From Streptococcaceae bacterium ESL0729 (GTDB lineage Bacteria > Bacillota > Bacilli > Lactobacillales > Streptococcaceae): a stretch of DNA of 64,000 nt. A program made the position numbers and the translations under genes. The stretch is from contig CP113924.1 of NCBI GenBank assembly GCA_029391995.1, positions 899,001-963,000 of the forward strand. Reading direction: 5' to 3'. Positions 1 through 64,000 of the stretch are shown here, piece by piece. The notes below the pieces were generated by a model. That model did no database searches and was not told the origin of the DNA. It was given only the letters and a program-made list of their open reading frames with translations. Every line of letters starts with the position of its first letter. The stretch's first letter is position 1.

Positions 1-396
1 TGAAAAGATAGCGTTCACATTCTGCGAGATTGGATAAGAGAATAAGTATTTTTTCTCACGTTCCGCGGTCTTACCAAAGTTATTGGCACCAATCTGGGCA
101 CGTCCTGTATCAATATCAGTCAGAATAGTCTCATCTGGGACTTTTTTATAGTCAAACTCATATTGAGGTAGGGCATCATCTACGGCCTTTAAGACTTCAA
201 TATCAAAACCTGTAAGCTTGTCACCATCCATGTATGAATAAGGTCTTGAATCAGCTGTTTGTGCAATTGTTACCTTAGTTACCTTGTCACTTGAACTGCT
301 GCTTTCAGTCTTAGAGCTTTTTGTTGAACATGCAGTAAGTAAGACTGTACTTGTTAAAAGGATTGCTCCTACTCCTAAAATATTCTTAAATTTCAC
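1..396 (-). CDS. Amino-acid-type ABC transporter substrate-binding lipoprotein (partial, cut by left window edge)
   Basis: The first 132 codons run off the left edge, so the C-terminal half is outside the window. The start is GTG at 396, with a strong AGGAGGT ribosome site at 401-407. The N-terminus is a lipoprotein signal: a hydrophobic stretch ending in the lipobox LLTAC (Cys23), then a Ser/Lys-rich linker. The mature part (TIAQTADSRPYSYM, then LTGFDIEVLKAV) is the usual beginning of the periplasmic-binding-protein family 3 fold that binds polar amino acids or cystine. By family it would be membrane-anchored and deliver a solute to an ABC permease lying further left. The substrate cannot be told from this fragment. 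Confidence 0.85.
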   Translation of the reverse strand, partial: MKFKNILGVGAILLTSTVLLTACSTKSSKTESSSSSDKVTKVTIAQTADSRPYSYMDGDKLTGFDIEVLKAVDDALPQYEFDYKKVPDETILTDIDTGRAQIGANNFGKTAEREKKYLFSYPISQNVNAIFS

Positions 397-445
397 TAAA
401 ACCTCCTAGTAATTCCTAACTATTAAAAGTTAAACTGTTGTATTC

Positions 446-463
446 GTGGTTCAAAGAAGCCAC
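446..463 (-). other. Small hairpin in the leader of the binding-protein gene
   Basis: The mRNA leader holds GTGG-C-TTC, loop TTT, GAACCAC, a 7-bp stem with one bulged base, about 50 bases before the start codon. No T-box AGGGTGG motif or known riboswitch core is visible around it. The rest of the 397-617 gap holds the promoter listed separately and otherwise AT-rich sequence. Confidence 0.3.
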
Positions 464-529
464 TGCGACAGTAAACAAGGGCTAAGGATAAGCAACAAAT
501 CCTAAAATGCTACAAACGTTTACTTGTTT

Positions 530-558
530 ATTGTCTAATAATTCAGTCACATCGTCAA
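530..558 (-). promoter_or_regulatory. Candidate promoter of the binding-protein gene
   Basis: On the minus strand, TTGACG (553-558) and GACAAT (530-535) are 17 bases apart. The -35 matches consensus at 5 of 6 positions and the -10 at 4 of 6. This predicts a leader of roughly 125 bases. Inference from sequence only. Confidence 0.45.
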
Positions 559-617
559 ATAATAAGCTCACAAAATAATTTTTAACAAGATTCAACTTTT
601 TTTGATTAATTATAATA

Positions 618-645
618 CAAAAAAAGGGATGAAATCATCATCCCT
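618..645 (-). terminator. Rho-independent terminator after holA
   Basis: The 8-bp inverted repeat AGGGATGA/TCATCCCT (625-632 and 638-645) has a 5-base loop. It is followed in the minus direction by a T run (A-run 618-625 on plus). It lies just past the holA stop codon. Confidence 0.8.
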
Positions 646-648
646 GGC

Positions 649-1665
649 CTAGATTTTTAAGGTCATTTTTATAATCAGGCTATCAAATAAGAAGACCTTA
701 TCCCCTCCTCCACTTTTTATCTGGTAGTCAAGGTCAATCAAATCCTTTAGGCTCTCAGCCAAAAATTTGTAAGAGAGGTTCTTAACTGCTTTTATGGCTA
801 GCTTAATCCTATAGGGGTGGATTTTCATAACCTCCCTCATCTCCTCCTGTCCGTAACCCTTGGCTACAAGAAGCTTGACCTGATAAAATAAGCGGAAATT
901 ACCGGTTAAAATAGCCAAAAGCTTAATTATATCCTCTCCCTGAAGGGTCAAATCGCTAATAAGGCTTCTAGCAGCCTGGACGTGGCCACTTAGAATCATA
1001 TCAGTCAAGCTAAAAATATTATCTTGCAGGGTCTTTGGTAAAAGTAAATCAAGGTCACCTCTTGTAACCTGCATGTCTTCCTTGTAGATTTTGACCAAAT
1101 CCAAATTTCTTTTAATTAAAGAAAAATTATAAGAGGATTTTTCAAAGAGATAGACTAGGTTTGATCCATCAATTTTCAGCCCTAGCTGGTTGATGTAGGC
1201 CATAAAATAGGCTTTCAGCTCATACTCACTAAGGGCCTTGGCCTCAAGTAAAACAGCCTTTTGCTTTAACTTCTTTACGATTCTTCTTTTACTGTCTAAT
1301 TTACCATGAACAAAGATTACTAAAACGGTAGTCTCAACAGGATGGTCAATATAAGACTCAAGCTGTAAAAGTTCAGCTTCCTTAAAGACAGACTTCTTGG
1401 CAGTCGAAATATCCCATAGATTTTCATAGATTACCAACCTCTGGTCTTCAAAAAAAGGCAGGCTTTCTAATTCTTCTAGGGCAAAACCTGTGTCTGCTTC
1501 AACCAAGTCCAAGTAAATCTGACTTAGGTTACTGACCTGGTAATCAACCTTGTCAAGAAGCTCTTCCTTGGCTTCTGACATAATGCTTTCATCTTCACCA
1601 AAAACCAGGTAGATTGGGGAAGGATTTTTCATATCAATGTTTTTTATTTGATCAAAAATAGTCAT
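649..1665 (-). CDS. holA: DNA polymerase III delta subunit
   Basis: 338 residues, the normal length for the clamp-loader delta subunit, which opens the beta clamp during loading onto primed DNA. The N-terminal region begins with the family pattern PIYLVFGEDESIMSEAKEEL. A helical middle and a C-terminal collar domain follow, with the typical stretch NFRLFYQVKLL near residue 255. As usual for delta, there is no functional P-loop. The start is one base past the stop of the upstream kinase gene (1667), so it is probably co-transcribed with the two-component system. A terminator follows at 618-645. Assignment by overall sequence pattern. Confidence 0.93.
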   Translation of the reverse strand: MTIFDQIKNIDMKNPSPIYLVFGEDESIMSEAKEELLDKVDYQVSNLSQIYLDLVEADTGFALEELESLPFFEDQRLVIYENLWDISTAKKSVFKEAELLQLESYIDHPVETTVLVIFVHGKLDSKRRIVKKLKQKAVLLEAKALSEYELKAYFMAYINQLGLKIDGSNLVYLFEKSSYNFSLIKRNLDLVKIYKEDMQVTRGDLDLLLPKTLQDNIFSLTDMILSGHVQAARSLISDLTLQGEDIIKLLAILTGNFRLFYQVKLLVAKGYGQEEMREVMKIHPYRIKLAIKAVKNLSYKFLAESLKDLIDLDYQIKSGGGDKVFLFDSLIIKMTLKI

Positions 1666-1666
1666 T

Positions 1667-2944
1667 TTATACCTTTAACTTAACTGTAAATTTTGAGCCC
1701 TTGGGCGTATTTTCAGAAACTTGAATTTTTCCATGCAGGCGGTCAACTATTTGTTTGGCTAGAGATAAACCTAAGCCAAAGCCACCAGTAGCACGAGTCC
1801 GTGCCTTGTCAACCCTGTAGAAGCGATCAAAAATCTTCTCCCTATTTTCAGGACTTATACCCTCACCATTGTCAGTCATGGTCATGACTAGGTAGTTGTT
1901 TTTTTCAGTAACTTTGGCAGTAATATGACCATCTGACCCAGTATATTTAAGGGCATTATCAAATAAAATCGTAAGTACCTGCTTGATTAAGCTCTCATCA
2001 ATCTTGACTGAATTTGCGAGGGAAACAGTACTTGCAAAGGTCTTGCCCCTATCTTCAGCAAGCATCTCATAGCCTGAAAAAATATTTTCAAAAAAGTCTC
2101 CGTTGACACTCGTTAGATGGACTTCAAGAGCCTCATCACCCTTGGCTAGATTGAGGAGGTTGCTGGTTAAAATCCGCATATTTCTTACCTCATTTAAGCT
2201 TTCAGAGATATTCTCTGACTCCTCAATGATGGTAGCCTGGGGATGTTGAAACAAGAGCTCCAAGCGGTTTTGCAAGATGGCAAGCGGGGTCCGTAGTTCA
2301 TGACTAGCATTTTCAACAAAACTCTTTTGTCTTTCATAGGCATCAACCAAAATCCGGTTACTCCACTTGGACAGGTAGACCGAAGCCACTAAAGATACAA
2401 ACCAAAAGGCAATCATAACCCAGATAATAATCATCCTGCTCCTACTTAAACTTTCTGTCAACTGGTTGGTTGATGAAAGAATCTGGATATAGGAGATATT
2501 TTTAAAGCCCATGACTGAGATTGTCTTGGTTCTAAACTGCATCTCAGGCCCATAAGGATTGGGCAGGGAAATTGATCTAATGGTATTCAGGCTTGATTTC
2601 TCAAAGGTTATGGAATCAAAAATTACGGTATCAGTCAGACTAGCCCTTGAAGGATTTAAGATATTGCCCTTAGAATCATAAACGATAATCGTTTCATTGG
2701 TCCCAAAATTCCCTGTAGGCTTCAAGTCACTTGAACGACCATCTGAACCCTCACTGCCACTATTAGCCTGGAGGGCGATGGACACCAAAAGTGATGGGTT
2801 TGAGGATAATTTTTCAATATTAGCATCTGTTGAATCATAGAGGCCGCTGAACAGAACCTGGATAATTATTGCCCCTAAAAAGACAAAGATTACAGTGAAG
2901 GCGACAAAGAAATTGAGGAAGGATCTAAAATCATTTTTTTTCAT
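1667..2944 (-). CDS. ciaH: CiaH-like sensor histidine kinase
   Basis: 425 residues. A transmembrane segment near residues 14-33, an extracellular domain of about 130 residues and a second segment near 173-192 frame the sensor region. The kinase core follows. The H box is [16 protein letters not shown], with the phospho-accepting His near residue 215. The N box is DNALKYT, G1 is DNGEGIS, the F box is DRFYRVDKA and G2 is [13 protein letters not shown]. The core is intact. It overlaps the upstream response regulator gene by 14 bases, so the pair is translationally coupled. CiaRH in streptococci governs cell-envelope stress, competence and beta-lactam tolerance. The exact orthology is inferred from kinase type and regulator, not proven. 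Confidence 0.85.
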
Positions 2945-3611
2945 ATTCTCTTAAAATATAACCAACATTACGCAGGGTATTTAGATTTTTAGCAAAGGTG
3001 CTATCCTTGAGCTTTTTACGGAGCTTACTGATGTAGACCTCAACCACGGTAATTGTTGTATCACTGTCAAAGCCCCAAATTCGGTCAAAAATTTGCTCCT
3101 TGGGAAGAATTACATTTTGATTTTGCAAGAGATAAAGAAGCAAATCAAATTCTTTTCCCAGTACTTCAACAGGCTGGTCATCAAGTTTTACTGTATTGTT
3201 GCTTGGATTGACATAAAGGTTTCCATAGGTCAGGCTAGTATTTTCTAATTTTCCAGCCCTCTTTAAAAGAGCCTGAATCCGAGCCTTTAATTCTTCTAGG
3301 TAGAAGGGTTTTGTCAGATAATCATCTGCTCCAATTTCAAAGCCGTGCATCTTGTCATCAAGGCTTTCCTTGGCTGTCATGATGAGCACGGGGGTATCTA
3401 CTCCCTTCTCTCTTAATTCCTTTAGGACATCAAATCCTTCTTTTTCAGGTAGCATTAAATCAAGCAAAATCAAGTCATAAATCTTTGACTCCGCCTCATA
3501 AAGGCCTTCTTCGCCATCAAATACTTGAGTAACTTCAACAAAGTTATCTAAATAATCAAATACTGAGTTAGATAAACTTAAATCATCTTCAACTAATAAT
3601 ACTTTAAACAT
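2931..3611 (-). CDS. ciaR: CiaR-like OmpR-family response regulator
   Basis: 226 residues from the ATG at 3611. An alternative ATG lies two codons upstream at 3617. The later ATG is preferred because GGGAG stands 7 bases before it and only 1 base before the other. The receiver domain carries the acidic pocket (EDD near the start), the phosphorylated Asp51 in [12 protein letters not shown], the Thr of MTAKES and the Lys of LTKPF. The C-terminal winged helix ([11 protein letters not shown], then [12 protein letters not shown]) binds DNA. It pairs with the downstream kinase. The promoter lies unusually close to the start codon (see findings). Confidence 0.87.
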
Positions 3612-3623
3612 TTTCATGCTCCC

Positions 3624-3634
3624 ATTCTATCATA
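3624..3634 (-). promoter_or_regulatory. Candidate -10 region of the ciaRH-holA operon, almost abutting the start codon
   Basis: Reading minus, ATATGATAGAAT contains an extended -10 (TGA-TAGAAT, TAGAAT at 3624-3629) and an overlapping TATGAT (3629-3634). Either predicts transcription starting about 0-5 bases before the ATG at 3617. No clear -35 is seen. Spacing is consistent with a very short or absent leader. Confidence 0.45.
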
Positions 3635-3664
3635 TTTTTGCCCTGGTCCCTTTAAATTTGCCCC

Positions 3665-3706
3665 TAAAAAAGCTAAAAGAAGGCTCAACCTTCCTCTTAG
3701 CTTTTA
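3665..3706 (-). terminator. Strong terminator after ccpA
   Basis: A long stem (minus AAAAGCTAAGAGGAAGG with CCTTCTTTTAGCTTTT) has a 5-base loop TTGAG and ends in a T-rich tail. It separates ccpA from the ciaRH promoter. Confidence 0.85.
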
Positions 3707-3709
3707 TCA

Positions 3710-4705
3710 TTATTTTGTTGTTTTCTTGTTGGCAATTCCGTGCGGTAAGACTACTGTTTTTTCATCAATCTCTTCCTTGCCCATTAATTTGGTCAAAAGA
3801 CGCATGGAAACAGCTCCGATGTCATAAAGGGGTTGCTCGATACTAGAGATGGCTGGACGGGTATAGTTGGTTACAGGTGAATTATTACTTGTAATAATCT
3901 CAAAATCATCTGGAATGCTTACACCAAGGTCCAGTAAGGCATCTAAAAGCCCCACAGCAAGCTCATCATTGGCTAGATAAGCTGCACTAGCTCCACTGGC
4001 TACAATTCTCTTAGCAATGTCAATTCCTGCATCATAGCTATAATTGCTTTCAAAGACCAGACCTTCAGTAAATTTAAGGTCATTTGCGGCTAGGGCATCC
4101 TTATAACCACGAAGGCGACCGTTATTGATTTCATCACGGAGGGAACCTGTGATGAAGGCAATCTTCTTATTGGCAACAGCCAGTTTGTTTACTGCATCAA
4201 AGGCTGCCTTTTCATAATCGATATTAACAGAAGCAAATTGGGCTTCCCCGTCAACCGTTCCAGCAAGAACAACAGGTGTTCTACTACGAGAAAATTCAGC
4301 CCTAACGCGATCAGAAATATGGTTACCCATAAAAATTATCCCGTCAACTTGCTTGGCCAAAAGGGTATTAACAACATAAACTTCCTTATTATCTTCCCCG
4401 TCACTATTAACGATAATGGCGTTATAGTTGTACATAGTCGCAATGTCGTCGATACCACGAGCTAGGGTGGCAAAATATGTATCTGCAATATTTGGAATAA
4501 CCACCCCAACAGTAGTTGTCTTCTTGCTCGCTAGACCCCGGGCTACAGCATTAGGCCTGTAGTCCAGGCGGTCAATTACCTCCAAAACCTTCTTACGGGT
4601 AGTTTCCCTAACATTTGGATTACCATTGACAACCCGACTAACAGTTGCCATCGAAACATTTGCCTCACGAGCAACGTCATAAATAGTAATTGCTGTATCT
4701 TCCAT
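3710..4705 (-). CDS. ccpA: Catabolite control protein A
   Basis: 331 residues, the normal LacI/GalR-family length. The N-terminal helix-turn-helix (TIYDVAREANVSMATVSRVV) and hinge helix (NAVARGLASK) bind cre operators. The rest is the periplasmic-binding-like effector domain (VGVVIPNIADTYFATLARGI and later motifs) that contacts HPr-Ser46-P. It is the global regulator of carbon catabolite control in Gram-positive bacteria. The divergent pepQ neighbour is the classic ccpA partner in lactic acid bacteria, which supports CcpA over another LacI-type repressor. GGAAGG precedes the start. Its own promoter carries cre-like sites, suggesting autoregulation. Confidence 0.95.
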   Translation of the reverse strand: MEDTAITIYDVAREANVSMATVSRVVNGNPNVRETTRKKVLEVIDRLDYRPNAVARGLASKKTTTVGVVIPNIADTYFATLARGIDDIATMYNYNAIIVNSDGEDNKEVYVVNTLLAKQVDGIIFMGNHISDRVRAEFSRSRTPVVLAGTVDGEAQFASVNIDYEKAAFDAVNKLAVANKKIAFITGSLRDEINNGRLRGYKDALAANDLKFTEGLVFESNYSYDAGIDIAKRIVASGASAAYLANDELAVGLLDALLDLGVSIPDDFEIITSNNSPVTNYTRPAISSIEQPLYDIGAVSMRLLTKLMGKEEIDEKTVVLPHGIANKKTTK

Positions 4706-4756
4706 TTTTCTTTTCCTTCCTTCAGATGAATGTCTACTCGTTTACTGAAAATACAA

Positions 4757-4770
4757 TGAAAACGATTCGT
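4757..4770. promoter_or_regulatory. Weak cre-like element just after the predicted ccpA transcription start
   Basis: TGAAAACGATTCGT keeps the left arm and the central CG of the cre consensus but not the right CA end. It stands about where ccpA transcription should begin. Weaker than the site at 4792-4805. Confidence 0.35.
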
Positions 4771-4777
4771 ATACCAC

Positions 4778-4806
4778 AGTATAACAATTTATGTAAGCAT
4801 TTTCAA
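4778..4806 (-). promoter_or_regulatory. ccpA promoter
   Basis: TTGAAA (4801-4806) and TATACT (4778-4783) are exactly 17 bases apart on the minus strand, with a TG extension before the -10. The predicted leader is about 65 bases. Confidence 0.75.
4792..4805. promoter_or_regulatory. cre site overlapping the ccpA -35 box
   Basis: TGTAAGCATTTTCA matches the cre consensus TGWAANCGNTNWCA with one mismatch (A for the central G). It covers the ccpA -35 hexamer and lies about 90 bases upstream of the pepQ -10, so CcpA bound here should repress ccpA itself and could affect pepQ. Confidence 0.6.
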
Positions 4807-4890
4807 GCCTATTGGTCTTGTAATTTTTTTAACTTGTTTTTCGCCTTCTTTCATGGAAAATAAAATAATTTTTAAATGTTATCTTTTACA

Positions 4891-4899
4891 TGTTATAAT
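4891..4899 (+). promoter_or_regulatory. pepQ promoter (extended -10)
   Basis: TGTTATAAT is a perfect extended -10. The region 17 bases upstream (TTTAAA, 4871-4876) is a poor -35. AAAGGAG precedes the ATG at 4939. Confidence 0.6.
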
Positions 4900-4938
4900 G
4901 GTAGCTAATTAAAAATAATATTTAAAGGAGACTTATTT

Positions 4939-6027
4939 ATGAAGGAAAAATTTGCAAAAATCCAAGACTTTCTTGCAGCAAATAACAGTGACATGACATT
5001 CTTGACCAATCCTACAACCATTAATTATCTGACAGGATTTGAATCAGACCCTCATGAGCGTATTATGGGCCTTATGATTTTTAAGGATAAAAATCCCATT
5101 CTCTTCACCCCAGCCCTTGAGGTTGAGCCTGCTAAAAAGGCTGTTGACTTTGAGGTCTTTGGCTATACAGATAATGAAAATCCTTGGCAGGTAATCAAGG
5201 AGCATCTGGCTGATTTTGACATTAAAAGCATTGCTGTTGAATATGATGACATCATCCTTAAAAAATCTGAAGGGCTACAATCAGTTTTCAACAACAGCTT
5301 CATCAATATTACCCCACTCATTCAAAAACTCCGCCTGATTAAATCCCCTGAAGAGATTGCAATCATGAAGGAATCTGGAGCCTTTGCTGACAAGGCCTTT
5401 GAAATTGGTTTCAACTTTGTGGCTGAAAATCCAGAGGCCACTGAAATGGATGTTATTGCAAAGATTGAATATGAGTTAAAACGTTTAGGAATTTCAAAAA
5501 TGAGCTTTGATACTATGGTTTTAACGGGAGATAATGCAGCAAACCCACACGGTGAGCCTGGTGTTAACAAAATTGAACGTGACCGCCTCCTTCTTTTTGA
5601 CCTAGGTACCATGTACAAAGGCTATGCAAGTGATGCGACTAGAACCATCGCTGTCGGGACTCCTTCTGACTTTGACCAAGAAATCTACAACATCGTTCTT
5701 GAAGCCCAACTGGCTGCCATGGACTTTGTAAAACCAGGTGTTACAGCTAATCAAATCGACAAGGTAGCCCGTGATGTGATTACAAAAGCTGGCTACGGGG
5801 AATATTTCAATCATAGGACTGGACATGGAATTGGAATGGATGTCCATGAGTTCCCATCAATTGGGGGAGTTGACGATATCACCATTGAAGAGGGTATGTG
5901 TTTTTCAATCGAACCTGGTATCTATATTCCAGGAAAAGTTGGTGTCCGCATCGAGGACTGTGTTTATGTTACCAAAGACGGCTGCCAGTCTCTTACAAAC
6001 ACCAGCAAAAAACTACTTAAATACTAA
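4939..6027 (+). CDS. pepQ: Xaa-Pro dipeptidase (M24 family)
   Basis: 362 residues, the usual prolidase length. It would cleave X-Pro dipeptides in the cytoplasm, the last step of casein- or peptide-derived proline release. An N-terminal creatinase-like domain (about 1-125) precedes the pita-bread catalytic domain. All five metal ligands of M24 are recognisable: the Asp pair in [17 protein letters not shown], the His of [10 protein letters not shown], and the two Glu residues in FSIEPGIY and [10 protein letters not shown]. It stands divergent from ccpA and is convergent with glsA, sharing a terminator. AAAGGAG lies 9 bases before the ATG. Confidence 0.95.
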
Positions 6028-6064
6028 GCAAGCCAAAATTCATTACTATGTAAAAATGAAAAAA

Positions 6065-6096
6065 TGAAAAAACCAAAGATTTCTTTGGTTTTTTTT
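6065..6096. terminator. Bidirectional terminator between pepQ and glsA
   Basis: AACCAAAGA and TCTTTGGTT form a 9-bp stem with an A-run before and a T-run after, so it can end transcripts from both sides. It abuts the glsA stop codon. Confidence 0.85.
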
Positions 6097-7955
6097 CATT
6101 CCTTATCCTTTAATTCCTGATCGATCCGAGCTGACAGCTGATACATGGTACGATCAAAGAGCTCATAGCCACTTCGAGCCACAGTTTTCCACAAGGCTAT
6201 CGAAAGGGGGATATCTTCCTGACTTATTCTCTTAATTGCTTCATTTGAAAGGTAGAAGAGATTGCTGTCAGTTTGGCTTTTAACACTAAAATCTCCACTG
6301 TCCTCATGAATTAAGGTATATTCACCAATGGTCATTCCGGCCATCAATACAGCAATTATCCTTTTTTCAAGTCCCTCACGGTCCCCGTAGAGTTCCACTG
6401 AAATTCGCCCCTTCATTATAAAATAAATACCTGATTTTGCCGTATGAGGTTCAAAGATTGGTGTTTTGGCTGGATAAAAAATTGGTTCTAAGTAGCCTAT
6501 AAAGCGGTCTCTTTCCTGCTCGGAAAAAGCATCAAAGAACTCAAAGTCCTTTAAGGGAGTCATCTCTTCATCATCACTAGTTGATTCCTTGGCATACTTA
6601 TCAAGAATTTGATTTTCTGCCCATTGGAGGGCCGATTCACTAAGCTTAAAGAGTTTCAATCCAGAAGGAATGTCCTGCAAATTTTCTGATTTAAACTTGG
6701 GATCAATAATGGCAATTGATTTTCCATCCTCAATCTGATCGCGGGCAATCTTATAAAGCATGGACCTTACAATGTCACTACTGTCTCCATCAGCTACAGA
6801 ATCAACAAAGGTTATATCATAAATAAAGGTATCGACCCCTTCAGACTCCTCAAGGGACTCCCTAATCAGTTTTTCAGCCCCTGAAAAGAGAATATCCCCT
6901 TGGGCTTCAATTACCTTGGCCCTTGGTCCATACTCGATTAAAATATCTTCCTCTTCCTTGGTTCGCCTAAGGATTGATGGTCTTTCATCAATGGTATAGA
7001 TTGCCCTTATAGCTGAAGATGCTGCCCTAGCAATATTCATAATATGGAGGTGAAGCTCCCGGCTCATGGCTTCAAAGGCTTTAACTCCTCTAATAGAGTT
7101 TCCGTGGTTGTCAAGTCTTGGTGAAAATACTGCTATGGCTAATTGGCCTGGGAGAACTCCGATAATGCCACCTCCAACACCTGATTTTGCAGGAAGACCA
7201 ACTGAGGTCATCCAGTCACCAGCCCCATCATACATCCCAGCTGTCATCATGACTGATAAAACACGCTCAACAATTTCAGGGCTGACAATTTTTTTCTTGG
7301 TCAGAGGATGGATGCCGTCATTAGCAAGGGTAGCTGCCATGAGAGCTAAATCCTCAGTGTTTACTAAGGTTGAACATTGCTCAAAATAAGCAGCCAGTAC
7401 TTCTTCTGGATTACCTTCAATAATGCCAAAATTTTTGAGCATCCAGGCAATGGCCCGATTTCTGTGGCCTGTTTCAGACTCTGATTGGAAGACACCAAAA
7501 TCAGGATGAAGTTCCCGGCCTGCAAAGTCTGAATAAAATTTTCTAATCCTCTCATAACGTTCTTCAGAGGAGCGTCCCTTGACCAGGGATGTACTTGTTA
7601 TGGCACCTGAATTAATCATCCCATTTTTGGGCCGATTGGACCTTGCATCTAAGGATATTTCATTAAAGGCATCCCCTGATGGTTCTACATCAATTTTTTT
7701 ATCAACTAGGGCAAAGCCGTTATCCGAGATAGCCAGAGCATAGGTGAAGGGTTTTGAGATTGATTGAATGGTAAAAAGTTGGTCGGTATCACCGTACTTA
7801 TAGACCTGTCCATCGGCTGTGGCTAAGACAATCGCAAATTTATCAGGATTGACCTTGGCGAGTTCAGGAATATAGTCTGCGACCTCGCCTCTTTTATCCA
7901 TTATAAAACGCGTGTAAATATCCTTTAAATATTTTTCAATTGGTGATTTTATCAT
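6096..7955 (-). CDS. glsA: Glutaminase with C-terminal STAS and cyclic-nucleotide-fold domains
   Basis: 619 residues, about twice the usual bacterial glutaminase (near 310). Residues 1-310 are a serine-dependent glutaminase that hydrolyses glutamine to glutamate and ammonia: GEVADYIPELAKVNP, the Ser-x-x-Lys of IQSISKPFTYAL, PKNGMINSGAI and KSGVGGGIIGV are all present. Residues about 340-455 resemble a STAS domain (FIYDITFVDSVADGDSSDIV). Residues about 485-600 resemble a CAP-type cNMP fold. In its phosphate cassette the GE is kept (IGEYTLIHEDSGDFSV), but the Arg that normally grips the cyclic phosphate is absent, so cAMP binding is doubtful. GGGGGCAGG precedes the start. A single intact gene, convergent with pepQ. 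Regulatory domains are inferred from fold patterns. Confidence 0.88.
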   Translation of the reverse strand: MIKSPIEKYLKDIYTRFIMDKRGEVADYIPELAKVNPDKFAIVLATADGQVYKYGDTDQLFTIQSISKPFTYALAISDNGFALVDKKIDVEPSGDAFNEISLDARSNRPKNGMINSGAITSTSLVKGRSSEERYERIRKFYSDFAGRELHPDFGVFQSESETGHRNRAIAWMLKNFGIIEGNPEEVLAAYFEQCSTLVNTEDLALMAATLANDGIHPLTKKKIVSPEIVERVLSVMMTAGMYDGAGDWMTSVGLPAKSGVGGGIIGVLPGQLAIAVFSPRLDNHGNSIRGVKAFEAMSRELHLHIMNIARAASSAIRAIYTIDERPSILRRTKEEEDILIEYGPRAKVIEAQGDILFSGAEKLIRESLEESEGVDTFIYDITFVDSVADGDSSDIVRSMLYKIARDQIEDGKSIAIIDPKFKSENLQDIPSGLKLFKLSESALQWAENQILDKYAKESTSDDEEMTPLKDFEFFDAFSEQERDRFIGYLEPIFYPAKTPIFEPHTAKSGIYFIMKGRISVELYGDREGLEKRIIAVLMAGMTIGEYTLIHEDSGDFSVKSQTDSNLFYLSNEAIKRISQEDIPLSIALWKTVARSGYELFDRTMYQLSARIDQELKDKE

Positions 7956-7986
7956 CTGCCTGCCCCCTTTTCCCTAAAATGATTAA

Positions 7987-8010
7987 AAATAACTCTCCTA
8001 GGAAAGTTAT
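7987..8010 (-). terminator. Terminator overlapping the smpB stop codon
   Basis: ATAACTTTCC and GGAGAGTTAT pair over 10 bp (one G-T) with a 2-base apex in the centre, followed by TTTTT in the minus direction. The smpB stop (8007-8009) is in the stem. Confidence 0.7.
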
Positions 8011-8471
8011 CTGTTATAGTTTTTTAATTGTCGGGCAATTTCCCTGTTCTGTTCCTTACGTTTGATAGTTTCTCGCTTGTCATAGTTTTTCTTACCTCGG
8101 GCAAGACCCATGAGCACTTTTGCATAGCCATCTTTTAAATAAACCTTTAAGGGAACAAAGGTCATCCCATTTGTTGAAAGTTCAGCTGCAATCTTTGCAA
8201 TCTGCTTTTTATGAAGCAAAAGCTTCCTAGCTCTGACTGGATCAACATTTGTAATATTACCCTGCTCATAGGGTGAAATATGGACATTAGACAGCCATAT
8301 CTCACCATTTTTTACACGGGCAAAACCATCCTTGAGGGTAATCCTTGCAGCACGGACACTTTTTATCTCAGTCCCGGTCAAAACAATTCCTGCTTCAAAG
8401 CTTTCAACGATTTCATAGTCATGACTGGCCTTCTTATTTTGTGCGACTACGTTTCCCTGACCTTTTGGCAT
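8007..8471 (-). CDS. smpB: SsrA-binding protein SmpB
   Basis: 154 residues, normal length. It binds tmRNA and is needed for rescue of stalled ribosomes by trans-translation. Family features seen are [39 protein letters not shown], and the basic C-terminal tail ([24 protein letters not shown]) that enters the ribosomal A site. The start lies within the end of rnr, overlapping by 38 bases, so translation is coupled. RNase R degrades mRNAs released by trans-translation, so the pairing is functional. No ssrA gene is in the window. Confidence 0.95.
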
Positions 8472-10824
8472 TATTATTCCTCCCTTTTTTAGATTTTGCT
8501 ACTTGCTTGTAAAAAGGTTTTTTATCCTTATTACCAGAAGATTTTTTCTTGTTTCTTGAATCTCTCCTAGGCTGATCTGACTTATCTCGGTCATCTCGCC
8601 TTGCTTTATCCCTTGATCTACCAGATTTACCAGCCTTCTTGCTTCTTTTTTCATGAACATCTAACTCACTTGGGATGTGTTCAAAGTCGATATCCCCAGT
8701 ATTTCGGTCGGCCTTGGTTAGTCCAACTTTAACCTCTTGTCCTACCTTGAAAACAAGGCCTGATTTTTCCCCTTCAAGGGTCATGGTACGCTCTTGGTAG
8801 CGGAAATACTCCTTACCTAGGGACTTGATGTGAACCAGGCCTTCGATGGTATTTGGTAGTTCGACAAAGAAGCCAAAGGTCGTAACAGATGAAATAACAC
8901 CTGTAAATTCTTGGCCAACATATTGCTCCATGTATTCGGCCTTCTTCATCTTCTCAACTTCACGCTCAGCATCAACAGCCCTACGCTCCATCTGGCTCGA
9001 ATGTTTGGCAATTTCAGGAATCTTCTCAAGCCAGTAGTCAATTACCTGACTACTTGGACTTGCCATCTCCCTAATCATACGGTGAACAATTAAGTCTGGA
9101 TACCTTCTGATTGGACTTGTAAAATGGGTATAATTTTCTGCTGCAAGACCATAGTGACCTTCATTATTTTCATCATATCTGGCCTGCTGCATTGATCTTA
9201 ACAGCATGGTTGCAAGGACTTCCTCACCTGGTTTACCCTTGATTTTCTCCATAAATTGCTGTAAATCTTTTTGTCCCATCTTTTGAGCCGTTCCCTTAAT
9301 TGGAACTCCAAAGGCTGAGGCAAAGTCAATAAATCTGGTAAGTTTGTCGGCCTTAGGATGTTCATGGATACGGTAGATAAATGGAAGATTAAGGCTTGAA
9401 AAATGACCAGCTACAGTTTCGTTAGCAACCAACATGAAGCTTTCAATTAATCTTTCAGCAACTCCCCTATTACGTTTAATGATATCAATAGGATTTCCAG
9501 CCTCATCGACAATGATTTTAGCTTCTTCGGTATCAAAGTCAATTGCTCCGCGTCTTTTACGCATGGCTTCTAAAATTTTATGTAAGTCAGCCATGAGTTT
9601 GATGCTTTCAAGAAGGACTTCATATCTCTCTGTCAGCTCAATATCGCCTGCAATTATCTTATTAACATCACTATAGGTCATGCGTTCAGTTGTCTTAATG
9701 ATTGATTGGGAAATCTGATAGTCAACAACGCGGCCCTCATGATTAATCTCCATAACACATGACTGGGTCAGACGGTTGACCTTAGGATTTAGGGAACAAA
9801 TCCCATTTGACAAGCGTTCTGGAAGCATAGGAACCACACGGTCTGTAACATAAACACTGGTTCCACGCTCATAGGCTTCCTTGTCTAGTGGTGACTCATT
9901 GGTCACATAGTGGGATACATCAGCAATATGGACACCCAGCTCATAATTTCCATTTGGTAAAAGGTTAATGTGAACGGCGTCGTCAAGGTCCTTGGCATCA
10001 GCACCATCTATGGTAAAGATAATCTGATCCCTGTAGTCAACACGACCCATGAGGTCAGCTTCAGAAACTATTTCATGAACCGCATTCGCCTGATCAATAA
10101 CCTCTTCAGGAAATTCACTTCTAATATCCATTCCTTCAAGAACTTCAAGAACATCAATCCCCTTGTCTGTTGGGTTCCCGATAATTTCTGTTACCAGTCC
10201 CTGCATGGAAGTTGGAAATTCTTCATCAAGATAGTGGGTGATTTCAACTTTAACAATCTGTCCATCTGCAGGTCTTAGGCCTTTGGGACTTAAGTAAGTA
10301 TTAAAGGGTACCTTCTTATTTTTACTTTTGATGTAGCCAATCAAATCACTTTCTGCTTCCTCATCCTTTGAGAAGGCAAAAAATTGACCTACCATTTGCT
10401 TGAGGTCATGGCTAACAATTCCTACAACCTTACCTTCAGCTGATGTTCCTTCAAGAACATTAGCAGGCTTTGTAATTTCAATTTGAACAGTATCTCGGTC
10501 AAGGGCAAGAAGGGTTTTTCCCCGCGGAATAAAGACATCTGGCTCATCTGAGGCAATAGTTACAAAACCAAATCCATTGGCATTGGCATGAAAAATTCCT
10601 TCAATGCCGATAGGAGCTTGTTTTGCTGCCTTATCAATCCCGTAAATCTCGCCTAAATCAGTAAAGGCTAAATCGCCTTCTGCTTCCATCTGTGCAATAA
10701 CTTTTAAGTACTGTTTGAAGTCATGCGCCTGATCAAGCCCCAAACTTCCTGCTAATTCTTGAATGTTCACTGGATTTCCATCAGCCAAACATTCTTTAAT
10801 TTTATCTTTTATTTTTATATTCAT
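8434..10824 (-). CDS. rnr: Ribonuclease R
   Basis: 796 residues. A 3'-5' exoribonuclease that degrades structured RNA. In order it has an N-terminal winged-helix/cold-shock part, the RNB catalytic domain with the Asp cluster in [14 protein letters not shown] (near residue 265-285), and an S1 domain near 630-710 ([20 protein letters not shown]). It ends in a very basic Lys/Arg/Ser/Asp tail of about 75 residues that is probably unstructured. It lies between secG and smpB in the order usual for Gram-positive bacteria. The secG terminator upstream means rnr is probably reached by read-through or by its own weak promoter. Confidence 0.95.
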
Positions 10825-10855
10825 TTTCTTCTCTTATTTCTTTTAAAATTAATTT

Positions 10856-10882
10856 GAAAAAAAGTTGGGAATCCCCCAACTT
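10856..10882 (-). terminator. Terminator/attenuator between secG and rnr
   Basis: AAGTTGGG and CCCAACTT (10862-10869 and 10875-10882) form an 8-bp stem followed by a run of Ts in the minus direction. It sits directly after secG and about 30 bases before rnr. Confidence 0.8.
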
Positions 10883-10893
10883 AGCTTCTTTAT

Positions 10894-11130
10894 TTACTTA
10901 CTTGATAATATTACTAACACAAAACCAATAATCAACCAAACAGTAACCATAAGGGCAGTAAATCGCTGCATTACAGCTTCAAATCCACGTGCCTTTCGTC
11001 TTTCAAACAACTGCTCACCGCCGCCTGATAAAGCACTGGCTGCTGAATCTTGTTTAGATGGTTGCATGATAATTGAAATGATGATAATCACTGATAAAAT
11101 AAGTAAAATTGTTACAAGTGCGTTATACAT
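10894..11130 (-). CDS. secG: Preprotein translocase subunit SecG
   Basis: 78 residues from the ATG at 11130, which has CAGGAG 5 bases upstream. A longer frame from a TTG at 11151 is open but would swallow that ribosome site, so it is rejected. Two hydrophobic helices (about 4-22 and 56-75) flank a Gly/Ser-rich loop (SALSGGGEQLFERRKARGFE), the SecG signature. It assists SecYE-dependent export. It heads the rnr-smpB cluster, as in related bacteria. Confidence 0.92.
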   Translation of the reverse strand: MYNALVTILLILSVIIIISIIMQPSKQDSAASALSGGGEQLFERRKARGFEAVMQRFTALMVTVWLIIGFVLVILSSK

Positions 11131-11158
11131 AGCTTCTCCTGAGTTTTTCAATATGCAT

Positions 11159-11187
11159 ATTATAGCATAAATTTATTTTTTTATCAG
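11159..11187 (-). promoter_or_regulatory. secG promoter
   Basis: TGC-TATAAT extended -10 (TATAAT 11159-11164), with CTGATA (11182-11187) 17 bases upstream on the minus strand. Confidence 0.65.
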
Positions 11188-11207
11188 CACTAAGTCTAAA
11201 CTTATGC

Positions 11208-12950
11208 CTAATCCTGCTTGTCCTCTGACTTAGCCTTGGCTGGCTTTTTCTTCTTAGCCTTCTTGCGGGTGCTCTTATTAAGATTTTCTTCAGATCTAAC
11301 TTCCATCACCACCGGTAAAATAACAGGACGGCGTTTGGTTTGGTCGTATAGGTATTTACCAAGGGCATCACGAATATCTTGCTTGATTTCAGTCCAATCA
11401 AAGTCCCCTTTTTCAAGGTAGTTGGTAACAGTTTGATTGACTAAGTCTGAGCTATCTTTGATTAGGTCACGACTTTGTTTAACATAGACAAATCCTCTGG
11501 TATGAACCTTGGCACGGCTGATGATTTTCTTCTCCTTCTTGCTAATAGTAATTACAGCAATGAAGATACCATCTTCTGACAAAATTTTACGGTCACGAAG
11601 GACAATACTTCCGATATCACCAACACCACTTCCATCAATCATGATGTTTTCAGCAGTCACAACACCAGCTGGTACAAAGACCCCATCTTCATAGGAAATA
11701 ACATCTCCACGTTTGAGGATAAAGATGTCCTCAGGCTTAATCCCAATTTCCATGGCATGTTCGGCATGGGCTTCAAGCTCCCTGTACTCTCCTTGGACTG
11801 GAATAAGGTTTTGGGGCTTCATGATGTCGATCATGGTTTGAAGATCACGCGAATTTGCATGTCCTGAAACATTTATCTCACTAGCAAGAAGCTTCATCAC
11901 GCCGCCAGCCCGGTAAACAATGTTTTCTGTTTTAGCAACAAAGGTCTCCATTGAAACAGTTGGACTTGTAACAGCAAAGACTAAGTCGCCCTCTTTGATT
12001 TTGACCTGCTTGTTGCGTCCTGTAGCCATGTCAGCAACTGACCTGATAGGCTCACCCATACGACCAGCTTCAAGGATAAGAACCTCTTCATCTGGATATT
12101 TTTTAAGCTCTTTTAGGGGAACAATCATAGCGTCGTCAACATTTAATTTACCCAGACGACGGGCAGTTTTTACAATCTGATCCATGTCATGACCTGTTAG
12201 AGCAACAACCCTTCCAGCCCTTGCTGCAGCGTCAATTGTTTGTTGGATGCGGGCCAAATTTCCTGCAACACTGGCTACAATTACACGCCCCTCCCAGTCT
12301 GAGATTACGTCAAATATTTTTTCAGCAACTTCATTTTCACCAGATGATTGGGCACTTGCTAGGGCATTGGCTGAATCACTTAAAAGAGCCAATACTCCCT
12401 GGTTACCAATCTCAGCCAGTCGACCTAGATTGGTCTTGTAACCAGCTGGAACGGCTGGGTCAAATTTAAAATCACCCGTGTAGACAATGTTTCCTTTATC
12501 GGTTCCAATCACAATACCCAGGCTATCTGGGATAGTGTGGGTTGTACTAAAGAAAGAAATATTAGCTGTTCCAAAGTCAATTTCAGTCTTTTCATTGACG
12601 ACATGAAAATCATTGAATTTTTTAGTTAAGTCATAAGCCTTGACGTTAATTTTAGCAAGTTCAATGGTAAGTTCACTTGCAAAAACTGGTGCTTCTACCT
12701 GAGCTAGGAGGTAAGGTAAGCCTCCAATAGCATCTGGGTGACCATGGGTTAAAAAGATACCTGCAACTCGGTCAGCATTTTCTTCAAGAAAACTTGTATC
12801 AGGAATAACAAAGTCAACTCCAAGCATCTCGCTTTCAGGATACTTCAAACCAGCATCAAGGACGAAGATTGATTCATCTACCTCAACAGCATACATGTTT
12901 TTTCCGAATTCACGAACCCCACCCAAGGGAATTATTTTTATATCACTCAT
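11208..12950 (-). CDS. rnjB: Ribonuclease J2-type protein
   Basis: 580 residues. Metallo-beta-lactamase/beta-CASP fold: IPLGGVREFGKNMYAVEV at the start, IVYTGDFKFD and LLSDSANALASAQ in the core, and the beta-CASP and C-terminal domains after. The metal motif reads THGHPDAIGG, so the final His of the canonical HxHxDH found in active RNase J1 is Ala. This substitution is typical of the J2 branch, which works as the partner of J1 in mRNA decay and rRNA maturation and has little activity alone. A Lys-rich tail of about 25 residues ends the protein. The partner rnjA is not in the window. The promoter is near-consensus (13030-13058). Confidence 0.9.
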   Translation of the reverse strand: MSDIKIIPLGGVREFGKNMYAVEVDESIFVLDAGLKYPESEMLGVDFVIPDTSFLEENADRVAGIFLTHGHPDAIGGLPYLLAQVEAPVFASELTIELAKINVKAYDLTKKFNDFHVVNEKTEIDFGTANISFFSTTHTIPDSLGIVIGTDKGNIVYTGDFKFDPAVPAGYKTNLGRLAEIGNQGVLALLSDSANALASAQSSGENEVAEKIFDVISDWEGRVIVASVAGNLARIQQTIDAAARAGRVVALTGHDMDQIVKTARRLGKLNVDDAMIVPLKELKKYPDEEVLILEAGRMGEPIRSVADMATGRNKQVKIKEGDLVFAVTSPTVSMETFVAKTENIVYRAGGVMKLLASEINVSGHANSRDLQTMIDIMKPQNLIPVQGEYRELEAHAEHAMEIGIKPEDIFILKRGDVISYEDGVFVPAGVVTAENIMIDGSGVGDIGSIVLRDRKILSEDGIFIAVITISKKEKKIISRAKVHTRGFVYVKQSRDLIKDSSDLVNQTVTNYLEKGDFDWTEIKQDIRDALGKYLYDQTKRRPVILPVVMEVRSEENLNKSTRKKAKKKKPAKAKSEDKQD

Positions 12951-13029
12951 TTATTTTTCTCCAATATATTTTAAAATCTTTTTTTTCAAGCAACTACTAT
13001 TAGTTACTACTGTCTAATACACTTTTTCA

Positions 13030-13058
13030 AGTATAGCATTTTTTGAAAAAATTTTCAA
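13030..13058 (-). promoter_or_regulatory. rnjB promoter
   Basis: TTGAAA (13053-13058), a 17-base spacer and TATACT (13030-13035) with a TGC extension, on the minus strand. Same hexamers as the ccpA promoter. Confidence 0.75.
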
Positions 13059-13060
13059 TT

Positions 13061-13097
13061 TTGATAGATTTACTAGTCCCATATAATAGATTATAAT
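13061..13097 (+). promoter_or_regulatory. Nudix gene promoter region
   Basis: TTGATA at 13061-13066 is followed by two TATAAT hexamers, at 13082-13087 (15-base spacing) and 13092-13097. The region is back to back with the rnjB promoter. Confidence 0.5.
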
Positions 13098-13128
13098 TAA
13101 TAAATCAAAATAATATAAGGAGAATCAA

Positions 13129-13572
13129 GTGACTGAAGATCTAACCCTTAATACTAGTAGCGGTAAAGTCAATCTTCGTGTAGCTGCCTGGATTGAAACC
13201 CGTGGTAAATTTTTAGTAGCCGAATTTCCAAATGGCAACATGTCCCTCATGGGTGGTCGAATCAAATTTGGTGAATCTAGCCAGGAGGCCTTAGAAAGAG
13301 AGGTCTTAGAAGAAAGTGGACAGGTGCTTAAGGACTCAAAGTTTATGGCCCTTGTGGAAAACTTTTATCAAAACGCCAGTTCCTACCATGAACTCTTGTT
13401 TATTTACAGCTGTCAAATTGAAATCTTAGACAAGTATGAATCTGAAGAAGAATTCGTCAATCTCAAATGGATAATCAAGGAAGAATTGGGGCAAGTAAGG
13501 CCTAAAATTATGGCCAATTTGGCTAGTGTAAATCCACAAGATTATCCCCTCCATTTGGTCAATCGGGATTAA
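13129..13572 (+). CDS. Nudix hydrolase family protein
   Basis: 147 residues from a GTG start, with AAGGAGA 7 bases upstream. A complete Nudix box is visible at about residues 41-63 (GGRIKFGESSQEALEREVLE followed by ESG), including the metal-binding RExxEE core. Nudix enzymes hydrolyse nucleoside diphosphates linked to another group. Substrate cannot be inferred. It is a lone plus-strand gene between rnjB and the pyc cluster and ends at a bidirectional terminator. Confidence 0.88.
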   Translation: MTEDLTLNTSSGKVNLRVAAWIETRGKFLVAEFPNGNMSLMGGRIKFGESSQEALEREVLEESGQVLKDSKFMALVENFYQNASSYHELLFIYSCQIEILDKYESEEEFVNLKWIIKEELGQVRPKIMANLASVNPQDYPLHLVNRD

Positions 13573-13589
13573 ATTTTACTTATCCAGCA

Positions 13590-13626
13590 AAAAAAACCTC
13601 AAGTCTTTTAACTGGAGGTTTTTTTA
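13590..13626. terminator. Bidirectional terminator between the Nudix gene and the small membrane protein gene
   Basis: AAACCTC-A-AGT pairs with ACT-G-GAGGTTT around a short loop. An A-run before and a T-run after allow use from both sides. Confidence 0.75.
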
Positions 13627-13629
13627 TTC

Positions 13630-13827
13630 TTATTTTTGTGAATCCTTGGAATCTTCCTGCTGGTTTACATAGTTGGCCTTAATATAAAGACCATATGCCT
13701 TAAAGGCCAGCCAAAACAAAATAAAGAAGAGAACAAAGAAAATGTTTTTAGTAAAATAACTTAGGCCAAAGAAAACAACCACTAAAAGACCTAAAAGTAA
13801 AGTATAGTTAATTTTTTTCATAGACAC
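13630..13827 (-). CDS. Small two-helix membrane protein of unknown function
   Basis: 65 residues from a GTG at 13827 (AGGAG 5 bases upstream); an ATG two codons in is possible. Two hydrophobic segments (about 7-24 and 28-46) are separated by a short charged turn (TKN), and a hydrophilic, Asp/Ser/Gln-rich tail follows. I do not recognise the family. It begins 27 bases after pyruvate carboxylase and shares its orientation, so it is probably the last gene of that transcript. The clear ribosome site and terminator support a real gene. Confidence 0.65.
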   Translation of the reverse strand: MSMKKINYTLLLGLLVVVFFGLSYFTKNIFFVLFFILFWLAFKAYGLYIKANYVNQQEDSKDSQK

Positions 13828-13854
13828 TTATTCTCCTTGTTCTATCATTTTTTC

Positions 13855-16800
13855 TTAATTTTTTTCGAGTTCAACCAAGAGGTCGCCCGTTTCAATCCTA
13901 TCACCATCTTCAACAAGAACTTTTTTAATCCTTCCTGCAAAAGGTGCCTGAATAGAGGTCTCCATCTTCATGGCCTCAGTAATAAAGAGGCTATCTCCTT
14001 TTTGGACCTCATCACCTGATTTAACAAGGACCTTAAGGACAGAACCAGTCATGGTAGCACCGATTTCCTCTTCCTTACTTGAATCGGCCTTAGGATTTTG
14101 CTTGCTTGCTGTCTTGGCTGAAGCGTCTCTCACGACAATCTCCCTCCTTTGACCATTTAAGTTGAAGAAGAGGGTTCTATCACCATGCTCGTCAATATCC
14201 CCTATCTGATCAAGACGGATTAAAAGACTCTTACCCTTCTCAAGCTCAAAAGTAATTGACTCTCCCACTTCCATTCCCTGGAAGAAGGTTGGTGTATCAA
14301 GAAGGTTAACATCAGCATACTGGTCATAGGCTTTTCTGTAATCAAGGAAGACCTTAGGATACATAATATAGCTTAAAAGCTCCTCTTGCTTAGGTTTGTA
14401 GCCGATTAGTCCTTCAAGCTCCTTACTTAAAAGCTTAAAATCAACTTCCTTGGCTAAACTTCCTGGTCTTACGGTATAAGCTTCTTGACCCTTAAGAACT
14501 AGCTTTTGAAGCTCCTTAGGAAAACCAAAGGCCGGTTGACCTAAATCCCCCCTAAAGAAGGAGATTACAGAGTCTGGGAAGCTTAAATCACGCCCTTTTT
14601 CGTAGATATTTTCCTCATTTAGTCCATTTTCGACCATAAATAGGGCCATGTCACCTACAACCTTTGATGAAGGGGTAACTTTTACGATGTCACCAAAGAG
14701 CATGTTGACCGTTTGGTACATCTTAGTGACCTCGTCCCAGCGGTCTAAAAGGCCGACACCCTTGGCCTGCTGCTGGAGGTTAGAATACTGTCCTCCTGGC
14801 ATTTCATGCATGTAGACGGACGGATTAGGACCTGTTAGTCCATTTTCAAAGGCCTTATAGTCGGCCCGAACTCCCTGCCAGTACTGGTTGATTTTATCAG
14901 CATTTTCCACATCAAAGTCTGGTTTTCGGTCAGACCCTTCAAGGGCATAATAAAGACTGGTCATACTTGGCTGACTGGTAGCACTACTCATGGCTGGGAT
15001 GGCAAGGTCAACGATATCAACGCCCGCCCGAACAGCCTCTGCATAGGTAAAGATTCCATTACCACTTGTATCATGAGTGTGAAGGTGGATTGGAAGGCTG
15101 GTTACATCCTTAAGTTCAGAAATAAGCTCATAGGCAGCTTGCGGTTTCAAAAGACCAGCCATGTCCTTGATGGCAATAATATGAGCTCCTAGGGCTTCAA
15201 GCTCACGGGCCAATTCCTTATAGTATTTAAGGGAATATTTTTGCCTGTTAGGATTATTAATGTCTCCAGTATAACAAATTGTTGCCTCAGCAATCTTACC
15301 AGCATCTCGAACGGCCTGGATTGATTTATCCATCTGCTCGACCCAGTTTAGGCTGTCAAAAATTCTAAAGACGTCAATCCCCTGACTGGCTGCTTCCTTA
15401 ATGAATTCAACCAGGACATTATCAGGATAGTTTGAATAACCCACAGCATTTGACCCCCTAAAGAGCATTTGCATGAGGGTATTAGGCATGGCAGCCCTGA
15501 ATTTTCTAAGTCTTTCCCAGGGATTTTCTGTTAGGAAACGGTAGCTGACATCAAAGGTTGCTCCCCCCCACATCTCAGCTGAAAAGAGATTAGGAAAGGC
15601 CTTTTCTGTTAAAGCTGCCACTTCAAGTAAATCCTTGGTCCTTAGGCGGGTTGCTAGAAGACTTTGGTGGGCATCACGGAAGGTTGTGTCCGTTAAAAGG
15701 ACTTTCTTCTCCTCTTTGACCCAGTTAGATACAGCATCAGCCCCTTCAAGATCTAAGACATTTTTGGCTGTGATAATTTTTTTGTCAGGCAGGTTTAGCT
15801 CCTTTGGTAGGTATCTGTCTGAGATAAATTTTTTCGATTTTTCAACCCCTGGAAAACCATTAACGGTGATTTGACTAATGTATTTCAAAGTCTTATTCCC
15901 ACGGTCACGGGTGGCTGAAAACTTAAATAAATCAGGCTCATTGTCAATAAATGTTGTAAGAGCAGTCCCTGATCTAAAGGCTTCATGATTGATTACATTT
16001 TGCATGAAGGGAATATTGGTCTTAACCCCGCGAATCCTAAATTCCCTTAGGCAACGCTCCATTTTTTGGATGGCCTGCTCAAGGCTACTTGCATGGGTAC
16101 AAACCTTTACCAAAAGGGAGTCAAAGTAAGGTGTTACTACTGCTCCTGCATAGGCATTACCAACATCAAGACGGACCCCGAAACCACCTGGAGAGCGGTA
16201 GGTATCAATTTTACCAGTATCTGGCATAAAGTCATTGAGGGGATCTTCTGTGGTAATCCTACATTGAATAGCAACTCCCTTGTGGGTTATCTTATCTTGA
16301 CTTGGAATACCACACTCTTCAAGGGTTAGGCCTTGGGCAATTAGGATTTGACTTTGGACAATATCGATGTCTGTAATCATCTCAGTTATGGTATGCTCCA
16401 CTTGGACACGAGGATTTACCTCGATAAAGTAAAAGTCATCACCTTCAACCAGAAATTCAACCGTTCCTGCATTAATATAGCCTACATGCTCCATAATTTG
16501 GACGGCTGCCTGGCAGATTTTTGCTCGCATGTCATCTGTTAGAGAAATACAAGGGGCAACTTCTACAACCTTCTGGTGTCTTCTTTGAACAGAACAGTCC
16601 CTTTCAAAAAGATGAACCACATTACCGTGCTCGTCCCCTAAAATTTGGACCTCAATATGTTTGGGTTGGCCAATGTATCTCTCAGCATAGACCTCGTCAC
16701 TTCCAAAGGCAGATTTGGCTTCACTTCTTGCCCTCTCATAACCTTCTTTGGCCTCCTTTTCATTGCGGGCGATACGCATACCGCGTCCTCCCCCACCAAG

Positions 16801-17280
16801 GGCTGCTTTAATCATGATTGGATAGCCGTACTTGTCTGCAAATTCAAGGATGTCCTCAACTCCTGCAACAGAGCCTTTGGTTCCAGGGATGGGGCTAATT
16901 CCTGCATCCATAGCTGCTTGTTTGGCCTTAATCTTGTCACCAAAAATATCCAGGTGGTGAATACTTGGACCAATGAAGATTATTCCTTCTTCCTCACATC
17001 TTTTGGCAAGGTCAATATTTTCAGAAAGAAAACCATAACCTGGGTGAATGGCACTGGCATTAGTATCTTTTGCAATCCTTATGATATCTTCAATATCCAA
17101 GTAGGCTTCAATTGGCTTTTTACCAGCCCCAACCAAATAAGCCTCATCAGCTTTAAAACGGTGAACTGAGTACTCATCTTCGGCTGCATAAATGGCAACT
17201 GTTGAGATACCTAATTCTGTACAGGCCCTAAATACTCGTGTGGCAATCTCTCCCCTATTGGCGACTAAAACTTTCTGCAT
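13855..17280 (-). CDS. pyc: Pyruvate carboxylase
   Basis: 1141 residues, the length of the single-chain enzyme. It carboxylates pyruvate to oxaloacetate with ATP, bicarbonate and biotin, supplying aspartate synthesis in organisms without a full citric-acid cycle. Biotin carboxylase occupies about 1-450 (AALGGGGRGMRIA, FIEVNPRVQVEH). Carboxyltransferase is about 525-810 (LLTDTTFRDAHQSLLATRL, the Lys of AIKDMAGLL, the metal-binding HLHTHDTSGNG). The allosteric/PC-tetramerisation part follows, then the biotinyl domain at about 1070-1141, with biotin on the Lys of TEAMKMET. Lactococcal pyruvate carboxylase is known to be inhibited by c-di-AMP; whether this one is was not tested. It has its own promoter after the phoU terminator. 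Confidence 0.96.
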   Translation of the reverse strand: MQKVLVANRGEIATRVFRACTELGISTVAIYAAEDEYSVHRFKADEAYLVGAGKKPIEAYLDIEDIIRIAKDTNASAIHPGYGFLSENIDLAKRCEEEGIIFIGPSIHHLDIFGDKIKAKQAAMDAGISPIPGTKGSVAGVEDILEFADKYGYPIMIKAALGGGGRGMRIARNEKEAKEGYERARSEAKSAFGSDEVYAERYIGQPKHIEVQILGDEHGNVVHLFERDCSVQRRHQKVVEVAPCISLTDDMRAKICQAAVQIMEHVGYINAGTVEFLVEGDDFYFIEVNPRVQVEHTITEMITDIDIVQSQILIAQGLTLEECGIPSQDKITHKGVAIQCRITTEDPLNDFMPDTGKIDTYRSPGGFGVRLDVGNAYAGAVVTPYFDSLLVKVCTHASSLEQAIQKMERCLREFRIRGVKTNIPFMQNVINHEAFRSGTALTTFIDNEPDLFKFSATRDRGNKTLKYISQITVNGFPGVEKSKKFISDRYLPKELNLPDKKIITAKNVLDLEGADAVSNWVKEEKKVLLTDTTFRDAHQSLLATRLRTKDLLEVAALTEKAFPNLFSAEMWGGATFDVSYRFLTENPWERLRKFRAAMPNTLMQMLFRGSNAVGYSNYPDNVLVEFIKEAASQGIDVFRIFDSLNWVEQMDKSIQAVRDAGKIAEATICYTGDINNPNRQKYSLKYYKELARELEALGAHIIAIKDMAGLLKPQAAYELISELKDVTSLPIHLHTHDTSGNGIFTYAEAVRAGVDIVDLAIPAMSSATSQPSMTSLYYALEGSDRKPDFDVENADKINQYWQGVRADYKAFENGLTGPNPSVYMHEMPGGQYSNLQQQAKGVGLLDRWDEVTKMYQTVNMLFGDIVKVTPSSKVVGDMALFMVENGLNEENIYEKGRDLSFPDSVISFFRGDLGQPAFGFPKELQKLVLKGQEAYTVRPGSLAKEVDFKLLSKELEGLIGYKPKQEELLSYIMYPKVFLDYRKAYDQYADVNLLDTPTFFQGMEVGESITFELEKGKSLLIRLDQIGDIDEHGDRTLFFNLNGQRREIVVRDASAKTASKQNPKADSSKEEEIGATMTGSVLKVLVKSGDEVQKGDSLFITEAMKMETSIQAPFAGRIKKVLVEDGDRIETGDLLVELEKN

Positions 17281-17341
17281 GTATTGTCCTCTCCTTAATT
17301 CGATTATTATGTATGTTCTCTAACAAAATAACTACTTCACC

Positions 17342-17362
17342 AGTATAGCACGATTCTTGTGC
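17342..17362 (-). promoter_or_regulatory. pyc promoter with inverted repeat against the -10
   Basis: Extended -10 TGC-TATACT (TATACT 17342-17347). Directly upstream, GCACAAGAATCGTGC (17348-17362) is an imperfect dyad with GCAC/GTGC arms that could be an operator. No good -35 is seen. Confidence 0.5.
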
Positions 17363-17434
17363 ATTGTTTTGTTTAATTTAAAGAAAGTACCTTGGGTATG
17401 TGAAAATATGCTGGTCTAGTCATTTTTTGACCAG

Positions 17435-17462
17435 CAAAAAAGGAAGGATTAATCCTTCCTTT
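17435..17462 (-). terminator. Terminator of the pst-phoU operon
   Basis: A perfect 24-base palindrome (17439-17462, AAAGGAAGGATT and complement) is followed by a T tract in the minus direction. A second inverted repeat (GCTGGTC/GACCAGC, 17410-17435) lies directly beyond. Confidence 0.88.
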
Positions 17463-17468
17463 AGTCTT

Positions 17469-18122
17469 TTAAAGTTCGACAATCTTACCTGTCTTAAGGT
17501 AGACAATCCACTCACATAGGTTTTTAGCATAATCCCCAATACGTTCAAGATACATGAGGGTCATGATATATTCCTTACCAGTGTGGATGGTTTCAGTATT
17601 ACTCTTCATGCCTTCTAGTACCTTATTTTGAATCTCTGAAAACATTTCATCAACATCATTGTCCCAGGTAGCAATATCACGGGCACGCTCTTCATCCCCT
17701 TGCATGTAAGCATTAAGAGCTGCATCAACGATATTTTTTACCTTCTCACCCATGATGGTAATGTCTTCTTCAACTGACTCAATTCGCTCTTCCCCATCAA
17801 GGTTGATGATAGAACGTGCGATTGAGGTTACATGGTCTCCCATTCTTTCAAGGTCACTACTTGCCTTTAGAACAGTAATGATTGTTCTTAGGTCATTTGA
17901 AACTGGTTGCTGGAGGGCTATCATTTCAAGAGATTTTTTCTCAAGTTTTGTTTCAAGGTAGTTTATAGCCTCATCATCAAGGATAACCTCATCAGCCAGT
18001 TCTTGATCATGACTTACAAAGGCCCGAACAGCCTTATTAAGCTGGGCACTAACCTGCGTTCCCATTGAGTAAAATTGATTGTGGAGTTTGTTTAGCTCTC
18101 CCTCAAATTGCGTTCTTAACAT
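17469..18122 (-). CDS. phoU: Phosphate-specific transport regulatory protein PhoU
   Basis: 217 residues, the usual length. Two repeated three-helix PhoU domains are visible, each with the conserved metal/acidic pattern: LEKKSLEMIALQQPVSNDLR then ASSDLERMGDHVTSIA in the first, and KEYIMTLMYLERIGDYAKN in the second. PhoU links the Pst transporter to the PhoR kinase and keeps the Pho response off when phosphate is ample. It is the last gene of the operon, 31 bases after the second pstB, and ends at a strong terminator. Confidence 0.95.
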   Translation of the reverse strand: MLRTQFEGELNKLHNQFYSMGTQVSAQLNKAVRAFVSHDQELADEVILDDEAINYLETKLEKKSLEMIALQQPVSNDLRTIITVLKASSDLERMGDHVTSIARSIINLDGEERIESVEEDITIMGEKVKNIVDAALNAYMQGDEERARDIATWDNDVDEMFSEIQNKVLEGMKSNTETIHTGKEYIMTLMYLERIGDYAKNLCEWIVYLKTGKIVEL

Positions 18123-18153
18123 ATATACCCTCTTTCTACTAATTTAGCCAGAC

Positions 18154-18912
18154 CTATCCAAATTTTCCACTAACGTAATCTTCAGTTCTTTGATCCTTTG
18201 GATTTAGGAAAATTTCCTTGGTTCTGTCGTACTCGATTAAGTCACCATCCAAGAAGAAGGCTGTCTTATCTGAGATTCGACTTGCCTGTTGCATACTGTG
18301 TGTAACAATTAATATTGTATACTTTTCTTTAAGTTCAAGCAACATTGACTCAATTTTATCAGCTGAGATTGGGTCAAGGGCACTTGTTGGCTCATCTAAA
18401 AGCAAGATGGCTGGGTCAACAGCAAGGACACGGGCGATACAAACCCTCTGCTGCTGACCACCTGAAAGTCCAAGAGCTGACTTGTGGAGCTTATCTTTGA
18501 CCTCATCCCAGATATTTGCAGCCTTAAGACTATTCTCAACAGCCTCATCCAAAACAGCCTTGTCCTTAACCCCCTTTAGGCGGAGACCATAGATTACATT
18601 TTCATAGATTGAAAAAGGGAAGGGATTTGGTTGTTGGAAAACCATACCGATACTTTTTCTAAGCTCGACTGTATCCATTCTTGGCCCATAAATATTATGG
18701 TCATCATAAGTAATTGTTCCAGTTGTTGTAACACTTGGAACCAGGTCATTCATCCTATTAATCGATCTTAAAAGGGTTGATTTACCTGATCCTGATGGTC
18801 CGATTAGGGAGGTTATTTCATTAGGATAAAAATCCATTGTAATTTCTTTAAGGGTTTTCTTTTTACCATAGTAAAGGGAAAAATCCTTTACATTTAAAAT
18901 TGGCTCACTCAT
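18154..18912 (-). CDS. pstB: Phosphate ABC transporter ATP-binding protein (second copy)
   Basis: 252 residues. Walker [11 protein letters not shown] loop region, signature LSGGQQQR and Walker [14 protein letters not shown] are intact. It lies 9 bases after another PstB gene. The two proteins are clearly related but distinct (for example [13 protein letters not shown] here against [13 protein letters not shown]), so this is an old duplication, as in the lactococcal pst operon. The ATPases may act as a heterodimer or substitute for each other; sequence cannot decide. Confidence 0.94.
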
Positions 18913-18921
18913 TGCTCTCTC

Positions 18922-19725
18922 CTATCCAAAGTGTCCTGATACATAGTCAGCTGTTGAGTTTAATTTAGGATTTGTAAAGATTTTACTTGTCTTGTCATAC
19001 TCAATCAAATCACCTGAATACATGAATCCTGTATAATCGCTGGCACGAGCTGCTTGTTGCATGTTGTGGGTTACGATGATAATTGTATAATCCTTTTTAA
19101 GGTCAGCCATGGTCTCTTCAATCTGCATGGTTGAAATGGGATCAAGGGCACTGGCTGGCTCATCCATAAGAAGGATATCAGGTTTTACAGCAATGGCCCG
19201 GGCGATACATAGACGCTGCTGTTGACCACCTGAAAGGGCTAGGGCTGATTTATTAAGGTCATCTTTAACCTGCTCCCAAAGGGCTGCCTGTTTAAGTGAT
19301 GTTTCAACAACCTCATCAAGAATTTTTTTATCCTTAATTCCCTGACGTTCTAGGGCAAAGGTTATGTTTTGATAGATTGATTTTGAAAAGGGATTAGGTC
19401 TTTGGAAAACCATGCCGATGCATTTTCTAGCCTCATAAACATTAACATTTTTATCATTAATGTTTACACCCTCATAGTTGATTTCCCCAGTAACACGGGC
19501 AATATCGATTGTATCATTCATACGATTTAGGCTTCTTAGGTAGGTTGACTTACCTGATCCTGATGGCCCGATTAATGATGTTATCTTATTTTTTTCAAAC
19601 TGCATATCAATTCCGTGGATTGATTCAAAGTCTCCATAAAAGACTCTCAAATCCTTGGTTGATAAGGCTATATTTTTTTCGTCAAAGGTTATGATGTGAC
19701 GATCATCCCAATTATATTTAGACAT
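18922..19725 (-). CDS. pstB: Phosphate ABC transporter ATP-binding protein (first copy)
   Basis: 267 residues. Walker [21 protein letters not shown], signature [15 protein letters not shown] and Walker [14 protein letters not shown] are intact. The start is 2 bases after the pstA stop, so it is closely coupled. It has a 15-residue N-terminal extension ([17 protein letters not shown]) compared with its neighbour. Confidence 0.94.
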
Positions 19726-19727
19726 GT

Positions 19728-20618
19728 TTACCCCGCAGATGTAAGTTTACTGTGTAATTTCTTACCGATGAAACGAGCTGAGAAATTAAATAGTAGAACA
19801 AATAATACTAAGACAGCACTTGCTCCAGCTGAAACTGCTGCTCCGTCTGGAACTGTTCCCTCGCTATTGACCTTCCAGATGTGAACGGCAAGAGTTTCTG
19901 CCTGGCGGAAGATACTGATTGGACTTGCTACTGAAAGTGGATTCCAATTTGACCAGTCAAGGGCTGGTGCAGATTGACCTGCTGTATAGATAAGGGCCGC
20001 TGCCTCACCAAAGATACGACCACTTGCTAGAACCACCCCTGTAATAATTCCTGGAAGAGCTTCCGGTACAATTACGTGGATGACTGTTTCCCAGCGTGAT
20101 AGGCCAAGGGCAAGACCTGCTTCCCTTTGAGTATGGTGGATGGCCTTTAGACTTTCCTCGACATTTCTTGTCATAAGAGGAAGGTTGAAGACGGTAAGAG
20201 CCAAGGCTCCTGAAATGATTGAAAAGCCGTAACCAAATTGAACAACAAAGATTAGAAATCCAAATAGTCCGACTACAACTGATGGAAGTGAGCTTAAGAT
20301 TTCAATTGATGTTCTAACAAGACCTGTTAGTTTGCTCTTTTGATTGGCATACTCAGACAGGTAAATTCCTGCTCCAAGAGATAGGGGAAAACTTATTAAC
20401 ATGGTGATGATCAGAAGGAAGACACTATTGAAGAGTTGAATTCCAATACCTCCTCCAACCTCATAGGCCTTGGCAGGACTTGTTAAGAATTTCCAGCTAA
20501 TATGAGGTAACCCTCTTACTAAGATATATAGTAATAGGGCTGATAAAATCAAGACAATTATTCCTGAGATTGCATACAATACACGTGTTGCAATCTTATC
20601 TGCTTTTTTAGGACTCAC
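19728..20618 (-). CDS. pstA: Phosphate ABC transporter permease PstA
   Basis: 296 residues with about six membrane helices. The binding-protein-dependent permease motif lies near residues 160-190 ([19 protein letters not shown]-type pattern, here [18 protein letters not shown]). The N-terminal [13 protein letters not shown] segment is PstA-type. It forms the channel with PstC. The gene follows pstC by 24 bases. Confidence 0.94.
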
Positions 20619-20642
20619 TTTTTAATCTCCTACTAATTCCTT

Positions 20643-21566
20643 CTAAAATTTACCACGGTTGGCAATCAGTCTCATAATGATATTAAAGACTAGTGACATG
20701 GCAAGTAATATGAGTGCAAGTGACCAGAGGACATTATTTTGAACCGTACCCATGATGGTATTTCCAATTCCTTGGGTAAGGACACTTGTTAGGGTACTTG
20801 CTGGCTTAATCAGGCTGGTTGGCATGATAGCAGCATTTCCCACGACCATTTGAATGGCTAGGGCTTCACCAAAGGCACGAGCCATCCCAAAGACCACGGC
20901 TGTTAAAATCCCTGGACTTGCAGCCCTTAAAAGAACCTTAGAGATGGTTTGCCATCTAGTAGCTCCAAGACCCAAAGACGCCTCCTTGTAGTGTCTAGGC
21001 ACTGCCTTCATGGCGTCAACAGTCATACTTGTTACTGTTGGTAGAATCATAACAAAGAGGACAAAGACTCCTGCTAGGATACCAAAACCTGTCCCTCCAA
21101 AAGTATTACGAACGGCAGGTACAACAACAGCAAGACCCACAAATCCATACACTACTGATGGAATCCCGACTAGAAGCTCAATTACTGGCTGTAAAATTTT
21201 AGCTCCTCTTTTTGGCGAAATCTCTGTCATAAAGATAGCTGCACCAACGGCAAAGGGGGTTGCTAGAAGGGCTGATAAAATAGTTACAATCAAGCTTCCC
21301 ATAATCATTGGAAGGGCTCCGACCATTGGTTTTCCGTCAGGGCCTAACTCACTTGGATTCCAAGTGGTTCCAAAGAGGAAGTTAAAGGGGTTAATTTTAT
21401 CAACAAAGAAGGTTGAAAGTCCTTTTTGAGCAACAAATAAGAAAATCATTGCAACAACAAAGACGATTAAGGCCATGCAGATAAAAGTAATACTTTTACC
21501 AAATTTTTCCAGCCTTGAATTTTTTGACTTTGATAGTAATTTTTCTTTAATTTTTACGTTTTCCAT
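20643..21566 (-). CDS. pstC: Phosphate ABC transporter permease PstC
   Basis: 307 residues, six predicted membrane helices. PstC features include the N-terminal cytoplasmic stretch, LFGTTWNPS and the permease EAA-type motif KEASLGLGATRWQTISKVL near residue 190. Orientation and spacing (30 bases after pstS) put it in the same transcript. Confidence 0.94.
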   Translation of the reverse strand: MENVKIKEKLLSKSKNSRLEKFGKSITFICMALIVFVVAMIFLFVAQKGLSTFFVDKINPFNFLFGTTWNPSELGPDGKPMVGALPMIMGSLIVTILSALLATPFAVGAAIFMTEISPKRGAKILQPVIELLVGIPSVVYGFVGLAVVVPAVRNTFGGTGFGILAGVFVLFVMILPTVTSMTVDAMKAVPRHYKEASLGLGATRWQTISKVLLRAASPGILTAVVFGMARAFGEALAIQMVVGNAAIMPTSLIKPASTLTSVLTQGIGNTIMGTVQNNVLWSLALILLAMSLVFNIIMRLIANRGKF

Positions 21567-21596
21567 ATTATTCCTTAATACTTAAAAAATTAAGTC

Positions 21597-22457
21597 CTAC
21601 TTTTTAGTTATATTTCCATCAACATCACGCTCAACGGTCATGGCTGTAATTGGGATGTAGCCCATTTTTTTAACAACTGAACCTTGAATCTCATCACTTA
21701 AAATATAATCTAAAAACTCCTTGGTAAGACTTTCAGGCTCACCTTTGGTATACATGTGTTCATAAGCCCAGATTGGCCACTTGTTAATCGTTATATTTTC
21801 ATCAGTTGCCTGAGCCCCATTAAGGCTGATTTTTTTGACTGAATCATCGATGTTTGAAAAGGCAAGATAGCTGATAGCTCCAGGCGTTTGGGCAACAATC
21901 TGCTTGGTCATCCCAGATGAATCCTGCTCCTGGCTAGCTTTAGCAGCCTTACCGTCCATAACCCATTTTTCAAAGGTTGCACGGGTTCCACTTCCTGCTG
22001 CACGGTTGATTAGAACAATTTTTTCATCCTGGCCGCCGACTTCCTTCCAGTTGGTGTATTCACCAGTAAAGATTTTGCGGAGCTGTTCAACACTTAGATT
22101 GTCAACCTGGATGTCCTTGTTAAGAATTGGGACAATTCCTACAACGGCTACACGATGGTCAACAAGTTTTGAAGCGTCTACTCCTTTTTTCTCTTCCGCA
22201 AACAGGTCTGAATTTCCGATTTCGACAGCACCTGCTTGGACCTGTGAAAGACCAGTACCTGACCCACCACCTTGAACATTAATAAAACGTCCTGGATTTT
22301 TTTGCGAGTAAGATTCAGCTGCTGTTTCGACTAAAGGTTGAAGGGCACTTGATCCAACTGCGGTAATCGACTCACCCTTATCAATCCACTTGGCACAACC
22401 AGTCATTAGGAATAAGGCACCTAACAGACTAACTAAACTTATAATTTTTTTATCCAT
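21597..22457 (-). CDS. pstS: Phosphate-binding lipoprotein PstS (second copy)
   Basis: 286 residues. The signal peptide ends in the lipobox LMTGC (Cys21). Phosphate-binding motifs are [30 protein letters not shown] and [16 protein letters not shown]. It is close in pattern to the upstream binding protein (22596-23474). Two binding proteins followed by two permeases and two ATPases is the lactococcal pst layout. A terminator stands upstream (22524-22549), so this gene and those beyond it receive read-through or start from a local promoter (TGG-TAAAAT is present in the gap). Confidence 0.94.
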
Positions 22458-22523
22458 ATTATCTCCATATTTTAGACTTCACTTCTATTTTACCAAAAAA
22501 TACTAAATATCATATAATTTTTA

Positions 22524-22549
22524 TGGAAAAAAGGACAATAAATGTCCTT
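22524..22549 (-). terminator. Terminator/attenuator between the two pstS genes
   Basis: AAGGACA and TGTCCTT (22531-22537 and 22543-22549) form a 7-bp stem, followed by TTTTTTCC in the minus direction. It would let the first pstS be made in excess over the rest of the operon. Confidence 0.75.
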
Positions 22550-22595
22550 ACTAGTCTAATGTCTAAGATAATATTTCCTCTAGTCAAAGCAGATA

Positions 22596-23474
22596 TTACT
22601 TGTTGACTACCTTACCTTCTGCGTCACGGACAACCTTCATACCATCAATTGGTAGGTAACCCAATTTCTTAATGGCATCATGACTGTCAGCTACATACTG
22701 GATGAATTTCTTTTGGCCATCAGTTTCTTTAGCCTTCAAGGTATACATGTGCTCATAGGCCCAGATTTTCCATTCATTTTTCTCAATATTTTCTTCACTT
22801 GCTTGAACCTTATCAATTGAAAGGGCAGTGACACTTGAGTTTTTAATGTTTGAAAGAGCCACATAGCTGATTGCTCCTGGGATTTGTTCGACCATCTTAA
22901 CAGTAGCACCTGATGAATCTTGCTCCTGCGATTTGATAACTTTAACCCCTTCACCAAGGCCATATTTTTCAAAGTTAAAACGAGTTCCTGATCCTTCAGC
23001 ACGATTGATAACAGTGATTGCCTGATCAACTCCGCCAACTTCCTTCCAGTTGGTAATCTTACCTGTGAAAATATCCTTAAGTTGGGCACTTGTTAGGTTT
23101 TGAACTCCACTATCCTTGTGGGCAATCGGAACAATTCCTACAACGGCAACCTTGTAATCAACTAGGGCAGACGCATCAATTCCATCCTTTTCTTCAGCAA
23201 AAAGGTCTGAATTCCCGATTTGAACAGCTCCATTTTGGACATTAGAAAGACCAAAACCTGATCCACCACCTTGAACAGTGATTTGTGAGCCTGTATTTTT
23301 TTCCATAAATCCTTCGCTGGCACTTTCAACCAAAGGTTGAAGGGCTGTTGATCCAGCAGCGGTAATTTTTATGGGCTCATCTTTTGCTGCCTGCCCACCA
23401 GTTTTTGCTCCACATGCAGCAAGACCTAGTAGTGAGATTGTAAGCAGACCAGCAAGTTTTATACTCTTTTTCAT
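22596..23474 (-). CDS. pstS: Phosphate-binding lipoprotein PstS (first copy, operon leader)
   Basis: 292 residues. Signal peptide with lipobox LAAC (Cys21). Phosphate-site motifs are ITAAGSTALQPLVESAS, QGGGSGFGLSNVQ and INRAEGSGTRFNFEKYG. It is the first gene after the Pho box and promoter, so it should be the most strongly induced in phosphate starvation. CGGGGGAAGAA precedes the ATG. Confidence 0.95.
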   Translation of the reverse strand: MKKSIKLAGLLTISLLGLAACGAKTGGQAAKDEPIKITAAGSTALQPLVESASEGFMEKNTGSQITVQGGGSGFGLSNVQNGAVQIGNSDLFAEEKDGIDASALVDYKVAVVGIVPIAHKDSGVQNLTSAQLKDIFTGKITNWKEVGGVDQAITVINRAEGSGTRFNFEKYGLGEGVKVIKSQEQDSSGATVKMVEQIPGAISYVALSNIKNSSVTALSIDKVQASEENIEKNEWKIWAYEHMYTLKAKETDGQKKFIQYVADSHDAIKKLGYLPIDGMKVVRDAEGKVVNK

Positions 23475-23517
23475 TTCTTCCCCCGAAAGTTATGTTTTTA
23501 ATTTTTACTACCCTTAT

Positions 23518-23523
23518 ATTCTA
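23518..23523 (-). promoter_or_regulatory. -10 of the pst operon promoter
   Basis: TAGAAT on the minus strand (23518-23523), 21 bases downstream of the last Pho-box repeat. No -35 hexamer is seen, as expected for an activator-dependent promoter. Confidence 0.6.
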
Positions 23524-23544
23524 ACCCATCAGCCATCTTTCGTG

Positions 23545-23589
23545 TGTAAAGTCTATATAAAGTAAATGTAAATTTTATGTAAATGTAAA
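23545..23589 (-). promoter_or_regulatory. Pho box: four TTTACA-type direct repeats at 11-bp spacing
   Basis: On the minus strand, reading toward pstS, TTTACA (23578-23583), TTTACA (23567-23572), TTTATA (23556-23561) and TTTACA (23545-23550) follow each other exactly every 11 bases. A fifth TTTACA adjoins at 23584-23589. This is the arrangement of PhoP boxes in Gram-positive bacteria (TTNACA repeats with 5-base spacers). It lies between the pst operon and the phoPR genes. Confidence 0.85.
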
Positions 23590-23641
23590 TGAAAGACATC
23601 AAATAAATTTTCCCAATCGAATTTATTTTTAAGGGCATATT

Positions 23642-23650
23642 TGCTAGAAT
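23642..23650 (+). promoter_or_regulatory. phoP promoter (extended -10 only 6 bases before the ATG)
   Basis: TGC-TAGAAT, with TAGAAT at 23645-23650, is followed by AAAAAT and the ATG at 23657. A transcript would start at or within a base or two of the start codon. No ribosome site is present. Confidence 0.6.
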
Positions 23651-23656
23651 AAAAAT

Positions 23657-24352
23657 ATGAAAAAAATATTAATTGCTGATGATGATAAATCAATCCGTTT
23701 TCTTCTTGAATTTACCTTTAACCAAGAAGACTACGAGGTTATAACGGTTGAAGATGGCCTCATGGCCTACGAACTCGCTCAAACTGGTCTTTTTGACGCC
23801 TTGATTCTTGATCTCATGATGCCTGGACTTTCAGGAATTGAGGTCAGCCAAAGGTTGCGAAAAAATCAAATCTACACGCCCATTCTGATTTTGACTGCCA
23901 AGGATGATTCAAAGACCATGCTCCAGGGCTTTGACCTAGGAGTTGACGATTACATGTACAAGCCATTTTCAACGCCTGAACTTGTGGCCCGAACCAAGTC
24001 CTTGATTCGAAGAAGTCACAACTACCAGAAAAAAGAGGATAAAATTATCCAGATTGACGACCTCAGAGTCGATTTAGTAAAAAAAGAGGTCTACCTAGCC
24101 AATGAAGAAATTAATTTGACCAAAAGGGAATTTGATCTTCTTTCCTATTTGATTGAAAATCAAAATACCCCCCTATCAAGGGCTGAAATCCTAAATCGTT
24201 TTTGGGGCCAGGCAAATGATTTGGCCTACACCCGAATTGTTGAGGTTCATATTTCAAAATTAAGGGAAAAAATTGAAAAGGATCCAAAAAATCCCCAGTA
24301 TATTAAAACAAAAAGGGGATTTGGCTATATTTTCAAGGAAGCTGACAAATAA
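23657..24352 (+). CDS. phoP: PhoP/PnpR-type response regulator
   Basis: 231 residues, OmpR family. The receiver has the acidic pair in IADDD, the phosphorylated Asp52 in LILDLMMPGLSG, the Thr of LTAKDD and the Lys of MYKPF. The winged-helix domain follows (LTKREFDLLSYLIE, VEVHISKLREKIEKDP, TKRGFGYIF). It lies divergent from pstS across a Pho box and is followed by its kinase, so control of phosphate uptake is the natural inference. The start has no ribosome site, and the promoter abuts it, so a leaderless mRNA is likely. Confidence 0.9.
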   Translation: MKKILIADDDKSIRFLLEFTFNQEDYEVITVEDGLMAYELAQTGLFDALILDLMMPGLSGIEVSQRLRKNQIYTPILILTAKDDSKTMLQGFDLGVDDYMYKPFSTPELVARTKSLIRRSHNYQKKEDKIIQIDDLRVDLVKKEVYLANEEINLTKREFDLLSYLIENQNTPLSRAEILNRFWGQANDLAYTRIVEVHISKLREKIEKDPKNPQYIKTKRGFGYIFKEADK

Positions 24353-24355
24353 AGT

Positions 24356-25945
24356 ATGAAAGCTAAAAGTAAATTTATTATCTTATCTCTCATCTACCTA
24401 TTAACTTCCTTGTTCTTGGTCTACACAAGCTACCAGGGATTTTTAACTTCCCAATTGAAGGAGCTTGAAGGTGAGTTAACGCAGGTAAGTTCTAACATTA
24501 ATGACAGCAGTGATTTTATCCTGCCTGCTAATGTTAAAATCTACACTTCAACTGAAAATTTGCCAGCGGATGTCGAAAATGTCTTTAAAGGCAGCAAGCA
24601 GGCAAACCTCCTTGTAGACGGTAACCTTTACCTGTCCATCCCCTTAAAAGCTAGCCAAAATCAGCTTGAGGTTATAAGGATTGGCCAAAAATTTAATTCT
24701 CATAGGGGATTTTTGATCATCTTGACATCCTATTTACTAGCCCTTTACCTGCTTTTTTTAGGCTATTATCTAAAAGAGCAAGCTAAGCAGCGAAGGGAGA
24801 TTGACCAAAGCCAAAAATTAATTGATAATTTCAGGCTGAATCCCTACCAGGAGCATACTATTATCAACAGTGGCAATCAGATTTTGGAGCAATTCAATAG
24901 CTACTCCGACCAGGTTCATAAGACCTTGACCAGTAAAAATTGGGAGAATAAGAATCTTTGCAGGCTAATCGATACATTTGAATTCCCAGTCTTTGTCTAT
25001 GGATCTAGCGGACGGCTCTTGGGGAAAAACGAGGCCTTTTCAAGGAACTTCCCCCAGATTGAGAAAATCAACTCCTTCACTTCTGACAGTGAGTTTTTAA
25101 GCTTTCTTCTAGCCAATCTGATTGATAAAACTGAGGGCCAGGGCCAGTTTTACTTTAAGAATTTGGACAAGTATTTCCAGGTTAAGCTTGCACAAATTAA
25201 TCCTACAGGGGCAAAACAAACACCAAGTTACTTGGCCAGCATGCAAGAGGTAACCGAGCTTGTCAAGGCAAAGATAAGCCAGGATAACTTTGTTGCTAAT
25301 GTCTCCCATGAATTAAAAACCCCTCTAACTTCAATTATTGGTTTCTCTAATTTGATAGCCAATCAGGACTTAAGCCCAGATCAAATCAAAGAATTTGGAC
25401 AAATCATTGAAAAAGAAGCCAAGAGACTAGAAAACCTAGTCCAGGATACCCTTAAATTGACTAAAAATACCAAAGAAATTACCAAAGAAAAAATAAGAAT
25501 TGATCTTTTAGTCCAAGATGTACTGGATAATTTATCCATTCAAATCAAAGACAAACAGATGATAATTATTAAAAATTTATCTTCCCTAGAATACCCAACA
25601 AATTATGAGCTTTTTTACGGGATTGCTAAAAATTTGATTGAAAATGCAATTTTTTATAGTCCTCCAGCCAAGCAAGTAATTATTAGCTTAAGGGAAGCAG
25701 AAAACAAACTTTATTTTGAGGTTAAGGACCAGGGCCCTGGTATTTCACTCATTGATCAAAAGAAGATATTTGAAAGATTTTACCGAATCGACAGTGCTAG
25801 GAAAAATATTACTGATGGGACAGGGCTTGGTTTGCCAATCGTTCAGCATAATACTTCCCTTCTTAAGGGCCAGGTAAGGCTTATCAGTAAATTAAGGGAG
25901 GGTAGTTCTTTTACAATCATTCTTCCAAACAAAAAAGAGTCCTAG
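24356..25945 (+). CDS. phoR: PhoR/PnpS-type sensor histidine kinase
   Basis: 529 residues. Transmembrane segments lie near 7-27 and 118-140, with a short extracellular loop between. A linker and a PAS-like region follow (about 200-300: TFEFPVFVYGSSGRLLGKNEAF). The kinase core is complete: H box FVANVSHELKTPLTSIIGFS, N box LIENAIFYS, G1 DQGPGIS, F box FERFYRIDSARK and G2 GTGLGLPIVQHN. It starts 4 bases after phoP. AAGGAAG is 17 bases upstream, so translation probably depends on coupling. The stop codon sits inside the terminator palindrome shared with atpC. Confidence 0.9.
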   Translation: MKAKSKFIILSLIYLLTSLFLVYTSYQGFLTSQLKELEGELTQVSSNINDSSDFILPANVKIYTSTENLPADVENVFKGSKQANLLVDGNLYLSIPLKASQNQLEVIRIGQKFNSHRGFLIILTSYLLALYLLFLGYYLKEQAKQRREIDQSQKLIDNFRLNPYQEHTIINSGNQILEQFNSYSDQVHKTLTSKNWENKNLCRLIDTFEFPVFVYGSSGRLLGKNEAFSRNFPQIEKINSFTSDSEFLSFLLANLIDKTEGQGQFYFKNLDKYFQVKLAQINPTGAKQTPSYLASMQEVTELVKAKISQDNFVANVSHELKTPLTSIIGFSNLIANQDLSPDQIKEFGQIIEKEAKRLENLVQDTLKLTKNTKEITKEKIRIDLLVQDVLDNLSIQIKDKQMIIIKNLSSLEYPTNYELFYGIAKNLIENAIFYSPPAKQVIISLREAENKLYFEVKDQGPGISLIDQKKIFERFYRIDSARKNITDGTGLGLPIVQHNTSLLKGQVRLISKLREGSSFTIILPNKKES

Positions 25946-25955
25946 GACTCTTTTT
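25932..25955. terminator. Bidirectional terminator between phoR and atpC
   Basis: A perfect 24-base palindrome (AAAAAGAGTCCT and complement) ends in a T-run on both strands. It contains the phoR stop codon and ends 4 bases from the atpC stop. Confidence 0.88.
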
Positions 25956-25958
25956 CTT

Positions 25959-26381
25959 TTATTCTAAATGTTTTGATACATTAATACGGTTAAGGGCACG
26001 GTGAAGGGCGACTTCTGCACGCCTAACTTCATTAATATCTTCTTTGGCCTTGGCCTCTTCGATAATTCTTTCGGCCCTTTGTCTTGCCCTTTCGGCACGA
26101 CTTGTATCAATGTCTCTTTCACGTTCAGCAGAATCGGCGACAATTGTTATTAGATTATCATTAACCTCAACAATTCCTCCATTTACGGCTACCCAGTCAA
26201 CGTGAGAGTCATCATCAATCCTCTTGATTTTAACTTCTTCAATTTTTAGGGGAGCAATAAGCGGAACGTGCTTAGGATAAATACCAAGTTCTCCTGATTC
26301 AGTACTTACAAGTACAAACTGAGCGTGGTGATCGTAGATAACCCCAGCTGGAGTTATTACCTGCACTGTCATGTAGTCCAT
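25959..26381 (-). CDS. atpC: ATP synthase epsilon subunit
   Basis: 140 residues, normal length. It has the N-terminal beta-sandwich ([36 protein letters not shown]) and a C-terminal helical hairpin rich in Arg/Glu/Ala ([18 protein letters not shown]) that inhibits ATP hydrolysis. Last gene of the operon. Confidence 0.95.
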
Positions 26382-26413
26382 AATTCACCTCTTATTTACT
26401 TTTCTTTAGAAAT

Positions 26414-27820
<1,407 letters not shown>

Positions 27821-27861
27821 TTATTTCCTCCTATTGATTATTTGGAGTTTGGATAATAATG

Positions 27862-28737
27862 TTAATCTAAAGCAGCTGCTCCAGTAACAACCTCAATAAT
27901 CTCTTGAGTTATTCTTCCTTGGCGGGCCCTATTATATTGAATAGTAAGGTCACCAATTACATTTTTAGCATTGTCGGTTGCAGTCTTCATGGCACTCATC
28001 CCCGCAGCATGTTCAGCTGTTTTAGCATCAATAATTGATCCATAAATCATGCTTTCAGCGTACTGGGGTAAAAGTGTCTCTAAAATAGCATCGCGGTCTG
28101 GCTCAAGCTCAAACTGCTTGTGGTGAGCCTGGGCTTCATTACTATCAATATCACTAATTGGTAGCATTTTTTCCACCCGAACCTGACTTGTAATACTATT
28201 TATATGGTGGGTATAACATACATAGAGCTCATCAAAAATTTCATTTTGATACATGCCGACAGCTGTAGACACAATGCTTCTAACCTCATCAAATGATGGT
28301 TGGTCTGAAAGACCACGAAGCTCGTAAGCCACATCAATCCCACGTGCCTTGAAAAAGTCAGCTCCTGTTCCACCTAAGGCTAAAATTGAATATTCATTTT
28401 GGCTATCGTGATCATCATTTAGCATCTGCATTACTGTTTTAAGGATGGTTGAATTATAACCTCCAACAAGACCCTTATCACTGGTAATTACAATATATCC
28501 TGTACTTTTAACAGGACGACTAATCAACATTGGATTTTGACTGTCACTTATATGCTCACCAGCCAGTAAATCGGTAGTGATTGAGCGGACTTTTTGAGCA
28601 TATATCTGGAAGTTTTTAGCACTTTCTTCTGACTTTGAAAGCTTGGCAGCTGATACCATCTGCATGGCACCAGTTATCTGGCTAGTCTTTTTTGTTGATT
28701 CAATTTTTGTTTTTATCTCATTAAGAGAAGCACCCAT
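27862..28737 (-). CDS. atpG: ATP synthase gamma subunit
   Basis: 291 residues. It is the rotating central stalk: an N-terminal helix ([21 protein letters not shown]), the middle Rossmann-like domain ([16 protein letters not shown]) and a C-terminal helix ([19 protein letters not shown], then [19 protein letters not shown]) are all in place. Confidence 0.96.
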
Positions 28738-28748
28738 TGTCTGCCCTC

Positions 28749-30263
28749 CTATTTAAAGCTTGTAGTATTTTTAAATTCTTCAATTGCTCCATCAAGCAAG
28801 GCTTGATCTGGTAAATCTTTTGTTTCAACAATTGTTTGTAAAAGATCTGCATGCTTGGTATCAAAGAAATCAAATAATTGATCTTGGAATTCTAGAATGT
28901 TATCCACTGGGATGCTGTCTAAGAAACCATGAGTTAAAGCATAAAGAACTAAAACTTCTTTTTCAACTGGTAGTGGCTCATGAAGTGGTTGCTTCAAGAT
29001 TTCAATTGTGCGGCGTCCACGGCTTAATTTAGCCTGAGTTGCAGCATCGAGGTCACTACCAAACTGAGTGAAGGCCTCTAACTCCCTGTAACTTGCAAGG
29101 TCAAGACGTAAGGTACCTGATACCTTCTTCATTGCCTTAATTTGGGCACTACCACCAACACGAGATACAGAAGATCCTGCATCAATGGCTGGACGAATAC
29201 CTGAGTAGAATAAATCTGTTTCTAGGAAGATTTGTCCATCAGTGATTGAGATTACGTTTGTCGCAATATATCCTGAAATGTCCCCTGCTTGAGTTTCAAT
29301 AAATGGAAGGGCAGTCATTGAACCACCACCAAGTTCATCAGAAAGTTGAGCAGCACGCTCTAAAAGACGTGAATGCAAGTAGAATACATCCCCTGGGTAG
29401 GCCTCACGACCTGGAGGACGGCGAAGAAGAAGTGACAATTCACGGTAGGCAACGGCTTGTTTTGTTAAGTCATCATAAACGATTAAAACATGTTTTCCGT
29501 TGTACATGAATTCCTCACCCATAGCAGCTCCAGAGTAAGGAGCTAGATATAGAAGGGGAGCTGGTTGACTAGCACCAGCTGTCATTACGATTGTGTAATC
29601 CATAGCACCGTATTTTTTAAGGGTCTCAACCTGGTTACGGACAGTTGATTCTTTTTGACCGATGGCTACGTAGATACAAATCATATCCTTACCTTTTTGG
29701 TTAAGGATTGTATCGATTGCGATACTTGTTTTACCAGTTTGACGGTCACCAATGATAAGTTCACGTTGACCACGTCCAATTGGAACAAGGGCATCAATCG
29801 CCTTGATACCAGTTTGAAGTGGTTGGTTAACTGATTTACGTTGCATTACACCCGGTGCTGGGTATTCAACGGGACGAGATTTATCAGTCTTAATATCACC
29901 AAGACCATCGATTGGTTGTCCAAGTGGATTTACAACACGTCCAATCAGTGCTTCTCCAACTGGAACTTCCATGATTTTACCAGTTCTTTTGACAGTATCA
30001 CCCTCACGAATAGAGCTGTAATCACCAAGGATAATGATACCGATATCAGTTGACTCCAAATTTTGAGCCATTCCGTAAGAACCATTTGAAAACTCAAGAA
30101 GTTCTCCACTCATCGCATTTTCAAGACCATGCGCACGAGCAATACCATCCCCAATATATGTGATTATACCTGTCTCAGCAACTGAAAAATCTGGAGTAAA
30201 ATTTTCAATTTGCTCTTTTAAGAGCGAGCTGATTTCATTAGCATTAATAGCCAAATTTTTCAC
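28749..30263 (-). CDS. atpA: ATP synthase alpha subunit
   Basis: 504 residues. Non-catalytic nucleotide-binding F1 subunit. It has Walker [16 protein letters not shown] near residue 169, the VYVAIGQKxST motif ([13 protein letters not shown]) and the arginine-finger region ([20 protein letters not shown]). The start follows atpH by 6 bases. Confidence 0.97.
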
Positions 30264-30269
30264 CGCCTC

Positions 30270-30797
30270 CTACATTATTTCCTGTGTTAATTTTAATAAT
30301 TGTGCCTTAATACTTGAATCAATTATCTTACCACGGCTTTTTAAAACCATGCCACCGATAATCTTTTGATCCAAGCTATTAACAATTTCGACATCTTTTA
30401 AGTTGAATTTTTTAATGGCAATAGCCCTTACTTTTTCAAGCTGCCCACTTGTTAGTGGCACGGCTGAAATAACTTCAACTTCTGCAATTCCCTTAAGATC
30501 ATCAATTTTTAAAAGGGTCTGTTTTAAAATTTCTTCTAATGAAGAGATTCTTTTATTTACTATTAATAGTTTAAGAAAATTAGCTAATTCCTTAGAAAAA
30601 TTCTCACCAAGGCTATTAATAAGTGCTTCCTTTTTCGATTGTGCATATGAATTATCGAGGATGAAGGTCATTAGATTTGTTTGATCAATGATCTCAATTA
30701 AAGCTTCTACTTCCTCGGTAAGTTCATCAATTTTTCCAGCATCAGCAAAAGCTTCCAGCAAGGCCTTACTGTACCTATTTGATACAATTAAACTCAT
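30270..30797 (-). CDS. atpH: ATP synthase delta subunit
   Basis: 175 residues. It connects F1 to the peripheral stalk. The N-terminal YSKALLEAFADAG and C-terminal VEIVNSLDQKIIGGMVLKSRG are family hallmarks. Confidence 0.95.
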   Translation of the reverse strand: MSLIVSNRYSKALLEAFADAGKIDELTEEVEALIEIIDQTNLMTFILDNSYAQSKKEALINSLGENFSKELANFLKLLIVNKRISSLEEILKQTLLKIDDLKGIAEVEVISAVPLTSGQLEKVRAIAIKKFNLKDVEIVNSLDQKIIGGMVLKSRGKIIDSSIKAQLLKLTQEIM

Positions 30798-30805
30798 AAG
30801 CTCTC

Positions 30806-31315
30806 CTACTCATTGCCTAGTTTTTCAAGGTAGGCATCAATCAATCCTGATTGTGACTTCTCATCAAGTGAATTCCCAATTAATTTTTCAGCAAGTTTAA
30901 CTGAAATATCAGCAATCTCACCTTTAACATTTAAGAGGGCTTCATCATGTTCTCTTGAAATTTCCTCTGCCGCACGTTTTTTAAGGATAATAGCTTCCTC
31001 ACGTGCTTCTGTAATTATTTTATCACTACTTGTATTTGCAGTAGCTGTCGCGTCCTTTAAAATTTGACTAGCTTCTTTACGGCTAGTTGAAAGTTCAGCT
31101 TCACGACGCTTAGCAAGCTCTTCAGCCTTTGCTCTAGCTGCTTCTGCACCATCAATATCATCTGATATTTTTTTAGCCCTTTGCTCAAAGATGTTTGTAA
31201 TTGCACCCCAAGCAAACTTCTTAATAAGGACCATCAAGATTAAGACAGCCCCAGTAGCTACAAAGATATCTCCAAGCATGGTGCTTTTTTCAGTAGCTTC
31301 CAACATTATAAACAT
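30806..31315 (-). CDS. atpF: ATP synthase b subunit
   Basis: 169 residues. One N-terminal membrane helix (about 17-33) is followed by a long charged helix rich in Ala/Glu/Lys (EAARAKAEELAKRREAEL) that forms the peripheral stalk dimer. It lies between atpB and atpH as expected. Confidence 0.95.
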   Translation of the reverse strand: MFIMLEATEKSTMLGDIFVATGAVLILMVLIKKFAWGAITNIFEQRAKKISDDIDGAEAARAKAEELAKRREAELSTSRKEASQILKDATATANTSSDKIITEAREEAIILKKRAAEEISREHDEALLNVKGEIADISVKLAEKLIGNSLDEKSQSGLIDAYLEKLGNE

Positions 31316-31327
31316 TTTACCTACCCC

Positions 31328-32044
31328 TTAATCTTTTAGCTCTATTTTATGTGAAATGTAAACCATTGTTAGCGTTACAAAGATGTATGCCTGCAAGCAT
31401 GAAATAAAGATTGAAAAAGCAGTCCATAGAACTTCCAAAACAAGGGCAAGTCCTAACATGATTGGGTTTCCGTGTCCCATGCTGGTTAAGAGTCCAAGTA
31501 AAATTTCACCCGCAAAGATATTACCATATAGACGCAATCCAAGGGTTAAGAAATTTGTGAATTCTTCTAAGACATTAAAAGGTGATGTAACAATCGGAGT
31601 TAGGAAACTGTTTTTAATATATTTCTTAAATCCAAAATGCTCAACACCCATAAAGTTACTTAAAAGAACAACCATCAAAGCTAGACCTAGGGTAATACCT
31701 GGGTCAGCTGTTGGGCTCTTCCAAAGAGAAATTCCATCTTTTGTAACTAATTTTGTGACCAAACCAATGTTATTTGCGACCAACAAGAAGGTAAAAAGAA
31801 CAAAAGCCAGGGGACCAAATTTATTAATTTCGCCAGCTCCAGCATTATCTCTTACTATCTTATTAGTGAAATCAACAACCCATTCAAGGACATTTTGCTT
31901 GCCCTTGGGCTTGATTTGCATGTTGCGGCTGGCCCAAAAGACCAAACCAAATACAATTGTACATGCCAAGACGGTCATCAAAAGAACGGTACCATCAAAA
32001 TAAATAGGGCCAATATTAAAGACGAGGTCTTTTTCGTCACCCAT
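31328..32044 (-). CDS. atpB: ATP synthase a subunit
   Basis: 238 residues with five to six membrane helices. The essential Arg lies in LTLGLRLYGNIFAGE near residue 170. The C-terminal helix (FISCLQAYIFVTLTMVYI) is typical. It provides the ion half-channels next to the c-ring. Confidence 0.96.
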   Translation of the reverse strand: MGDEKDLVFNIGPIYFDGTVLLMTVLACTIVFGLVFWASRNMQIKPKGKQNVLEWVVDFTNKIVRDNAGAGEINKFGPLAFVLFTFLLVANNIGLVTKLVTKDGISLWKSPTADPGITLGLALMVVLLSNFMGVEHFGFKKYIKNSFLTPIVTSPFNVLEEFTNFLTLGLRLYGNIFAGEILLGLLTSMGHGNPIMLGLALVLEVLWTAFSIFISCLQAYIFVTLTMVYISHKIELKD

Positions 32045-32071
32045 TATTGTACCTCCAGTTATACTTGACTA

Positions 32072-32287
32072 CTAAAATTTACCTAGAAGTAAGAATGCAA
32101 TAACGATTGCAATGATTGCAAGTCCTTCAACAAGGGCTGCTCCAATAAACATTGCTCCACGAAGCTTATCTTCCATTTCTGGTTGACGCGCTGCTGATTG
32201 TATAAAGCTTGATGCAATCAATCCATTCCCAATAGCTGCTCCAAGAGCTGCAAGTCCAGCAACTAAGCCGACACCAATTCCTACCAT
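32072..32287 (-). CDS. atpE: ATP synthase c subunit
   Basis: 71 residues from the ATG at 32287, which has GAAAGAGG 8 bases upstream. An open upstream extension has no ribosome site and is rejected. A helical hairpin: helix 1 is Gly/Ala-rich (VGLVAGLAALGAAIGNG), the polar loop is RQPE, and helix 2 carries the ion-carrying Glu in ALVEGLAIIAIV. No extra Na+-site signature is evident, so H+ is assumed. First gene of the operon, as in streptococci and lactococci. Confidence 0.95.
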   Translation of the reverse strand: MVGIGVGLVAGLAALGAAIGNGLIASSFIQSAARQPEMEDKLRGAMFIGAALVEGLAIIAIVIAFLLLGKF

Positions 32288-32347
32288 GTGTAAAAACCTC
32301 TTTCTTTTATTTTTGATATAAGCGTAAGATATCAATTGAACAATGAA

Positions 32348-32376
32348 ATTCTAGTCCTTTTTTTCCCTTTTGTCAA
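32348..32376 (-). promoter_or_regulatory. Promoter of the ATP synthase operon
   Basis: TTGACA (32371-32376, perfect) and TAGAAT (32348-32353) are 17 bases apart on the minus strand. It is the strongest-looking housekeeping promoter in the window. The leader is about 55 bases. Confidence 0.88.
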
Positions 32377-32447
32377 ATAGTTTTCGAGCTTTTATTGAAA
32401 ATAATTCGGCACTTGCTGAAAGTTATTTTTTTAGCCCATAATCCCCT

Positions 32448-34682
32448 TTATTTCATCTTTTTAATGGAAAAATGCTTCCCCTGTCCCTTAATTATTATCT
32501 GCCCATCTAAATCTGTCCTAAATGTAGCTATACCATTTTTTTCAAACCTGTCCAAGGTCTCCTGATTGGGATGTTTGTAGATATTTTTTTGCCCACAAGA
32601 TATAAGGGCAATTTGAGGATTGATATGCTTTAAGAAGGCTTCTGAGGAGCTAGTTTTACTACCATGATGACCAGCCTTTAGTACATCAACAGGGAGTTTG
32701 GGATAGGTTGCCATCAAAAGCTCCTCCCCTTCTTCTTCTAAATCCCCCGTAAATAAGAAATTCTTGGTAAAAAGTTGCCCGTAAAGGACTAGGGAGTCAT
32801 TATTGGTCCCAAACTCCTTTGCCAGTCCTTCCTTGGGTGGTGAAAGAACCTGTAATTTAGAATTAAATATTTTCAGCTCCTCACCCGGTCTTGCTAAATG
32901 AATTTTTGTTTTTCCATCAATTTTCCTTAATTTTTCAAGTAAGACATTATTCTTCAAAGCTCCTTTAGTTAACCAAATCTCCTTAAGCTTAAAGTTTTTT
33001 GCAAGCTCCAAAAGGTCTCCCATATGATCTTCGTGGGCATGGGTTATAACTAAGGTATCAATCTTTCCAACTCCCTTACTCTTTAAATAAGGAATTAAGG
33101 TTCTTTTAGCATTTGCCTGCTTTTTTCGATTAGACCACTTTTCCTTGGAAGGTAAAGCAAGACTCCCTCCAAGATCAATTAGGACATTATTTTGGTTGTA
33201 TTTGTCCCTTAAAAAGATACTATCCCCTTGACCAACATCGACAAGTGACAGGTAGGTAGCTTGCGAAAATTTATTTAAAAATAGGAGGGCAAGTAAGAGC
33301 GGAGCTAAGATAATCATTCTTTTTTTGCTAAAATTATCTATTAAATAAAAGAGACCCAAGAAAACTAAGATGAGGATAAAAAGTGCTGGTTTTCCAAAAA
33401 CTATGGCTTTGATTGACCTGCTATCAAGCCCTGTAGCCAAAGCTTCTAGGTAGATAAAAAGATGGTTACAGGGAGCTAAAAGAATAGGAAAAATAAAGCT
33501 TACAAGAAGACAAAAAACAAGGACTGGAAGCAAGAGACTGGTAAAAAGAAAACCAAAAATAGGGGTTAAGACAATGGTCAGGGGTTGAAAACTATAGAAA
33601 AAGTAAATCGTCAGGGGAGCTGCTAGCAGGGAGAGGACGGCTGACTTTACAAGTTGATCCCACATTTTACTTTGAAGATTTATTTTTTGGCCCACAAGAC
33701 TTATGGCAAATGACAGGAAGAAGGACAGGACACCAGCTTCAGTCAAAAGAAAACTGGGCCTTACAAGGAGGAAAACCATAAGGGTTAAGGAAAAATTTTC
33801 CAGGCCCTTTACTCCATAATTTGATAGATTTTTTTGCAGTAAGCTCCGGCTAACAGATATGGAAAAGCCAGCTAGGCCACCATATATTATGGATAAGAGC
33901 AAAAGAGCGATATTACTTACCTGGGTACTTAGACCAAGCCTTAAAAAGAGCCATCTTAGCTTTTTGAGAAAAAAATTAACATGGACACCACTTAGGGCAA
34001 AAAGATGGACTATGCCAAGACCCGTATATAAATCACGCACCTCGGAAAATTCCCGGCTGTAAAAACCTAAAATCAGGCTCAGCATATACTTATCCATGGG
34101 CTTTGGTATTACCTGTTCAATATAGTCAATTAATCTTTTCCTTAAAGACTCCAGTAATTTCAAAGGATTAACGGTCCTTTGAACCCTTACCTGCCTTATC
34201 TCTTCTATATTAAGGAGCTGATAGATTCCCCTTGTTGCCAGATACTTTCGGTAGTCAAAACCATTTTCATTTCGCCTTTTTTCAGGCCGACTAAGGCTTG
34301 CTGAAACGTCAAAAATAAGATTAGCTTGCAGGCCCTTTAGCTTTTTTTGCTCCTCCTTCGATTTAATTTTATAAAAGGATTGGTAGTTACCCGCCTTATT
34401 TCGCCCAATAAATGATAGTTGATCACCATTAATATCGATACTATCAACCTTGACAGTCAAACTACTTACAGGGCTATCACTAAGTTTAATTCGTCTTTCC
34501 TGCCACAAATTAACCAGGAAAAAATAGGCCAGAAAGAACAGAACAATTAAAGGATAGCGATAATCAAAATTTTTAAAAAGCAGGATGAAGGCAATAAGTA
34601 AGAAGCTTAAATTTAAGAAATTAAAGCAAAAAACACTATAGTAGGCTAAAACTAGGGGACAAATTAGGTACATTTTTTTCAT
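32448..34682 (-). CDS. comEC: DNA uptake channel protein ComEC
   Basis: 744 residues. An N-terminal membrane region and an OB-like DUF4131 domain (about 1-170) precede the competence channel region with about eight helices (LFALSGVHVNFFLKKLR at the conserved LSGxH motif). The C-terminal metallo-beta-lactamase domain (from about 500) has LVDVGQGDSIFLR, the metal site THAHEDHMGD, FTGDLEEEGE and KAGHHGSKTS. It moves single-stranded DNA across the membrane in transformation. The frame is complete with no frameshift. It follows comEA by 29 bases. No clear terminator separates it from the atp promoter. Confidence 0.94.
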   Translation of the reverse strand: MKKMYLICPLVLAYYSVFCFNFLNLSFLLIAFILLFKNFDYRYPLIVLFFLAYFFLVNLWQERRIKLSDSPVSSLTVKVDSIDINGDQLSFIGRNKAGNYQSFYKIKSKEEQKKLKGLQANLIFDVSASLSRPEKRRNENGFDYRKYLATRGIYQLLNIEEIRQVRVQRTVNPLKLLESLRKRLIDYIEQVIPKPMDKYMLSLILGFYSREFSEVRDLYTGLGIVHLFALSGVHVNFFLKKLRWLFLRLGLSTQVSNIALLLLSIIYGGLAGFSISVSRSLLQKNLSNYGVKGLENFSLTLMVFLLVRPSFLLTEAGVLSFFLSFAISLVGQKINLQSKMWDQLVKSAVLSLLAAPLTIYFFYSFQPLTIVLTPIFGFLFTSLLLPVLVFCLLVSFIFPILLAPCNHLFIYLEALATGLDSRSIKAIVFGKPALFILILVFLGLFYLIDNFSKKRMIILAPLLLALLFLNKFSQATYLSLVDVGQGDSIFLRDKYNQNNVLIDLGGSLALPSKEKWSNRKKQANAKRTLIPYLKSKGVGKIDTLVITHAHEDHMGDLLELAKNFKLKEIWLTKGALKNNVLLEKLRKIDGKTKIHLARPGEELKIFNSKLQVLSPPKEGLAKEFGTNNDSLVLYGQLFTKNFLFTGDLEEEGEELLMATYPKLPVDVLKAGHHGSKTSSSEAFLKHINPQIALISCGQKNIYKHPNQETLDRFEKNGIATFRTDLDGQIIIKGQGKHFSIKKMK

Positions 34683-34711
34683 AGGCTATCTCTTATTCTT
34701 ATCTCTTATTC

Positions 34712-35392
34712 TTATTTAATAAGAATGCTATCTTTTAATTTTTCAAGGGATTTACTGCCAAAACCGCCAACCTTCTTTAGATCATCTGCACTTTTAAAAT
34801 TGCCATTTTCCTGGCGGTAGCTAAGAATATCTTGGGCTTTTTTAAGGCCTACGCCAGGCAAAGTCTGAAGTTCTGCCAAATCAGCTGTATTAATGTTTAC
34901 CTTATTGACTTGGTCTTCCTTACTAGAAGCAAGGTTTGGTTGATTTTTTTCACTGCCTGTAGGAGCTGATTCATCACCAATTTTCGCCACATAAACAACC
35001 ATCTCATCGCTCAATTTTTGGGCTAGATTGATAGATTTGGGATCACCATCCTGGCTGATACCACCTGCAAGTTTTAGGGCATCGTCAACCCTTGAATCAA
35101 GCTTTAGCTTGTAAATCCCAGGATTCATAACTTCACCCTTGACATCAACCATTAAAAATTCTTGCCTTCCTTTACTACCATCATCACTATCAGCTTCTTG
35201 ATTTTCTTGTTCCTTTTGTTCAAATTCCTTTAAAAGGCTACTACTGTCCATCTCCTGGTCTTTTCTACTTACTCCTTTTTCATTTACTAGTAGGAAGGCA
35301 AAAATACTTAAACTTAGAACGACGACTGCCAGTGAGCCTGATAAAAAATATTTATTTTTCCTTAATGTCTTGAGATAATCTTTCATTTCCAT
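34712..35392 (-). CDS. comEA: Competence DNA-binding protein ComEA
   Basis: 226 residues from the ATG at 35392, with AAAGGAG 9 bases upstream. An open upstream extension includes the ribosome site and is rejected. A membrane anchor (about 17-37) is followed by a polar linker, a SLBB domain (about 75-130: MVDVKGEVMNPGIYKL), a second linker and a C-terminal helix-hairpin-helix DNA-binding domain (VNINTADLAELQTLPGVGLK, then ILSYRQENGNF). It is the surface receptor that pulls in double-stranded DNA for ComEC. Intact. Confidence 0.93.
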   Translation of the reverse strand: MEMKDYLKTLRKNKYFLSGSLAVVVLSLSIFAFLLVNEKGVSRKDQEMDSSSLLKEFEQKEQENQEADSDDGSKGRQEFLMVDVKGEVMNPGIYKLKLDSRVDDALKLAGGISQDGDPKSINLAQKLSDEMVVYVAKIGDESAPTGSEKNQPNLASSKEDQVNKVNINTADLAELQTLPGVGLKKAQDILSYRQENGNFKSADDLKKVGGFGSKSLEKLKDSILIK

Positions 35393-35415
35393 CTTACATA
35401 ACTCCTTTATAAGTC

Positions 35416-35423
35416 TATACGAA
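35416..35423 (-). promoter_or_regulatory. Possible ComX (com-box) promoter element at comEA
   Basis: Minus-strand TTCGTATA matches the com-box TACGAATA at 6 of 8 positions. It is preceded by a T-run and stands 10 bases before the ribosome site. It overlaps the tail of the preceding terminator. Candidate only. Confidence 0.35.
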
Positions 35424-35450
35424 AAAATCCCCAATTTTACTCGGGGATTT
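35421..35450 (-). terminator. Terminator after the ABC-2 exporter genes
   Basis: AAATCCCC and GGGGATTT (35425-35432 and 35443-35450) form an 8-bp stem with a T-run in the minus direction, directly after the permease stop. Confidence 0.85.
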
Positions 35451-35454
35451 TAGT

Positions 35455-36681
35455 TTATCGGTTTTTAAAATTGTTTATTAGCTGGCGAATAATCTTATCA
35501 TCGCTATAACTTAAGACATTTCTAGCATATATTTTTTCAGCTCCCTTGGTAACCAAAAAGACAGTAAAAATTTCAATTACAAGGGCAATAATCGCTTCCT
35601 TCATGCTAGCATACTGAATGGCAAGCCTTGTTGGCATGAGGGATTGCGAGATAAAGGGCACATAGGACAGGATTTTGATAATTAAGTTTCCAGGAGAGCC
35701 AGAAACTCCAAATCCAATGAGGTATCCGACCATTGAAAGATAGGTAACTGGAGCTACAGCTTGCTGAACTTGACTTTGATCATTAACTAAAGAGGCCACA
35801 ATTGATGCTAGAACCAAATAACCAAAGAGGGCAACTAGTACCATAACAATTGTAATGGCTATAAAAGATAGGTCGACACCTGAAATAAAGGATAGACCAA
35901 TGGCCACCAGCTCATTTTTCCTAAGGAAGAAATAGGCTACTAGACCACTAGCAAGGTAAATCAGTATCTGAGTGCAGGCTAGGGCAAAGATACCAAATAG
36001 TTTTCCGTAGTACTGGACTTTAGCACTAGTTGCTGCTAGAAGAATTTCCATGATTCTTGAAGATTTTTCATTGGCGATTTCCTGGGCAATCATTCCCACA
36101 TAGATGGTTAAAAGGGTAAAGATAAAAATACCTGTAATGGTACTTACCAAGGAATTAGCCGCATTAGCTACGACTCCTCCCACCTTGTCATCACCTTTTT
36201 TATCAACACTTTTAACGGTCAGATCAGCATTTTTTTCAAGGGCTGCAATTTGATCACTGGTCAAATTGAGTTTTTGAGCCTGGGCTAAAAATTGATATTG
36301 GTTTAAAATTTTCCTGATTGAACTTTCATCTACCTTGGCATTGGCTTGACTTGAAACGATTAGACTATATTTGCCATCTGTATCCTCAAGGTAGCCGTCA
36401 ATCTCTTCCTTATCAAGTTGCTCTTGAGCAGCCTGGGCATTTGCCACATCTGAAAGCTCAAGCTTTTGAGCACCTTCACCTTCAATGAACTTACTTAGGG
36501 CAGGTTCATTGACAATGGCTAGTTTTGGAGCACCTGAATCTTGAAGATTCATAAATAAGAAGGTTAGACCAATCCCAATTAGGGCAACTGTCAAAGGAGA
36601 TAAAACAATGCCCCAGTAACCAATGGACTTAATTCTTGACTTGTAGACCTGTCTTGCGACAATAAATGTTTCTCTAATCAT
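35455..36681 (-). CDS. ABC-2 type exporter permease (NatB-like)
   Basis: 408 residues. One membrane helix near 22-46, a large extracellular domain (about 47-185), then five or six helices in the C-terminal half (AQEIANEKSSRIMEILLA between them). This is the NatB/YhaP layout. Members export sodium, antimicrobial compounds or unknown substrates; the cargo cannot be assigned here. It overlaps the ATPase gene by 8 bases, so the two are one unit. Confidence 0.85.
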   Translation of the reverse strand: MIRETFIVARQVYKSRIKSIGYWGIVLSPLTVALIGIGLTFLFMNLQDSGAPKLAIVNEPALSKFIEGEGAQKLELSDVANAQAAQEQLDKEEIDGYLEDTDGKYSLIVSSQANAKVDESSIRKILNQYQFLAQAQKLNLTSDQIAALEKNADLTVKSVDKKGDDKVGGVVANAANSLVSTITGIFIFTLLTIYVGMIAQEIANEKSSRIMEILLAATSAKVQYYGKLFGIFALACTQILIYLASGLVAYFFLRKNELVAIGLSFISGVDLSFIAITIVMVLVALFGYLVLASIVASLVNDQSQVQQAVAPVTYLSMVGYLIGFGVSGSPGNLIIKILSYVPFISQSLMPTRLAIQYASMKEAIIALVIEIFTVFLVTKGAEKIYARNVLSYSDDKIIRQLINNFKNR

Positions 36682-37573
36682 TTACAGCAACCTCCCTTCT
36701 GAAAATTTCATCAAGACTTGGAGGTGACTGGACAAAGGACTGAACATAGCCATTTCGACTAACATAGCTAAAGACCCCATGCCCTGCTTCAGCATCCCTA
36801 AGCTTCAAAAGTCGTCCTTGACCGCTTTTATTAAGGCTTAAAACTCCATCAAGAGCTAGGAGGCTCTCATCAGAATCTGGAGATTCCAAGTAAATTTCTG
36901 TCCGGCCGAATTGATTTCTAATGTGGCCGATATCTCCTTGAAGGACAGCCCGCCCCTGCTTCAGCATGGTTAGATTATCTGATAGTCGCTCGACCCCATC
37001 CATATTATGACTTGAAAAAATAATGGCTGCTCCCTTATCCTTTAGACGGTTAATCTCCTGCATCATAAGGGCAGTATTGACGGGATCAAGACCTGTAAAG
37101 GGCTCGTCTAATATTAAAAATTCAGGTTCATGAATAATTGTTGCAATCAACTGGATTTTTTGGGCATTCCCCTTGGAAAGGCTTTGAACCTTGTCGGTAA
37201 CCTTACCTACAACCTCAAGGGTGTCCATCCACTTTAATAATTTTTCCTTGGCGTCAGCTCTCTTCATCCCATGAAGTTCTGCAAAATAGATAATTTGATC
37301 TTCCACAGTTACCTTCTGATAAAGACCACGCTCCTCTGGTAAAAATCCAATCTTCTTTTTAAGACTTCCTGTGATTTTTTGACCCTGCCAGCTGATTTTT
37401 GAACCCTTGTCAGCATTTATAAAATCTAAAATCATCCTAAAGGTAGTCGTCTTACCGGCTCCATTTTGTCCAATCAGCCCCATGACCTCACCAGGCCTTA
37501 CTGTCATATTTAAATTATCAACAGCTTTTTTGGTGCCAAAGGTCTTGCTGACATTTTCTAACTCTAAAGTCAT
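36674..37573 (-). CDS. ABC exporter ATP-binding protein (NatA-like)
   Basis: 299 residues. Walker A GQNGAGKTTTFRMI, signature SLSKGNAQK, Walker B FLILDEPFTGLDP and H-loop SSHNMDG are intact. A C-terminal domain of about 80 residues follows, ending in PSLDEIFRREVAV, typical of the family with DUF4162. It partners with the downstream permease. GAGAGGAG precedes the start. Confidence 0.9.
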   Translation of the reverse strand: MTLELENVSKTFGTKKAVDNLNMTVRPGEVMGLIGQNGAGKTTTFRMILDFINADKGSKISWQGQKITGSLKKKIGFLPEERGLYQKVTVEDQIIYFAELHGMKRADAKEKLLKWMDTLEVVGKVTDKVQSLSKGNAQKIQLIATIIHEPEFLILDEPFTGLDPVNTALMMQEINRLKDKGAAIIFSSHNMDGVERLSDNLTMLKQGRAVLQGDIGHIRNQFGRTEIYLESPDSDESLLALDGVLSLNKSGQGRLLKLRDAEAGHGVFSYVSRNGYVQSFVQSPPSLDEIFRREVAVND

Positions 37574-37699
37574 TAATACTCCTCTCTTGGTTTAATTTTC
37601 CTTAGTTTAACTTCTTTTCTTATTCATTTTCCTACAAATTACAAAGATTTTTTAGCTTAGGTTTTGGCCCAAGCTTTGGGTTATTGTAACATATAATAT

Positions 37700-37740
37700 A
37701 AAAAAAAGAACACCCTAAAGTGTTTTAGGTGTGTTCTTTA
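37700..37740 (-). terminator. Terminator of the hrcA-grpE-dnaK operon
   Basis: A long stem (minus AAAGAACACaCCTAAA with TTTAGGgTGTTCTTT) has a short loop and a T-run. It lies directly after dnaK. No dnaJ follows. Confidence 0.88.
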
Positions 37741-37747
37741 AAAATTA

Positions 37748-39607
<1,860 letters not shown>

Positions 39608-39661
39608 TTATTTCGTTTTTATTTTATAGTTTAAAGACATTTCAGTCAAAAATTTTGTTGA

Positions 39662-40189
39662 TTACTGAGCTACTACAACCATGCTTGGTCTTAAAACTCG
39701 GTCATGAAGTTTGTAACCCTTTTGGAAGACTTGCACAATTGTATCAGCCGGATGTTCATCATCTGCTGGAACAGTCTGGACTGCCATATGGAAGTTAGGA
39801 TCAAAAGCTCCTTCAGTTGAAATTTCTTCAACTCCCTCTTCTTTTAGGGCATTTGATAGGCTCTCTTGAACCATCTCAATTCCTTTTTTAACTGACTCAT
39901 CCATTCCTTCGACAAGGAGAGCACGCTCTAAGTTATCAAGACTTGGGATAATTTTTTTAGCCAAATCCTGTGAACGATACTTTTGGATACTTTGGCGTTC
40001 TTCAACTCCGCGACGCTGAATGTTTTGCATTTCAGCTGCCGTACGAAGGTACTTATCTTCAAGCTCATCAGCCTTCTTCTGAAGAAGTTCAAGCTCACTT
40101 AACTCTTCGACAAGCTCCTTGGCTTCTTCAACCAAATTTTCTTCAACTTCTTCTGCTCGTTCTTCTTTTTTTAAATCTTCCTTAGACAC
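39662..40189 (-). CDS. grpE: Nucleotide exchange factor GrpE
   Basis: 175 residues. An acidic, unstructured N-terminus ([20 protein letters not shown]) leads into a long coiled coil. The C-terminal beta domain carries NPNFHMAVQ-type motif ([16 protein letters not shown]) and the family end [11 protein letters not shown]. It releases ADP from DnaK. It follows hrcA by 22 bases. Confidence 0.95.
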
Positions 40190-40211
40190 ATTTTTCTCCT
40201 TATCTTTTCAA

Positions 40212-41249
40212 CTACTTTTGGACCTCGTAGTGATTACCATCTAGGTACCTATAGTAGTCAGCCAGCTTCATTGATAGAATTTTTGCTATCAAATCAACGA
40301 GACCAACCACCCGGTCATAATCTATATCAATCGGTGCTATAACAAGGGCCGTACCAATCCCCCGATAGGGGATAATAAACCTCTGAGCTATGAGGGTCAA
40401 ATCCTTAAAAAGATCATCCTCCCCTAGCTTAATGGTTCGTGCATTATTAGCATCAACCATCCCCCTAAGATTTTGAGCCAACTCATCTCGGTCACTCAAT
40501 AAGCGGTACAAGTAATCATTATGCTGGGCATAGTCAAGCAACCTGTATTCATCAACCATCTGAATATCTTCCTCGTACAAGACTGAAAAAATATAATCAA
40601 AAAGTTCAGATACATCAATTGTTACTTGAAAGAACTTAGCCAGAATCTGAGGAATCTCAGTCCTTAAAGCATAGTGGATATCAAGAACCCTCTTACCGAC
40701 CAGCCTAGACTTAACAAGAGCCGAAATTTTCTCAACATCATCAACTGCCATACTACTTGGTAGGATAAACTGATTGGTCTTAACACTTCCGGTACTTAAG
40801 GTCATAACAGCAAGGGCTGAATGACTGTCAAGAATTACAATATCAAAATTTGTTAGCCTCTGCTCAAGCGGCGGAATACCCAAGACAAAACTTGTGAGCC
40901 CCGTCCTACTTGCAAGTAAGCCAGCTGCTGTTTCAAAAATATCATTCAACCTATAAAAATCATGGTCAAACGAGTTCATAATCTCAAAGATTGCATCCCG
41001 GTCCAACTGACTGGGCTGTAAAAAGTTATCGACAAAGTACTTGTAGCCATCGATTGATGGTACCCGACCACTAGAAAGATGCTCCTTCTTTAAAAAACCA
41101 GCATCCTCAAGCACCTTCATATCATTTCTGATGGTGGCACTTGATGCCTTGATTGAATCCATTAAAACTTTGGAACCAACAGGTATGTGAGTTGATCCGT
41201 ACCTAATTACAATCAGGCTCAAAATATCTTCTTGTCTTTTTGTTAACAT
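40212..41249 (-). CDS. hrcA: Heat-inducible transcription repressor HrcA
   Basis: About 345 residues from the ATG at 41249. A GTG two codons upstream at 41255 is also possible and lies 5 bases from AGGAGG, whereas the ATG is 11 bases away; family proteins begin M-x-T-x-R-Q, which fits the ATG. An N-terminal winged helix (RQEDILSLIVIRYG, SSATIRNDMKVLEDAGFL) binds CIRCE. The remainder is the GAF-like and dimerisation part (PYRGIGTALVIAPIDIDYDR near the end). It represses its own operon. A CIRCE covers its ribosome site and the start codon. Confidence 0.95.
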   Translation of the reverse strand: MLTKRQEDILSLIVIRYGSTHIPVGSKVLMDSIKASSATIRNDMKVLEDAGFLKKEHLSSGRVPSIDGYKYFVDNFLQPSQLDRDAIFEIMNSFDHDFYRLNDIFETAAGLLASRTGLTSFVLGIPPLEQRLTNFDIVILDSHSALAVMTLSTGSVKTNQFILPSSMAVDDVEKISALVKSRLVGKRVLDIHYALRTEIPQILAKFFQVTIDVSELFDYIFSVLYEEDIQMVDEYRLLDYAQHNDYLYRLLSDRDELAQNLRGMVDANNARTIKLGEDDLFKDLTLIAQRFIIPYRGIGTALVIAPIDIDYDRVVGLVDLIAKILSMKLADYYRYLDGNHYEVQK

Positions 41250-41275
41250 TAGCACTCACACCTCCTGACTGCTAA
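41249..41275. promoter_or_regulatory. CIRCE operator covering the hrcA ribosome site and start
   Basis: TTAGCACTC, a 9-base spacer and GACTGCTAA match the CIRCE consensus TTAGCACTC-N9-GAGTGCTAA with one mismatch. The spacer contains the AGGAGG ribosome site (41261-41266), and the left arm reaches the A of the hrcA ATG. Confidence 0.92.
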
Positions 41276-41285
41276 CTATATGTAC

Positions 41286-41314
41286 ATGATACACCCTATT
41301 TTATATAAAGTCAA
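41286..41314 (-). promoter_or_regulatory. hrcA operon promoter
   Basis: TTGACT (41309-41314), 17-base spacer and TATCAT (41286-41291) on the minus strand, immediately upstream of the CIRCE. Confidence 0.8.
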
Positions 41315-41325
41315 GAAAAAAGCAT

Positions 41326-41359
41326 AAAAATTAGCACTTGATTTATTCAAGTGCTAATT
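41326..41359 (-). terminator. Terminator of the glucosaminidase gene that has CIRCE sequence
   Basis: AATTAGCACTTG and CAAGTGCTAATT form a 12-bp stem with a 7-base loop and a TTTTT tail in the minus direction. Counted as 9-base arms with a 9-base spacer, it is a CIRCE with one symmetrical change (final C/G to T/A). It lies 17 bases upstream of the hrcA -35. Confidence 0.85.
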
Positions 41360-41366
41360 AAAGAAA

Positions 41367-41966
41367 TTAATTGTCATATTGATATAATTTATACTGCTCG
41401 ATTAACTCAATTAACTTACTGGCATAGGTAGGATCAGTTGCATAGCCTGCATCTTGAATGGCCTGGGCCGCTTCCTTGTAGTCACCTGCGGCAACAACAG
41501 CTGCATACTTGCTCTTGTCCCAATCAACTCCCTCACGCATAAGCCTTGCATGGGCTATGATTGAATCCCTCCAAGAGTCATACCAGGCAAAATCACCAGT
41601 AGCTGTAATCCACTCTCCGTCCAGGTATTCCTTGGTTTCAAGTTTAATATGTTTCCCGCTACTATCTGCCTTTACGCCAAATAAGTTTTTATACTTGCTG
41701 GCAAGTTCACTCTGGCCAAAGTTTGATTCAAGACTTGCCTGAGCTATGATTAAAGAAGCTCTTATTCCGTAGGCTTCTTGAACCTCCTCAGCAGCAGGAG
41801 CTATCTCTTTGATAAACTCCTTACGATCAATTTTTACTATCGTTTCCTCAAGCTTACTTGAACTTTGGTCGGTATGCTCCAGGGAAAAGTTACCAATAAA
41901 GAGAGTTACCAAAAGCTCAATTAAGATAAAAAAGATAAAAAATGGTAGCTTTAACTTTCGTCTCAC
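41367..41966 (-). CDS. N-acetylglucosaminidase-type peptidoglycan hydrolase (GH73)
   Basis: 199 residues. An N-terminal hydrophobic segment (about 7-26) acts as signal or anchor. A glucosaminidase domain follows (about 50-199): AYGIRASLIIAQASLESNFG with the probable catalytic Glu, YKNLFGVKAD, and SWRDSIIAHARLM. There are no cell-wall-binding repeats, so it is a short, probably membrane-held enzyme that trims glycan strands at division. It follows the phosphatase gene by 40 bases and probably shares its transcript. Confidence 0.87.
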   Translation of the reverse strand: MRRKLKLPFFIFFILIELLVTLFIGNFSLEHTDQSSSKLEETIVKIDRKEFIKEIAPAAEEVQEAYGIRASLIIAQASLESNFGQSELASKYKNLFGVKADSSGKHIKLETKEYLDGEWITATGDFAWYDSWRDSIIAHARLMREGVDWDKSKYAAVVAAGDYKEAAQAIQDAGYATDPTYASKLIELIEQYKLYQYDN

Positions 41967-42006
41967 CCGTATCCTCCGTGACTAATCTTCTTTCAACTCC
42001 TAAAAT

Positions 42007-42696
42007 TTATGTTAAGTCATCCATCAATTTTCGACCCGTCATCCTGTAAGACATGTCACCAACTGCTTCAACCTTAAATTCACCGTCATAGGTAAGCTCA
42101 GTAACACTTCCATTGTCAAGCTCTTGAACTCTTGGTTGGTCTGGGTTAATTAAGTGGATAAAAGTTGCAATAGTTAATCCGTGGCTAACGATTACAATAT
42201 TTTTGGCACCCGTGTCAACGGCCTCCCTTGCTATATCCTCAAAACCTGTTAGGATTCGGTCCCTCAAAACTTCCCAAGGTTCAGCCCAACCTGCTGTATC
42301 AACTTCCATGATACCACGGGCCATGTCCTCATAGCTTAATTTTTCAATATCCTGCCCCTTATAGGCATCAGTCCTTGGTAGAACACCACCAAATAACTCA
42401 CCATCATAGGCCCCGTCCATAGATCCAAAACACCATTCACGGATTCTTGGATCCATGGTATAAGGAATGTCTTGATTGTCAGACTGACTCAAGATTAAAT
42501 TCATGGTCTGAAGGGTTCTCCCGCTGTCTGATGAGTAGGCCCTGTCAAACTTAAGCCCCCTATCCTTAAAACCAAGTCCAAGTTCAATAATACCAATTTC
42601 TCCTGTCTTAGTTAGGGGAGTATCTGACCAACCTTGAGCCCGACCAATTGTATTAAACATGGTTTTACCATGCCTTACCAAGTAAATTTTAACCAT
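42007..42696 (-). CDS. Histidine phosphatase family protein (phosphoglycerate mutase-like)
   Basis: 229 residues. The catalytic RHG lies in IYLVRHGKTMFN (His at about residue 9), the second Arg in AYSSDSGRTLQT, the acid Glu in IREWCFGSMDG, and the second His in IVSHGLTIATFI. Branch-1 histidine phosphatase fold. It could be a phosphoglycerate mutase-like enzyme or a phosphatase acting on another substrate; the sequence does not decide. It has its own promoter upstream. Confidence 0.85.
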   Translation of the reverse strand: MVKIYLVRHGKTMFNTIGRAQGWSDTPLTKTGEIGIIELGLGFKDRGLKFDRAYSSDSGRTLQTMNLILSQSDNQDIPYTMDPRIREWCFGSMDGAYDGELFGGVLPRTDAYKGQDIEKLSYEDMARGIMEVDTAGWAEPWEVLRDRILTGFEDIAREAVDTGAKNIVIVSHGLTIATFIHLINPDQPRVQELDNGSVTELTYDGEFKVEAVGDMSYRMTGRKLMDDLT

Positions 42697-42745
42697 TATC
42701 TATCTTCCTTTCATAAAACCACAATTTAAACGCTTTATTTGAGCC

Positions 42746-42774
42746 ATTATAGCATATTTTTAAGGTCTTGTTAA
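42746..42774 (-). promoter_or_regulatory. Promoter of the phosphatase-glucosaminidase unit
   Basis: TTAACA (42769-42774), 17-base spacer and TATAAT (42746-42751) with a TGC extension, minus strand. Confidence 0.75.
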
Positions 42775-42791
42775 TTTGACGCTTGTTCCAC

Positions 42792-42818
42792 TAAAAAAAG
42801 CATCCAAAAGGATGCCTT
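42792..42818 (-). terminator. Terminator of the tdk-to-pvaA cluster
   Basis: GGCATCC and GGATGC pair around TTTT, followed by TTTTTTT in the minus direction. Confidence 0.85.
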
Positions 42819-42819
42819 C

Positions 42820-43431
42820 TTAAAACCAACTCATAAATCGTACAAGGTATAAATTAATCCTTACCTCCCAAGCATAGAAGATGTTACCGCCATTGACGTA
42901 TAACTTTCCACCATTAAAAAAGAAGGAAATAGGTGTTAGATGCTTGTAAGTAGCCGCATCCTCATTGCCCAAAGACTTGGCAAGAACATCTGCTGAGTAA
43001 CTTTCACTAAGCTTGAGGGTATTTTTCTTCCCCCTTTGGGCCACGTAATCAATGTAGGCCTCACCAAAATTATAGGCCTGAACTCCTGTCCAAATATCAA
43101 CACCTGCTAAAGATGCCGCCTGAAGTCGTTCTGATAGGGTAATGATACCCTGCTTTATGCTATCTTCCTGACTGGAAATAGCATTAGGCTCATAACCCAA
43201 GCTTTCGCTAGACTGCATGACGTCAGCTGCCTGACCCTTAGTTTCTGTATAAATTATGGCCAAGGCAAGCTCGGTGTCATTATTACCTGCCACCCCGTGA
43301 TTCTTCAAGCTTTCCTCAATATAAGGCTTGTAGGACAAGACTTGCTTGACATTTTTATGGACATTAAAAAGATACAAACCTGCAAAAAGCAAGGCAGCAA
43401 GGATAATTAACCTTCGAATTAGTTTAAACAT
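42820..43431 (-). CDS. pvaA: Lysozyme-like protein (PvaA family)
   Basis: 203 residues. An N-terminal membrane anchor (about 7-24) precedes a lysozyme-like domain with the likely catalytic Glu in LALAIIYTETKGQ, then DVMQSSESLG, SIKQGIITLSERLQ and GVQAYNFGEAYIDYV. Closely matches in pattern the pneumococcal vaccine antigen A type of surface muramidase. The gene position after the nucleoid protein and glyA is the same as in streptococci, which supports the name. Activity not shown. Confidence 0.82.
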   Translation of the reverse strand: MFKLIRRLIILAALLFAGLYLFNVHKNVKQVLSYKPYIEESLKNHGVAGNNDTELALAIIYTETKGQAADVMQSSESLGYEPNAISSQEDSIKQGIITLSERLQAASLAGVDIWTGVQAYNFGEAYIDYVAQRGKKNTLKLSESYSADVLAKSLGNEDAATYKHLTPISFFFNGGKLYVNGGNIFYAWEVRINLYLVRFMSWF

Positions 43432-43458
43432 ATATCACCTGCCCTCTAATTAGCAGTT

Positions 43459-44439
43459 TTACCACTTATTTTTTATTTCTTCAATATTTTTAATCAAAAT
43501 CGAATAGCTCCCGTCCTCTTCCTGGATGAATTCGACAGAATCAACATCATCGTAGAGGCTTTGGGGCACCATGAGTTCAATCCCGTTTGAGAGGGAAAGT
43601 TTTTGATTGGATAATTTCTTTTCAAGTCCCTGACTGGAAATCTCTGAAAAATCCACCTTCTGGGGTAAAAGTTCCTTAAGATTATCCTTGAATTCAAGGC
43701 GGGCAGTCAGATTATCTGAGAAGAATTGATCAGCCAGGCTATCTGGATCAAGGGACTGATGTTCTTCAATCGATGCATGGACAATATTTTGAACCTTGGA
43801 AGAAAATTCAAAATCATCCCTATTAAAGTCACCAGCAACTGACTCGGCAGTCTTTTTGATGGCCTTCACAGCATGGTCAATTGACATATGGGGCTTATGA
43901 GCCAGAATATTTTCTGACAGGTAGTTATAAGTTTTTCCATTATGTTTGATTCTCTTTTCGATTAAATGATAGCTCCCTGACATCATGTTGATAACAAGAG
44001 CCTCATCGGCTGGACTACCTGCACCAGGTAGACTCTTTTGAGTTCTTTTAATCGTAATTGATTGATTTTCAACCAGGTGGGAAAAATTTTCCCGCAAAGC
44101 CATCCTCATAAAGGCAAAATGGCTGACTGCATCTTTTTCAAATTCAACAAAGAGTAGGTCACTTAGTTTGGGACTTTCAGCTAGGCAATATTCTTTTTGC
44201 CAAAGCCTTGCAATCTCCTTACTTGTTGCAAGAAAATCAGGCCCAATAAGGGCTAGAAAATTATTTTCAGCAGATAATTCACCCCTTTTGGCCTTGTCGG
44301 TGTAGACTTTTTCAAGCTTTTTACTGACATAGTCTAAAAGAGCAGGACTCAAATCAAGTAGATTTTCTGAAAAATCCAATTCTTCTTGGCCTGGGTCAAA
44401 AGAGTGAATGATTGCTTTTTTTACATATATGTCTAACAT
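43459..44439 (-). CDS. Nucleoid-associated protein (NdpA/YejK family)
   Basis: 326 residues, the usual length of the 37-kDa nucleoid-associated family. Features include the N-terminal YVKKAIIHSFDPGQEELDFS, a middle part (FVEFEKDAVSHFAFMRMALR, VINMMSGSYHLIEKRI) and a conserved C-terminal part. Family members co-purify with the nucleoid; their role is not clear. It is located between glyA (7 bases upstream) and pvaA, as in streptococci. Confidence 0.8.
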   Translation of the reverse strand: MLDIYVKKAIIHSFDPGQEELDFSENLLDLSPALLDYVSKKLEKVYTDKAKRGELSAENNFLALIGPDFLATSKEIARLWQKEYCLAESPKLSDLLFVEFEKDAVSHFAFMRMALRENFSHLVENQSITIKRTQKSLPGAGSPADEALVINMMSGSYHLIEKRIKHNGKTYNYLSENILAHKPHMSIDHAVKAIKKTAESVAGDFNRDDFEFSSKVQNIVHASIEEHQSLDPDSLADQFFSDNLTARLEFKDNLKELLPQKVDFSEISSQGLEKKLSNQKLSLSNGIELMVPQSLYDDVDSVEFIQEEDGSYSILIKNIEEIKNKW

Positions 44440-44446
44440 TTACTTA

Positions 44447-45700
44447 TTATTTATACAGGGGGAACTTATCAGTTAGGTTTTTAACCTCAACCTTTACTTG
44501 ATCAAGAACTTGAGGATTATTCTTATTCTTGAAAGCCTTAATGATAAGTCTTGCGACCTCCCTTGATTCTTCTTCCTTAAAACCGCGGCTAGTGATAGCT
44601 GGAGTTCCAATCCTTACACCACTTGTAATAAAAGGGCTTAGGGGTTCAAAGGGAATTGAATTTTTATTGAGGGTAATGCTCACCTCATCTAAAAGATTTT
44701 GAGCTTCCTTACCATTGATATCAAGACCTGTAACATCCAGCATGAATAAGTGATTGTCGGTACCACCACTTATGACACGAAGACCTTCTTCTTGGTCAAA
44801 AACCTCAACCATAGCCTGGGCATTTTTAATTACCTGACTTTGATAGTCAATAAAGTCTTGCCCCATCGCTTCTTTAAAGGCAACAGCCTTGGCTGCGATG
44901 ACATGCTCTAAAGGTCCCCCTTGAATACCTGGAAAGATGCTGCTATTTATCTTCTTGGCTAAATCCTCATCATTGGTAAGAATCATTCCTCCGCGAGGTC
45001 CCCTTAGGGTTTTATGGGTTGTAGTTGTTACAAGGTCAGCATATTCCATAGGATTTTGGTGGAGACCAGCTGCTACAAGACCTGCGATGTGAGCCATATC
45101 GACCATCAGTTTTGCCCCAACCTCATCAGCGATTTTACGAAATTCGGCAAAATCAATGGCTTTTGAGTAGGCTGATGCTCCAGCTACGATAAGTTTAGGT
45201 TGAACCTCACGGGCCAAGTCTAAAATAGCCTCATAGTCAAGCTCTTCTGTTGTTGAATCAACTCCGTAAGGTGTAAAATCATAGGTCTTTCCTGAGAAGC
45301 TTACTGCTGCCCCGTGGGTTAAGTGTCCTCCAGCTGCAAGGTCCATTCCCATTACCTTGTCACCTGGTTGAATCAAGCTCATATAAGCTGCCTGGTTGGC
45401 CTGGCTACCTGAATGAGGCTGAACATTTGCAAACTTAGCTCCAAAAAGTTCCTTGGCCCTTTCAATGGCTAAATTTTCAACCACATCGACAGCCTCAGTT
45501 CCGCCGTAATAACGACGTCCTGGATATCCTTCAGCATATTTATTTGTTAAAAGACTTCCTTGAGCAGCCATTACAGCAGGACTGGCCACATTTTCACTGG
45601 CAATTAACTCGATGTTTTGTTGCTGGCGATTTTCTTCTGCACGCACAGCTGCCCATAATTCAGGGTCTTGTAAGATGTAATCTTCTTCCTTAAAAATCAT
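44447..45700 (-). CDS. glyA: Serine hydroxymethyltransferase
   Basis: 417 residues. Interconverts serine and glycine and charges tetrahydrofolate with one-carbon units. PLP-enzyme motifs are [44 protein letters not shown] and the PLP lysine in [14 protein letters not shown] (about residue 225). It overlaps the upstream sua5 gene by 4 bases, a stop-start overlap. Confidence 0.97.
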
Positions 45701-46305
45701 AATAGCTCCTCAATACTTTCTAATTTCACTGCCCCCTGCCTTAAAATACGCGGGTTTCCCTTTGAAAAATCGACAATGGTTGAATCAAGTCCGCTGATAC
45801 TTTGATCATCCTCCTTAAGGGCCCTAATCTTGCCTTTAAAATCTTGCAAAACTTGGATAGCCTTTCTTGGACTGGCTTGACCCGTAAGATTGGCACTTGG
45901 TCCCACAAGAACCCCTACTTTTTTTATAACCTCTAAGGTAAAGGCATTGTCTGGCATCCTAAAGCCTACAGTATCCTTTCCTTGATTAATGTAGGGCGGA
46001 ACCAAATCACTTGCCTCAAGAATAATTGTTAGAGGACCCGGCCAAAATTTTTCAATTACCTGCTCAAGATTTGCAGGCTGATTTTTAGAGTACTTGTAAA
46101 GATCAGAAAGACCTGAAATATTCAGATTTAATGCATGATCAAGATTTCTTCCTTTTACAGCAAACACCTGTCTGACAGCTGCTTCATTAAGAGCATCCGC
46201 AAATAATCCGTAGACTGTTTCAGTTGGCATGGCGACGAGCTCCCCTTCTTTTAAGAAGTTTGCCGCTAAATCAAGTTGATTATCTGCTAAAATTTCAGTT
46301 TTCAT
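45697..46305 (-). CDS. L-threonylcarbamoyladenylate synthase (TsaC/Sua5 family)
   Basis: 202 residues, containing the YrdC domain only (no C-terminal Sua5 extension). Motifs are [47 protein letters not shown] and [12 protein letters not shown]. It makes threonylcarbamoyl-AMP for t6A37 in ANN-decoding tRNAs. It overlaps prmC by 11 bases and glyA by 4. Confidence 0.93.
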
Positions 46306-47113
46306 CTACTGCCACCATCCTATCAAGTCCAGCCAAGTCCTTAAAAACTCTAATTCTTTTAGCTGGAAAGGCTTTTAAAAATATTCCCTCAACCTGGCTG
46401 GCCTGCTTGAAACCGATTTCCAAATAAATCTTTCCCTGCTCCCTTAAAAATTGAGGGGCACCCTGGGCGATTTTTTCATAAATCAAAAGACCTGAGTTTT
46501 CAGCATAAAGGGCCAAATCTGGCTCATACTTAATGACCGACTCATCCATATATACTTCTTCATCAAAGGAAATATAAGGTGGGTTGGACACAATTATATC
46601 AAAATTTCCCCAAAGATTCGAATAGACGTCACTTTGGACAAAGTCCACCTGGAGCCCTTTATCAAGGGCATTTTTTGAGGCCAAATCAAGGGCGTCTTGG
46701 GAGATGTCAGCAAGAACCAAGTCCCAGTCTGGGCGGGCTTTTTTAAGAGATAAGCCAATGGCTCCAGAACCTGTACCCAAATCAAGCACCCGGAGCTTGG
46801 TCTCTTGATTTTCTTTGAGGATTAAATCAACTAATTCTTCCGTTTCAGGTCGGGGAATTAAAACCCTTTGATCGACCTCTAAATTTAGGTCATAAAAATC
46901 AGTATTACCCACTATATACTGAGCAGGCTCCATCTTTTCAAGCCGCTGTGATATTTCTTCTAAAAGAAGGAGGTTATCTTCTGTAACCTCCTCATTAAGC
47001 AATTTTACATAATCCAAGGTATCAAGTTTTTTGAGATGGCGAAAAACATAGGCCAGGTCCTCCTGATTACTTGCTTCGATTAATTTTTGTTCAAAGAATT
47101 CCCTATATTTCAT
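46295..47113 (-). CDS. prmC: Release factor glutamine methyltransferase
   Basis: 272 residues. An N-terminal helical domain (about 1-75) binds the release factor. The Rossmann methyltransferase domain has LDLGTGSGAIGL for S-adenosylmethionine and the catalytic IIVSNPPYIS. It methylates the GGQ glutamine of RF1 and RF2. RF1 is encoded directly upstream (prfA, 38 bases away), RF2 at 61-62 kb. Confidence 0.95.
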   Translation of the reverse strand: MKYREFFEQKLIEASNQEDLAYVFRHLKKLDTLDYVKLLNEEVTEDNLLLLEEISQRLEKMEPAQYIVGNTDFYDLNLEVDQRVLIPRPETEELVDLILKENQETKLRVLDLGTGSGAIGLSLKKARPDWDLVLADISQDALDLASKNALDKGLQVDFVQSDVYSNLWGNFDIIVSNPPYISFDEEVYMDESVIKYEPDLALYAENSGLLIYEKIAQGAPQFLREQGKIYLEIGFKQASQVEGIFLKAFPAKRIRVFKDLAGLDRMVAVDEN

Positions 47114-47151
47114 CCTTACTTCCTTAGACTATCTAGCCCTCTTACATCCTT

Positions 47152-48225
47152 TTATTTATTCAGCTCTTCTAGTTTTTGAGTTTGGTCATAAATCACTAGA
47201 GCGTCAACAACCTCATCAAGCTTACCAGCAATAATCTGGTCAAGTTTTTGAACAGTAAGACCAATACGGTGGTCAGTCACGCGGTTTTGCGGGAAGTTGT
47301 AGGTTCTGATACGCTCAGAACGATCCCCTGTACCGACTGCTGACTTACGGGTAGCGTCATACTCGCTTTGGGCCTCTTGGGCATAGTGGTCGTAAACGCG
47401 GGCACGGATAATTTTCATGGCCTTTTCCCGGTTCTTTTGTTGGCTACGCTCATCCTGCATTTCAACCTTGATACCAGTTGGAAGGTGGACAATACGGACT
47501 GCTGAGGCAGTCTTGTTGACGTGCTGACCTCCGGCACCTGACGCGTGGTAGATGTCTGTACGTAAATCTGAATCTGGGATGTCGATTTGCACATCTTCAG
47601 CCTCTGGTAGGACTACTACTGTGGCAGTTGAAGTGTGGACACGTCCTTGGGATTCCGTTGAAGGGATACGCTGCACACGGTGGGCACCTGACTCATACTT
47701 AAGTTTTGAGTAAACAGAGTCACCTGAAACCATGGCGATAACTTCCTTATATCCCCCAACTCCAGTGATGTTTGCTTCCATGACTTCAAACTTCCAACCT
47801 TGACCTTCAGCATAGCGTTGGTACATGTTTAGAAGGTCTCCTGCAAAGAGGGCCGCTTCGTCACCACCTGCTGCTCCTCGGATTTCCATGATGATGTTTT
47901 TATCATCGTTAGGGTCTTTTGGTAGGAGAAGAATCTTGATTTCTTCTTCTAGTTCTTCCTTGTGGGCCTTGGCTTCTTTAAGCTCTTCTTTGGCAAGTTC
48001 AACCATTTCATCGTCAAGACCGCTTTCTCCCAGTAATTCCTCACTGTCAGAGATTGTCTCAAGGGTTTTCTTGTAGTCGCGGTAGGCTGCGACAGTTTGG
48101 CGGATGCTTGCCTCCTCCTTAGAAAGAGCCATAAAGCGTTTGGTATCACTTACTACTTCTGGGTCACTTAAAAGCTCTCCAAGTTCTTCGTAGCGGTCTT
48201 CTACCGCCTGAAGTTGATCATACAT
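47152..48225 (-). CDS. prfA: Peptide chain release factor 1
   Basis: 357 residues. The GGQ motif is in [17 protein letters not shown] (near residue 230). The codon-recognition tripeptide is PST in RIPSTESQG, an RF1-type PxT, reading UAA and UAG. The start overlaps the tdk stop by one base. Confidence 0.96.
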
Positions 48226-48806
48226 TAGTTGTTCTCCTTAATATCTGGTTTAAAATAGTGCTTGCGGCAAACCGGAAGATAAGACTCATTGCCTCCAATT
48301 TGGATGGGTTCTCCTTCATAGATAGGACTTCCATCTACAAAATGGAGAATCATGATTGCCTTTTTACTACAGTACCAGCAGATTGTTTTTATTTCTTCAA
48401 TTTTATCAGCCAAGAGTAGAAGATGTTTTGATCCCTCAAACATTTCATTTCTAAAGTCATTTTTTAGGCCAAAGGCCATGACTGGTACATTCAAATCATC
48501 TACAATTTTTGCTAAGTCATAAACATTTTTCTTACTCAGGAATTGACATTCATCAACAAGAATACAGTAAGGTTTTTCTTCCATCTGATTGATATAAGCA
48601 AAAAGATCCATATCATCCGTTACTGGAAGGGCTGGACGACTCATGCCAATCCGTGATGAAATTACCCCCACACCGTCCCGGGTATCTAGGGCACTGGTCA
48701 TCAGAACCACTTTTTTTCCTTGCTCCTCATAATTATGAGCAACCTTTAAAATTTCAATCGTTTTGCCGGCATTCATTGAACCGTAGCGAAAAAATAACTG
48801 TGCCAT
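48225..48806 (-). CDS. tdk: Thymidine kinase
   Basis: 193 residues, class II. P-loop [12 protein letters not shown], Walker [11 protein letters not shown] and the zinc-site cysteines CWYC and VCRKH. It salvages thymidine. It heads the tdk-prfA-prmC-sua5-glyA cluster, as in streptococci. Confidence 0.95.
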
Positions 48807-48867
48807 TTGTTAAAAACATCCTTCCCAATCATTCAAAGCCCTCAAAGGCTAAATGAATTCCTAAATG

Positions 48868-48873
48868 ATTTTA
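48868..48873 (-). promoter_or_regulatory. Candidate tdk promoter (-10)
   Basis: TGG-TAAAAT on the minus strand, an extended -10 without a good -35. It is about 62 bases before the ATG; GGGAAGGATG lies between. Confidence 0.45.
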
Positions 48874-48931
48874 CCATAGAAGGGACTTTTTTTCTAGCCA
48901 GGCTTTTTTCAATTTCTAAGCTAACTTTCAC

Positions 48932-48946
48932 TATTTTCAGAAATAT
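48932..48946. promoter_or_regulatory. Possible CodY box before the tautomerase gene
   Basis: TATTTTCAGAAATAT matches AATTTTCWGAAAATT at 12 of 15 positions. It lies between the -35 and -10 regions of the plus-strand promoter. Candidate only. Confidence 0.35.
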
Positions 48947-48954
48947 GTTATAAT
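48947..48954 (+). promoter_or_regulatory. Promoter (extended -10) of the tautomerase gene
   Basis: TG-T-TATAAT with TATAAT at 48949-48954. TTTCAC lies 17 bases upstream as a poor -35. GAGGAG precedes the ATG at 48981. Confidence 0.6.
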
Positions 48955-48980
48955 TTTTTTAAAAATTTGAGGAGAATCTT

Positions 48981-49163
48981 ATGCCCTTTGTCCGTATTGA
49001 CCTTTTTGAAGGCCGCACTGAAGAACAAAAAATAAATTTAGCCCGTGAAATTACAGAAGTTGTCACCAAAAATACCGGTGCTCCAGCTGAAGCCATCCAC
49101 GTTTTTATTAATGATATGCCTGAAGGTACTTACTACCCACATGGCCAAATGAAGAAAAAGTAA
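48981..49163 (+). CDS. 4-oxalocrotonate tautomerase-like protein
   Basis: 60 residues, the size of the family. After removal of the initiator Met, the catalytic Pro1 would be exposed (PFVRIDLFEGRTEEQK). The Arg-containing ITEVVTKNTGAPAEAIHVFI is typical. The real substrate of small tautomerases in lactic acid bacteria is unknown. The stop codon is in the stem of the terminator that follows. Confidence 0.88.
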   Translation: MPFVRIDLFEGRTEEQKINLAREITEVVTKNTGAPAEAIHVFINDMPEGTYYPHGQMKKK

Positions 49164-49191
49164 TATGACCTTGGGTCATATTACTTTTTTT
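49155..49191 (+). terminator. Terminator after the tautomerase gene
   Basis: AAAGTAATATGACC and GGTCATATTACTTT pair over 14 bp with a 3-base loop and a T-run. Confidence 0.88.
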
Positions 49192-49210
49192 AATGTATAT
49201 AGGAGGAAAG

Positions 49211-50362
49211 ATGTCACTTTTACTACAAGTTTTAATCATTTTATCAAGCCTTTTTCTAGCAAGTTTGTTGGCCCAAAGATTAGGGATACCAGTTGTTGTT
49301 GGCCAACTTTTAATGGCCCTGATTATAGGTCCTGTCCTAGGACTCATTAAAGAGGGAGAGGTTTTGGACTTTTTAGCTGAGATTGGGGTTATTTTCCTAA
49401 TGTTTCTGGCGGGATTTGAAGCCAATCTTACCCTCCTCAAAAAATACATCAGACCAAGTATATTAGTGGCCATTTTGGGAGTTATCTTCCCAGTCATTAT
49501 TTTTTCAGGCTACGGGGCAGGCCTTTTAGGACTTAATGCTCAAAAATCGCTATTTCTAGGTCTTATTTTTGCTGCAACAAGTGTCTCCATTACCATTGAA
49601 GTCCTGCAAGAATATAAGAAGATGCATACTCGATTTGCTGCCATAATCCTTGGAGCTGCCATCCTCGATGACATCCTGGCTGTCCTCTCTCTAAGCCTAC
49701 TTTCACCAGGCAATCAGATCAATCTCTACCAACAGATGCTTGGTCCCCTTTTATTTGTTGCTCTTCTCTACCCCCTAGCCACCTATCTTTTGCCCTTAAT
49801 TTTTAAATTAGGTCAAAACAAGCAATTTTTTGCTGGTGACCTGACCCTATCTCTGATTACCTGTCTGGCTCTTGCTGCTTTAGCTCAAACCCTTGGCATG
49901 TCAGACGTTCTTGGTGCCTTCTTTGCAGGCCTTATCCTGGGTCAAAAAAGGGATCTTTTCTATAGTGATGCCCATCTGGTTGAAAGTCAAATGGCAAGTA
50001 TGGCCCAAAGTTTTTTCATTCCCATTTTTTTAAGCTCCATTGCAACACCCCTAATATTTGCGGGTCTTGGCCAAAAGATCATGGCAATTTTGATTCTTAC
50101 AGGCCTTGCCCTTGTATCAAAAATCTTGCCAGCCTATGTAGCCGCAAGAAGCTTTAGAATCACAAGGGTTGAGTCCCTAATAATTGGTACAGGAATGGTC
50201 AGTCGGGGGGAAATGGCCCTAATCATTGCAAAAATCGGCCTAACGAATGGCCTTCTGGCAGCTAGTTTTTATTCCCAAGTGGTCTTGGTCATTATTGCTA
50301 CAACAATTTTAGCTCCCCTCATGCTCAGGCTTCTCTTTAAGTTTTCTCGTGCAGGTGCTTGA
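49211..50362 (+). CDS. Cation:proton antiporter (CPA2/NapA type)
   Basis: 383 residues from the ATG at 49211. An upstream ATG at 49193 would put the AGGAGG ribosome site inside the coding region, so it is rejected. About 12 membrane helices. Motifs of the KefB/NapA branch: RLGIPVVVGQLLMALIIGPV, FLMFLAGFEANL, and the ion-binding helix AAILDDILAVLSLSL with its Asp-Asp pair. Exchanges Na+ or K+ for H+ at the membrane. The cytoplasmic RCK/NAD domain of Kef channels is absent. Confidence 0.88.
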   Translation: MSLLLQVLIILSSLFLASLLAQRLGIPVVVGQLLMALIIGPVLGLIKEGEVLDFLAEIGVIFLMFLAGFEANLTLLKKYIRPSILVAILGVIFPVIIFSGYGAGLLGLNAQKSLFLGLIFAATSVSITIEVLQEYKKMHTRFAAIILGAAILDDILAVLSLSLLSPGNQINLYQQMLGPLLFVALLYPLATYLLPLIFKLGQNKQFFAGDLTLSLITCLALAALAQTLGMSDVLGAFFAGLILGQKRDLFYSDAHLVESQMASMAQSFFIPIFLSSIATPLIFAGLGQKIMAILILTGLALVSKILPAYVAARSFRITRVESLIIGTGMVSRGEMALIIAKIGLTNGLLAASFYSQVVLVIIATTILAPLMLRLLFKFSRAGA

Positions 50363-50377
50363 AATAATTTAGCTTAA

Positions 50378-50406
50378 TTGCTAATTTAGCAAATTTTTAA
50401 TATAAT
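50378..50406 (+). promoter_or_regulatory. Promoter of coaB-coaC-panT
   Basis: TTGCTA (50378-50383), 17-base spacer and perfect TATAAT (50401-50406). Confidence 0.75.
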
Positions 50407-50447
50407 TGGCTGACATCATCACAAGTTACAAGTTAAAGGAGATTTTG

Positions 50448-51161
50448 ATGAGAGTTCTCATTACATCAGGTGGCACTACAGAAAACATAGACCAGGTTAG
50501 GGGGATTACAAACTTTGCAAGCGGAAGTCTTGGCAAAATACTTTGTGAAAAATTTTTAGATGAATCCTGGCAGGTTATTCTTCTGGCTGGTAAAAATGCC
50601 GTCCTGCCCCCAGATCACGACAATCTTCAAATAATTACCATCACTGACACTTACAATCTTGATCAGCATATGAAAAAATTAGTTCCCACAGTCCAGGCCG
50701 TAATCCATACCATGGCCGTAAGCGACTACAAACCTCTTTATATGACTGATTTTTACGAACTTGAAGAGGCTAGCAATCTTGCTGATTTTCTGGACCTTAA
50801 AAATACTGACAAAAAAATCTCATCTAGCTCTGACTATCAGGTTCTTTTTCTCAAGAAAAACCCTAAAATAATCAGTAAAATCAAGGATTATAAGGAGGAT
50901 GTCATCCTAATTGGCTTCAAGCTTCTTGTTGGTGTCTCCAAGGAAGAACTCCTAAGAGTCGCTCGGATGAGTCTTAAAAAAAATCGGGCCAACTATATTT
51001 TTGCTAATGACCTGGACCATATTTACGGAGATAGGCACATGGGTTACCTCCTTGATGACAAGAATGAATATCCAGCTACTAGTAAAAAGGAAATCGCAGA
51101 CCTCATCTTTGATAAGGTAAGTGACCAAGTAAGGCAACTTGTGAAAGGAGACCATAAATAA
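50448..51161 (+). CDS. coaB: Phosphopantothenate--cysteine ligase
   Basis: 237 residues from the ATG at 50448, with AAAGGAGA 6 bases upstream; an open upstream extension overlaps the promoter and is rejected. Separate from coaC, as in streptococci. Start VLITSGGTTENIDQVRGITN, then FASGSLGK and HTMAVSDYKP; a conserved Lys-rich motif follows (LIGFKLLVG). It joins cysteine to 4-phosphopantothenate in CoA synthesis. One-base overlap with coaC. Confidence 0.93.
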   Translation: MRVLITSGGTTENIDQVRGITNFASGSLGKILCEKFLDESWQVILLAGKNAVLPPDHDNLQIITITDTYNLDQHMKKLVPTVQAVIHTMAVSDYKPLYMTDFYELEEASNLADFLDLKNTDKKISSSSDYQVLFLKKNPKIISKIKDYKEDVILIGFKLLVGVSKEELLRVARMSLKKNRANYIFANDLDHIYGDRHMGYLLDDKNEYPATSKKEIADLIFDKVSDQVRQLVKGDHK

Positions 51162-51712
51162 TGGCGAATATAACCCTTGCTGTGACAGGTAGTATCTCGG
51201 CCTATAAGGCTGCTGATTTGATTTCCTCCCTGAAAAAGGCGGGTCATGATATTACCGTTCTTATGACCCAAAGTGCCCAGCAGTTTATCACTCCTTTGAC
51301 CCTACAAGTCCTTTCTAAAAATGCTGTTCACACGGATATTATGAATGAAGAGTCACCTAGTGTGGTAAATCATATCGAGCTTGCTAAAAGGTGTGACCTC
51401 TTTGTTGTAGTCCCTGCTAGTGCTGACACCATAAGCCGTCTGTCCCAAGGACGAGCCCAAGATATTGTAAGCTCTGTTGCCCTGGCCCTTGATGGTTCAG
51501 TCAAAAAGTTACTTGCCCCAGCCATGAATACAAAAATGTATGAAAATCCTTTGACCCAAAGAAATATGGATATCTTAAGGTCGGTCGATTTTGAAATTAT
51601 AGAACCCAAGGTCTCTTTACTAGCCTGTGGGGATTACGGTAGGGGGGCACTTGCTGACCTATCTGACATTGAAAATAAAATTAAGGAGTTGTTAACTGAT
51701 GAAAAAAAATAA
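51161..51712 (+). CDS. coaC: Phosphopantothenoylcysteine decarboxylase
   Basis: 183 residues. Flavin-dependent decarboxylase: LAVTGSISAYKAADLI, VNHIELAKRCDLFVVVPASA with the active-site His, and LAPAMNTKMYENP. It decarboxylates the CoaB product. The stop-start overlap with coaB is one base; the end overlaps panT by 14. Confidence 0.94.
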   Translation: MANITLAVTGSISAYKAADLISSLKKAGHDITVLMTQSAQQFITPLTLQVLSKNAVHTDIMNEESPSVVNHIELAKRCDLFVVVPASADTISRLSQGRAQDIVSSVALALDGSVKKLLAPAMNTKMYENPLTQRNMDILRSVDFEIIEPKVSLLACGDYGRGALADLSDIENKIKELLTDEKK

Positions 51713-52289
51713 GGCTTCCGATATAGCAATTTTATCCATCCTACTAGCTGCCATGCTGGTAATTAATGTCCTAGCTCAGGTAATTTTTACCCTTTGGCCT
51801 TTTCCTATCAGACCTACCCTGGTTCATATCCCAGTTATCGTCGGCTCAATTATCCTAGGCCCTAAAAAAGGAGCCTTCCTAGGATTTTCCATGGGAGTGA
51901 TGAGTAGTCTGACCATGACCCTTCTTACAAGTCCCACAAGCTTCTTATTCACCCCTCTACAGCCCCTACCAGGTACCAACCATGGTGACTTACGCTCCCT
52001 TCTAATTGCCTTTGTCCCAAGAATTTTAATTGGGATTATCCCCTACTATGTCTTTAAGGCCCTTAAGTCATATCCCAGAATTGGAGCAGGCCTTGCAGGT
52101 CTTGCAGGGAGTCTGACTAATACTATTTTAGTCCTTTCAGCTATTTACTTTATTTTTGGGGATGTTCTTGGTTGGTCCCTTAAAACAGTTCTTACTACAA
52201 TTGTGGGCACCAACTCAATTGCTGAAGCCATTTGCTCAACCGTCCTTGTGGCAGCAATTATCCCCATCTTAATAAAAATCAAAGATTGA
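51699..52289 (+). CDS. panT: ECF transporter substrate-binding membrane subunit, probably for pantothenate
   Basis: 196 residues, six predicted membrane helices, the shape of an ECF S component. The LHIPVIVGSIILGPK-type segment (TLVHIPVIVGSIILGPKKGA) is characteristic. Position directly after coaB and coaC, overlapping by 14 bases, suggests import of the precursor pantothenate. The shared energising module is not in the window. The substrate is inferred from context. Confidence 0.82.
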   Translation: MKKNKASDIAILSILLAAMLVINVLAQVIFTLWPFPIRPTLVHIPVIVGSIILGPKKGAFLGFSMGVMSSLTMTLLTSPTSFLFTPLQPLPGTNHGDLRSLLIAFVPRILIGIIPYYVFKALKSYPRIGAGLAGLAGSLTNTILVLSAIYFIFGDVLGWSLKTVLTTIVGTNSIAEAICSTVLVAAIIPILIKIKD

Positions 52290-52293
52290 AGAT

Positions 52294-52317
52294 AAAGCGT
52301 GTAAAAACGCTTTTTTT
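52294..52317 (+). terminator. Terminator after panT
   Basis: AAAGCGT and ACGCTTT form a 7-bp stem, loop GTAAAA, then a T-run. Confidence 0.85.
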
Positions 52318-52318
52318 A

Positions 52319-52327
52319 TGCTAGAAT
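52319..52327 (+). promoter_or_regulatory. pgm promoter (extended -10)
   Basis: TGC-TAGAAT, with TAGAAT at 52322-52327, starts within 3 bases of the preceding terminator tail. The -35 position falls in the terminator loop and is poor. Confidence 0.5.
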
Positions 52328-52340
52328 GTAAATGTTTACA
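52327..52340. promoter_or_regulatory. cre site at the pgm transcription start
   Basis: TGTAAATGTTTACA fits the cre consensus with one mismatch (T for the central C) and has matching arms. It begins at the last base of the -10 and covers the predicted start of transcription, a repressing position. Confidence 0.6.
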
Positions 52341-52371
52341 TACAGTCTGTAAAAAGGAAAAGGAGAATTAC

Positions 52372-54090
52372 ATGAGTTACAAGGACACCTATCAAGTATG
52401 GCTAAATAATGAAGAGCTTGATTCACATTTGAAGAAGGAATTAAAAAATCTTACTGATGAACAAATTGAAGACGCTTTTTATACCAACCTTGAGTTTGGT
52501 ACTGCGGGGCAACGTGGTCTGATTGGAGTTGGGACCAATAGGATGAATATCTACACAGTCCGCTTGACTACTGAAGGACTAGCTCGTCTAATGGACAGTA
52601 AGGGTGAGGCTGAGAAAAAACGTGGAGTAGCTATCGCCTACGATTCACGTCATTTTTCATCTGAATTTGCCATGGAGGCAGCAAGTGTTTTGGCTTCACA
52701 CGGCATTCCTTCATATGTTTTTGAATCCCTAAGACCAACACCTGAGCTATCTTTTGCCGTGCGTGACCTTAACGCCTTAAATGGAATCATGATTACAGCT
52801 AGCCACAATCCTGCACCATATAATGGTTACAAGGTTTACGGTGAGGACGGTGGACAAATGCCTCCACATGATGCCGATGCCTTAACTAAATATGTTGATG
52901 AAATTGATGATATCTTCTCTATCAATCCAGGTAACACTAATGACTACCTAAGGGAGGGACTAATTACAATCATCGGAAAAAACATCGATGACAAATACCT
53001 AGCAAACCTTAAGTCAGTTACCATCAATCAAAAGCTAATTGATGACTTTGGACGTGACCTTAATATCGTATTCACACCACTTCACGGGACTGGTGAGATG
53101 CTTGGTCGTGCAGGTCTTGCTCAGGCTGGTTTTGATAAGATTGCGGTCGTTGAAGAGCAGGCCATTCCTGATGGCGACTTCCCAACTGTTAAATCACCAA
53201 ACCCAGAAAGCCAAGCAGCATTCGCTCTTTCTGAAGAGTTGGGCCGCGAAGTGGGAGCTGAGATGCTTGTAGCAACTGACCCAGATGCTGACCGTATCGG
53301 AGTTGAGGTTCTTCTTCCAAACGGAAACTACCAACCACTTTCAGGAAATCAAATCGGTGCTATCTTAGCCAAATACATCCTTGAAGCTCATAAGCAGGCT
53401 GGCACTCTACCAGAAAATGCTGCTGTCCTAAAATCAATCGTCTCAACTGACCTTGTTGCCCGCATTGCTGAAAGCTACGGGGTTGAGATGATGAACGTCC
53501 TTACAGGATTCAAATTTATCGCTGAAAAAATCCAAGAATTTGAAGATACTCACAGCCATACCTACATGTTTGGTTTTGAAGAAAGCTTTGGTTATCTAAT
53601 TAAACCTTTCGTTCGTGACAAGGATGCCATCCAAGCTCTTGTGCTCATTTGTGAGGTTGCAGCCTACTATAAATCTCTTGGTAAGACCCTCTACGATGGT
53701 ATTCAAGATATTTACGCTGAATATGGCTACTTCATGGAAAAAACAATCTCTGTAACCCTTGAAGGAATCAACGGAAGCGAGCAAATCAAAGAAATCATGA
53801 CCAAGTTCCGCACATCTGCTCCAAAAGAATTTGACGGAATGAGCGTTGTCTTGACTGAAGACTTCAAGGAACTTACTGCCACTTCTAAGGACGGAGCGGT
53901 TGAAAAACTTACAACTCCACCAAGTGATGTTCTTAAATACCACCTTGAAGATGGTAGCTGGATTGCTGTTCGCCCAAGTGGAACTGAGCCAAAAATTAAA
54001 TTCTACCTGGCTGTTGTTGCTGATACTGAAGCTGCTGCCCAAGCAAAACTTAACAACATTGAAACAGAAATCAACAACTTTCTAGCATAA
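52372..54090 (+). CDS. pgm: Phosphoglucomutase (alpha-D-phosphohexomutase family)
   Basis: 572 residues from the ATG at 52372 (AAGGAG 7 bases upstream). An in-frame ATG at 52318 lies in the promoter and is rejected. Catalytic phosphoserine loop MITASHNPAPYNGYK, metal loop ATDPDADRIG, sugar loop FGFEESFGY and phosphate loop RPSGTEPKIKFY. Interconverts glucose-1-phosphate and glucose-6-phosphate for cell-wall sugar and glycogen or galactose metabolism; this long form also resembles the PgcA type of Bacillus. Probably under CcpA control. Confidence 0.94.
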   Translation: MSYKDTYQVWLNNEELDSHLKKELKNLTDEQIEDAFYTNLEFGTAGQRGLIGVGTNRMNIYTVRLTTEGLARLMDSKGEAEKKRGVAIAYDSRHFSSEFAMEAASVLASHGIPSYVFESLRPTPELSFAVRDLNALNGIMITASHNPAPYNGYKVYGEDGGQMPPHDADALTKYVDEIDDIFSINPGNTNDYLREGLITIIGKNIDDKYLANLKSVTINQKLIDDFGRDLNIVFTPLHGTGEMLGRAGLAQAGFDKIAVVEEQAIPDGDFPTVKSPNPESQAAFALSEELGREVGAEMLVATDPDADRIGVEVLLPNGNYQPLSGNQIGAILAKYILEAHKQAGTLPENAAVLKSIVSTDLVARIAESYGVEMMNVLTGFKFIAEKIQEFEDTHSHTYMFGFEESFGYLIKPFVRDKDAIQALVLICEVAAYYKSLGKTLYDGIQDIYAEYGYFMEKTISVTLEGINGSEQIKEIMTKFRTSAPKEFDGMSVVLTEDFKELTATSKDGAVEKLTTPPSDVLKYHLEDGSWIAVRPSGTEPKIKFYLAVVADTEAAAQAKLNNIETEINNFLA

Positions 54091-54125
54091 AAATAACCCC
54101 CTACTAACCTAGGGGGCTTTATTTA
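54090..54125 (+). terminator. Terminator after pgm
   Basis: CCCCCT (54097-54102) and AGGGGG (54111-54116), loop of 8, with T-rich sequence after. A second hairpin follows at 54140-54165. Confidence 0.8.
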
Positions 54126-54139
54126 GATGGTAAAACAGG

Positions 54140-54165
54140 AAAACCACCCGAGACTGGGTGGTTTT
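54140..54165. terminator. Bidirectional terminator between pgm and the 41-residue membrane peptide
   Basis: AAAACCACCC and GGGTGGTTTT pair over 10 bp around a 6-base loop, with Ts on the far side in the plus direction and TTTTCC in the minus direction. Confidence 0.8.
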
Positions 54166-54172
54166 TACTTAC

Positions 54173-54298
54173 TTATAAAATAGCTGACAAAGCTGCTCCA
54201 AGAGCTCCTGCAAGGGTTAAGATAAGCATAATCCATGCCACAGCTATTACCATTTTTTGAAAGGGAGTTTTCCCCTTACTACGTTCCTGATATGCCAT
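54173..54298 (-). CDS. Small membrane protein of the DUF4044/Prli42 type
   Basis: 41 residues, too short for usual ORF cut-offs. Sequence begins MAYQERSKGKTPFQKMV and continues with one hydrophobic helix rich in Ile/Leu/Ala/Gly (about 17-41) up to the C-terminus. A basic, polar N-terminus before a single C-terminal helix is the shape of the short peptides annotated as DUF4044 or stressosome-associated Prli42 in lactic acid bacteria. GAGG lies 5 bases upstream of the ATG, a good promoter precedes it and a terminator follows, so it is a gene of its own. In Listeria Prli42 anchors the stressosome; here the role is unknown. Confidence 0.75.
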   Translation of the reverse strand: MAYQERSKGKTPFQKMVIAVAWIMLILTLAGALGAALSAIL

Positions 54299-54318
54299 AA
54301 CTACCTCATTTCTTGGCT

Positions 54319-54347
54319 AGTTTATCAAAATTTTTCCCCTTTTGCAA
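54319..54347 (-). promoter_or_regulatory. Promoter of the 41-residue peptide gene
   Basis: TTGCAA (54342-54347), 17-base spacer and TAAACT (54319-54324) on the minus strand. Confidence 0.65.
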
Positions 54348-54380
54348 GTTGACCTAAATGGCTAGGTTCAAAAAGCAATC

Positions 54381-54698
54381 TTAGGCTTCAAGTTCCTTAA
54401 CAATGGCAAGAATTTGATCCTTAGTATGAACACCTGCAACCTGCTTAACAACTTCACCGTCTTTTTTGAAAAGAAGGGTAGGAATACTCATAACACCAAA
54501 TTGTGAAGGTGTAGTAGGATTTTCATCTACATCCATCTTAACGATTTTAAGTTCACTTTCATCGATTTCATCTGAAAGTTGATCAAGGATAGGACCTTGC
54601 ATACGACATGGACCACACCAAGTTGCCCAAAAATCAACAAGGACTAAACCTTCTTTTGTTTCTTCTACGAAATCTTTATCTGTAACTGCTACTACCAT
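54381..54698 (-). CDS. trxA: Thioredoxin
   Basis: 105 residues. Active site WCGPC (Cys28, Cys31) in VDFWATWCGPCRMQ, the Asp22 region and the cis-Pro loop SIPTLLFKKDGE. AGGAGG 8 bases upstream of the ATG. It lies after mutS2 in the same orientation, with a 97-base gap carrying a possible -10 (TAGAAT, 54757-54762), so it may have its own promoter. Confidence 0.96.
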   Translation of the reverse strand: MVVAVTDKDFVEETKEGLVLVDFWATWCGPCRMQGPILDQLSDEIDESELKIVKMDVDENPTTPSQFGVMSIPTLLFKKDGEVVKQVAGVHTKDQILAIVKELEA

Positions 54699-54795
54699 TT
54701 TAATTTCCTCCTGTTTACTTTTCTTTGTGTTTATGGATAGCTTTCCATCTGCTTTTATTCTACTAAATTTTCTTAAAAATTGCTTGCTATAAGGC

Positions 54796-57132
54796 TTACT
54801 TTAAGATAGCAATGGTTGCACCACTTCCGCCAGCATTTTGCGGAGCATAGTCATAGGACTTGATATGAGGATTTCTTCTCAAATACTTCTGCACCATCTC
54901 CCGAATAACTCCTGTACCGATACCATGGACAATGGTAATTTGCCCCATATTGTTTAAGAGGGCTTGGTCGATGTATTCTTCAAGGTCACGCTCAGCCTCC
55001 TCATAACGCATTCCCCTTAGATCAAGTTGACCCTTGAGGGTTTTACCCTGACTCCTTTTAACAACGTTAACCTTCTTCGAAGCCTTCTGCTCCTCTTTTT
55101 TGATGGGTTCAAATTCGTCTTCCCCTAGGCGGGTGTTAATAAGTCCCATCTGTACCTGCCAGCGGCCATCTTTTTCAAGCTTAACAAGGGTTGCCTTTTG
55201 GCCGTATTCATTAACAATAACCTCAGCTCCAGGCTTAAGACCACGAGCCTTCTTGGCCTTCTTAAGTACCTTATTTTTTGACAAATCGACTGTTTGTGGG
55301 GCAAGTTTTGAAAGTTCAGCCTTGGCATTTATAATCTCATGTGGCTTAAGTTGTGACCTTTCATTTAGATCCTTAAGGATTAAATCAGCTTCTTCTGTTG
55401 CAAGCTTGATAATATCTTGAGCTTCAACCCGTGCCTTATTTAGCTCCTGCTCCCTATCCCTATTAAAGGCCTTATACATCTTGCTTAAATCATTGTGGAG
55501 CTTCAGGTTTTCAGCTTCAAGCTTTTTGATGTTGGTCAGGCTTTCACTCAGGGAATAATTTTTTTCTTCAAGATTTGCAATCATAAGGTTTACATCTTGA
55601 TCATTTTGGTCAATCAAAGACTCTGCCTGCTCAATAATCTTATCAAAAAGTCCCAGGCGTTTTGAAATTTCAAGGGCATTAGACCGCCCCGGAACGCCCA
55701 TAATTAGACGGTAGGTTGGTCTAAAATTATCCAGGTCAAACTCCATGCTGGCATTGATTACACCAGGATTTTCGACCCCGTAAGCCTTAAGTTCAGGATA
55801 GTGGGTGGTGGCCATGGTTTTGGTCTTAGACAGGCGGAGGAAATCAAGAATGGAAATGGCAAGGACTGCCCCCTCCTTGGGATCGGTACCAGCTCCTAAC
55901 TCATCTAAAAGAACCAAACTATCCTTGTCTACATGATTTAGAATATCAATGATATTTGTCATGTGACTTGAAAATGTCGACAGGCTTTGTTCAACAGATT
56001 GTCCGTCACCAATGTCTGCAAAAATTTCGTTAAAGATACCAATCCTACTTCCCTCTTCAGCAAGAATAGGAAGCCCTGATTGCCCCATAAGTTGGGCTAG
56101 ACCAAGGGTTTTTAAGCTGATGGTCTTCCCACCAGTATTTGGACCTGTAATAACGATGGTATTAATGCTTGCATCAAATTTTAAGGTATTAGGAACAGAC
56201 ATGGAATCATCGATTAGGGGATGGCGGACCTCATACAGGCTAATATCCTTATCAAGACTTAGCTCAGGAATCACGCCCTTTCTTTCAAGCTTGTAGCCAT
56301 ACTTGGCATTGATTAAGTCAAAGTGACCTAAAAGCCAGTTATTCTGCCTTAAATCCTGGCTGTGAGGTCTTAGGGCATCAGATACCAGACTTAAGATTCT
56401 TTCAATCTCATTTCGTTCTTCAAGCTTGTTTTGAGAAAGTTTATTATTTAAAGACAGGGCTTGCTTGGGCTCAATGTAGACCGTCTGGCCACTTGCACTC
56501 ATGTCATGAACCACTCCAGGTACCTTGTTTTTGCTTTCAACCTTGACAGGTAGAACTTGGCGATCATTTCTGATGGTGATGATTGACTCACTTAGATTGC
56601 TGGCATTTTTAGATAGACTTTCCTGCATGATTTGTCTGATATCTGCCTCAAGTTTCTTAGAAGACATCCTAAGCTCAAAAAGCCTATCACTTGCTGTATC
56701 AAGAATGTGGCCTGTTTCATCAACAATTTGCAAGAGACCATTTAACTTTGGTAGGTCCTTAAACTTATCAAGGAGATTTTTTAGGCTATCAAAGGTTACA
56801 TTTTGGCAGTCATAAAAATAATTTAAGAGCTCACTTACGACTCTAGTGACCCGCTTAATCTTAGCAAGCTCAACCCCATTCAGATTGGCTTCAAGATCAA
56901 GCCTTCTTAAAATATCGGTTAAATTTTCAGTTTGGCCAATTTTTAAGGGACCATTTTCTTGGATGGCACTTGTAAGCTCAGAAAGCTCCTTAAACCACTC
57001 TAAGATTTTGTCCTCCCTGGTCGTGGGTAGAAGGTTTGCGAGCTCCTCTAGCCCCTGGGCTGTATTTAAAAAGGGGATAAATTGCTCCTTAACCTTTTGA
57101 AATTCAAGGGTTGTTAGTATTTTTTTATTCAT
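54796..57132 (-). CDS. mutS2: Endonuclease MutS2
   Basis: 778 residues. It has the MutS core and clamp helices, an ATPase with Walker A GPNTGGKTISLKTLG near residue 330, Walker B LVLLDELGAGTDP and a coiled coil (about 510-620). The C-terminal Smr nuclease domain contains LDLRGMRYEEAERDLE and IVHGIGTGVIRE. It lacks the mismatch-recognition domain. It suppresses homologous recombination or, in newer work, splits collided ribosomes. Follows cvpA by 34 bases. Confidence 0.95.
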   Translation of the reverse strand: MNKKILTTLEFQKVKEQFIPFLNTAQGLEELANLLPTTREDKILEWFKELSELTSAIQENGPLKIGQTENLTDILRRLDLEANLNGVELAKIKRVTRVVSELLNYFYDCQNVTFDSLKNLLDKFKDLPKLNGLLQIVDETGHILDTASDRLFELRMSSKKLEADIRQIMQESLSKNASNLSESIITIRNDRQVLPVKVESKNKVPGVVHDMSASGQTVYIEPKQALSLNNKLSQNKLEERNEIERILSLVSDALRPHSQDLRQNNWLLGHFDLINAKYGYKLERKGVIPELSLDKDISLYEVRHPLIDDSMSVPNTLKFDASINTIVITGPNTGGKTISLKTLGLAQLMGQSGLPILAEEGSRIGIFNEIFADIGDGQSVEQSLSTFSSHMTNIIDILNHVDKDSLVLLDELGAGTDPKEGAVLAISILDFLRLSKTKTMATTHYPELKAYGVENPGVINASMEFDLDNFRPTYRLIMGVPGRSNALEISKRLGLFDKIIEQAESLIDQNDQDVNLMIANLEEKNYSLSESLTNIKKLEAENLKLHNDLSKMYKAFNRDREQELNKARVEAQDIIKLATEEADLILKDLNERSQLKPHEIINAKAELSKLAPQTVDLSKNKVLKKAKKARGLKPGAEVIVNEYGQKATLVKLEKDGRWQVQMGLINTRLGEDEFEPIKKEEQKASKKVNVVKRSQGKTLKGQLDLRGMRYEEAERDLEEYIDQALLNNMGQITIVHGIGTGVIREMVQKYLRRNPHIKSYDYAPQNAGGSGATIAILK

Positions 57133-57166
57133 TAGTTCTCCTGCTATCTAAAAAAGGGCATAGGCC

Positions 57167-57730
57167 CTATTTAATTGGATTCAAATGGATGATATTTTCA
57201 AAGAAACTGGTTAGTAAAAATTTTGAAAAAATCGGAGTATCAGTAATCATAAATTTTACCAAGCCACTTGAAAATAACTTGTCCTGAATACTATTGATGG
57301 GCATCATGGCAAGAATGGTAAGGCCTGTTTCCAGCATAAAGTAGGTAGTTAAAAGGGCTAGAAAGCCTGATATGATAGACCCTGCTAGACCAAGGGGCTG
57401 GGAATTTGATAAAAAGCCCAAAAAGACACCAACTAGTCTTGCTGCAAGGTAAGCTCCCACTAAAATTATTAAAAAGGCGATTCCTGCATAGTAGGTCTTA
57501 TCAAGTTGGAAGATTATATCCTGATTAAAAAATTTAAGTTTACTGTCTACACCTGCATTGGCAAAGGGAATCCACATAGAAATCTTTGCTGCAAGGGTTT
57601 GATAATTTTTTAGGGCAAAGGCTCCTGCCACAAGTATAGCCAGGCTGTAAAATAGCTGAAGGTACAAGCCCCTCAAATACCCCACATAAAAGGCCCAAGC
57701 CAAAAGTATCATAATTATAATTGAAATCAT
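57167..57730 (-). CDS. cvpA: CvpA family membrane protein
   Basis: 187 residues with four hydrophobic segments (about 2-20, 26-45, 80-105, 118-140). Typical N-terminal pattern LAWAFYVGYLRGLYLQLFYS. The family was named for colicin V production; its role in Gram-positive cells is not settled. It is upstream of mutS2 and divergent from rnhC, a conserved arrangement in streptococci. The -10 TATAAT at 57776-57781 (minus) is the likely promoter. Confidence 0.85.
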   Translation of the reverse strand: MISIIIMILLAWAFYVGYLRGLYLQLFYSLAILVAGAFALKNYQTLAAKISMWIPFANAGVDSKLKFFNQDIIFQLDKTYYAGIAFLIILVGAYLAARLVGVFLGFLSNSQPLGLAGSIISGFLALLTTYFMLETGLTILAMMPINSIQDKLFSSGLVKFMITDTPIFSKFLLTSFFENIIHLNPIK

Positions 57731-57775
57731 AGTATACTCATTTCCTATAGTTTAAGTGACCAGCACTTCTAGTCC

Positions 57776-57781
57776 ATTATA
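57776..57781 (-). promoter_or_regulatory. cvpA-mutS2 promoter (-10)
   Basis: TATAAT on the minus strand, about 45 bases before the cvpA ATG; TTTAAA lies 17 bases upstream as a partial -35. Confidence 0.5.
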
Positions 57782-57818
57782 TCGCAAAACTTGTTTTTTT
57801 TAAACTTTTGTTAATTTA

Positions 57819-57827
57819 TGATAAAAT
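57819..57827 (+). promoter_or_regulatory. rnhC promoter (extended -10 only 7 bases before the ATG)
   Basis: TGA-TAAAAT, with TAAAAT at 57822-57827. Transcription is predicted to begin at or next to the A of the ATG at 57835. There is no ribosome site. Confidence 0.5.
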
Positions 57828-57834
57828 TAAGACC

Positions 57835-58776
57835 ATGAATATAGTTATCAAATCAAATCCTAAGGAAATAAGTGCTATCAAGGATCACTATAAAAAGTAT
57901 CTTGTCCCCCCAAAAAATCCCTATGTTAGCTTTATGGCCAAGATGCCAGGGCTTGTAGTTACAGCTTACACATCCCATAAGCTTATGTTCCAAGGTAGTC
58001 TGGCAGACCAGGCTGTCACATCCCTTGGCCTTCACAAGACAACAGGAGCTAAGGCAGTAAAATCAAGTGGAGGAGCTGTTCGGCCTAAGTCTAACACCCA
58101 AGCTCACAGTCAGGCCAATATAATTGGAACAGACGAGGTTGGTAACGGGAGCTACTTTGGTGGCCTTGCTGTTGTGGCAAGCTATGTGGCTGAAAGGGAT
58201 GTTCCTGAGCTTAAAAGGCTTGGAGTTGATGACTCTAAAAACCTTAAGGACCAGCAGATTTTAAGGCTTGCTCCCATCCTTGAGGGCATGCTCAAACACA
58301 CATCCATCCTGCTAAGTCCAAGCAAGTACAACCAAGCCATTGATGCAGGTTATAATGCTGTAAGCATCAAGGTCCACCTGCACAATCAGGCCATCTTCCT
58401 TCTGGAGAAGAAACTAGCTGATGATGACCACATCAACCAACTGGTGATTGATGCCTTTACCACCCCCAACAACTACCAAAAATATGCTAGAAAGGAAAGA
58501 AATCATCCCCAGACCGAGCCCAGCCTTATTCAAAAGGCCGAGGGCCAATTCCTAGCTGTTGCTGCAAGTTCTATTATCGCTAGAAGCCTTTTTCTAAAAA
58601 ATCTTCGCGACCTATCAGATGATCTGTCCCTTGGACTTCCTAGCGGAGCCGGTAGTAAAAGTGATTTGGTGGCAGCACAAATCATTACCCAAAAAGGCAT
58701 GGCCACTCTTGAAAAAACGGCCAAAATGCACTTTAAAAATACGGAAAAGGCCAAAAAGCTTGCTGGCTTAAAATAA
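57835..58776 (+). CDS. rnhC: Ribonuclease HIII
   Basis: 313 residues from the ATG at 57835. A TBP-like N-terminal domain (about 1-85, KEISAIKDHYKKYLVPPKNP) binds the hybrid. The catalytic domain has the DEG-type site in IIGTDEVGNGSYFGG, LGVDDSKNL and LVIDAFTT. Removes RNA from RNA-DNA hybrids. An in-frame ATG at 57808 is upstream of the promoter and rejected. The start lacks a ribosome site. lepB follows 18 bases later. Confidence 0.93.
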   Translation: MNIVIKSNPKEISAIKDHYKKYLVPPKNPYVSFMAKMPGLVVTAYTSHKLMFQGSLADQAVTSLGLHKTTGAKAVKSSGGAVRPKSNTQAHSQANIIGTDEVGNGSYFGGLAVVASYVAERDVPELKRLGVDDSKNLKDQQILRLAPILEGMLKHTSILLSPSKYNQAIDAGYNAVSIKVHLHNQAIFLLEKKLADDDHINQLVIDAFTTPNNYQKYARKERNHPQTEPSLIQKAEGQFLAVAASSIIARSLFLKNLRDLSDDLSLGLPSGAGSKSDLVAAQIITQKGMATLEKTAKMHFKNTEKAKKLAGLK

Positions 58777-58794
58777 TAATAAAGGAGCACAATT

Positions 58795-59385
58795 ATGAAA
58801 TTTATACGAGAATGGGGATTTGTAATCTTTATAGGACTTGTTATGCTACTATCAAGAATCTATCTGTGGGCACCAGTAAGTGTCTCGGGGCATTCAATGG
58901 ACCCAACCCTTGCTGACAAGCAGTATCTGATTATGATTCGCTCAAAGGATTTTAAACGCTCAGATATCGTTGTTGCCAAAGAAACAGATAATGGCGAGAC
59001 CAAGGATATCATCAAGCGAGTTATCGGTCTTCCTGGAGATAAGGTTGTCTTTAAGGACGATGTCTTAACCATCAACGGAGAAGTCATCAAGGAAGACTAT
59101 CTTGATGACTACAAGGCCAAGTTTAAGGAAGACAAACTTCAAGCAACCTATGCCTTTGACTCTTTCTTCCAGGAGCGAGCTGCAAATTCTAAGGCCTTTA
59201 CAGTTGACGCTCAGGGAAATCCCGACTTTGAAATCGATTTGGCTGACGACCAGTATCTTCTTCTAGGAGACAATAGGATTGTCTCAAAAGATAGTCGCCA
59301 GGTAGGAAGCTTTACCAAGGAAGAAATCCTAGGCAAGGCTAAATTTAGACTTTTCCCCCTAAAAACACTTGGACCAATTAAATAA
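58795..59385 (+). CDS. lepB: Signal peptidase I
   Basis: 196 residues. One N-terminal membrane helix (about 9-25) is followed by the catalytic Ser34 in SVSGHSMDPTL and the catalytic Lys74 in KDIIKRVIGLPGD. LLLGDNRIVSKDSRQVG is box E. It removes signal peptides outside the membrane. GGAG lies 9 bases before the ATG. It probably shares the rnhC transcript. Confidence 0.95.
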   Translation: MKFIREWGFVIFIGLVMLLSRIYLWAPVSVSGHSMDPTLADKQYLIMIRSKDFKRSDIVVAKETDNGETKDIIKRVIGLPGDKVVFKDDVLTINGEVIKEDYLDDYKAKFKEDKLQATYAFDSFFQERAANSKAFTVDAQGNPDFEIDLADDQYLLLGDNRIVSKDSRQVGSFTKEEILGKAKFRLFPLKTLGPIK

Positions 59386-59389
59386 AATA

Positions 59390-59421
59390 AAAACTCTAAT
59401 AGTAACTATTAGAGTTTTTTT
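59390..59421. terminator. Bidirectional terminator between lepB and ftsX
   Basis: AAACTCTAATAGT and ACTATTAGAGTTT form a 13-bp stem with a single-base apex (realistically a 3-5-base loop), with A-run and T-run on both sides. Confidence 0.88.
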
Positions 59422-59422
59422 C

Positions 59423-60367
59423 TTATATTTTAAGGAATTTCCTCATTGAGATGACAGACCCAAGTGAGCCGATAACGGCACCTGTTGCTACCATGAGAAT
59501 TATAATCTGTGGGATAAAGGCGTCAGCCTTTAGCATGCTTAGTCCCTGAGAGATAAGAGATGGTGTGAAGCTCTTATAGACTATCCTATAAAGGTAGTGG
59601 ATAAGCACACTTGGTAGAATTGCCCCAAGCATTCCCACCCAAGCTCCTTCTAGGAAGAAGGGCCAGCGGATGTAGGATTTTTTAGCTCCAACCAAACTCA
59701 TGATTTGGATTTCCCGGCTCCTTGACATGATTGTAATCCTGATTGTGTTTGAAATCAAGAAGACAGCTACAAATAGGAGGAGGGCTGCTCCACCAAAGCC
59801 CCAAGTCCTGATTGTACTTGCAAGCTTAAAGATACGGTCTGTATTTATTCCACCGTACTCGGTCTTTTCAACCCCGTCAATCTCCTTGATTGTTGTAGCT
59901 AGTTCCTTAACGTTTTCTGGCTTGTCAGCTTCGACAATGTAAACATCATAAAGGGGATTTGCATCACCTTGGAATAATTTCCATGTGTCTCCTAGAGTAT
60001 CAGTCAACTTGGCCAGTTGATCTTCCTTACTTGAAAATGTTATCCCATCAACATGTCCAAGGGCAGAAATCTGATTGTAGATTTGATGGTAGTTGGTATT
60101 TTCAATCATCTTGGTCTTGTCTTGCGGGTCAGCATATTCCTTGTCATTGTCATGACGGTCAAGTTTAACATAGGTCATGACACGGACATTGTTTTCAATA
60201 TCAGTCGCAAGTTTTGCCGTATTCATAATGACCGATAAAAAGATACCAAGTAGGGTTAGGGTAATGGTTACAGAACTTACCGCTGCAATCGTCATCCATC
60301 CATTACGGCGAAGATTTTTGATGGAATCAAGAAGGTGCCTAAAGAAATTTCTAATCATCATAGCCAT
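59423..60367 (-). CDS. ftsX: Cell division protein FtsX
   Basis: 314 residues. Four membrane helices: one near 22-45, an extracellular domain of about 120 residues, then three in the C-terminal half (LLLFVAVFLISNTIRI, and others). REIQIMSLVGAKKSYIRWPF is the coupling helix region. With FtsE it activates peptidoglycan hydrolases such as PcsB. Overlaps ftsE by 17 bases. Confidence 0.94.
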   Translation of the reverse strand: MAMMIRNFFRHLLDSIKNLRRNGWMTIAAVSSVTITLTLLGIFLSVIMNTAKLATDIENNVRVMTYVKLDRHDNDKEYADPQDKTKMIENTNYHQIYNQISALGHVDGITFSSKEDQLAKLTDTLGDTWKLFQGDANPLYDVYIVEADKPENVKELATTIKEIDGVEKTEYGGINTDRIFKLASTIRTWGFGGAALLLFVAVFLISNTIRITIMSRSREIQIMSLVGAKKSYIRWPFFLEGAWVGMLGAILPSVLIHYLYRIVYKSFTPSLISQGLSMLKADAFIPQIIILMVATGAVIGSLGSVISMRKFLKI

Positions 60368-61043
60368 ATTCTCCTTCCTGTTGGTCCCTTACAATTCGTC
60401 CATTTTCAATGGCAATAACCCTGTGTCTAAGGGTATTTACAATCTGACTATTGTGGGTGGCCATAAGGATTGTTGTCCCTTGAAGATTAATCTTTTCTAA
60501 AAGATTCATAATTCCCCAAGAATTTTCAGGGTCAAGGTTTCCTGTCGGCTCATCAGCGATTAAAACCTTGGGTGAGTTGGCAATAGATCTTGCAATGGCA
60601 ACCCGCTGCTGCTCCCCTCCTGATAATTCATTAGGAAATGATCTAACCTTGTGCTTTAGTCCGACTAGGTCTAAAACTTCCATGACACGTTTTTTAATCT
60701 CCCGGGGCGGGCGACCGACTACCTGCATGGCATAGGCTACATTTTCATATACATTCTTCTTAGGTAAAAGTTTGTAGTCCTGAAAAACGACCCCAACTGA
60801 CCTACGAAGCATGGGAACATCATGTCCCTTAATTTTTCCTAGGCTAAAGCCTGCAACACGGGCTTCACCTGCATCAATCCCAATCTCCCGGTAAAGAAGT
60901 CTGATAAAGGTTGATTTTCCAGCTCCAGAAGGTCCAACGATATAGGCAAATTCCCCTGCTTCAACGCTTAGGGAAACATTTCTAAGAGCTGTCGTTCCAT
61001 TGCTGTATTTCTTGGTAACATTTTTTAATTCAATTATACTCAT
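60351..61043 (-). CDS. ftsE: Cell division ATP-binding protein FtsE
   Basis: 230 residues. Walker A GPSGAGKSTFIRLL, signature LSGGEQQRVAIARS, Walker B VLIADEPTGNLDPE and ATHNSQIVN. FtsE-type start (IELKNVTKKYSNGTTALRNV). It lies 139 bases after prfB; the gap shows no strong terminator. Confidence 0.95.
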   Translation of the reverse strand: MSIIELKNVTKKYSNGTTALRNVSLSVEAGEFAYIVGPSGAGKSTFIRLLYREIGIDAGEARVAGFSLGKIKGHDVPMLRRSVGVVFQDYKLLPKKNVYENVAYAMQVVGRPPREIKKRVMEVLDLVGLKHKVRSFPNELSGGEQQRVAIARSIANSPKVLIADEPTGNLDPENSWGIMNLLEKINLQGTTILMATHNSQIVNTLRHRVIAIENGRIVRDQQEGEYGYDD

Positions 61044-61182
61044 AAATGTGCTCTGTATGGACAGATACTCCTTTCATTCATTTCGATTATAACATTTTGA
61101 TATCTAGTAATTATTATCCTCTTTTACAAATAATTACAATTTGATGATATTAACTTACTTTTTCATGATAAATTATAGACAT

Positions 61183-62280
61183 TTACATGCTCCATTTGAG
61201 GTAGCTGTCGATAAAACCATCCAAATCTCCATCCATAACTGCCTGAATGGCACCTGTTTCATAGTTGGTCCTGTGGTCTTTGACCATATTATAGGGGTGG
61301 AAGACGTAAGAACGAATCTGACTACCCCAGGCAATTTCCTTCTGGTCTCCCTTAAGCTCATCAACCTCCGCCTGCTTCTTCTGCATTTCAAGGGCGTAAA
61401 GTTTAGATTTAAGCATGCCCATGGCTTCTTCCCTATTCTTAAGCTGGCTTCTTTGGGTTTGACTGGCTACGACAACTCCTGTAGGAAGGTGGGTAATCCG
61501 GACAGCTGACTCGGTCTTATTAATGTGCTGACCACCAGCACCACTGGCTCTATAGGTATCAATCCTTAAGTCATCTGAGTTAATCTCAAGCTCCACTGTT
61601 CCGTCAAGTTCAGGTAGAACCTCGACTGAGCAAAATGATGTATGACGACGCTTGGCTGAATCAAAGGGCGAAATACGCACCAAACGGTGAACCCCCATCT
61701 CACTTCTTAAGAAACCGTAAGCATTGTGGCCTGAAAACTTAAAGGTAACACTCTTAATTCCAGCCTCATCCCCTGCCTGGTAGTCGAGAATCTCCACCTT
61801 AAAATCATGGGCATTCCCCCAGCGTTCATACATTCGCATGAGCATGTTGCCCCAGTCTTGGGACTCAGTTCCTCCAGCTCCTGGATGAATCTCAAGGATG
61901 GCATTCATGTGGTCATAGGGTTGATTTAAGAGCATCTCAAGCTCATAGGTCTGCATGCGGGCATTAAGAGCAGTAAGTCCCTCCTCAAGTTCTTCCTTCA
62001 TCATGGCATCATCTTCTTCTGCAAGCATCTCAAGCATGACACAAAGTTCATCAAAGAGATTTTGAATACTCATAAAGTCATCATACTTGGCCTTGAGGGC
62101 ATTACTTTCATTGATGACCTTTTGGGCTGCTACATTATCATCCCAAAAACCAGGGGCTGCCATATCATTTTCAAACATAGCAATCTCTTCTTCCAGTCTT
62201 TCTAGGTCAAGATTGGCACGAAAACTATCAATCTTGGTCTGGTTGTCATCCACTTGTTTTTTTATTTCAAATAGTTCCAT
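61183..62280 (-). CDS. prfB: Peptide chain release factor 2 (no programmed frameshift)
   Basis: 365 residues in a single frame. GGQ is in [17 protein letters not shown], and the codon-recognition tripeptide SPF is in [10 protein letters not shown], reading UAA and UGA. In most bacteria this gene has an in-frame UGA near codon 25, crossed by a +1 shift at CTTTGAC. Here the place reads AAT CTT GAC CTA (near 62205), with no stop and no shift needed. Upstream of ftsE, downstream of queG, as in streptococci. Confidence 0.95.
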
Positions 62281-62310
62281 TTTTTACCTTTTACTCCTTA
62301 GCTTATCTAC

Positions 62311-63435
62311 CTAACTATACCATATTTCAAGGAGTTTTTCACGTTCGCTCGCACTGGCCTCATTGGTCAACTTCCTTTTAGAAACAAGGTTTACCATCTC
62401 CTGATTGGGCTCCTTAACAAGCTTACCCAGGCTCCAGAAGGCTGAGGCTACAAAAATTTCATTTTGACTTTTTTCAATAATTTCTAAAAGCTTAGGAATG
62501 CTTGATTTATCTCTTGCATTAGCTAGGGCGTAGATGGCATTTCTTTGAAGAACATTCCTACCTCGCCAGCTACCGGCAAGTGTGCCGAATTTTTCCTTAA
62601 ATTCCTTGTTGGTCAAATCCAAAAAGGGTAAAAGTTCTGGTTGAACGAGTTCTGGATTTCCTTCCATCTGAGGATGGAAGTGAGAATCTATCCCCTTATT
62701 GTAGGGACAAACCATCTGGCAGATATCACAGCCATAGATAACTGTCTTCATCTTCTCCCTGTATTCTTCAAGCAAAATCCCCTTATTTTGAGTCTGAAAG
62801 GACAGGCACCTTTGGGCATTCATCCGGCCATCACCCAAAAGAGCCTTGGTTGGACAAAAGTCCAGGCAGCGGGTGCAGTCCCCGCAACCATAATCCACCG
62901 GACTATCTGGAGCTAACTCAAGATCTGTTATAATTTCGCCCAAATAAACATAGCTGCCATATTCACGGGTGACTAAAAGCCCATTTTTTCCAATAAAACC
63001 AAGGCCTGCCCGAGCAGCCACAGCGACATCTATTAAGGGACCTGTATCCACGAAGGCCTTGTAGTCAAGGCCACTTATCAAGTCCTTTATGCCCGTAATA
63101 AGTAGGTCAAGCTTGCCCTGCATGATTGTGTGGTAGTCAATGCCCCAACTGGCTCTGGCAAAAGAACCCCTACGGTAGTTGGTCTTTTCAGGTTTTTCAA
63201 GGAGCTTGTTGGGATAGGCCAAGGCAACTGAGATAATGGTTCTCGCTCCCTTTAGGGTCAAATCTGGATTTAGTCTTTCATCTAAATTTTTGTGTTCAAA
63301 ACCAGATGTATGCCCCTTGGCCTTTTGCTCCTCAAGACTTGCCCTCATCGTTTCAAAGTTATCAGCCCTTGCAAAGCCAATTTTTTGAATGTTTAAATCA
63401 TTAGCCAATCTGATTATTTCCTTTTTTAAGTCCAT
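62311..63435 (-). CDS. queG: Epoxyqueuosine reductase
   Basis: 374 residues. Two ferredoxin-like [4Fe-4S] motifs: GCGDCTRCLDFCPTKAL with a later CLSF, and CDICQMVCPYNKG. The B12-binding catalytic N-terminal domain is present (GFIGKNGLLVT), and a C-terminal HEAT-like part of about 70 residues ends it. Last step of queuosine synthesis in tRNA. The remaining que genes are not here. Upstream TATAAT (63468-63473) is a likely -10. Confidence 0.93.
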   Translation of the reverse strand: MDLKKEIIRLANDLNIQKIGFARADNFETMRASLEEQKAKGHTSGFEHKNLDERLNPDLTLKGARTIISVALAYPNKLLEKPEKTNYRRGSFARASWGIDYHTIMQGKLDLLITGIKDLISGLDYKAFVDTGPLIDVAVAARAGLGFIGKNGLLVTREYGSYVYLGEIITDLELAPDSPVDYGCGDCTRCLDFCPTKALLGDGRMNAQRCLSFQTQNKGILLEEYREKMKTVIYGCDICQMVCPYNKGIDSHFHPQMEGNPELVQPELLPFLDLTNKEFKEKFGTLAGSWRGRNVLQRNAIYALANARDKSSIPKLLEIIEKSQNEIFVASAFWSLGKLVKEPNQEMVNLVSKRKLTNEASASEREKLLEIWYS

Positions 63436-63467
63436 TTTACTAGCACCTGCCTTTATTTCTTAGGTCT

Positions 63468-63473
63468 ATTATA
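63468..63473 (-). promoter_or_regulatory. queG promoter (-10)
   Basis: TATAAT on the minus strand, 33 bases before the ATG. No clear -35. Confidence 0.5.
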
Positions 63474-63528
63474 CCCTATTTGCTCCCCAAGTTTTTTCAT
63501 AATTGGTACAGACAATTTTATAACGGTA

Positions 63529-63537
63529 TGGTATAAT
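63529..63537 (+). promoter_or_regulatory. ntdP promoter (extended -10)
   Basis: TGG-TATAAT with TATAAT at 63532-63537, about 40 bases before the ATG. Confidence 0.6.
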
Positions 63538-63577
63538 GTAAAGCGAGATCTTTGAATTTTAGAAAGTTGGTATTACT

Positions 63578-64000
63578 ATGAAAGCTCTACGAGAGGGCGA
63601 CTTTATTACGATTCAAAGCTATAAACATGACGGAAGCTTGCATCGTACTTGGCGTGATACGATGGTGCTAAAAACAAATGAAAATTCTATAATCGGAGTT
63701 AACGATCATACCCTTGTTACTGAGGCTGATGAAAGACGATGGGTTACCCGTGAGCCTGCTATCGTCTACTTTCACAAGAAATATTGGTTTAATATCATCG
63801 CCATGATTCGTGACAATGGTGTTTCCTACTACTGCAATCTAGCCAGTCCCTATACTCTGGATGATGAAGCCCTAAAGTATATTGACTACGACTTAGATAT
63901 AAAGGTATTTCCTGATGGCGAAAAGCGTCTCCTTGATGTTGAGGAGTATGAACGCCATAAAAAACAAATGGGGTATTCCCCTCAAATTGACTATGTTCTT
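63578..64000 (+). CDS. ntdP: Nucleoside tri-/diphosphate phosphatase NtdP (DUF402; cut by right window edge)
   Basis: The first 141 codons; the family is about 176 residues, so roughly 35 are missing. The start [21 protein letters not shown] and the core [38 protein letters not shown] are typical of the DUF402/YgaC family, which hydrolyses nucleoside tri- and diphosphates. Only a weak ribosome site (AGAAAG) precedes the ATG. Confidence 0.88.

Follow-up and report, generated by a model that had tools for sequence, protein, structure and literature searches.

CIRCE, a bacterial operator that has been studied extensively, is generally shown as a single copy close to the start of the message. In the window, by which we mean the whole 64-kb stretch of DNA analysed here, two CIRCE-like palindromes precede the hrcA-grpE-dnaK operon, and the one farther from hrcA lies upstream of the −35 hexamer, within a hairpin followed by a run of T. 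Why would a chaperone operon keep two copies of its operator, and why would one of them look like the end of the preceding gene? The features concerned are the following.

41367..41966, minus strand: glucosaminidase-domain gene, a probable peptidoglycan hydrolase and the upstream neighbour (Pfam Glucosaminidase, 2.7e-38)
41329..41359, minus strand: terminator-type hairpin of 13 bp with a 5-nt loop, enclosing the distal CIRCE (folding and terminator scan)
41331..41357, minus strand: distal CIRCE, putative HrcA operator, TTAGCACTT-GAATAAATC-AAGTGCTAA with an N9 spacer (pattern match and family conservation)
41326..41330, minus strand: T-tail TTTTT abutting the distal CIRCE (sequence read; tail comparison across loci)
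41309..41314, minus strand: −35 hexamer TTGACT of the hrcA operon (promoter scan)
41286..41291, minus strand: −10 hexamer TATCAT (promoter scan)
41249..41275, minus strand: proximal CIRCE, TTAGCAGTC-AGGAGGTGT-GAGTGCTAA with an N9 spacer, one mismatch
40212..41249, minus strand: hrcA, heat-shock repressor (Pfam HrcA, 3.4e-25), start ATG 41249
39662..40189, minus strand: grpE (Pfam GrpE, 6e-48)
37748..39571, minus strand: dnaK (Pfam HSP70, 1.6e-249)

The minus-strand stretch spanning both CIRCEs and the promoter reads TAATTTCTTTAATTAGCACTTGAATAAATCAAGTGCTAATTTTTATGCTTTTTTCTTGACTT. A sigma-70-type promoter, TTGACT-17-TATCAT (41314-41286), lies between the two CIRCEs. The stop codon of the glucosaminidase gene is followed, in the same reading direction and as at an intrinsic terminator, by 9 nt and then the distal CIRCE, which itself stands 16 nt upstream of the −35 of hrcA-grpE-dnaK. 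It thus lies at the promoter of a class I heat-shock operon, but on the far side of the −35, unlike the usual CIRCE. A preliminary description of this locus had claimed a hairpin of CIRCE geometry after the glucosaminidase gene, a T tail on the minus strand and a position just upstream of the hrcA −35. All of these were borne out: the palindrome falls at 41331-41357 with a 9-nt spacer, TTTTT occupies 41326-41330, and TTGACT is 16 nt away. The canonical CIRCE that it had placed past the −10 is indeed present at 41249-41275, but with one mismatch (arm TTAGCAGTC) it is not fully canonical. Concerning hrcA itself, the start codon (ATG 41249) was picked through comparison with relatives, and the HrcA DNA-binding domain model scored 20.1 bits on the product, just under the 21-bit cut-off. 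The last base of the proximal CIRCE is the A of this ATG, and its spacer holds a ribosome-binding-like AGGAGG. The predicted 5′ leader of hrcA is nearly all operator, and the same was seen in all four genomes of the window's genus examined.

CIRCE was searched as the inverted repeat TTAGCACTC-N9-GAGTGCTAA. With up to three mismatches allowed, the window contains only two matches (41331-41357 and 41249-41275); the mean over 100 shuffles was 0.02 matches, and two were never obtained. The whole genome (1.448 Mb), in which hrcA is present as expected where CIRCE operates, holds five CIRCE-like sites at up to three mismatches and four at up to two, and a reversed-pattern control across its 1.448 Mb gave no match. 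Beyond the pair in the window, the sites with up to two mismatches lie at groES and dnaJ. The fifth site, with three mismatches, is found at G000:C1:722120-722146 (TTAGCACTGGCATAAGCCGAGTGCTTT), G000 being the genome of the window. The distal CIRCE departs from the pattern at its two innermost arm positions, symmetrically, and these still pair. What had been described as one compensated change is thus symmetric and paired as claimed, but amounts to two mismatches to CIRCE. We did not use a compensatory change of this kind as stand-alone proof of an RNA structure, because a dimer operator favours symmetry too.

The hairpin was then examined as RNA. The arms that had been described are present, but the stem is longer than claimed, with 13 bp and a 5-nt loop; the predicted minus-strand hairpin is a stable stem-loop (−16.1 kcal/mol, z −5.1 or −6.8 depending on the length folded), and only 4 of its 13 pairs are G-C. 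It is still predicted to fold at 50 °C (−11.6 kcal/mol). Downstream of the distal CIRCE, TTTTT and then ATGCTTTTTT form a 3′ T-run that was reported by the terminator scan. Two of the T pair within the 13-bp stem as well, which leaves a modest tail (T5, ATGC, T6). Terminator-like sites show no excess between 37000 and 46000 (9, against a shuffle mean of 8.2), and among these nine the distal hairpin has the longest stem, the runners-up having 7 pairs. Rfam returned nothing at gathering scores over 30000-55000.

Relatives were located through HrcA. The window's family (f1) includes Lactococcus and Streptococcus, and prevalence in it was taken from 125 of 127 genomes selected by HrcA alone (G017 and G444 were left out, owing to contig ends), counting loci with two CIRCEs, each with up to three mismatches, within 500 nt of hrcA. 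Both elements, whose conservation the preliminary description had proposed to check, precede hrcA in 121 of the 125 genomes; the remaining four have the proximal copy only. Among the 121 loci, the arms are perfect in 113 distal and 17 proximal copies. A T-tail, defined as at least five T among the next six nucleotides, follows 112 of the distal CIRCEs and none of the proximal ones, leaving nine distal copies without.

On a broader scale, the dual-CIRCE pattern was found, within the order, in 201 of 395 genomes and 35 of 81 genera, with no match for the reversed control. A set of 80 named loci comprised 24 with two CIRCEs, 53 with one and three with none; Bacillus-type loci mostly carry the proximal CIRCE only, as does the Streptococcus sciuri locus (L045). 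Tailed CIRCEs occurred in 16 of 250 genomes of a class sample, all of them among the 22 that belong to the window's order; the other 228 had none. For comparisons between loci, 249 of 250 were oriented (L110 was left out) and six duplicates dropped, giving 243 loci: 188 with two CIRCEs, 52 with one and three with none. As L195-L249 among the 188 had been found via the CIRCE pattern, prevalence is taken only from the 125 HrcA-selected loci; a few of the 188 pairs are doubtful (eight have a spacing of 44-51). Distal arms are perfect in 163 of these 188 loci.

In this larger set, 135 of 188 distal CIRCEs are followed by a T-tail, as against 0 of 188 proximal ones; 53 distal copies lack it. Start-proximal groES CIRCEs, of which 24 were located among 30 loci, never carry one (0/24). 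Strong A-runs before the distal CIRCE were counted in 34 of the 188 loci, compared with T-runs after it in 135, and a bidirectional terminator is therefore not general. Among unique sequences, 42 of 83 tailed distal CIRCEs lengthen the stem by two or more pairs into the spacer, as do 12 of 51 untailed distal ones; the comparison sets gave 24 of 153 for proximal sequences and 12 of 52 for groES or single-CIRCE hrcA sequences. This excess is largely that of Streptococcus (g4), with 56 of 67 tailed loci; in genus g8 the figure is 1 of 17. Pairing at the first two positions was slightly above the prediction from column composition (0.86 against 0.76, and 0.55 against 0.48). The preliminary description had named as its refuting case relatives that keep the hairpin and lose CIRCE. 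The reverse was found: most untailed relatives keep CIRCE, with perfect distal arms in 34 of the 53, indicating that the sequence is retained where no terminator is made.

Both states occur within the window's own genus. In the genome of the window and in G002, the distal CIRCE is tailed, has the arms TTAGCACTT/AAGTGCTAA with the innermost pair intact, and adjoins the stop codon. In G001 and G003, the same gene is followed by a separate hairpin and T-run (−14.3 and −11.8 kcal/mol), and the distal CIRCE, 118 and 109 nt beyond that hairpin, has the arms TTAGCACTC/AAGTGCTAA with an unpaired C.A and is without a sense-strand T-tail. The right arm AAGTGCTAA is common to all four genomes. The simplest inference is that a change in the left arm restored pairing where the element must terminate, an order of events suggested by these four sequences.

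We scanned 300 nt upstream for separate terminators at cut-offs of −5, −7, −9 and −11 kcal/mol, adopting −9 kcal/mol or better as the definition. At −9 kcal/mol, separate terminators are present upstream of 26 of 135 tailed and 31 of 53 untailed loci (Fisher p 3.8e-7). Stratified by genus, the odds ratio at −9 is 0.22 (p 0.022), and p is 0.26, 0.097 and 0.027 at −5, −7 and −11; within-genus permutation gave 0.13, 0.044, 0.016 and 0.019 at −5, −7, −9 and −11. With the loci collapsed to genus-states, the −9 cut-off gives p 0.0098. Within genera, the trade-off is thus seen mainly for strong separate terminators and is weak at laxer cut-offs. The upstream stop codon is also nearer in tailed loci, with a median of 24 nt against 65 nt among the 125 tailed and 45 untailed loci passing a filter, kinship being ignored in this comparison and upstream genes being called by a simple ORF rule that is wrong in some cases (for example a 62-aa ORF in L007).

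The position of the distal CIRCE relative to the promoter proved nearly fixed. Promoters were called with at least 9 of 12 matches between the CIRCEs, and one was found in 180 of the 188 loci. Of these 180, 163 have 16-19 nt between distal CIRCE and −35, nine have 4-7 nt and eight have 27-28 nt; no other value was seen. As genera share ancestry, the 180 promoters represent far fewer independent cases, and Rayleigh p-values were set aside for this reason. The minority gaps are about one helical turn shorter or longer. A gap of 17 nt is found both with a tail (97 loci) and without (38). The tail abuts CIRCE in 8 of 8 loci with a gap of 27-28 nt and in 7 of 9 with a gap of 4-7 nt; both loci with a 5-nt gap lack a tail. 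Genus g8 is informative here: the two CIRCEs are 77-80 bp apart, compared with 82-85 bp in most other genera, while the −35 is still 16-18 nt from the distal copy. This suggests that the distal CIRCE is placed with regard to RNA polymerase no less than to the second CIRCE. The same genus, in which the proximal CIRCE moves and the distal gap is constant, weakens the idea that looping between the two copies accounts for the spacing.

Tailed CIRCEs are not confined to hrcA. A search of 36 genomes gave 27 of them: 15 at hrcA, seven at dnaJ, three at hsp20, one at groES and one at hrcA but facing away from it (G003). Targets were assigned from coordinates and locus reading, with Pfam for three of the seven dnaJ, the three hsp20 and the groES proteins. 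The dnaJ and hsp20 loci that were read have an upstream CIRCE copy only within 250 nt, −35 positions being judged by eye. In the window's own genome, dnaJ has a single T-tailed CIRCE (G000:C1:1426252-1426283, minus strand; L003 / L322). An acyltransferase-like gene, so named by eye, has its stop 8 nt before this CIRCE, a −35-like sequence follows closely, and the arrangement is similar in the three other genomes of the genus. Older work reportedly noted an inverted repeat upstream of the promoter of L. lactis dnaJ. In three relatives (L313, L315 and L326), an HSP20 gene has a T-tailed CIRCE upstream. At groESL of genus g18 (family f9; L256-L262), 7 of 7 loci combine a tailed distal CIRCE with an untailed proximal one, separated by 85 bp in six and 75 bp in one.

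Taking these results together, we consider it likely that the distal element combines two roles, those of an upstream HrcA operator and of the intrinsic terminator of the preceding gene. Sequence comparison gives good support to a terminator doubling as an operator, the core of the dual-element reading in the preliminary description: the element is conserved, its T-tail is specific to one strand and one copy, tails and strong separate terminators tend to replace each other, and the distance to the −35 is nearly constant. The part of that reading that lost ground is looping as the reason for the spacing, given genus g8. Could the element be an operator and nothing else, the T-run being an A/T-rich, UP-like stretch that strengthens the promoter? 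AT-rich genomes often have A and T tracts upstream of a −35, a strong T-tail is missing from 53 of 188 distal CIRCEs that persist all the same, and the tail is absent at both promoters with the 5-nt gap. On the other hand, the tail abuts CIRCE in loci with the −35 at a distance of 4, 17 or 28 nt, T-runs on the sense side far outnumber A-runs on the opposite side (135 against 34 of 188), and a strong separate terminator is commoner where the tail is absent. The tail mostly tracks CIRCE and not the −35, which disfavours the T-run as a promoter element, and we regard this explanation as quite unlikely.

The converse, that the hairpin derives from a CIRCE copy and has lost HrcA binding, would agree with the two departures from consensus in the window's copy. 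However, 113 of 121 family loci and 34 of 53 untailed ones have perfect distal arms, a constraint far greater than a hairpin would impose. The distance to the −35 hardly varies, and the TTAGCACTT/AAGTGCTAA arm form is seen also as a proximal CIRCE, in L018. Moreover, dnaJ and hsp20 carry the upstream copy only in the loci read, and according to the available part of PMC3547956, L. lactis growing in milk co-expresses dnaJ with groES, hrcA and dnaK. Loss of HrcA binding is therefore highly improbable. A chance hairpin in AT-rich intergenic DNA would fit the finding that terminator-like sites in the region are no commoner than in shuffles, but with 0.02 CIRCE matches expected, a hairpin z of −5.1 to −6.8 and retention throughout the family, conservation refutes it and we give it practically no credence.

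How might an operator that is also a terminator work? As DNA, the palindrome would be occupied by HrcA some 65 bp before the predicted transcription start, on a constant face of the helix with respect to RNA polymerase at the −35. Jointly with the proximal CIRCE, which covers the start of the message, it would keep the chaperone operon silent at normal temperature. Repression from the distal site may proceed through polymerase contact, cooperation with the proximal site or looping. As RNA, the palindrome and T-tail would end the message of the preceding gene before the hrcA promoter, and we propose that the operon would consequently answer only to its own heat-shock promoter. Both HrcA binding and termination efficiency at the distal element are what we infer from the sequence comparisons. 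A broader proposal is a terminator-operator class in the Lactobacillales, at hrcA, dnaJ, hsp20 and groESL, in which HrcA acts as a roadblock that heat removes, giving temperature-dependent read-through into the chaperone operon; we think this unlikely.

The probable dual role of the distal element would offer a reason for keeping two CIRCEs. The better-conserved CIRCE is the copy upstream of the −35, and it is terminator-shaped in most sampled genomes of the Streptococcus/Lactococcus family, making it a candidate case of one palindrome selected both as DNA and as RNA. The finding is broader than the hrcA locus first described, and tailed CIRCEs recur at dnaJ, hsp20 and groESL. The dnaJ and hsp20 genes, having the upstream copy only in the loci read, would allow a direct test of HrcA repression from upstream of a promoter. 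Caution is also called for in annotation, as predicted terminators upstream of chaperone operons may be operators.

Paired CIRCEs at hrcA operons are already known in L. lactis and L. plantarum, and the terminator role is the apparently unreported part: no report of it was found in the literature searched, judged by title or the start of the abstract and with few subscription journals covered. CIRCE is not described as a terminator in the available portions of PMC1676014, PMC3842655, PMC3192767, PMC3547956, PMC6212727, PMC4245973, PMC4585701, PMC2662882 and PMC8069837. In the text available, PMC1676014 describes the dnaK promoter of L. lactis as overlapping with two CIRCEs and states that other lactic acid bacteria with available sequences have a single one, whereas two CIRCEs are the rule in the window's family. 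PMC3842655, in the part at hand, gives two CIRCEs at the Lactobacillus plantarum hrcA operon. Both systems have paired CIRCEs at the promoter as here, and a terminator role is absent from the accessible text of these two papers. At the single Lactiplantibacillus locus in our set (L051, L. mudanjiangensis), the distal copy has three mismatches and lacks a T-tail. For S. thermophilus, the available text of PMC3192767 reports a genome with 'only two CIRCE motifs', one per operon, whereas the Streptococcus genomes sampled here have two CIRCEs per hrcA promoter.

As for position, the consulted portion of PMC3547956 lists CIRCE motifs upstream of groES, dnaK, hrcA and dnaJ in L. lactis, and that of PMC6212727 places the pneumococcal groES CIRCE downstream of the start site. 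The Mycoplasma gallisepticum CIRCEs are described as upstream of chaperone gene promoters (PMC4245973), a location that by this description resembles that of the distal copy, and no terminator is linked to them in the part of that paper available. With classical CIRCE, the distal element shares the sequence, the spacing, the target operon and the presence of hrcA in the genome; the usual site is at or after the transcription start, whereas the distal copy is T-tailed and upstream of the −35. With intrinsic (Rho-independent) terminators it shares a stem-loop and T-run just past a stop codon, but its stem sequence is near-constant across species, which fits an operator.
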